A stretch of 27,868 nt of DNA from a virus. Location: positions 1 through 27,868 of the IMG/VR virus record IMGVR_UViG_3300050023_000010; one strand, 5' to 3'. A program made the translations under genes and the position numbers. The notes beneath the pieces were generated by a model. It did not search any database and was not told where the DNA came from. It saw only the letters and a list, made by a program, of their open reading frames with translations. Of this stretch, positions 1 through 27,868 are shown in pieces. Every line of letters begins with the position of its first letter. Positions within the stretch are counted from its first letter, which is position 1.

Positions 1-505
1 TTGATGTAAGTTTAGATAGCTCTCTGACTATCATGGAATAACTTTCAGCGTTAGCCAGACCTCTGTATATCATTGTGGTAAACTTATCCACGTCCTCGGC
101 ATAAATGCTGGGAAAGCGTTCCCTGTTATGACATCTTAGTTCGCTAAGCTTATCGGTATCCAATTCTGAGTCCTCATCTTCGGCCATATCGTCAGTGCAA
201 ATCTCTAAGTCCTCGGTCAAGTAATCCTTGCTTTGCTTGCCTAAAAATCTTATCATTTCATGATGGACGACTGTGGTTAGAAATGTATGCAGATTTCCCT
301 TTTTAGGATTATACGACTTGCATGCATACTGAATACGAGATGCAGATTCCTGAAACATATCGTCACGGTATGTAGAATCGTATCCAGATATGATGACCTC
401 TATAAGACTAGTTGACATTTCTATTATCTTAGCCATCAGTTCCGGTTTTCCGGTTCTTTGCCATTCTATAACCAATTCAGTGACCTGATCATTTTCGAAT
501 ATCAT
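1..505 (-). CDS. Sigma-70-like (T4 gp55-like) transcription factor, 3' part cut by window edge
   Basis: An open frame runs from an ATG at 505 off the left edge, about 168 codons without a stop. Residues near 45-95 have the look of sigma region 2: YRDDMFQESASRI, then YNPKKGNLHTFLTTVVHHEM and IRFLGK, which match the usual 'DDLxQEGxxxLxxAxxxFDPxKGxxFxTYxxxxIRxxMxxFL' layout. An acidic linker follows, then a helical stretch that could be region 4. The N-terminal WQRTGKPELMAK segment and overall plan resemble T4 gp55 and related phage late sigma factors. It presumably directs host RNA polymerase to phage promoters. The start is uncertain: a GTG at 532 is in frame and neither start has a clear ribosome binding site. 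It follows the zinc-ribbon gene by 34 bases. The family call is by pattern only. Confidence 0.72.
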   Translation of the reverse strand, partial: MIFENDQVTELVIEWQRTGKPELMAKIIEMSTSLIEVIISGYDSTYRDDMFQESASRIQYACKSYNPKKGNLHTFLTTVVHHEMIRFLGKQSKDYLTEDLEICTDDMAEDEDSELDTDKLSELRCHNRERFPSIYAEDVDKFTTMIYRGLANAESYSMIVRELSKLTS

Positions 506-539
506 AAGCTGTGCAATAGTGGCAACAACCACGATGTGA

Positions 540-713
540 CTATGTCAATTGTAAACATCGCAGTGCGTTAGCATTGTGTATCTCCTTTCCACAATCAATA
601 CAATATCTGTGTATTACTACCTTATTAAGTTTATTGTATGCAACCTTACAATTATGACAACGTATGGCTCTAAACGTTATTATTTTGTCACAATCTGTGC
701 AGCGATATACCAT
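540..713 (-). CDS. Small zinc-ribbon-like protein (57 aa)
   Basis: The ATG at 713 lies 7 bases after the RuvC stop and the frame ends in TAG at 540. The product carries three CxxC pairs (CTDC near residues 5-8, CHNC near 19-22, CIDC near 39-42) plus a final Cys near 53. This is a typical metal-binding spacing for a small treble-clef or double zinc-ribbon domain. It is rich in Lys/Arg/Asn and has no hydrophobic segment. It sits between the Holliday junction resolvase and a sigma-like factor, so a nucleic-acid or RNA-polymerase binding role is possible but unproven. The ribbon regularity and tight fit between neighbours argue that it is real. Confidence 0.65.
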   Translation of the reverse strand: MVYRCTDCDKIITFRAIRCHNCKVAYNKLNKVVIHRYCIDCGKEIHNANALRCLQLT

Positions 714-720
714 AATAGTA

Positions 721-1206
721 CTACCCGTACATTATTCTACAATATTCGGCAAGACACAAACTGTCTGCCATTCCGCTGTGTGCTTTCTTGGATCGTGGCG
801 TTGCCAGCAATGAGACGCTAGGGAAAATTCTAGAGCAATAGTCAATAGCTGATTGTTTGTCCTTAAGCGTACCAGCTAATATTACTTTCTTCCACTGTTG
901 CGGAGAAACTAAATATCTTGGAATGCCTAAGGTGGCAAGCACGCCATGGACTGCTCCGGTCACAAAGCCAAACTTGAACATGGAGGTCACTCCCTGCCCA
1001 GGCATGGCATGAACGTTCTCGACGACCGCAATGGTTGGATCCTTGCTGGACAGTAATTCTGCTAAAGCAGTCAAGTCTAAATCCTTACCGGCTATCGGCA
1101 TAGGACGGACTTTTACCATCTGCAAGAATGGATCATCCTCAACTAAGATGATTGCTATGCCACCAGTCAATCCCGGATCAATGCCGCAAAATCTGCGAAG
1201 TGTCAT
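721..1206 (-). CDS. RuvC-like Holliday junction resolvase
   Basis: A 161-residue RNase H-fold nuclease. Visible catalytic features are GIDPGLTGGIA (Asp10), VVENVHAM (Glu63) and a C-terminal HSGMADSLCLAEY motif (His143, Asp148), the expected acidic set of RuvC-type resolvases. The PQQWKK segment before the last motif is common in phage RuvC-like proteins. It would cleave branched DNA during recombination-dependent replication or before packaging. Its ATG overlaps the end of the upstream 5'-3' exonuclease (ATGA), so the two are probably translationally coupled. Length is normal for the family. Confidence 0.86.
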   Translation of the reverse strand: MTLRRFCGIDPGLTGGIAIILVEDDPFLQMVKVRPMPIAGKDLDLTALAELLSSKDPTIAVVENVHAMPGQGVTSMFKFGFVTGAVHGVLATLGIPRYLVSPQQWKKVILAGTLKDKQSAIDYCSRIFPSVSLLATPRSKKAHSGMADSLCLAEYCRIMYG

Positions 1207-2150
1207 ACAGGACTCCTACGCCCACACACGGTGGGCATGCGTATGATATCTGCCTTAAGTTGTGGAGCACTGAGCGTCGTCAGTGCGTTTGGCAGTTCCA
1301 GCAAGGATACGAAAGCATTAGCCAGCAGCCACTTCTTGACAGCTTGCTTGCTTACTGGACGATAATTGGCGATTTCATTGACGATAGCCTGACGGCTTCC
1401 CGTTCGGTCTGCATATAGCGCCATCGTGAAGACGTTCTTTACTAATCTATCCCATCCGAACTCTATGATTGCGGACGCAGTTTTCTCACGGATATCGCCT
1501 ATAGGACTTTTGCCGTTGGCAGCGTTGTAGATACCTGATAGGTCTTTGAAGGCCTCGAATAATTTGGTAGCAGTTGCCGGCCCAATTCCCATCACTCCAG
1601 GAATGTTGTCTGAGCTATCACCTTGGATAGCTCTCCAGTCCACGTACCTGTCTAGCTTGGTGCCCGTAACTTCCTCAAAGTTGGATACGGTTACGACCTT
1701 ATCTTTAGCCGGCACGAACACGCTTGTCGTGGCATTGACAGCCTGTAGGAGATCCGCATCTCCAGTAACAATCAAATTATTGCCATCCAATATCCTACTG
1801 GCTTGGTACAGCAAATCATCAGCTTCAGTCATGGACTTTCGTACGCTTACAATTCCTGCAATATTGAAGAAATTGGATAGCTCGTTAAGCTGCCTTAGGA
1901 AGTCCTCATACTCCTCAGCATCTCCATGATCTCTGCCTGTTTTATACGATGGAACAGCCACGCAACGAAACTGCGGAACCCCACCATCGTACATAACAAG
2001 CACGCTTGTTGGCTTGAATCGCTTGATAAGTGATTCGATATTCTTTATAAAGCCATAGGTCACGCTTACATCTATGCCATGGTTATCAAGGTGAAAGACG
2101 TGCCTACACCTGTGAGCCATGTGGTTGCCGTCCACCAATAGGTTCAGCAT
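1203..2150 (-). CDS. 5'-3' exonuclease / flap endonuclease (PIN-like fold)
   Basis: A 315-residue protein with the signatures of the Pol I N-terminal nuclease/T4 RNase H family: LLVDGNHMAHR at the N terminus, TEADDLLYQ and TGDADLLQ metal-binding motifs, and GDSSDNIPGVMGIGPATA, the helix-hairpin-helix (H3TH) DNA-binding motif. It should remove RNA primers and 5' flaps. This is the activity missing from the phage polymerase encoded at 7989-10661, which has no 5' nuclease domain. The start is ATG preceded by GAGGA and overlaps the recA stop. About 60 C-terminal residues after the H3TH domain are not recognisable. Confidence 0.9.
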   Translation of the reverse strand: MLNLLVDGNHMAHRCRHVFHLDNHGIDVSVTYGFIKNIESLIKRFKPTSVLVMYDGGVPQFRCVAVPSYKTGRDHGDAEEYEDFLRQLNELSNFFNIAGIVSVRKSMTEADDLLYQASRILDGNNLIVTGDADLLQAVNATTSVFVPAKDKVVTVSNFEEVTGTKLDRYVDWRAIQGDSSDNIPGVMGIGPATATKLFEAFKDLSGIYNAANGKSPIGDIREKTASAIIEFGWDRLVKNVFTMALYADRTGSRQAIVNEIANYRPVSKQAVKKWLLANAFVSLLELPNALTTLSAPQLKADIIRMPTVCGRRSPV

Positions 2151-3181
2151 TATTCGTCCTCCACTACTGCAACTCCCATGTCAGGCTGATAGTCCATCAT
2201 GTAATTGGCTATGGCCTCGTAATTCTTGTCGAAAATGCCAGGCCATTCCTTCTTGGTACAGGTTATGGCTAAATCACCAATTGATAGGCTATAGGTAGGT
2301 CCCTTATGAGTCATCAACTCATTATCGATAAGGTACTGAAAGGCACTCATGGCATCATCAATGCCTGAACCAAAATGTATCGGTAAAGTAGCTTCCCTAA
2401 AGGGAATAGCCACCTTATTCTTGGTAACGATTGCCTTGGTATTCATGCCTATCTTACGCTTCTTCTTATTGGCACGCTCAACCACGATACTGGACGTCAG
2501 TTTCAGTTCCACACGGACTGATGAGTAGAACGATAAGGCTTTGCCACCGAACGTTGCAACATCGTCGCCACCGAAAACCATACCAATCTTCTCACGAGTT
2601 TGGTTCAGTACCAACATGCAAACTCGTTTCTTAGATATGACGCGACAAAATTTTCGAAAACCTTGTGATATGATGGCAGCATGACGGCCGTAAAAACTTT
2701 TTCCAGCCTCTGCTTCCATTTCCTGTTTAGCTGACGTTGCAGCCACACTATCCCATATCAGCAATAATATAGAGTCCTTATCAGCTTTCTCCTTAGCCTC
2801 AACCATATCATCGCAGAATTCGAATACCTGTTCGCAAGTATCAGGACTGACATAGATAAGGTTATCAATATCGACGCCTAGCACTTTCATAAGTTCCTGT
2901 GACACGGCTGTTTCTGTATCAATATAGCCAACTGTTATCCCCTGAGATTGAGCTAAGGCTGCTACTTGGGCAGCAATCAAACTCTTACCTGAGGAGTTCT
3001 CTCCATACATCTCAGTCACACGTCCGATGGGCAAACCGCCACCCATCACAGCGTCCAAAGCCACACATCCTGTGCTAAGCCACTCTGTTACATTGCATGG
3101 GGAACCTTCAGCCGACAATAAATCTACATCAATATGCTTCTTGGCTTTAAGTTCCTTAAGGATTTCAGACGTTTTACTCAT
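2150..3181 (-). CDS. recA: RecA-like recombinase
   Basis: A 343-residue strand-exchange ATPase. The Walker A motif GENSSGKS is at residues 60-67, GYIDTE follows at about 90, and the Walker B strand LLLIWDSVAA is near 140. The segment LVLNQTREKIG corresponds to RecA loop L1, followed by GGKALSFYSSVRVEL. This layout is closer to bacterial RecA than to T4 UvsX, although family boundaries cannot be settled by eye. It acts on SSB-coated single strands and would cooperate with SbcD and RuvC encoded nearby. The ribosome binding site is GAAGGAT, 6 bases before the ATG. The C terminus is acidic (VVEDE), as in many RecA proteins. Confidence 0.92.
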   Translation of the reverse strand: MSKTSEILKELKAKKHIDVDLLSAEGSPCNVTEWLSTGCVALDAVMGGGLPIGRVTEMYGENSSGKSLIAAQVAALAQSQGITVGYIDTETAVSQELMKVLGVDIDNLIYVSPDTCEQVFEFCDDMVEAKEKADKDSILLLIWDSVAATSAKQEMEAEAGKSFYGRHAAIISQGFRKFCRVISKKRVCMLVLNQTREKIGMVFGGDDVATFGGKALSFYSSVRVELKLTSSIVVERANKKKRKIGMNTKAIVTKNKVAIPFREATLPIHFGSGIDDAMSAFQYLIDNELMTHKGPTYSLSIGDLAITCTKKEWPGIFDKNYEAIANYMMDYQPDMGVAVVEDE

Positions 3182-3184
3182 TAA

Positions 3185-3490
3185 TTATCCTTCATACACT
3201 GCCAGTTCAACTGGCTCGGTGCAATATTCTTTATGAAACGTATGAATGTAACAATATCTGGTTGCGTAGTGCTCTGTGTACCTCGAGTCATCAAGCAGCT
3301 TGCCGCATCCGCAATCGCAGTAATGTACTTCTCCGTTGGCTCTTTCTTCCCTGAAGCGAGGAGTTGCCTTTATGATTTGAATGCCTTCTTCCTTACGCTT
3401 CCAATACTGCTTCCTGCCATGCTCACGCTTGTAAACCAGTCTGTAAGCATCACGTGCCTTGCGTTCCTCATCAGTAAGCTTTCTGCTCAT
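3185..3490 (-). CDS. Small basic zinc-binding protein, possibly nuclease-related
   Basis: A 101-residue product. The N-terminal half is strongly basic and helical (many Lys/Arg/Glu). The C-terminal half has CDCGCGKLL and then CYIHTFHKEYC, a Cys/His layout suggesting one metal site. An HNH or homing-endonuclease-associated zinc domain is possible, but I see no clear HNH catalytic triad. The start is taken at the ATG at 3490 because the GGAGG is 5 bases upstream of it and only 2 bases from the GTG at 3493. It lies between the NADAR gene and recA with almost no spacing, so it is part of the same transcription unit. Confidence 0.62.
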   Translation of the reverse strand: MSRKLTDEERKARDAYRLVYKREHGRKQYWKRKEEGIQIIKATPRFREERANGEVHYCDCGCGKLLDDSRYTEHYATRYCYIHTFHKEYCTEPVELAVYEG

Positions 3491-3499
3491 CACTCCCTC

Positions 3500-3931
3500 C
3501 TACGGCATAGGTATAGCACGTGCAAACGATCTATATGCCATAAGCAACCTACCTAGCCAATTCTCTCCAACTCCATCACACTTTCCCCAAAACGTATCAT
3601 GCCACATATTACCTTCGACCAATTCTTGATTGCCAGTTGCTACAAGTTTCGCTCTAAGATCACGATTCTGATCAAATTTCATGCTAATGACCATTCTCAT
3701 GTGATCAACTTTAGTTCTTTGCCAATCCTCTTGGCATGCAAAGCGTCTGCCAAGACGTTTAGCTTCTCCAGGTGTATATGCTTGACGAATGCGTTCAGAG
3801 TCTTCATAGGTAGCACATTTTAGCGATTGATACAAATGTTCTGCCGTAGGATATATGGCACCGGCATATATAATTGGTGATGGGTAAAAGTTTGATAAGA
3901 ATCTGTACTCGCCTTGAAATTCAGCTATCAT
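3500..3931 (-). CDS. NADAR / YbiA-like N-glycosidase
   Basis: A 143-residue protein with the NADAR signature throughout: FQGEYRFLSNFYPSPI at residues 5-20, YPTAEHLYQSLK near 27-38 (conserved Glu-His), a WxxxK segment in the middle and WLGRLLMAYR near the end. NADAR-family enzymes act on N-glycosidic bonds of ADP-ribose or riboflavin-pathway intermediates; some members remove ADP-ribose from guanine in DNA. In a phage this could reverse host ADP-ribosylation defence or handle NAD metabolites. The ATG overlaps the SbcD stop (ATGA). Length is normal for a stand-alone NADAR domain. The family call is strong; the substrate is inference. Confidence 0.88.
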   Translation of the reverse strand: MIAEFQGEYRFLSNFYPSPIIYAGAIYPTAEHLYQSLKCATYEDSERIRQAYTPGEAKRLGRRFACQEDWQRTKVDHMRMVISMKFDQNRDLRAKLVATGNQELVEGNMWHDTFWGKCDGVGENWLGRLLMAYRSFARAIPMP

Positions 3932-5202
3932 TCTCGTCTCCGTAACTTCCTTACAGGCTCTTCAGTCTCAGACTTCGGTGGCTCGTAATCAACTTCTTCC
4001 GACATCATGGACTCCGCTAATGATACTAAACTTGCCTCTTCAGATTCAGAAACGTCCAGCACCTGTTCGAAGTAAACTTTCAGCAATTCCATTGGCGTCA
4101 TGCCGGGATGAAAGTCATCTTTGGATACACGTAGCATTGAATCGCTTCTTGCATCTATATGACACGATGAAATTGTGTATGCTCCTGCTGCCATGACTGC
4201 TTCTTGGATGGCTTCCACGTCTAGCTTGAAACGCAGTTCAGCCGGCATCTTAACAAGGATACGTACTACCGCATCTTTAAGCGTACGCTGCTTGATTAAA
4301 TCAAGCATAATCTTAGTAGGATCACCTTTAAGGATATTCTTGGATAGCGTAACGTAAGGACGTGCATCTAACTGCACGAACTCCCACGTAGCCGGATATC
4401 CAGCGTCAGTAATCACACCATAAATGAAGCCTTTGTCCTCATGTTCTTCGTTGAATGAGACACGTTCGATGCTACCTGCATAAACTACAGGAGGATCTGC
4501 ATTAAGCTCCTGAAATTTGTGTATGTGCCCCAAGGCCACGTAGCTCCAACACGGATCCACAAGGTCCTCCAGATTCACAGTCGCATCGCTAAACATATTC
4601 ATCGAACTTTCGGCACCACTGGTCGCCCCATTCACTGTAAAGTGTCCTAGCAGGACGTTTGGTACATCCTCAGACGTCTGCTCAACCATAGCCTTGATAA
4701 TACCGGACATCTTAGCACGTATCAGTTCCTGTGTCTTTTCAACTGGACGATTGCGGATATCATCGCCAAGGATTTGACGAGTGGGATAGGGAAGCGTGCC
4801 GACGGTCAGCATTCCGGACTTTGTTTGTATGTCCAAAAGCTCATAAGCGTTTCCCACATGAATATTTGGTACAGCCAGCGTGTTATAAACTTCTACCGAC
4901 GATGGCTTATCCATACGACTGATGTCGTGATTTCCTACCAACATGACAACCGGACATATGGCAGCAAGCCTTGTCAAACGCTTGCTTGCTTCATTTAGGA
5001 TTTGGGGAGTGGGCGAATTAGTGTGAAATAAGTCACCGGTAAAGAAGGCGACGTCGACTGCTTCCTGCTCAGCGAAATCGATGATTGCGTCAAAGGAGTC
5101 CAAATAATCAAGAACACGACCGTTGATCCTAGTAACTGTGTCTATAGGTCCCACACTATCCATTCCAAAGTGACAGTCGCTAAAATGGATGAACTTTATC
5201 AT
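3928..5202 (-). CDS. SbcD/Mre11-like (T4 gp47-like) nuclease subunit
   Basis: A 424-residue calcineurin-type metallophosphoesterase. The five metal-site motifs are visible in order: FSDCHFG (8-14), GDLFHTNSPTP (about 56), VGNHD (about 92), LGHFTVNG (about 208) and LGHIHKF (about 250). The capping domain follows, and the tail (last 60 residues) is Glu/Ser-rich and ends in a basic RKLRRRE. Such proteins pair with an SbcC/gp46 ATPase to resect DNA ends and load recombinase. No SbcC gene is adjacent; in this window only recombination partners follow. The start ATG overlaps the DNA methyltransferase stop (ATGA). A copy of the repeated 13-base motif lies inside its last 110 bases. Confidence 0.9.
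   Translation of the reverse strand: MIKFIHFSDCHFGMDSVGPIDTVTRINGRVLDYLDSFDAIIDFAEQEAVDVAFFTGDLFHTNSPTPQILNEASKRLTRLAAICPVVMLVGNHDISRMDKPSSVEVYNTLAVPNIHVGNAYELLDIQTKSGMLTVGTLPYPTRQILGDDIRNRPVEKTQELIRAKMSGIIKAMVEQTSEDVPNVLLGHFTVNGATSGAESSMNMFSDATVNLEDLVDPCWSYVALGHIHKFQELNADPPVVYAGSIERVSFNEEHEDKGFIYGVITDAGYPATWEFVQLDARPYVTLSKNILKGDPTKIMLDLIKQRTLKDAVVRILVKMPAELRFKLDVEAIQEAVMAAGAYTISSCHIDARSDSMLRVSKDDFHPGMTPMELLKVYFEQVLDVSESEEASLVSLAESMMSEEVDYEPPKSETEEPVRKLRRRE
4022..4034 (-). promoter_or_regulatory. Copy G of the CAAGTTTAGTATG motif (inside SbcD gene)
   Basis: The minus strand reads CAAGTTTAGTATC, 12 of 13 matches to the consensus. It lies about 100 bases upstream of the NADAR start, within coding sequence, in the same orientation as the genes. 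It could serve as an internal promoter for the NADAR-recA-ruvC group. Because it sits in coding sequence it is the copy most likely to be coincidental. Confidence 0.45.
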
Positions 5203-5918
5203 AGTACTTCCAAATGTTTATCTATACGTTTAACCATCACATCGAAATATGCAGCATCTTTCTCAATCAATATGGCACTTCTTCCTGTATTAATAGCAGC
5301 TATACCTGTCGTGCCACTGCCAGCTGCAATATCCAATACTACATCACATGGATTAGTATATGTACGTATAAGATACTCATATAATGCTACATTCTTCTGT
5401 GTAGGATGAAGTTTAGACGTATTGCGAGTCATGCTGAGTATAGTTCTAGGATAATTAGTAAATTCTTGTATATTGGAAGTTCCGGCACTTCCGTAATTAC
5501 TGCCATTTCCTCCTCGACGTACGAGTTTGTTATAAGGTTGTATGTCTTGCGGATTATATACTGCAGTATGTGCATAAAATACAACTATATTTTCGTGCTG
5601 CAGCATGGGTCTGTTGTGAGCATTTAAATGTCCGGTAGCTGTAATCTTATTCCATATCCACTCGTATTTGAAATCTTTTAGATTACTCATTACTAACATA
5701 CTAGTAAATGGCTGACTACACGTAGTAACAAATGATCCATTAGCTTTTAATAATCGTTTTACTTGTAACCACATTGGCTCAAATGGAATTATAGTATCCC
5801 ACACATTTTGTGTAGTGCCATAAGGCAAATCTGTTATAACTGCATCAACGCTGTGTTCTGTAAGTGTTGACATAATATCCAGACAATCGCCTAATAACAT
5901 AGTTATTTCGCAAGACAT
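5199..5918 (-). CDS. DNA (adenine-N6 or cytosine-N4) methyltransferase, beta-type
   Basis: A 239-residue amino-methyltransferase. The catalytic motif IV DLPYGTTQNVW is near residues 30-40, and the SAM-binding motif I VLDIAAGSGTTGIAA lies near the C terminus. This order (IV before I) is that of beta-type enzymes such as many phage orphan methylases. DLPY is more usual for adenine-N6. A HPTQKN segment before motif I is also typical. No restriction enzyme is adjacent, so it is probably a solitary methylase protecting phage DNA or marking it. The ribosome binding site AAGGAAAC precedes the ATG directly after the SSB terminator hairpin. The codon mix is more AT-rich (AGT, ATA, TTA) than its neighbours, which may indicate separate acquisition. 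Confidence 0.88.
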   Translation of the reverse strand: MSCEITMLLGDCLDIMSTLTEHSVDAVITDLPYGTTQNVWDTIIPFEPMWLQVKRLLKANGSFVTTCSQPFTSMLVMSNLKDFKYEWIWNKITATGHLNAHNRPMLQHENIVVFYAHTAVYNPQDIQPYNKLVRRGGNGSNYGSAGTSNIQEFTNYPRTILSMTRNTSKLHPTQKNVALYEYLIRTYTNPCDVVLDIAAGSGTTGIAAINTGRSAILIEKDAAYFDVMVKRIDKHLEVL

Positions 5919-5929
5919 AATTGTTTCCT

Positions 5930-5966
5930 TAAAAGCTGGGAGGCTGGAGGATCAGCCCAGCCTCCC
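5930..5966 (-). terminator. Rho-independent terminator after SSB gene
   Basis: A perfect 10-bp GC-rich stem pairs 5957-5966 with 5938-5947 (GGGAGGCTGG arm) around a 9-base loop. On the minus strand it is followed by AGCTTTTAA. It begins 20 bases past the SSB stop. The T-run is short, so some read-through into the methyltransferase gene is likely. Confidence 0.8.
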
Positions 5967-5985
5967 ATTCCCAGGAGGATAATTG

Positions 5986-6999
5986 TTACCGTCTGGTTGA
6001 CCGACGTGCGAGCCGGGAAGCTACCTCACGTTTGGCAGGTGCAACTTCCTCTTCAGGATCGTCCTCAACGACTTCTTCTTTGGCTTTGCGTGCCACAGGA
6101 GCAGGAGTCGCTGCCTTGCGTGCCGGAGTGCGAACTGGCTCTTCGTCAGGATCTTCTTCCGTAGTTTCAGCCGTATTATCGTCCTCGCCCATCAGGTCGC
6201 CGTCCAGTTCCATTTCTCGGCTGATGCGGTCGTAAGGCATAACCCACACAGCATGTTCGCCAGCCAGTTCCTTGTCTTCTTCCGGATCATCAGATACTTC
6301 TACGTACGACAGGTCTTTGGCTTTAGCCATCCATTCCAAGATAAGGTTTGGATCCTCTGATACAGGACTGCTCTTGCGACGAGGAGTCACGCTATATTCA
6401 GTCTCAAAGCCTGTGCCAGAGCGTTCAACCGTAATGTCCAGGCCATCGGCCAGGTCAGTGATATCGCCATAGTCCGGATCGGAGATGATTGACTGAATGG
6501 CAGTGAAAATCTTGACGCCAGGAGTGAAGATCTTGGGACCAGCCTTGTCATCGCCACGCACGATGATGTTCATCCAGAAGGCTTTCCGCAAGCCTAACTC
6601 TTTGGCAAGTGCCTTGGAAGCCTTATCGCCTTTCCACAGGTCGCCGGTCAGGTCGCACACAGGGCAGTCCAACTGTCCTTCAGACGTGAATTTCGGGCAG
6701 TAGCAGTGCTTCTTGCCGTCAGGAGGGAAGGAGTGCTTGCCGACAGGTTGGAAGAAGTATTCCATTTCGCCATGAGGCTCTACCACGAACTCTGTATCCT
6801 TGCCGGTCTCCGGATCAACCATCACAAAGGACAGTTCTTCCTTGCCAATCTCAGGCAAGATGCGAATGATGGATTTGCCCTCTTTTGGGCTCCAGAAGCC
6901 AGCGCCACCGCCACCCAGATCGACATTCTTCAGCTTGGCTTGCATCTTGGCAAGTCGTTCGGCACGAGACATTTTGGTTGGTACAACAGGTTTAGGCAT
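5986..6999 (-). CDS. gp32-like single-stranded DNA-binding protein
   Basis: A 337-residue protein with T4 gp32-like order. A basic N terminus (MSRAERLAKMQAKLK) resembles the cooperativity segment. The OB-fold core contains a zinc-binding cluster HCYCPKF then CPVC near residues 97-117, equivalent to the gp32 His/Cys3 site. A long acidic tail runs from about 245 (EEDPDEEP, VVEDDPEEE) and ends in a basic RLARRSTRR. The core should coat single-stranded DNA during replication and recombination, and the acidic tail recruits partner proteins. The low-complexity tail resembles that of the 16774-17640 protein. AAAGGAAAT precedes the ATG. It has its own terminator and a highly structured leader, consistent with high, controlled expression. 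Confidence 0.85.
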   Translation of the reverse strand: MPKPVVPTKMSRAERLAKMQAKLKNVDLGGGGAGFWSPKEGKSIIRILPEIGKEELSFVMVDPETGKDTEFVVEPHGEMEYFFQPVGKHSFPPDGKKHCYCPKFTSEGQLDCPVCDLTGDLWKGDKASKALAKELGLRKAFWMNIIVRGDDKAGPKIFTPGVKIFTAIQSIISDPDYGDITDLADGLDITVERSGTGFETEYSVTPRRKSSPVSEDPNLILEWMAKAKDLSYVEVSDDPEEDKELAGEHAVWVMPYDRISREMELDGDLMGEDDNTAETTEEDPDEEPVRTPARKAATPAPVARKAKEEVVEDDPEEEVAPAKREVASRLARRSTRR

Positions 7000-7044
7000 T
7001 TCAATTTCCTTTCAAGCAATTAAGTAAGTTAGTAAGGTAGCGAC

Positions 7045-7063
7045 TGAGTTGGTAAGTAACTCA
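7045..7063 (-). promoter_or_regulatory. Small hairpin in SSB leader
   Basis: Minus-strand TGAGTT (7063-7058) pairs with AACTCA (7050-7045) around a 7-base loop ACTTACC. It lies about 45 bases upstream of the SSB start, immediately after the larger folded RNA block. It is too short to stand alone as evidence but continues the series of helices in this leader. Confidence 0.45.
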
Positions 7064-7291
7064 AGCAAATAGTTGCAGAGAGCAGGCTAATTGGCTGTAG
7101 GATAAAAATTCTCCAACACAAGGAGTTAAGCTGGTGAACAGTGCCTCGCTCAGAATGCCTGTAGTTTTCACCGACCTACGGTTGAGACTCTCTGCACGTG
7201 ATGCCGAACGCATCGGATCACGCAAGGCTAATCCAAGACGAGGGAGACGTCCTGGATTAGCCATGCCTGACACGATACTATAAGCAATCAT
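7061..7291 (-). CDS. Doubtful 76-residue reading frame across the structured RNA
   Basis: The ATG at 7291 overlaps the stop of the 26-residue microprotein (ATGA), which would allow coupled translation. The product (MIAYSIVSGMANPGRLPRLG start) has no recognisable domain, is rich in Ser/Arg/Leu, and has no membrane segment. The same DNA forms several long, nested helices that would by themselves dictate the sequence, so the frame may be fortuitous. No independent ribosome binding site is visible apart from the GAGGAAGC inside the microprotein gene. I keep it as an alternative reading, less likely than a non-coding role. Confidence 0.3.
   Translation of the reverse strand: MIAYSIVSGMANPGRLPRLGLALRDPMRSASRAESLNRRSVKTTGILSEALFTSLTPCVGEFLSYSQLACSLQLFA
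7075..7262 (-). ncRNA. Putative structured RNA upstream of SSB gene
   Basis: Read on the minus strand, five helices can be drawn. Hairpin A pairs 7262-7248 with 7240-7226 (15 bp, one G-U pair, 7-base loop). Hairpin B pairs 7222-7213 with 7207-7197 (10 bp, a single bulged C at 7203, 5-base loop). Outer helix P1 pairs GCAGAGAG (7195-7188) with CTCTCTGC (7082-7075). Inside it, P2 pairs 7179-7175 with 7101-7097 and encloses P3 (7172-7167 with 7138-7133, GGTGAA/TTCACC) and hairpin P4 (7125-7122 with 7114-7111). The wobble in hairpin A is a mismatch on the plus strand, which favours minus-strand RNA. No known riboswitch, group I intron, RNase P or hammerhead signature is recognisable. It may be an autogenous SSB operator or a free small RNA. 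Confidence 0.6.
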
Positions 7292-7368
7292 TTATGCTTC
7301 CTCTCATATAACCAGGTTAGCAACAACGCAATTCCTAAAACTGCTGAACCAAAGAATAATACTGACAT
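7288..7368 (-). CDS. 26-residue single-pass membrane microprotein
   Basis: A short frame starting at ATG 7368, preceded by AAAGGTGAGA, and ending in TGA. The product begins MSVLFFGSAVLGIALLLTWL, an uninterrupted hydrophobic helix, and ends with the charged tail YERKHK. This is the classic plan of a phage membrane microprotein with its positive end in the cytoplasm. It lies between two RNA-structured segments, with its ribosome binding site directly after hairpin 7438-7380. Its function is unknown; small phage membrane proteins of this kind include lysis, exclusion and membrane-remodelling factors. No homolog is recognised. Confidence 0.6.
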   Translation of the reverse strand: MSVLFFGSAVLGIALLLTWLYERKHK

Positions 7369-7379
7369 TTCTCACCTTT

Positions 7380-7438
7380 AGGAAGGCAACCTCAGCTATA
7401 GAACCTATATCTAGAACTTTTACTGCGATTGCCTTCCT
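7380..7438 (-). promoter_or_regulatory. Long leader hairpin before microprotein gene
   Basis: Minus-strand AGGAAGGCAA (7438-7429) pairs perfectly with TTGCCTTCCT (7389-7380). Within the 39-base loop a second hairpin forms (TATAG-GTT-CTATA), with a further CAG/CTG pairing outside it. It starts 2 bases after motif copy A and ends just before the AAAGGTGAG ribosome binding site. There is no T-run, so it is more likely a translational or RNA-stability element than a terminator. Confidence 0.6.
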
Positions 7439-7440
7439 AC

Positions 7441-7453
7441 CATACTAAACTTG
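7441..7453 (-). promoter_or_regulatory. Copy A of the CAAGTTTAGTATG motif
   Basis: An exact 13/13 copy on the minus strand, 13 bases after the stop of the 7466-8017 gene and directly ahead of the structured SSB leader. As a promoter it would drive the microprotein and SSB genes. Confidence 0.65.
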
Positions 7454-7465
7454 CAACCAAAATTT

Positions 7466-8017
7466 TTAACGTGCCAATTTCCGTGCCTTGCGCTCTGACA
7501 TGACAGTCTTGACATTCTCGACTGCATCGGTCAACTGCTTCTCATTCGTATGCATCGCTGTCTGATCATATTCATGACGTTTCCATGCACCTAAGGACAC
7601 AAGCATCGAGGCACGTTGATCCAAGGCAGCCACAATGGATTTCAGCAGTTTGAAGTCATAACGTGTGAGCAATTCTACCTCACATTTCTTGATATGCTTC
7701 TCATCCGACATGATGGTAGCACGGATGGTTGCCTCTGTAAATTTCTGCCCAGTCTTGGCGTATTCATCCCGATAGTTCAGGTCAGCGCCAGCTTCATCAA
7801 CTTCCTTGTTAAACGATGCCTTGCTGGCAACGTCTTCAGCCATGGTAGCAATCACAGTGAAGAAGCCATATATGCTGGCCTGTTGTGCCATCTCTTTTGA
7901 TAAATCGTTCTCATCTATGGCAAAGAGTTCTAGGATATCAAAATCCTTGTACCCACCTCCTGCCATGCGCAGCCGTACTGTCGTACCTTCAATTGACTTT
8001 ACTATACTGTCGGTCAT
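7466..8017 (-). CDS. Unknown protein coupled to DNA polymerase (183 aa)
   Basis: I do not recognise this family. The product is mostly soluble and helical, with an N-terminal beta-like segment (VKSIEGTTVRLRMAGGGYKDF). A central helical region follows (KEMAQQASIYGFFTVIATMAEDVASK), then a basic C terminus ending SERKARKLAR. No Cys motif, Walker motif or signal peptide is present. It begins 29 bases inside the end of the polymerase gene, with GGAGGGAAC before its ATG, and precedes the SSB gene. Its place between polymerase and SSB suggests a replication accessory role, for example a mediator or clamp-like factor, but nothing in the sequence proves this. Confidence 0.7.
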   Translation of the reverse strand: MTDSIVKSIEGTTVRLRMAGGGYKDFDILELFAIDENDLSKEMAQQASIYGFFTVIATMAEDVASKASFNKEVDEAGADLNYRDEYAKTGQKFTEATIRATIMSDEKHIKKCEVELLTRYDFKLLKSIVAALDQRASMLVSLGAWKRHEYDQTAMHTNEKQLTDAVENVKTVMSERKARKLAR

Positions 8018-10661
8018 ATTGTTCCCTCCATAATTCTAGTGAAATTTCGTTGCCGTAGTGTGTACCTACATCCACCTCTGCCATGAGCGGTGACTTAAGC
8101 CATGAGAAGTCTATCCGTGGCATGTAAATCTTGGCATAGGAAGCCACGTTTGTCATTACATCACAGCACAAGTCTGCAAATGGCACAATCTCATAGCGAG
8201 GACAGTCGCCTAATAGCGAGTCATGAACGGTATTGACAAGCATGCTTGCCATCGAGCGTTCCTGCATCTTCTTATCAAGGATGACTCCGGCTATCAGCAA
8301 TATCTCGCTGGCACCCGATTGCACTGGCATGTTTACAGCCACACGTCTATCCTTGTTACGCTTGCCTTGATCAGACTTGCTGTTGATGTAAGGTAAGTGT
8401 TCCCTGCGACCGAATGGACTTTCTATGTAACCATGATCCTCAGCAAACTCCTGAGTCCATTCCCGATACTCAAGCACCTCAGGAAAGCTGTCGTAGTAAA
8501 TCTTGATTGTATCCTCAGCATCATCTAAGTCCACGTCATATAGTCTGTGTAGCGTATAGGCATCCCCTCCATAAAGCAATGTCCAGTTCGTCCATTTATA
8601 GCGATAGCGAGTAGGCTTATCAACCTGCTCGAGGATCTTACTTACTTCCTTAGTATTCTCAGCAGCATGAGCCACGTCATTCTTGGTAAGGTAGTGAAGG
8701 CTCAAGGCAGCAACCATTTTGTGGAAGTCTAGGCCCGACTTGTGAATATCAATCATAAGCTGACAGTTAGCCAGCGATGCGAACACACGCAACTCCATAC
8801 CTGAATAGTCAGCAGCTACCAAAGCTCCGGTATCGAAATCGTCGTCATTGCCGGCTCGATCCCACCAATCTGAATGCGTAAATATGTTCTTGATTGGCAG
8901 CGTCTCAAGAATGGTTCCCGGCTCCTTTTCAGGAGTAGGAATGTTTTGAGCGTTAAAAGGTTGTGATGATGATAGTCTACCAGTACGTGTACCATGCTGA
9001 TTATAGGTTGGATGAACACGACCGTCGTTTGATTCCCACTCGCCATTAGCAGCAGGATTTAGGTACGTGCTCAACATCTTGTTCATCATCTTGTACATGC
9101 GAATGTGACCCAAGATGGGATAATCAGGCTCATATTTTCTGTAAGCCTTGCCTGAGGTAGTAGGCTTGCCAGTCTTCTTAGACGTGCCAACCACCGGCAT
9201 CTTATAGTAATCAAAATACAACTCGGATAATTGCATGAAGCTGTTAGGATTGAACTTGAAGACGTTCTTCTTAACAGCACGCTTGCTCTTAGAAGCCTTA
9301 GCCTTGTAAGCACCATCCAAAACTGTTTGCTTCTTGGCAGTTATCTTCTGCACGTGCTTGTCGTCAAGAATTGCTTCGTATTCCTCGCCTTGAAGCATCT
9401 TGTATATGCAAGAATACCTCTTAGCCACGTACCTATCAACCAACAGGCCATTGCTTTGGATCGTGCACAGCATGTTGCTTGTTGGAATGATTACATCTTC
9501 GTACAGAATCTTCTGCTTATCTGAAAGCTGCGGAAGGAACAGGTCATTGATTAGCCAGGTGGCTTTAGCATCCAAACCACCATACTTCAGAAGCTTGTCA
9601 AGAGGGATAAATGCATAGCTGCCACCACGCTCAGGATCAGCCTCGGGATGCCCACGCTTGTAATCTTCGATCTCCCGGTCATAATCATACATGTTCAGAT
9701 TGACGGCAGCCAGATGCTTCAAGCCATGAATGCCTTTCATGCTATTCAGAAGATGGCTTATCAACATGGTGTCGCCACCAATCTTGAACTGCGTTCCTAG
9801 CAGTCCGTTGGTGAACATGATGTCAAACTTAGTGTTGTGACCTATCAGCTTGTTATCGCCTGAGGAGTGCTGTCCCAGCACAGTCTTGATTGTTTCCATC
9901 ACCAAGGCATACTCTTCGTCAGTCCACCACGACTCAGGATGATCTAAAGGCAGCGACCAGCAGCGTTCCTTGATGGCAAAGGATATTGATAAGATTGCAG
10001 ATATGTCCTTGAACGGATCAAGCGATGACGTCTCGATGTCCACCACGATTTCAGGCTCTTTACGCAACGTGTTAGCCATAAGCAGCACGTCATCAGTCGT
10101 TTCAGGAAAATTGTATTCCCAAGCATCCTTCTCTTCCGCATCATCCAAAGCCATGACCATAGCCTGAAGCCATTCGTCTGTCTTACTAGCGTCCCTGAGG
10201 ATATAAGCTGGATGATACAAAGGCACGTACTTGATGCCATCCCTATTGATGACAGATCCGTTCCAGTTGGATATGCCTGACTCGCCAAGAATGCCATTAA
10301 GAGGACTGTTTCCCATCAGCATCACGATACGAGGCTGATAGTAATCAATATCGTCGACAGCAAACTGACGGCAAGCCATGATGGCTTTCTTGGATACGAC
10401 GTTATCAGGAGGACGGCAGCGTACCACGTTCGTAAAGGCAACAGTGCTAATATCCACCTCGGCTGCGTCGAGTACTTCCCTTAGAAGCTTGCCAGCCTTG
10501 CCTACGAATGGCTCGCCTAACTTGTCCTCTATTTCACCTGGCGCCTCACCCACGATCAATATATCAGGCTCGTCTGAGCCAGATGGCTCCATGAACGGCG
10601 AGGAGCATCCCTTCCACAAGCCACAGGACAGACAAGTCGGATTTGTTTCAGAAGGCTTCAT
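7989..10661 (-). CDS. Family 4 uracil-DNA glycosylase fused to family A DNA polymerase
   Basis: An 890-residue two-part protein. Residues 1-180 are a family 4 UDG: Cys10/Cys13 and Cys82/Cys97 in 4Fe-4S spacing, GEAPGEIEDKLGEPFVGKAG at 38-57, NVVRCRPPDN, and HPAYIL with His150. Residues from about 200 are Pol I-like. The 3'-5' exonuclease shows VVDIETSSLD, LIGHNTKFD and a YGGLDAKATWL region. Polymerase motif A is AADYSGMELR, motif B is RYRYKWTNWTLLYGG and motif C is VHDSLL, where Ser replaces the usual Glu after the catalytic Asp. It lacks a 5' nuclease domain; that activity is encoded at 1203-2150. As I recall, SPO1-type phages with hydroxymethyluracil DNA have a comparable fusion. No clear ribosome binding site precedes the ATG. 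Confidence 0.93.
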   Translation of the reverse strand: MKPSETNPTCLSCGLWKGCSSPFMEPSGSDEPDILIVGEAPGEIEDKLGEPFVGKAGKLLREVLDAAEVDISTVAFTNVVRCRPPDNVVSKKAIMACRQFAVDDIDYYQPRIVMLMGNSPLNGILGESGISNWNGSVINRDGIKYVPLYHPAYILRDASKTDEWLQAMVMALDDAEEKDAWEYNFPETTDDVLLMANTLRKEPEIVVDIETSSLDPFKDISAILSISFAIKERCWSLPLDHPESWWTDEEYALVMETIKTVLGQHSSGDNKLIGHNTKFDIMFTNGLLGTQFKIGGDTMLISHLLNSMKGIHGLKHLAAVNLNMYDYDREIEDYKRGHPEADPERGGSYAFIPLDKLLKYGGLDAKATWLINDLFLPQLSDKQKILYEDVIIPTSNMLCTIQSNGLLVDRYVAKRYSCIYKMLQGEEYEAILDDKHVQKITAKKQTVLDGAYKAKASKSKRAVKKNVFKFNPNSFMQLSELYFDYYKMPVVGTSKKTGKPTTSGKAYRKYEPDYPILGHIRMYKMMNKMLSTYLNPAANGEWESNDGRVHPTYNQHGTRTGRLSSSQPFNAQNIPTPEKEPGTILETLPIKNIFTHSDWWDRAGNDDDFDTGALVAADYSGMELRVFASLANCQLMIDIHKSGLDFHKMVAALSLHYLTKNDVAHAAENTKEVSKILEQVDKPTRYRYKWTNWTLLYGGDAYTLHRLYDVDLDDAEDTIKIYYDSFPEVLEYREWTQEFAEDHGYIESPFGRREHLPYINSKSDQGKRNKDRRVAVNMPVQSGASEILLIAGVILDKKMQERSMASMLVNTVHDSLLGDCPRYEIVPFADLCCDVMTNVASYAKIYMPRIDFSWLKSPLMAEVDVGTHYGNEISLELWREQYDRQYSKVN

Positions 10662-10679
10662 GATATGTAGGTAACACAG

Positions 10680-10814
10680 TTACATGGAATATGCAAAGGA
10701 ATTGACGCAGCTTGAATGAACATGCCTAACTGGTATAATCGCTAGGATGATTAGTGATACAAGCAATCCTAACGACGTGCCACACAGCAGTCCAAGCAAG
10801 AATTTATGCTTCAT
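10680..10814 (-). CDS. Small membrane protein (44 aa)
   Basis: The ATG at 10814 overlaps the end of the Nmad1-like gene by 11 bases, in another frame. The product starts MKHKFLLGLLCGTSLGLLV, continues hydrophobic to about residue 28 (LIILAIIP), then has a short polar tail with one Cys. This is either a single transmembrane helix with a basic N-terminal cytoplasmic end or a signal peptide without a clear cleavage site. The longer in-frame extension upstream would overlap the neighbouring gene by over 100 bases, so I choose this start. The ribosome binding site is weak, and translation is probably coupled to the upstream gene. Function unknown. Confidence 0.55.
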   Translation of the reverse strand: MKHKFLLGLLCGTSLGLLVSLIILAIIPVRHVHSSCVNSFAYSM

Positions 10815-11562
10815 GACCAAGGAAATCGTGTTCGCTTTCTTGGTTTGAATCTTGTTCCCATTGGATATTAAGGTCAGATTCAAAGATAAAGTGACGTCCG
10901 CAGTCATCTGTACGCCAATCCAGATATTTCAGCTGTGTAGTTACGTAACCATCAATTGGCAATACCGTTAATTTGTGTCCTGAAATGACAATGGTTGGTA
11001 ATTCATCCTCATAAATCTTATTATCGTGCTCGACCTTGTCGGCATCGACGATTTTGTGAATGACTCCCTCTTCATCAGTCACGGCTAATGGCAATTGCTT
11101 ACCACGATAATACTTGCCGTAGTTCTTATCAAAGCCTAAGCCAACCCATTCTTCCTTAGTATACACATGCCCATCAACCCGATAAACGAGTTTATCTTCC
11201 TTAACGTCTGATTGACCGTCCATCCACAATCTGAGAAGCAAGCCATATCCCACGATGTCAGTCAACGTATCGCCAATCTTCTCTTCGGCAACCAAAGCCT
11301 GACGACCGTCAGCTAAAGTCTCAACACGCAGCAGCTTATCGTTTTCACGAATTAAGCCAGTAAACATGCCGTAGCGCTGCCAAGCGTCGCTGTAGTCTTG
11401 GTTCTTCTTGACGACGGTATTGATGATGGACTCGCAAATGGCTTCGATTTCAGCCTTCAGGCTTTCAGGCACTTCCAGACTATGCTTGAAGACGTATTCG
11501 GTGATGATGGCTTCAGAAGCTGTCTTCAAGGCATCGTACGTAACTTTTACTTTTTTGTCCAT
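10804..11562 (-). CDS. Nmad1/DUF1599-like nucleotide-modification-associated protein
   Basis: A 252-residue protein. Residues about 50-115 match the DUF1599 (nucleotide modification associated domain 1) pattern: KKNQDYSDAWQRYG, then RENDKLLRVETL, and an EEKIGDTLTDIVGYGLLLRLWM segment. The last of these is an all-helical MazG/dUTPase-like metal-site arrangement (EExxGDxLxDxxxY). The remaining 130 residues form a beta-rich domain I do not recognise. DUF1599 proteins recur next to phage base-modification genes, where a role in sanitising or processing modified nucleotides has been proposed. It closes the hypermodification operon. The ribosome binding site GAAGGAGG lies 6 bases from the ATG, and the gene overlaps the small upstream gene by 16 bases. 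Confidence 0.75.
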   Translation of the reverse strand: MDKKVKVTYDALKTASEAIITEYVFKHSLEVPESLKAEIEAICESIINTVVKKNQDYSDAWQRYGMFTGLIRENDKLLRVETLADGRQALVAEEKIGDTLTDIVGYGLLLRLWMDGQSDVKEDKLVYRVDGHVYTKEEWVGLGFDKNYGKYYRGKQLPLAVTDEEGVIHKIVDADKVEHDNKIYEDELPTIVISGHKLTVLPIDGYVTTQLKYLDWRTDDCGRHFIFESDLNIQWEQDSNQESEHDFLGHEA

Positions 11563-11789
11563 ATAGCCTCCTTCTTATCTTCCCTAATGCTCCACAATAG
11601 CCAGAAGTAGTTTGGCGCCACGATGTTTCGATGAATGACTGGAACGCCTTGATAGGTATCTCCAGGCAGCATGTCTTCGCGCACCAGGATAGCCTTGGGA
11701 TCGATATCGTATGACGTACGATAATCCCTTAGGCACTCATCGACGTCCTGTTCGAACGTCCTAGTCTTGCTCGGCAAATGCAGAATCAT
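11547..11789 (-). CDS. Unknown small protein (80 aa)
   Basis: No family is recognised. The product is acidic in its N-terminal half (FEQDVDECLRDYR), then has a beta-like GDTYQGVPVIHRNIVAP segment and an aromatic patch (NYFWLLWSI). I prefer the ATG at 11789 because GGAAGG lies 4-5 bases upstream; the ATG at 11801 has none. It follows motif copy B by 14 bases and overlaps the Nmad1-like gene, so it belongs to the hypermodification transcription unit. Its conserved placement suggests a small accessory protein, but nothing indicates the activity. Confidence 0.6.
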   Translation of the reverse strand: MILHLPSKTRTFEQDVDECLRDYRTSYDIDPKAILVREDMLPGDTYQGVPVIHRNIVAPNYFWLLWSIREDKKEAIWTKK

Positions 11790-11803
11790 TCTACCTTCCA
11801 TGC

Positions 11804-11816
11804 TATACTAAACTTG
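11804..11816 (-). promoter_or_regulatory. Copy B of the CAAGTTTAGTATG motif
   Basis: The minus strand reads CAAGTTTAGTATA (12/13). It begins 3 bases after the kinase stop and ends 14 bases before the preferred start of the 80-residue protein, just ahead of its GGAAGG. Confidence 0.65.
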
Positions 11817-11819
11817 CAG

Positions 11820-12425
11820 TTAAAACTTTCCAACTATATTGATGCTGTGAAGCAAGGTGATGCCTTTGTCTTCATCCAATATGCTTGCCACCTGAGCTAC
11901 CGGATCCTTCTTATGCTTGATAAGCCTTATGGTCACCCCCACCTCAGCAAAGTTCGTGTCAAGCTTCTGACAGCTATTGAAGGTACTCATGGTATTGGCA
12001 GGATTCAATTCCTTATCATTGCCTTTATCCAACCGTCGCTGCTTAACACGCTCAAGGCATACTTCCAGTGGAGTATCCATCCTGGCTATCACCATAGGAA
12101 TGCCAATCTTCTTCATCTCCTGCATCAGCGAATAATATCGCATGAATGAATGACTGATAAGCAAGCCTTCGAATATGACGTGCCCAAACTGACTAAAGTA
12201 ACGCACACGGTTACACACCTCGTCCTGCGTGTGAATGGTATCGCATCCACCGCAAACGTTATCATACTTGCCAATGAAGTAAACCGGCACCATGTTGTAG
12301 AATGCCACGTGTGCCATGATCTTACCGTCATCCATGACCTGCATATCAGGCTTATTGGCTTCCATGAACGACCTTACAGTGTAAGTCTTGCCCGAACCAC
12401 TGGTGCCACGCACGTTTAGGATCAC
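11820..12425 (-). CDS. P-loop 5-hydroxymethyl-dU DNA kinase
   Basis: A 201-residue P-loop kinase with Walker A GTSGSGKT at residues 7-14. Diagnostic segments for the phage 5-hmdU DNA kinase group are YDNVCGGCDTI, then GHVIFEGLLISHS, TPLEVCLERVKQRR and LNPANT. In characterised phages this kinase activates 5-hydroxymethyluracil already in DNA by (pyro)phosphorylation of the hydroxymethyl group, making a leaving group for a nucleophile. In some phages it is fused to the helical domain that here is encoded separately at 15809-16708. The start is a GTG with AGGAG 8 bases upstream. The gene follows the phosphatase stop, which lies inside motif copy C. Confidence 0.86.
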   Translation of the reverse strand: MILNVRGTSGSGKTYTVRSFMEANKPDMQVMDDGKIMAHVAFYNMVPVYFIGKYDNVCGGCDTIHTQDEVCNRVRYFSQFGHVIFEGLLISHSFMRYYSLMQEMKKIGIPMVIARMDTPLEVCLERVKQRRLDKGNDKELNPANTMSTFNSCQKLDTNFAEVGVTIRLIKHKKDPVAQVASILDEDKGITLLHSINIVGKF

Positions 12426-12439
12426 TGATCAACTCCTAT

Positions 12440-12452
12440 CTTACTAAACTTG
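12440..12452 (-). promoter_or_regulatory. Copy C of the CAAGTTTAGTATG motif
   Basis: The minus strand reads CAAGTTTAGTAAG (12/13). Its TAG is the stop codon of the phosphatase gene. The kinase ribosome binding site AGGAG begins 2 bases downstream of the motif. Confidence 0.65.
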
Positions 12453-12884
12453 TATTTCAAGTTCGTCTAACAAATCGCAAAAAGTTTGGTTGGCTAAGGC
12501 TCCCGGTCGTTTGGCTTGGATAAATTCCTTAGCTTGCTTGCCTGACATGCCAGTCAGTATCATAAGCGTTATGGCATTCAATAAACCTGATCTATTCCTG
12601 CCAGCATGACAATGTGTAAGCACCACTTCACCTTTGCTTATCAGCCGTGCCAAATCCTGTGCGTGCTGCTCATATAACTCAAAGTCAGGATACTTGCCAT
12701 CCGGCATAGGCCAATCAAGATATTTACTAACATGCTGTTCTATACGCTTATCCTTAGGACTCCATAAATTAGCTACGACTGTAACGTCCAGATCGTCTAG
12801 TGCCTCAAAGGCATCAGTGAACTCCAAGCCAACCGTCGTACGACTTTGGTAAAGCTTGCCTGGAATGATGACATATATCCTCAT
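12444..12884 (-). CDS. Dual-specificity/tyrosine-type phosphatase (CX5R)
   Basis: A 146-residue protein with the active-site loop VVLTHCHAGRNRSG: Cys92 is the nucleophile, Arg98 binds phosphate and Ser99 is the helper. A candidate general acid is Asp62 in WPMPDG. The N-terminal strand starts VIIPGKLYQSR, typical of compact dual-specificity phosphatases. Substrates of this superfamily include phosphoproteins, phosphoinositides, inositol phosphates and RNA 5' ends. It lies in the same operon as inositol-phosphate synthase and a hydroxymethyl-dU kinase, so inositol phosphate or a phosphorylated base is a plausible substrate (inference). The ATG overlaps the AADT-like stop (ATGA); there is no separate ribosome binding site. 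Confidence 0.85.
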   Translation of the reverse strand: MRIYVIIPGKLYQSRTTVGLEFTDAFEALDDLDVTVVANLWSPKDKRIEQHVSKYLDWPMPDGKYPDFELYEQHAQDLARLISKGEVVLTHCHAGRNRSGLLNAITLMILTGMSGKQAKEFIQAKRPGALANQTFCDLLDELEIQV

Positions 12885-13915
12885 ACCATACAAAACTTGC
12901 CAGTCGGAATTGATAAGTCCATGCTATTCTTGTAGTCGTACAGGCTATCGCTCCACATGTAGCCATAGTCATAAAGCACGGTGCCTAGCTCCTTGCGTAC
13001 GCTATCCCACCCATTTAGCTCACCTAATGCCCAATGTGGGAATATCTCAGCACGTGCCTTCAGCATTTGGAAGTCATGATCCCAATAGGCACTCAACTTC
13101 TTCAGGTATGTAATCTCCGAGTCCTGAGACCTGCCAGGATACTGACGTCGTCCAAAGTAGCACTGCTTATAGTCACACAAGAAGACTTCCATCTTATACA
13201 TATCAAGATTGACGCCATTATCATTCATGGTCGCAAGCAAGTCAGCAGCCAAGCTGTTGATAGTTTTCAAGTTAGCCTTGGTATCCGGTCCTAACAGGAT
13301 TTCCTTATGCTCGGGATATAGGAATGATAGCATTGTTCGTGGCGACCATCCTCCAACTGGACGTATGTCAGGCAGGTTGATAAGCATATCGCAATAGCGA
13401 GTCATAAACTCCAGAAGCTTAAATCCTGAATATCTTCCAAGGAATTTCACTGACTTTTGTGAATGCTCCCACAAGGCCTCATAATTTGCTTCAGGAGTTT
13501 CATAATTGTTGTAATACCTGCTTCCAGGCAAGGTTTGGATCCATTCGGCATAGTTCTTAAGATAGAACGCCATATTAGCCGGCACACGAACGCATTTGCG
13601 TTCAGTACGAGTGGCGATACCTTGCCAATTATCTGTAAGCCATGACGTCAGATCTTGGATGGATATCTTGAGCATCTCCTTGTGCGGAAAGGCAGTCCAT
13701 AGTAGTTCAGCTGTCGGAACGTTATATACACCAACATATACGCCAGCGTGCCATAAGCGTTCCATCTCTGGCAAGTCTCTGCTCATATAGCCAGCTAAAG
13801 TCATATGCGAGTCAGGACCACCTGCCAGCATATCATAACGACAGAAGTCAGCATAGTTCTGCCAATGCTGATCGGTGGTTAGCTTATCAACCGTCTCAAG
13901 ATTACGATGAGGCAT
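12881..13915 (-). CDS. Amino acid:DNA transferase (AADT)-like protein
   Basis: A 344-residue protein resembling the AADT family of base-hypermodifying phages. Visible features include GVYNVPTAELLWTAFP near residue 65, DNWQGIATRTERKCVR near 105, an AFYLKNYAEWIQ helix, FLGRYSGFKLLEFM, RPVGGWSPRTMLSFLYPEH and CDYKQCYFGRRQYPGRSQDSE. AADT enzymes are thought to displace the activated pyrophosphate on 5-hydroxymethyluracil in DNA with an amino group. I choose the ATG at 13915, with AGGAAG 5 bases upstream, which overlaps the methyltransferase gene by 14 bases; longer frames to 14065 have no ribosome binding site. The match is to family pattern from memory, and the real acceptor or donor here is unknown. 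Confidence 0.75.
   Translation of the reverse strand: MPHRNLETVDKLTTDQHWQNYADFCRYDMLAGGPDSHMTLAGYMSRDLPEMERLWHAGVYVGVYNVPTAELLWTAFPHKEMLKISIQDLTSWLTDNWQGIATRTERKCVRVPANMAFYLKNYAEWIQTLPGSRYYNNYETPEANYEALWEHSQKSVKFLGRYSGFKLLEFMTRYCDMLINLPDIRPVGGWSPRTMLSFLYPEHKEILLGPDTKANLKTINSLAADLLATMNDNGVNLDMYKMEVFLCDYKQCYFGRRQYPGRSQDSEITYLKKLSAYWDHDFQMLKARAEIFPHWALGELNGWDSVRKELGTVLYDYGYMWSDSLYDYKNSMDLSIPTGKFCMV
12887..12899 (-). promoter_or_regulatory. Copy D of the CAAGTTTAGTATG motif
   Basis: The minus strand reads CAAGTTTTGTATG (12/13), spanning the last codons of the AADT-like gene, and ends 2 bases before the phosphatase ATG. Confidence 0.5.
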
Positions 13916-14702
13916 TAGTCTTCCTACACACGTAAGCCACGTCTTCAGAATATTCAGGATAAGGAGTGGCAAGCACAATCCTAAGCCAGTTGGGACCAAA
14001 GCCATCGGTATAGGCTTTGATAAGCTCTTCTGATATTCTGCCATGCTCCTTCTGTGCTTTAGCAAGCTGACGCATGCCTATGAAGATGCCATAGGTGTAC
14101 TCAACCGTCCAGTTCTTGCTAAGCATGTCTACCAGTTCTTGGTAAGCATACTCATAGCGATGCCATTTCTCCATCTTACGTACGTCACTGTTTGGCGTAG
14201 TGACGTACAGCACTGCATCATCGTCCATCACCCTGTTAATCTCGGCTATGAATGGAGCATGATACTTGATGTCAAAATGTTCGATAGCCTCCATGAACAG
14301 CACCACGTCGAATGACTTGTCTTCGAATGGAATTTCAGGAGTGACGGTAAAGTCTTGCTGAATGAACTCATAGCCGATGGCCTGTTCAAGTTTCTTGCCA
14401 ACCGGACAGACTTGTGGCTCAATATCCATGCCGATATAGGCTGTCAACAGTGCGGACTTGCTTACCCAAAACGTGCTTGTAAGCACCCTCAAGTCCCACA
14501 TCTCTCCGCAACCAAGGTTAAGCACTCGGATAGGACGATCAAGGTGATGAAACTGCTCGATCATGAGCTGAGCAGCCTTCTCATAATGACTGATGTGAGC
14601 CAGATACTGAGTATCGAAGTCACCAGTCTCGGCAGCCTTACCAACAGGTCGCCTTACCACGCCAGAGTCGTTTACATTTTCGTACGTTAGTTGTTTAGCC
14701 AT
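13902..14702 (-). CDS. Class I SAM-dependent methyltransferase
   Basis: A 266-residue Rossmann methyltransferase. Motif I is IRVLNLGCGEMWDLRVL near residues 58-74; AYIGMDIEP follows as the acidic end of strand 2, then FIQQDFTVTPEIPFEDKSFDVVLFMEAIEH (split here at FEDKSFDVV) as motifs II-IV. It lacks a DPPY or PC catalytic motif, so it is not a standard DNA base methylase. It looks more like a small-molecule or nucleoside O/N-methyltransferase. Its place between inositol-phosphate synthase and the AADT-like gene suggests it methylates a precursor or the attached group of the modified base (inference). AGGTAACC precedes the ATG. Confidence 0.84.
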   Translation of the reverse strand: MAKQLTYENVNDSGVVRRPVGKAAETGDFDTQYLAHISHYEKAAQLMIEQFHHLDRPIRVLNLGCGEMWDLRVLTSTFWVSKSALLTAYIGMDIEPQVCPVGKKLEQAIGYEFIQQDFTVTPEIPFEDKSFDVVLFMEAIEHFDIKYHAPFIAEINRVMDDDAVLYVTTPNSDVRKMEKWHRYEYAYQELVDMLSKNWTVEYTYGIFIGMRQLAKAQKEHGRISEELIKAYTDGFGPNWLRIVLATPYPEYSEDVAYVCRKTNASS

Positions 14703-14711
14703 GTTGGTTAC

Positions 14712-15809
14712 CTACCTAATCCCATACGATTCCCACAATTCATCGTCAATGAACCTTTCAACCTTATCCCGGCAAATGTCATCGCTCCACTGAACAGGCG
14801 GAGTTTTAAAGAAAAAGCTGCAAGGTTCTACAATAGCACCTGATAAGCCTCTGTCCAAAGCAATCTTGGCACAACGAACAGCGTCGATAATTACTCCGGC
14901 CGAATTAGGAGAATCCCATACTTCGATCTTAGCTTCGATTTTGATCGGAACATTCCCAAAGGTAGTTCCCTCCATAACTATGTAGCAATATTTGCGATCA
15001 GTCAGCCAGGGCACATAGTCCGACGGACCCACGTGCACGTCCTTTGGATCCAACTGATAGGGCAGCATGCTTGTGACGGCACCAGTTTTGGAAATCTTCT
15101 TAGACTCCAAGCGTTCACGCTCCAGCATGTTCATGAAATCCGTATTGCCGCCAAAGTTTAGCTGATAGGTTCGATCAAGATGCACGCCACGGTCAACGAA
15201 TAGACTGGCAAGCACCCGATGAACGATAGTTGCGCCAACCTGGCTCTTGATGTCGTCACCAAGCACCGGCAATCCTCGATCAGCGAAACGTTTCTGCCAA
15301 TAAGGCTGCGAGGCTATGAACACCGGGATTGCATTAACCATTGCGCAGCCGGCATCCAGGATTTGCTCTACATACCACTTTGTAGCCTCCTCAGAGCCCA
15401 CAGGGAGGTAGTTTATGACCACGTCAGTATTTGTATCCTTTAATAGCTTTACGATGTCCACAGTCTCGCCTGGAGCCACTGTGAGAACTTCTGACAGGTA
15501 TTTCCCAACGCCATCGTGCCGCATGCCTCGCATGACTGGTACGTTCAAATACGGAACCTCGCTGAACTTGATGGTATTGTTTGGATAAGCAAAGATTGCC
15601 TCTGACAAATCCCGGCCGACTTTATCGGCAGTGATGTCTATCGCTGCGCTAAAAGTTATGTCCTGTACTCGATACTTGCCTAACTTGCTATGCATCAATC
15701 CAGGAATATTGTCCTCGTCTTTGGCGTTCTGATAAAACTGAACACCCATAACAAGGCTGGCAGCACAATTACCAACTCCTATAATTGCAACCCTCACTTT
15801 ATCTGACAT
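14712..15809 (-). CDS. ino1: myo-Inositol-1-phosphate synthase
   Basis: A 365-residue NAD-dependent enzyme converting glucose 6-phosphate to inositol 1(3)-phosphate. The Rossmann motif [20 protein letters not shown] is at residues 7-26. Conserved central segments are [18 protein letters not shown] and [17 protein letters not shown] with ESKKISKT just after, where the catalytic lysines and phosphate-binding residues lie. C-terminal [16 protein letters not shown] is also typical. Length and motifs match the short bacterial/archaeal Ino1 class (about 360 residues), not the 500-residue eukaryotic class. All recognisable catalytic segments look intact. The ATG overlaps the upstream stop as TAATG, with GGAGAAAAC before it. 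A phage-borne copy amid DNA-modification genes is unusual. Confidence 0.93.
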
Positions 15810-16708
15810 TAGTTTTCTCCTTTGTAAATATATTTCCTTCTAGACTTGCCTTCGTGCAATCTAACACGCTCCATTTTGTCCCACTCGCAAAGTGTATGTT
15901 CGCAATCCCTCATCTCAAACTCAGGCATGTAAGGTGCCAAATACTTGGGACTTACTGTCATTAGGAATTGCATCAAATCGAGACATTCCTGCGTATTACG
16001 TACGACATACTGACTGTGATGCGTTACGGTCTTACCAATAATCCTGCCTAATCCACGACGGCATCCTGGTCCAGGATTTGCCCAGGTCATGATGTCAGAA
16101 GCCTTATTAAGAAAGTGCGTATGTCTCAAGTCTGTAATGATCTCATAGGCCACAAAATTACCAATGCCGGGAGCATGCAATGCCAATCTGTTAAAAGCTT
16201 CCTCAAGTGTACTTCCAGGTAAAGGCATCAAATCAGCAATATGGTTCCAAACATATGGAAATGTGATGCCAAATTGCTGATGTACCTTAGATTTCGAGCA
16301 CACGCCATTCTCACGGATCGAGCCTGTAACCATATATGCTCCAGTGAATATGTGCACACCTTGATCAGCCAAATGCTGCATCTGTTCTTCGTACTGAAAG
16401 GCAGAAAATGTGCCATAATCATAGATATATCCAAGACGCTCAGCCGTGCTGATACGATTATGGCAGCGATATACAAGAATGTTAAAGAATAATAGCTCAC
16501 GTTCATTGGCATGTGGCTCAATGATATTGGTTGTAAGCCACTGCGTGCCTTTGTCCAATTGACGATAGCAATTTGTGAAAAAGTAATCCCGCAAGATAGG
16601 GTTGCTTGTCCACGGCCATTCCTCACCACGCTGTCGTCGCAAGAATATGGCATGACGCTCATTAGCAAAGTCAAAGAAACGCTTGATGTTCTCTTCTGGA
16701 ATATCCAT
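15809..16708 (-). CDS. HMUDK helical domain / aGPT-pyrophosphorylase-like protein
   Basis: A 299-residue all-helical protein of the family tied to thymine hypermodification (5-hmdU DNA kinase helical domain, also called alpha-glutamyl/putrescinyl-thymine pyrophosphorylase). Diagnostic segments are [15 protein letters not shown] at residues 11-25, [20 protein letters not shown] near 33-52, [36 protein letters not shown] and a terminal [16 protein letters not shown] choose the ATG at 16708 with AAGGAC 6 bases upstream, since frames further back run into the hairpin at 16726-16753. It opens the hypermodification operon. It probably works with the separate P-loop kinase at 11820-12425 to activate hydroxymethyluracil. 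Confidence 0.82.
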
Positions 16709-16725
16709 GATTGTCCTTATCAAGG

Positions 16726-16753
16726 AAGTGCCTCCCAATGACGAGAGGCACTT
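16726..16753 (-). terminator. Hairpin between acidic-protein gene and hypermodification operon
   Basis: A perfect 9-bp stem, AAGTGCCTC (16753-16745 on the minus strand) with GAGGCACTT (16734-16726), and a 10-base loop. It lies 20 bases beyond the stop at 16774. It is followed by CCTTGATAAGG rather than a T-run, so it may be a weak terminator or an RNA-processing/stability hairpin. Confidence 0.5.
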
Positions 16754-16773
16754 TCAGTCACGATAGTTACCTG

Positions 16774-17640
16774 TTACCCTCTGACGGCAGCACGTTTCTT
16801 GGGATCCATGTACTCAGGCTTGTACTTCTTGATGCCTAACTTCTCAAGGTAAGCCGCGGTCATGCGCATGGCATCCATCTTGACATTCTTGTCTTCTTTC
16901 CAGGTTGTGCCAGCTTTCTTGGCACGACGTTTGCGCTCATCATAGGTCAGGTTATTCCACTCGTCGTAGAACTTGGTGTACTGAGGATTCAGCACTTCAG
17001 CAAAGTAAGCCTTGCCGTTGCCCAGCTTCAAGCCATTGCTCTTCTCTACGGCAGCAGCCTGGATATTGGTTGAAGTGAACTGCCACTTGCCATCTTCCAG
17101 CTTGGTAACGATGATGGACGTGCCGGCAGCCAAAGCTTCAAACATCTGAGTGAACACGTCGCCAGCCACGGTCTCGTTGACGCTACGGATGCGAAACTTT
17201 TCGAGATTAGGTTCGGGCAATGGCTGAGTCTTGACGACAGGCTTTGGATCCTCTTCCTCAGGCTCTTCAGGTTCAGGATCTTCGGCAACAACTTCCTCAG
17301 GTTCCTCTTCAGGCTCTGGCTCGATTACCGGAGGTGCAGATCGGCGTCCTACCCTGGCAACAGGTTTTGGATCTTCTTCAATGTCATCGTCGTCAGGCAC
17401 AGTCTTCTTGAGAGCCACACGTGCTGCCGGAGGAGGCGCCACTGGCGTACGTGCCGTAACTTTGGCAGGTGCCGCCGACAGCGTCGGTTGTGCCAACACA
17501 CGTCGCCGAACCACTGGCTTATCTTCCTCTTCCTCAGGTTCGTCGTCCTGAGTTTCTTGCGGCTCGTCCTCTGGATCAGCCTCTTGCACTGGAGGTTTGG
17601 GACCGCCAAACCGTCGAACAACTCTACGTTCCATGACCAT
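16774..17640 (-). CDS. Acidic low-complexity protein with basic C-terminal domain
   Basis: A 288-residue protein. Residues 15-155 are disordered and strongly acidic (EEEPEEV, PEPEEPEEED, DDDDIEED) and alternate with Ala/Pro/Arg patches; the unit DPKPV-V/A is repeated. The last 130 residues form a compact basic domain (FTQMFEALAAGTSIIV, TYDERKRRAKKAGTTW, ending PKKRAAVRG) that I do not recognise. The ribosome binding site is GAAGGAAAT before the ATG. A hairpin follows the gene, as for the SSB gene. The composition resembles the SSB tail, so it may compete for or bridge the same partners. Role unknown; a DNA-binding or scaffold function is possible. Confidence 0.75.
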   Translation of the reverse strand: MVMERRVVRRFGGPKPPVQEADPEDEPQETQDDEPEEEEDKPVVRRRVLAQPTLSAAPAKVTARTPVAPPPAARVALKKTVPDDDDIEEDPKPVARVGRRSAPPVIEPEPEEEPEEVVAEDPEPEEPEEEDPKPVVKTQPLPEPNLEKFRIRSVNETVAGDVFTQMFEALAAGTSIIVTKLEDGKWQFTSTNIQAAAVEKSNGLKLGNGKAYFAEVLNPQYTKFYDEWNNLTYDERKRRAKKAGTTWKEDKNVKMDAMRMTAAYLEKLGIKKYKPEYMDPKKRAAVRG

Positions 17641-17641
17641 G

Positions 17642-18175
17642 TTATTTCCTTCCTTTCATCTGATAAGCTAATGAGATAGGTGCGCACGATGCTTCTTCAA
17701 TACAAACCTGACACTCAGGCTCTTTGCCATCGTGCATCAAGCCAAAGCATTTGGGACGATTTGCGATCCTTAGCACCTTACAGGCATCCTTCACTTTACA
17801 GCGCCTGCAAGAAGGATCCCGGTCGTCTTCCAAACCGTAGCATTGAGGCAACTTAATTTCTTCTGCAACAAGTACGTCAGATTCCTTTTCGTGTATTTCG
17901 TATGTTTCCTCCTCATCATCGTCATCGACTTCAGCATTGGCTAAATTGACATCCAGAACATTTCCATCTTCATCGATCCAACCGCCAGCTACAAGGAAAT
18001 CGAAGGTAGCGTCACTCACCTCCCCCAATTCAGGCACACCCTTGTCAAGCACGCCTGACATATATTCGCACAAGCCTTTGGACGTAGGATTTCCTTTAAC
18101 TGGAATTTTGAGCTGATCAGCTATGCTCAATAATTCTTGTTTATCAAAATTGCGGTAAAGCGTATTAGAACTCAC
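17642..18175 (-). CDS. Protein with two CFG-type cysteine repeats (177 aa)
   Basis: The N-terminal 45 residues (FDKQELLSIADQLKIPVKGN) look like a SAP/HeH-type helix-extension-helix, a DNA-binding fold. An acidic linker follows (DDDDEEETYEIHEKE). The C-terminal half holds two homologous cysteine units. The first, near residue 110, is CYGLEDDRDPSCRRCKVKDAC; the second, near 142, is CFGLMHDGKEPECQVCIEEAS with a final C. Each has four Cys spaced C-x10/11-C-x2-C-x5-C, suggesting a zinc or Fe-S site per unit. The start is GTG with AGGAGG 6-7 bases upstream, overlapping the preceding stop as GTGA. Function unknown; the layout suggests a nucleic-acid-binding factor. Confidence 0.75.
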   Translation of the reverse strand: MSSNTLYRNFDKQELLSIADQLKIPVKGNPTSKGLCEYMSGVLDKGVPELGEVSDATFDFLVAGGWIDEDGNVLDVNLANAEVDDDDEEETYEIHEKESDVLVAEEIKLPQCYGLEDDRDPSCRRCKVKDACKVLRIANRPKCFGLMHDGKEPECQVCIEEASCAPISLAYQMKGRK

Positions 18176-18399
18176 TTAGTACCTCCTAATTTGCGATCCT
18201 GTGGCATGATGCATGAGCCACCACGACTGAATCTGTTGGAAAATTCAGCAGTGCTAACGCAGTAATTATGGAATGGTATGCCATGTTTATCCATGTATAC
18301 AACCTCATCCGGCATAAATCCTGCATGGCACTCCACACATCGATAATCTGTAGGCCCAACCCAACCAGGCATCCAAGCTGAAGGTACGCTAGTATTCAT
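18172..18399 (-). CDS. Small treble-clef-like zinc protein (75 aa)
   Basis: The ATG at 18399 has GGAGG 6 bases upstream and overlaps the end of the sigma-like gene by 11 bases. The product contains YRCVECHAGFMP near residues 20-31 and HNYC near 44-47, a CxxC...HxxC arrangement like a single LIM or treble-clef finger. The C terminus is basic (PQDRKLGGTK). It probably binds nucleic acid or a protein partner. Its position between a sigma-like factor and the cysteine-repeat protein suggests a set of transcription accessory factors. Frames starting further upstream have no ribosome binding site. Confidence 0.7.
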   Translation of the reverse strand: MNTSVPSAWMPGWVGPTDYRCVECHAGFMPDEVVYMDKHGIPFHNYCVSTAEFSNRFSRGGSCIMPQDRKLGGTK

Positions 18400-19042
18400 T
18401 GATAACCTCCATATAAGCCGATGAAATTTCACGAAAAGCTTGCTTAACCGTCCGCTCTGGAATAAGCATCGCTTCAGCTACGTGCCGAGGCTTGATATTG
18501 GTGTGAGGTGACGAGAACTTGCTTTCAGCACGTAGCATACTTAGCCGTAATACCATATCCAGTCTATCGCAATCACTATTCAGCATATAATCCAGCACCC
18601 GACGTGCCATTGGCTGTAAGCGTGCCTTGGTTCTCTCGACTCGCTCTTTCGAAGCGTACAGTTCCTCTGGCGTGGGAGTACAGTTATCAGTGATTTCCAT
18701 GCCGCCAGCGTACTCTTTCTCAAAGCAATCGTCAGGAGCGTCGTAGGACATGGTCATGCTGATAGTGAATTTCTCGACCTTCCTGTGGGTGCCGTAAAAC
18801 CTGTGAATGAGTTCAGCCACCCGATTATCCAACATCCGCTTCAGGACTGCCATAAGCTGTTCTTCCGGCAAGCAAGGGTACGCATTAATTCCCTTGATGA
18901 GTTCCAGTTGAAGCTCTGAATGCAAATCCTGACTGTTCATACAAGCGTGATCCTCATTGCAGTTATTCCATGTCAAGAACCAAACGAACTGTGCTAAACG
19001 ATCTACCATACTAAACTTGTCTTCAAAGATTTTAGCGTCCAT
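18389..19042 (-). CDS. Sigma-like RNA polymerase factor (217 aa)
   Basis: An N-terminal helical part (MVDRLAQFVWFLTWN; LQLELIKGINAYPCLPEEQ) and EEQLMAVLKRMLDNRVAELI followed by HRFYGTHRK resemble sigma region 2 helices. The C-terminal part, PRHVAEAMLIPERTVKQAFR, resembles a helix-turn-helix of region 4 type. Between them is an acidic linker with TPTPEELYASKERVERTKARL, the region 3-4 style junction of phage sigma factors. It may direct host polymerase to phage promoters, including the repeated motif. I choose the ATG at 19042 (GGGAG 8 bases upstream), which overlaps the upstream stop as ATGGACGCTAA. The classification is by pattern and less secure than for the factor at 1-505. Confidence 0.6.
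   Translation of the reverse strand: MDAKIFEDKFSMVDRLAQFVWFLTWNNCNEDHACMNSQDLHSELQLELIKGINAYPCLPEEQLMAVLKRMLDNRVAELIHRFYGTHRKVEKFTISMTMSYDAPDDCFEKEYAGGMEITDNCTPTPEELYASKERVERTKARLQPMARRVLDYMLNSDCDRLDMVLRLSMLRAESKFSSPHTNIKPRHVAEAMLIPERTVKQAFREISSAYMEVINEY
19007..19019 (-). promoter_or_regulatory. Copy E of the CAAGTTTAGTATG motif (inside sigma-like gene)
   Basis: An exact 13/13 copy on the minus strand, 23 bases inside the sigma-like gene. Here it encodes K-F-S-M. The ATG within it opens a shorter in-frame product (MVDRLAQ), so an internal transcript could make an N-terminally shortened factor. Confidence 0.55.
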
Positions 19043-19289
19043 TATGCATCTCCCTATACTCTTCCATACGCCTATCATATTCCATCTTGATAATGTCATT
19101 ATTATCAGCCAGTTCCTGCTTAGTGCCACCACACTTTGGGCACTGATATTCGGCAAGATCTAAATAGTGACCGGTATAGTGCCAGTCATGCCAGCCGCCA
19201 ACCGGACACGTCTGCTGATCTGCCCAAGTCAATATGCCAAATAATATGGCTAATGCTACAATTAGCAGTACGATACCTGATGCATCCAT
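19032..19289 (-). CDS. Membrane-anchored zinc-ribbon-like protein (85 aa)
   Basis: Residues 5-23 (GIVLLIVALAILFGILTWA) form one transmembrane helix. The following domain has CPVGGWHDWHYTGH and YQCPKCGGTKQ, a Cys/His layout consistent with one zinc site. The C terminus is charged and helical (MEYDRRMEEYREMH). The N terminus has no positive charge, so the orientation is uncertain. GGGAGATATAAG precedes the ATG. The gene overlaps the sigma-like gene by 11 bases. Function unknown. Confidence 0.72.
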   Translation of the reverse strand: MDASGIVLLIVALAILFGILTWADQQTCPVGGWHDWHYTGHYLDLAEYQCPKCGGTKQELADNNDIIKMEYDRRMEEYREMHNGR

Positions 19290-19290
19290 C

Positions 19291-19668
19291 TTATATCTCC
19301 CTTAAGATTGAGCGTTTATCAACCGTGGCACCCTCTAGCCATTTGGGCGACCACGATGGATTTGCGAAAATTGTAATTCCGACTTCCATGCCTTGAAAGT
19401 ACTGTCGTACGACGACCAGTACGTTAGCCGGCAGCTCGACCGTATTTCCCTCAATGAGATTGATCCAAGGTGCCGGAGCGTGCAGTGCCACTACCTTGCC
19501 GGTCACGTGCACAAACTTGTACTCATTCTTGGTTCCCCCTGCCCAATTCGTGTCGTAGAACGTGATGCGGTCAGCAAACTGTAGCTTAAACTTTCGTCCG
19601 TGGTACTCAGGAAAGGTAAGCTTCACTATAGGACGTGCTTGCTTGGTAGTCAGTTGGATTGCGTTCAT
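19291..19668 (-). CDS. Unknown beta-rich protein (125 aa)
   Basis: No family is recognised. The product is predicted mostly beta strand (IVKLTFPEYHGRKFKLQFA, KFVHVTGKVVALHAP, NVLVVVRQYFQGMEVGITIF) with conserved-looking aromatic residues and no Cys cluster, membrane segment or enzyme motif. An OB- or SH3-like fold would fit. The ATG overlaps the preceding stop (ATGA), implying coupled translation with the 89-residue protein. It belongs to a run of small genes after the UvrD-like helicase. Confidence 0.7.
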   Translation of the reverse strand: MNAIQLTTKQARPIVKLTFPEYHGRKFKLQFADRITFYDTNWAGGTKNEYKFVHVTGKVVALHAPAPWINLIEGNTVELPANVLVVVRQYFQGMEVGITIFANPSWSPKWLEGATVDKRSILREI

Positions 19669-19934
19669 TTGTCGTAGCCTTCCAGTTTGTGACTGCCTTC
19701 AGCATCAATGACAATTGGATAATAAGCTGTAAGGTCGCCTGGAACTAGGGCATCCACAATCTTATTGAAGCGACGTTTGGCGGCAGCTGCCTTTGCCTTA
19801 ATCTTACGCTCTTCCTTCTCGTACGATGTTGACGTTTCACTTTCCCACCAACATTCATATTTGGCAGCTTCATCACACTTCGCAGCATAAAGCTGCTTGA
19901 TCCTATCGACAGATTCTACAATTTTCATAGTCAT
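19665..19934 (-). CDS. Unknown helical protein (89 aa)
   Basis: No family is recognised. The first 60 residues are strongly helical and charged (RIKQLYAAKCDEAAKYE; KEERKIKAKAAAAKRRFNK) and may form a coiled coil; the last 25 are beta-like (DLTAYYPIVIDAEGS). GGGAGATATGAG precedes the ATG at 19934, which is followed by a second in-frame ATG two codons later. It is 12 bases downstream of the helicase stop, in the same unit. Confidence 0.7.
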   Translation of the reverse strand: MTMKIVESVDRIKQLYAAKCDEAAKYECWWESETSTSYEKEERKIKAKAAAAKRRFNKIVDALVPGDLTAYYPIVIDAEGSHKLEGYDK

Positions 19935-19946
19935 CTCATATCTCCC

Positions 19947-22067
19947 TTACGAAACGTAAATAAGTTCTGAAAGCGTACGAGTCAGTGCCACGTACTCAAT
20001 ATTGCGCTCTTGCTGTACTTCCCAATCCTTCTTAGCACTCTTATGAGGCATAAGCTCAGGATGAAGCAAATATACTTTCTCTGCCTCAAGACCTTTGGCA
20101 CGATGCACGCTGCTAAAAACCACCCCTGCCTGATCATCAGAGAAGATGGTCTCAATCCGGTCCTCAAGCTCAACAATCGTGTCAATCCCATCCGATAAGG
20201 CTATGATGGTATCAACCTTATCCTCAAGGCTTTGCGCCTGGTTGTTCTTCTCAGCAGCCTGTAACTTAGCCATTTCCTTGACCTTGTACTCAGTCAGTTT
20301 GGTAATCAGGTCCTGAAGGCTATTCACACGCATCTTGCGTACCAGGCTCAGAAGGTTGGATCCGATGTCACGACCACGAATGATGGCCTTCACTCCACGA
20401 CGAATGAGAGCGAATGCTGGCTCAACTAGAGGAGCATTGCATCGGCACAGTACCATATCCCCTGCCTTGTACTCAATCAAGGCCTCTGAGGCATGAATGT
20501 AACGGATGACGCCATCCTTAGCCCAATCGGCAGCCTGTAACGGGATCTCAGGGAATTTTTGGTTAACCAGTTCAACAACCAGTTTGGGATTGCGATAGGT
20601 TATTGAAAGAGGAAGGACATCAGCCTCTAGTGACTCGATAAGGTTAGGTATAGCATTGACGTCCGCTCCACGAAAACCATAAAGGGACTGATGCCGGTCG
20701 CCTACCGCCACGATCCTGCCATTTTCCTTGATTGATTTGAGTGCTAAAGCAATCTGCACCTTGTTGGTATCCTGAGCTTCATCAATGAACAGAAAGTCGT
20801 ACTGTTTCATGGGAAGGCTCTGAGCTACCGGCATCCAGCACATATCATCGTAATCGATGACGGCAGTCATGGATCCGCTCATGCCAACCACTTTAGCAAC
20901 CGTGCTGAATATCAGCTCGCTATCACCATTCAGCTCAATCCCATAATGATCGGCCATGTCAAGCAGTTCGGACACGGACGTCCCGGTCAGGTTGGCTTTG
21001 ACTAACGATACCAACTGCTTGATGGTTGAGAAGATCGGCTTATAGACGTACTTATCCATAATGCTGGAAAGGATATTATCAACCTTGTTTTCGTCAACAC
21101 GGACGTCACCGAAAGCCTGACGTACTGACGAGTATCCCAGGCTATGATAGGTGCTTACCTTCACGTGCGAAGGAGCACGCTTAGCAAGTTCTGTAGCGAT
21201 ATGCTTGTTGAAAGCCACGAATAGGACGTCTTGGTTAGTAGGCACCAGTTTGAGCATCTCGACGCCAGTGGTGGTTTTGCCAGAGCCAGCTAAAGCCTCA
21301 ACGATCAGTGACCGGGACTCGCTCGTAGCCACCCATTTGGTTACCCAATCAAAGATGGCTTGCTGATACTCAGAAGGCTTGAAAACCTTGGCAGGAGCCA
21401 TAGGCAGATCAGGCTGAACGACTTCAGCGATATTGCGAGTGCCACGGCAGTTTGGATATTTTGGGCATCCCCAGAACAGTCCCTTATAGCCGTTACGCTT
21501 GACCATCGGAGTTCCGCACTGCGGACAGTTAGGCACGGCATCCTGCTCACGTTGCTGCTTAGCCCATTGCTTGGACGTAAAGTTATCGTCAAGGTTTTCA
21601 CGCACGCTCTCAGACAGAATGTTCATGGTATAATCACAATTTGGATAGCGACTGCATCCCCAGAATTCGCCTTTAGCACTGGCTCGTTTCTTCATGGGTG
21701 CTCCGCACTTAACGCATAAGGGAATGGCTTTGGCAATATCCAAAGTTTCGTTCAAGACCTCGGTCAAGCGACGTTCCCAGCCGGCAACCCTGGTTACATA
21801 CTTCTGAGTTTTCTCGGCAAGAGGCTTGTTCTCGCCCATAATCCAAAGTCTGATCGAGTTTTGCCCAGCACCATCCGCAAAACCATCGCGTCCTATCGAA
21901 CTTGCGATCTCAACCGTGATCTCAGCGTGCTCACTCTTACGAACAAGAATATGATACCGCAGCTCACTGCCACGGTATCCATCATTCTCAAATGCCAGTC
22001 CTTGCTTATCCAAAGCCTGAGCAAGAACCTCTTCAAATTCTTCGTGACTGAAACGAATTGTGGTCAT
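19947..22067 (-). CDS. UvrD/Rep-like SF1 helicase with two topoisomerase-type zinc ribbons
   Basis: A 706-residue protein in three parts. The first 110 residues are unrecognised. Then come two zf-C4_Topoisom ribbons: CVKCGAPMKKR with GCSRYPNC, and CPQCGTPMVKR with GCPKYPNC. From about residue 225 lies an SF1A helicase: Q-motif-like YQQAIFDW, Walker A ALAGSGKTTT, FIDEAQD, VGDRHQSLYGFRGAD, TYRNP, SVHRAKGLEAEKVYLLHPE and NIEYVALTRT. The 2B insertion is shortened and contains an Ala/Lys/Glu-rich helix. It should unwind or remodel DNA 3' to 5'. I choose the second ATG (22067), 5 bases from GGGAGG. Topo-type ribbons fused in front of a UvrD helicase are uncommon. Confidence 0.9.
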   Translation of the reverse strand: MTTIRFSHEEFEEVLAQALDKQGLAFENDGYRGSELRYHILVRKSEHAEITVEIASSIGRDGFADGAGQNSIRLWIMGENKPLAEKTQKYVTRVAGWERRLTEVLNETLDIAKAIPLCVKCGAPMKKRASAKGEFWGCSRYPNCDYTMNILSESVRENLDDNFTSKQWAKQQREQDAVPNCPQCGTPMVKRNGYKGLFWGCPKYPNCRGTRNIAEVVQPDLPMAPAKVFKPSEYQQAIFDWVTKWVATSESRSLIVEALAGSGKTTTGVEMLKLVPTNQDVLFVAFNKHIATELAKRAPSHVKVSTYHSLGYSSVRQAFGDVRVDENKVDNILSSIMDKYVYKPIFSTIKQLVSLVKANLTGTSVSELLDMADHYGIELNGDSELIFSTVAKVVGMSGSMTAVIDYDDMCWMPVAQSLPMKQYDFLFIDEAQDTNKVQIALALKSIKENGRIVAVGDRHQSLYGFRGADVNAIPNLIESLEADVLPLSITYRNPKLVVELVNQKFPEIPLQAADWAKDGVIRYIHASEALIEYKAGDMVLCRCNAPLVEPAFALIRRGVKAIIRGRDIGSNLLSLVRKMRVNSLQDLITKLTEYKVKEMAKLQAAEKNNQAQSLEDKVDTIIALSDGIDTIVELEDRIETIFSDDQAGVVFSSVHRAKGLEAEKVYLLHPELMPHKSAKKDWEVQQERNIEYVALTRTLSELIYVS

Positions 22068-22095
22068 CATGCCCTCCCTAGGCAAGTCAGACAAA

Positions 22096-22293
22096 TTAAA
22101 GCCACAAGGCTATGTTGGACTTGACATCAGAATACAACTTGCTACCTTCCACAAACTTCCTGGTAGTCATGTCAGCAAATGTCAGCACAATTTCACCACC
22201 AGGTTCAGCGCTGACGATCTCGTAGCATATAACTTCCTTGCCAGCGAAATGATACGGATCCGAAAATGTTGGTTCAGTTTTATTGGTTTTCAT
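22096..22293 (-). CDS. Unknown small protein (65 aa), first gene after promoter
   Basis: No family is recognised. The product is predicted beta-rich (KEVICYEIVSAEPGGEIVLT, FADMTTRKFVEGSKLYSD) and ends in a hydrophobic IALWL. An SH3- or OB-like small fold is possible. The ATG at 22293 has GGGAG 8 bases upstream; a longer frame to 22422 would run through the promoter and is rejected. It is the first gene transcribed from the promoter at 22351-22379 and precedes the UvrD-like helicase by 28 bases. Confidence 0.7.
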   Translation of the reverse strand: MKTNKTEPTFSDPYHFAGKEVICYEIVSAEPGGEIVLTFADMTTRKFVEGSKLYSDVKSNIALWL

Positions 22294-22350
22294 TTTTGCG
22301 CTCCCTAAGCTGTAAAAGTCTCCCTGAAGGCAACGCTGCCCTCTAATAAT

Positions 22351-22379
22351 AGTATACTTCAATACATTCAAAAAGTAAA
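22351..22379 (-). promoter_or_regulatory. Sigma-70-type promoter for helicase-accessory operon
   Basis: On the minus strand, TTTACT (22379-22374) and TATACT (22356-22351) are separated by exactly 17 bases. The -10 box matches TATAAT at 5 of 6 and the -35 box matches TTGACA at 4 of 6. The surroundings are AT-rich. Transcription would begin about 50 bases before the first start codon and run leftward. It lacks the CAAGTTTAGTATG motif, so it probably serves the unmodified host polymerase early in infection. Confidence 0.65.
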
Positions 22380-22423
22380 GGGTCAATATGACGAAAACCA
22401 CGACGAACCTATGGGAAGGCACG

Positions 22424-22633
22424 TCAGTTACTACGGTTTAAGCCTAACTGTCGATCAGTATTTTGCCAGTCAGCAAAGATGACGATGTCAGGAACCGTAA
22501 CGCACAGCACGTCGATCGGAGGGATTACCGCAAAGCCATCCACGACGACGGTAAACACACTTGTGTTACCTACCGCCACGGTCGCCTCATCAAGCTGGCT
22601 CAGTATCAAGGTATTCCACAGTCTTATTTTCAC
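22424..22633 (-). CDS. Possible 69-residue protein in antiparallel ORF region
   Basis: A GTG at 22633 lies one base after the stop of the preceding small gene, and the frame ends at 22424. The product has a hydrophobic beta-like centre (TSVFTVVVDGFAVIPPIDVL; VTVPDIVIFADWQ) and no recognised domain. The ribosome binding site is weak. The same DNA also holds an opposite-strand frame (22463-22702, TTG start) whose product has a cysteine-rich end, CASCQICYTVCATCKLC. Operon context favours the minus-strand reading; the codon mix of the plus frame also looks natural. Only one is likely real. Confidence 0.38.
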   Translation of the reverse strand: MKIRLWNTLILSQLDEATVAVGNTSVFTVVVDGFAVIPPIDVLCVTVPDIVIFADWQNTDRQLGLNRSN

Positions 22634-22634
22634 T

Positions 22635-22745
22635 TCAATCCATCTTACTGCGCATCTTGTCAAATTTGCTATACAGTTTGCGCAACCTGTAAGCTCTGCT
22701 AGATATTCGATTAGGAAATAAAATACTCATTAGCCATGCAATCAT
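22635..22745 (-). CDS. Small basic peptide gene (36 aa)
   Basis: The ATG at 22745 is preceded by GGAGGTAGGT, one of the best ribosome binding sites of the window, and lies 14 bases after the stop of the 22760-23212 gene. The product starts with a short hydrophobic stretch (MIAWLMSILFP) and continues strongly basic (RLRKLYSKFDKMRSKMD). It may be an amphipathic membrane-associated or nucleic-acid-binding peptide. No homolog is recognised. Confidence 0.55.
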   Translation of the reverse strand: MIAWLMSILFPNRISSRAYRLRKLYSKFDKMRSKMD

Positions 22746-22759
22746 ACCTACCTCCAATA

Positions 22760-23212
22760 TCATCGCAACCTGGGCACGCAAATGCCATAAGGCAATATAC
22801 CTTCAACCAATTGATACATGCCGGTCGCAATATCGTTATTGACGTATTTCTGAGCAGCCGCTAATCCTTCACTAGCTTTGGGGTAGAACATTGTAATTAC
22901 CGTCTCTACACCAACTGCATGAGTAAAGATTTTGAATGCCAGCTTTTTCGTTTTGAAGTCAATACATATCTTCATGTATTGACCTAATCTCACAGACCAC
23001 AACGTAGCTGGATTACATGTTTCTAGCTGATCTCTGACTTGTTGCCATTCAGGATGTAACATGGAGTGCTGAGTATAAATCACCTTTACCGCCGATGGAG
23101 CAGCTGGAGGCAACGTAACAGGAGGCATATGTTGAACAGCCAAAAGTATCATGCCCGCTAATACCGCCAGGAAAAGCATCCCCAATCCAGTAACTTTAGC
23201 TGTTGCTTCCAT
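22760..23212 (-). CDS. Membrane-anchored exported protein (150 aa)
   Basis: The ATG at 23212 has GGGAGG 6 bases upstream. Residues 8-26 (TGLGMLFLAVLAGMILLAV) form a transmembrane or uncleaved signal segment, followed by a Pro-rich spacer (PPVTLPPAAPSAVK) and a domain of about 110 residues with three Cys (near 68, 85 and the C terminus). The Pro-rich spacer and Cys suggest an extracytoplasmic domain. It overlaps the upstream gene by 17 bases. Function unknown; an exclusion or envelope-acting protein would fit, but there is no diagnostic motif. Confidence 0.7.
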   Translation of the reverse strand: MEATAKVTGLGMLFLAVLAGMILLAVQHMPPVTLPPAAPSAVKVIYTQHSMLHPEWQQVRDQLETCNPATLWSVRLGQYMKICIDFKTKKLAFKIFTHAVGVETVITMFYPKASEGLAAAQKYVNNDIATGMYQLVEGILPYGICVPRLR

Positions 23213-23540
23213 TTTTGGCCTCCCACGCTTCAGCAGCCGCCACATACTCTTCATCATTGGCAAACACCATAGCAGGGTGTTCCCTGGCAAATTCAGCACT
23301 CTGCCATGCCCTGTACATCAGTTGTATCTCAAACAGTGCCTCTTCCAAGTGGTGTTTTACGCCTCCAGCAGCATCCTGCACCAACTTGCTCATATCTCCT
23401 GTCACAGCCACATACTCAATAACCTGTACTGCGGCATCTATCTCACTTAATATCGAAAGGTATGGTGCAAGCTGCCCTTCAGTAGGCATCAATGTAACCG
23501 TAGTGCCCGCACTCGTGTCTTCAATGCTTATGTCGTTCAT
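23196..23540 (-). CDS. Unknown acidic helical protein (114 aa)
   Basis: No family is recognised. The product begins with a beta-like segment (EDTSAGTTVTLMPTEG) and is then helical and acidic (DAAVQVIEYVAVTGDMSKL; HHLEEALFEIQLMYRAWQSA; DEEYVAAAEAWEAKN). No Cys, membrane segment or enzyme motif is present. GGGAGGATCAC precedes the ATG. It follows a 78-base gap containing a possible promoter and a short unassigned reading frame. Confidence 0.7.
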   Translation of the reverse strand: MNDISIEDTSAGTTVTLMPTEGQLAPYLSILSEIDAAVQVIEYVAVTGDMSKLVQDAAGGVKHHLEEALFEIQLMYRAWQSAEFAREHPAMVFANDEEYVAAAEAWEAKNGSNS

Positions 23541-23595
23541 GTGATCCTCCCATAATCATCATAAACTCCCTTAGAAGCAAGCGCTTCATAAATCA

Positions 23596-23601
23596 ATTAT
23601 A
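23596..23601 (-). promoter_or_regulatory. Possible -10 box in a 78-base gap
   Basis: A perfect TATAAT lies on the minus strand 55 bases upstream of the 23196-23540 start, but no convincing -35 box sits 16-18 bases ahead of it. The gap also contains a 22-codon frame starting with ATG after TATAATTGATTT; I do not call it a gene. Confidence 0.3.
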
Positions 23602-23618
23602 CTCCTAAATTACGAAAA

Positions 23619-23831
23619 TTACGCATCAGTTTTAGCTTTGGACCGAATAGAATTCAACCATCGCTCGATCGCATCAAGCGATTGATATCCTGTTAGCTTG
23701 CCAGCATGCTCAACCAGGAACAACCGTGTTCCCTCTTTAGTTGTCTGACGATCAGGAAACATTCGTGCCCCAATCTGCTGACATCGACGCATTAACTGAC
23801 GCTTACCAAGACGCTTAGTTCTAGCTTTCAT
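23619..23831 (-). CDS. Small very basic protein (70 aa)
   Basis: The product is rich in Lys/Arg (MKARTKRLGKRQLMRRCQQ at the start, RSKAKTDA at the end), with a hydrophobic-aromatic middle (TRLFLVEHAGKLTGYQSL). This suggests a small nucleic-acid-binding protein. AAGGT lies 5 bases before the ATG, and the ATG is one base past the dCTP deaminase stop. No recognised domain. Confidence 0.65.
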   Translation of the reverse strand: MKARTKRLGKRQLMRRCQQIGARMFPDRQTTKEGTRLFLVEHAGKLTGYQSLDAIERWLNSIRSKAKTDA

Positions 23832-23832
23832 A

Positions 23833-24420
23833 TTATACCTTAGGAAGCATTATGCCTTGTTGATACTGATATTTACCGTGCTTGTCCTGATAGCTGATGT
23901 CGCATACGTCATCAGCTTCCAAGAACAGCACCTGCGCGATTCCCTCATCTGCATATATCTTGGCTGGCAGAGGAGTCGTATTCGACAACTCAATAGTTAC
24001 GTGCCCTTCCCACTCAGGCTCAAATGCAGTGACATTAGCCACGATACCGCAACGTGCATACGTGCTTTTACCAAGGCATATGCATAGCACACCACGAGGG
24101 ATACGAAAATACTCCAACGATCGTGCCAATGCAAATGAATTAGGAGGAATGATGACAAAGTCTGCCACGCAATATTCGTGGAATTGCGGTGGCACTATAG
24201 CCTTTGGATCCACGATATCAGGCCATAAATTGGTATACACTTTGAATTCGTTAGCCACTCGCATATCATAGCCATATGACGACACGCCATAGCTAATCAC
24301 ACGTTCGCCCATAGGAAATTGTGGATCGTTATGCGTGACGCTAACCTGATGATCAATGAATGGCTCGATCATGCCTTTTCGTGCTTGCTCAATTATCCAA
24401 CGGTCGTTTTTAAGTCCCAC
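23833..24420 (-). CDS. dcd: dCTP deaminase
   Basis: A 195-residue trimeric dUTPase-fold enzyme. Visible motifs are [26 protein letters not shown], the nucleotide-binding [14 protein letters not shown] (in place of the usual GRSSLARLG) and [14 protein letters not shown], which carries the catalytic Glu. It deaminates dCTP to dUTP, feeding dUMP for thymidylate or hydroxymethyl-dUMP synthesis. That suits a phage with modified thymidine. A bifunctional dCTP deaminase/dUTPase cannot be excluded. I choose the GTG at 24420 because GGAGG is 8 bases upstream; the two ATGs at 24438/24435 have no ribosome binding site and overlap motif copy F. Confidence 0.88.
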
Positions 24421-24435
24421 GAGTTTATCCTCCAT

Positions 24436-24448
24436 CATACTAAACTTG
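24436..24448 (-). promoter_or_regulatory. Copy F of the CAAGTTTAGTATG motif
   Basis: An exact 13/13 copy on the minus strand, between the primase stop (9 bases downstream of it) and the dCTP deaminase GGAGG, which starts 2 bases after the motif ends. Confidence 0.65.
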
Positions 24449-24457
24449 TCATCAATA

Positions 24458-25363
24458 TTATTGCATCATCAGCATCAGTTTGGTACGTGTGTCGTACGTC
24501 ATTTCCGTAAATTCTCCTTTAGGATCCGCTGGATCTCCTACGCTATAGTTCCATATCAGTACACGTCTTCCATTGCGATATAAAGCATCAGCCAATTTCT
24601 GCATGCTTACAAATGCTCTAGGTTCCAAGGCTATCACAAACGTTGCCACGTCACTGGCTAAGATGCGCTCTAAGCGTTCCTTGGTCGCTTCTTTGCTTAT
24701 TAAGGCCATAGCATTATTCCCTACCGCCATTGCGCTGATGGCTCCCTCGCATATAACGACCTCATCATATAATTGCATAGCTTCAGCGTTAAAAATTAGC
24801 TCCCTAGCCGGCACGACTGGATTGAGGTATTTGGGAGCCATCCAATGCGTTATGGTACGTGCTTGCCAGTATCCCTTTTCGATAGGAATTATCACACGCA
24901 ATGCTATGCTGGCAGCGTATCCTAAATCATGCTTGTCCCACATCTCTTCTTTGATGCCACGTCGTCGCATGTACTTTACATAAGGCGATGCTGCAAACGA
25001 GTCATCGTGGTAAAGCCTATGGAAATCCTCTGGCAAATATGACAGTTTAGCTTTATGTACCTTGGTAACAGTCAGTAATTCACTGACGTCCTTAAACTTA
25101 GCCAACTTAGGCACAGAGTATAACTCTGACATTGCCGCATAGTAAGGCAAACCTGTTATGTCCATTACCAGTTTGATCCAAGATCCGGCATAGTCGCATC
25201 TATAGCAGTGTGCCACATGCTTGACGATTGATACGTTCAAGTGTCCCTTTATATCAGTAGACTGCAAGCGTTTCGTGCAGAACGGACAGTTAATGTGATA
25301 ATCATTACCAACCAACTTTGCTTCAGGAAAATGCCTATTGATAAAGTCATCGATCTGAATCAC
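24458..25363 (-). CDS. DNA primase (zinc finger plus TOPRIM)
   Basis: A 301-residue DnaG-type primase. The N-terminal zinc ribbon has Cys26/Cys29 (CPFC) and Cys53/Cys56 (CYRC). The TOPRIM core contains [14 protein letters not shown] near 207-220, with the conserved Glu. It is shorter than bacterial DnaG (about 580), lacking a helicase-binding C-terminal domain, as in several phages (compare T4 gp61). The usual TOPRIM DxD acidic pair is not obvious: [10 protein letters not shown] occupies that place, with Glu where Asp is expected. It should lay RNA primers with the helicase just upstream. The ATG overlaps the helicase stop (ATGA). Confidence 0.85.
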
Positions 25364-26634
25364 TTTACTTCCTCCTCGTCTATGTGTTTTTCAACATACC
25401 CAGTGCTGACAATTGCTTGAGACGCTCCGTAAAACTTGCACTGAATGAGCGGAACTTTCTTGGATCCGTCCCGTATCTTAGCCATAAACAATCGGCACTG
25501 ATCAGATTCCAGTTCTTCTCGTGTTTGACACATGGCCACAAGCACGTCGCAGATGGCAGCCTTACCTATATCTTCAGCCAAATCTGCCATCGTGACAATT
25601 TCCTTATTGAGTGCCCCACGAGTGGTTTGTGATGCCGTCCATATTGGACAGTATCTGAATGATAAGGCACGTAAATTCTCGTAGTTTGCAGATAGTTCGA
25701 ACCTACGATCTGTATAGCGCTGAGAAGGCTTGATAAGATCGGCATAATCATCTATAATCAGGCCTGGCTCAAATCCTTCAGCTATCAGCCTATCAAGATG
25801 ACTTTGTAGTTGCTCTATGGTCATCCGCTCAGCACCACCAATAATGCGTATCCTACCAGGCATCAGTTTCCTGGCTGCCTCTACTAATTCATCCTCGTAG
25901 GCATTCAGGTCATCATCACGATGCGGAAATCTGAACGTCATCCTGGCGGCATAGCGCTTTGCTACCTGAGCCACACTCATCTCGTGTGTAAAATGCACGA
26001 CATTCTTGCCTGAACCTATGGATGCCGCTCCAAAGCCTATGTTTATCAAAGCCATGGACTTACCAACATTCATGCCGGCTAACACTACTCCAAGCTCGCC
26101 TTGGTTAAGTCCTCCATCAAGCACTTCATCAAGATGCGTTATGCCTGTCCTTACCTTATCACTCCAGTAATCATAAAGCCACTTCTCTACGTCCGCTATG
26201 GGATCAATGCCTGGCGACATAATGTTATCGCCAACTTTCATGGCTTCCTCAAGCCGATGCCTTGCGGATGCTAGGTCTCCCTTATTGATGTCGTCAACCG
26301 ACTCGAGAATTGCTGCTTTAGCTGCCTGTTCCTTAGCAAACTTGATAACCTGATCAGCAGCCAGTTCGAGATTGCCTTCCTCCTGCATATCGTAAATCGT
26401 ATCAATTGTCTGACCGTACTGCATGCCTACAAGCATAGTCAGATCGTCAGAATCAATAGGAGATTTGCCATAAGCTGTCCTGTAATCAATGATAGCCTTG
26501 GCAATCTCTATTTCATCGTCCTGCTCGAAATAGTATGGTTCAATAAGGCTCGAACCATAAAGAGCCATCCATGCGTTATCAAGCATTAACGCAAGGATCT
26601 TCAGTCTGAACTTTCTCTCGAAGGAATAGGTCAT
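25360..26634 (-). CDS. DnaB-like replicative helicase
   Basis: A 424-residue RecA-fold hexameric helicase. Residues 1-140 are a helical N-terminal domain. The ATPase core starts RTGITHLDEVLDGGLNQGEL; Walker A is AGMNVGKS (186-193), in the DnaB-like A/G-x4-GK form. HFTHEMS follows (H1a-like), then LIIDDYADLI (Walker B) and WTASQTTRGA (the SQ motif of DnaB/gp4 helicases). It unwinds the fork 5' to 3' and should partner the primase at 24458-25363. The start overlaps the upstream stop (ATGA). Confidence 0.9.
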   Translation of the reverse strand: MTYSFERKFRLKILALMLDNAWMALYGSSLIEPYYFEQDDEIEIAKAIIDYRTAYGKSPIDSDDLTMLVGMQYGQTIDTIYDMQEEGNLELAADQVIKFAKEQAAKAAILESVDDINKGDLASARHRLEEAMKVGDNIMSPGIDPIADVEKWLYDYWSDKVRTGITHLDEVLDGGLNQGELGVVLAGMNVGKSMALINIGFGAASIGSGKNVVHFTHEMSVAQVAKRYAARMTFRFPHRDDDLNAYEDELVEAARKLMPGRIRIIGGAERMTIEQLQSHLDRLIAEGFEPGLIIDDYADLIKPSQRYTDRRFELSANYENLRALSFRYCPIWTASQTTRGALNKEIVTMADLAEDIGKAAICDVLVAMCQTREELESDQCRLFMAKIRDGSKKVPLIQCKFYGASQAIVSTGYVEKHIDEEEVK

Positions 26635-27230
26635 TGTATCAACGTCACCAATTCACTATATGACCTGGCTTGTTGGATGCCATATTCCTTACACAACGTT
26701 GTCAAGGACTCGTGCACAAGATGACGCCTAACTTCACAAATTGGCTGCTTATGATACATCTGCAACCAGTCTTTGTTTAGCATAGGTTGGATAGACGTCA
26801 CTGACTGGCTGAAACGCACGTCCTTGCCAGAAAGCCTGTCGGCAATATAGGATCGTGCTGCCAATAGCTCGCTATACAGAAGTATGGCAAAGCTATCTTC
26901 CTCAACAGTTTGGATCTTGACAGACTCTGACTCGTGAATCTTGACATAGCGCTCTAGTGCCCACTTGCCGCAGAACACGCTTGCCGGTATGAAGCCTAAA
27001 TTCTTATCCTTAGCCCACTTCTGTAAGGACTTTACTATGGTATAAGCATAATCTTTTGAGTCGTAGCCGGCATTGCGCAGATCATCTTCGAATACGGCAA
27101 ATAGCGACCAGGATTTCTTTGGCAAATGCACAGGCTTGCCGAATATCTTCTTGTGAGCGTTAGCGTACAGTGTGTATAACTGTGGCTCAACGTCAATCAA
27201 TAAGTACGGTGTCGAATCCCTCTTTGACAT
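26631..27230 (-). CDS. Unknown protein between two helicase genes (199 aa)
   Basis: No family is recognised. The product is helical and soluble, with aromatic-rich and basic stretches (LYANAHKKIFGKPVHLPKK; SLQKWAKDKNLGFIPASV; an HKQPICEVRRHLVHESL near the end) and no metal or ATP motif. I choose the ATG at 27230: AAAGGA lies 9 bases upstream, while the longer frame would start from TTG without a ribosome binding site. It overlaps the upstream helicase by 38 bases and the DnaB-like gene by 4. A helicase-loader or primosome accessory role is attractive from position only. Confidence 0.7.
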   Translation of the reverse strand: MSKRDSTPYLLIDVEPQLYTLYANAHKKIFGKPVHLPKKSWSLFAVFEDDLRNAGYDSKDYAYTIVKSLQKWAKDKNLGFIPASVFCGKWALERYVKIHESESVKIQTVEEDSFAILLYSELLAARSYIADRLSGKDVRFSQSVTSIQPMLNKDWLQMYHKQPICEVRRHLVHESLTTLCKEYGIQQARSYSELVTLIQ

Positions 27231-27868
27231 AGGTGTCAATCCTTTCGTTGCTATGATCAAGCAAGAATTTATTTGTATCGTCGATGAAGTCTAATATCTT
27301 TAGCGTATTCGTACCTTCTTTACGTCGCATGCCTCTGCCTATACGCTGAAGTAGTTTGATATGAGACTTGCCTCCGGCAGCCAGGATTACCGTATCCACT
27401 CCTGGCACGTCAATGCCTTCATCAAATATAGGTGACGCTATGTAGATGCCAGCCTTGGATCGCATATCGGCAATAACCGACTGCCTATACTCTGTCGTGT
27501 CGTTACCGTGTACAAATATAGAGCCAGCAATCATTTCCTGTAAACGCTTGCCATGATCCAACCTGTTGACGAGTATAAGCGTGCTTCCAAAATTTAGCTT
27601 GGCATAAGATGCTATGAATGCATTACGCTTGTCACTTTCAACCACGAGCTGATTATAGGCATCCTGATATTCAGTATCCCAATCAGTCCGCTTACGTGAC
27701 TCGATAGTCTTAATATAAACAGTAGGCTTAGCACTATAGCCCTGCTCAATCAAGTAAGCATTGGATAGGTCATAGATGACGTCACCTGTCGTAGCAAGCA
27801 ATTTCATATCGGCAAGCATATCATAACGCAATGGTGTTCCTGACACACCAAATCTGTAAGGTCCTGGA
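27193..27868 (-). CDS. SF2 DNA/RNA helicase, C-terminal part (cut by window edge)
   Basis: The frame is open from the right edge to TGA at 27193, about 224 codons. It begins in motif III, GPYRFGVSGTPLRYD, and continues with motif IV-like LILVNRLDHGKRLQ, motif V IYIASPIFDEGIDVPGVDTV and motif VI QRIGRGMRRK. This is the second RecA domain of a RAD3/UvsW/DEXH-type helicase. T4 UvsW, a branch-migrating helicase acting with recombination proteins, is the closest functional analogue I can suggest. The N-terminal domain with Walker A/B lies outside the window. A GTG at 27846 falls inside motif III and is not the true start. Confidence 0.85.
   Translation of the reverse strand, partial: PGPYRFGVSGTPLRYDMLADMKLLATTGDVIYDLSNAYLIEQGYSAKPTVYIKTIESRKRTDWDTEYQDAYNQLVVESDKRNAFIASYAKLNFGSTLILVNRLDHGKRLQEMIAGSIFVHGNDTTEYRQSVIADMRSKAGIYIASPIFDEGIDVPGVDTVILAAGGKSHIKLLQRIGRGMRRKEGTNTLKILDFIDDTNKFLLDHSNERIDTYVKEGFDTVLID

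Follow-up and report, generated by a model that had tools for sequence, protein, structure and literature searches.

The SSB leader in the window (the whole 27,868-nt stretch of an IMG/VR virus contig analyzed here) contains a folded RNA element. The fold is real, and its base pairing is maintained across three related phages. By analogy with phage T4 gene 32, we tentatively regard this segment as a lineage-specific, cis-acting folded leader that may act as an autogenous translational operator of SSB, similar in kind to the T4 element but not homologous to it, a reading that we favor with less than even confidence.

The SSB gene and its leader

Replication genes of the window lie on the minus strand and include those for DNA polymerase A (7989-10661), a 183-aa protein (7466-8017), SSB (5986-6999), a methyltransferase-like protein and an SbcD-like protein. 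The SSB matches phrog_1192 (E 3e-34) and the gp32 family PF08804 (E 6e-16), and profile comparison aligns it with the RB69 gp32 structures 2a1k and 2atq; by these sequence criteria it is a gp32-family protein and a relative of T4 gp32. Polymerase and SSB share 26-32% identity with their counterparts in SPO1-like phages, a distant relationship.

A putative phage promoter motif, TGCAAGTTTAGTATGGTAG, is found at 7437-7455 on the minus strand and would mark the start of the SSB leader transcript. The motif, CAAGTTTAGTATnnTAG, occurs seven times in the window with no more than three mismatches, as against 0.09 copies expected by chance; all seven copies (including those at 7437, 11800, 12436 and 19003) are on the minus strand. 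The same motif lies directly past the upstream gene in L002, L003, L010, L015, L018, L022 and other related contigs. The leader would thus extend from this motif to the SSB start at 6999. Its promoter-proximal part is predicted to fold into a hairpin, H0 (7380-7439, minus), matched by a hairpin at the equivalent position in L004 and L018. Downstream of H0 lies a 26-aa ORF (7288-7368, minus) specifying a hydrophobic peptide, MSVLFFGSAVLGIALLLTWLYERKHK, whose stop codon overlaps the next start (ATGA). The C-terminus of this peptide, TWLYERKHK, is identical in L002; no such peptide was found in the L003 leader. Searches revealed no tRNA in the window, no terminator-like site between 6900 and 8100 and no internal promoter for the folded element, the promoter motif being upstream of the entire leader. 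These results lend no support to an independent phage ncRNA with a promoter and terminator of its own.

A stable fold on the minus strand

The minus strand of the 7030-7280 region is unusually stable (z = -6.5; 0 of 200 shuffled sequences were equally stable), and the 220-nt segment 7041-7260 on this strand ranked first in stability among 504 segments in a scan of both strands. The dominant feature is a long hairpin, H1 (7210-7278, minus), with 28 pairs and a UCUCCCU loop. H1 alone is highly stable both in the window (z = -9.4) and in L002 (-9.2). The corresponding values for the adjacent P1 domain (see below) are -2.0 in the window, -1.8 in L002 and -3.0 in L003, so that most of the thermodynamic signal comes from H1. 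The complete leader of L003 is unremarkable (z = -0.9 for 301 nt, -2.2 for 479 nt) and the case for this phage relies on matching helices instead.

An alternative 10-bp bulged hairpin, H2 (7197-7222, minus; arms 7213-7222 and 7197-7207), uses bases from the foot of H1, which makes the two hairpins mutually exclusive. The best fold has a free energy of -92.0 kcal/mol; forcing H2 yields -89.7 kcal/mol, that is, 2.3 kcal/mol above the best. The first-pass annotation, made from the sequence of the window, had described three helices one after another upstream of SSB. All three exist: its 15-bp hairpin (7226-7262) is the top of H1, its 10-bp hairpin is H2, and its 8-bp outer helix is P1. However, H2 competes with the base of H1 rather than following it, and P1 measures 9 bp.

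The same annotation had taken a G-U pair as a sign that the minus strand is the functional one. Folding energy by itself is no guide to the strand (z = -5.6 for minus, -5.3 for plus), but at five pair positions of H1 the window, L002 or both have G-U when read as minus-strand RNA, and neither sequence has an A-C mismatch in H1 that, read as plus-strand RNA, would turn into G-U. Wobble positions in H1 therefore favor a minus-strand RNA, and the strand argument holds through wobble pairs only.

Base pairing in related leaders

Searches with the SSB sequence identified homologous leaders in L002 (79% SSB identity) and L003 (56%), the latter sequence being present also in L006. Comparisons were thus made between three distinct sequences, or two (window and L002) in the case of H1. 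All 11 substitutions that separate the H1 sequences of the window and L002 are tolerated, leaving 28 of 29 possible pairs in the former and 29 of 29 in the latter. Three pairs are altered on both sides; substitutions put at random positions in the same number preserve pairing to this extent with P = 0.0008. The exposed loop is invariant between the two phages. H1 was not found in L003, nor is its loop shared there as part of such a hairpin.

On the SSB side of H1, the P1 helix encloses a domain common to all three leaders. Its 5' arm (7188-7196, minus) forms nine pairs with its 3' arm (7074-7082, minus); the helix is 9 bp long in each phage and five positions are altered on both sides. The probability of finding such a closing helix by chance is 0.03 to 0.07 in each phage. 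Within P1 lies the core (7149-7186, minus), consisting of P2 (7183-7186 with 7149-7152), P3 (7179-7182 with 7170-7173) and a possible pseudoknot helix (7174-7176 with 7163-7165), all on the minus strand. All 33 cells of the core alignment pair, with two double changes, as compared to 21-52% in slid controls. In P2, a C-G pair is replaced by G-C in L003; in P3, a G-C pair of the window is A-U in both L002 and L003. The pseudoknot helix (GGU/ACY) can form together with P3 in all three phages; it comprises 3 bp, one of which varies. The remainder of the domain is a variable arm (7083-7148, minus), unconserved in sequence and far shorter in L003. Between P1 and the RBS tract, a small hairpin, P5 (7044-7064, minus; UUGAG/CUCA), is again present in all three phages, with a U-A pair changed to C-G in L002. 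The compensatory changes that the first-pass annotation had suggested looking for are thus seen in H1, P1, P2, P3 and P5. With so few sequences (two or three), shuffle controls are weak, 43-58 of 500 shuffles scoring no lower than the actual alignments, so that the strength of the pairing case comes from the independent agreement of the helices.

The core motif, AACCnUAGGUnGGUG-N15-CUnAGCG, is present in the window, L002 and L003 and absent elsewhere in the viral and genome collections scanned, bacterial and archaeal genome contigs included. A covariance model of the core matched, among 51 sources, only the three phages from which it was built. No Rfam 15 family scored at the gathering threshold, a relaxed threshold giving weak matches at chance level only, and a DNA similarity search of phages and plasmids returned nothing significant. 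No other copies of the element were found in the sources searched. The homologues considered are those of the viral collection scanned; further ones may exist.

The tract preceding SSB and the ORF crossing the fold

The tract between the fold and the SSB start (7000-7043, minus) is poor in G and weakly structured; it carries UUACU-type repeats and the Shine-Dalgarno sequence AAGGA (7007-7011). The stretch lacking stable helices ahead of the AUG measures 45 nt in the window and 53 nt in L002. Similar tracts precede SSB in several relatives. When 29 SSB leaders were compared with 49 other starts, the sequence before the Shine-Dalgarno was lower in G (0.14 against 0.22, p = 1e-4) and enriched in YYACH repeats (p = 4e-5), in an exploratory comparison in which the repeat pattern was picked after viewing the sequences and the control starts were noisy. 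The SSB tract is also less paired than other starts. The uniform single-stranded spacing before the AUG that would be expected from an operator was not found; this distance varies widely among the relatives.

The folded element is traversed by a 76-aa ORF, ORF76 (7061-7291, minus), whose translation is uncertain. Its start overlaps the stop of the 26-aa ORF in the ATGA sequence, and its strong Shine-Dalgarno is conserved in L002. There the frame is open over 112 codons, a 48-nt indel between the two phages preserving it. Such openness would arise by chance with a probability of 0.015 (window) or 0.003 (L002). L003 has no equivalent of the start, though an open frame runs through its core as well (P 0.047). 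ORF76 ends 62 nt before SSB in the window and 1 nt before the SSB start in L002; its C-terminal part does not align, and protein family searches gave no match.

Between the window and L002, ORF76 shows a dN of 0.19 and a dS of 0.38 (dN/dS about 0.5), as compared to 0.17 and 0.53 (dN/dS 0.32) for a shifted frame over the same region and 0.10 and 1.21 (dN/dS 0.08) for SSB. No selection on amino acids exceeding the nucleotide constraint was detected in this comparison. Since the dS of ORF76 is one third of that of SSB, the nucleotides themselves are constrained. The substitution pattern thus points to a stronger constraint on nucleotides than on amino acids, and the frame may nonetheless be translated. 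The first-pass annotation had held that conservation of the 7061-7291 frame in place of pairing would speak against a structured RNA. The frame is indeed kept in L002, but pairing is clearly kept too, and amino-acid conservation does not go beyond what nucleotide constraint predicts.

The gap preceding SSB in related phages

In about 40 related contigs the polymerase gene is followed by the 183-aa gene and then by SSB, and the gap before SSB ranges from 41 to 1232 nt. In different relatives the gap contains simple hairpins, tRNA-like structures, a tRNA-Glu, a DUF3800-VI RNA or cargo genes, and the element of the window is one lineage-specific version among the structures at this site.

Structures resembling tRNA lie directly upstream of SSB in L016 (7721-7810), L021 (7943-8015), L023 (4377-4448), L024 (3887-3961), L019 (4101-4239) and L020 (5446-5557). 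They lack a normal D arm and display a GCCAGyy/rrCUGGC acceptor and a T arm; that of L024 begins at the promoter motif, and in L091 (near 137-161) only the T arm and the 3' acceptor strand are seen. ARAGORN calls no tRNA among them, and the L023 structure scores 25.4 with the Rfam tRNA model (cut-off 29). No sequence link was found between the window element and these tRNA-like leaders. The tRNA-Glu gene called by ARAGORN is located within the gap of L015 (3599-3687), and the DUF3800-VI RNA (RF02915) in the SSB leader of L021 (7884-7936). The SSB leaders of L015, L018 and L096, structured and otherwise differing in sequence, have the loop UCCUGCGAC in common. The leader element of L003 is separated from SSB by an Imm5-like gene (3229-3930), which includes a long alanine-rich run, and the RBS tract is duplicated. 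The duplication suggests that this gene is a later insertion.

Discussion

T4 gp32 nucleates on a folded 5' element, from which it spreads across the RBS along an unstructured tract of repeats (PMC535899, PMC3014915). The operator includes a pseudoknot that overlaps a reading frame (segG) and diverges fast between relatives (PMC535899). The leader described here shares with the gene 32 operators of T4, T2 and RB69 a gp32-family protein, a fold that precedes a repeat-bearing, weakly structured RBS region, the overlap of the fold with a reading frame (segG in T4, ORF76 here) and an unstructured tract exceeding 40 nt. It differs in its unrelated sequence, its larger multi-helix fold, its much shorter possible pseudoknot (second helix of 3 bp), the distance of the core from the AUG (approximately 150-190 nt, against about 40-70 in T4) and its repeats (UUACU/UCACU-like instead of UUAAA/UAAA); repression, moreover, is putative here. 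Gene 43 (DNA polymerase) of T4 and RB69 likewise encodes a replication protein, and its mRNA has an operator hairpin ahead of the RBS (PMC3014915); unlike the window leader, this operator is a single short hairpin near the RBS and its ligand is the polymerase.

On the operator model, SSB in excess would nucleate on the core fold (P1-P2-P3 and the possible pseudoknot), extend cooperatively along the repeats of the single-stranded tract and mask the Shine-Dalgarno sequence, halting its own translation once free SSB exceeds single-stranded DNA. Stability, covariation, the low synonymous divergence in ORF76, the strand of the wobble pairs, the type of SSB, the RBS tract and the T4-like layout all speak for such a role. 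As to the initial proposal of a T4 gp32-leader analogue or a new phage ncRNA, these features give partial support to its first half, whereas the position of the element between a putative promoter and a gene, with no terminator or internal promoter found, lends no support to a discrete RNA. Against the operator stand the distance of the core from the AUG and the present location of the L003 element, upstream of the Imm5-like gene; the duplicated RBS tract that came with this cargo gene fits an element originally adjoining SSB. The shortness of the pseudoknot helix, the departure from UUAAA repeats, the varying single-stranded gap before the AUG and the small set of three distinct sequences count against it as well. 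Furthermore, the element is missing from L004 and from most relatives that have a gp32-type SSB, and is therefore unnecessary for SSB regulation in general.

The leader might instead sense translation rather than SSB level. Ribosomes leaving the 26-aa peptide would restart at the overlapping ATG and read ORF76 through H1 and the core, switching between H1 and H2 or coupling to the SSB start. The stop-start overlap, the Shine-Dalgarno and peptide end conserved in L002, the openness of the frame and its preservation across the 48-nt indel, the small energy gap between H1 and H2 and the end of the L002 ORF next to SSB all agree with this scheme, which we nevertheless consider unlikely, if a serious contender: L003 has neither H1, peptide nor start, the dN/dS of ORF76 is higher than that of the shifted frame, its C-terminal part does not align, the ORF matches no protein family, and in the window it ends 62 nt short of SSB. 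The arrangement recalls leader-peptide attenuators in having a short ORF that overlaps alternative hairpins; it differs from them in having no terminator or diagnostic codon run, and in that the ORF start is missing in L003. A combined scheme, in which ORF translation and binding of the gp32-type SSB together select H1 or H2, the leader being one of several unrelated folded RNAs, tRNA-like ones included, that occupy the same gap in relatives, strikes us as distinctly improbable.

It is also rather unlikely that the fold acts independently of any ligand, either shielding the SSB mRNA against 5' decay or offering a nuclease a site for processing. In many related phages the same gap is structured too, often from directly after the promoter motif, by a simple hairpin (L004, L014 and L018; z = -4.8 to -5.4) or a tRNA-like structure; however, the window already has H0 at that position, and a plain stabilizer would have no need for a conserved core sequence. 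The compact, covarying structure and the exposed invariant loop could belong to a trans-acting small RNA freed from the leader and pairing, for example, through the CU-rich H1 loop, yet the lack of a surrounding terminator or promoter, of the loop as part of H1 in L003 and of other copies makes this very doubtful. Least probable of all is a DNA element (an origin or a protein site) or a mutational by-product, with palindromes kept perfect by replicative template switching. Such switching can imitate compensatory change in H1, the plus strand folds nearly as well and the locus is in a replication-gene cluster, but wobble pairs occur on the minus strand only and covariation extends to P1 and P2, whose arms are far apart.

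If the operator reading is confirmed, gp32-type autogenous control would exist far beyond the T4-like phages and could be built from different RNA folds. The gap before SSB would stand out as a site at which different folded leaders have been gained again and again within one phage group, and comparison of these varied leaders may allow one to test how gp32 selects its own mRNA.
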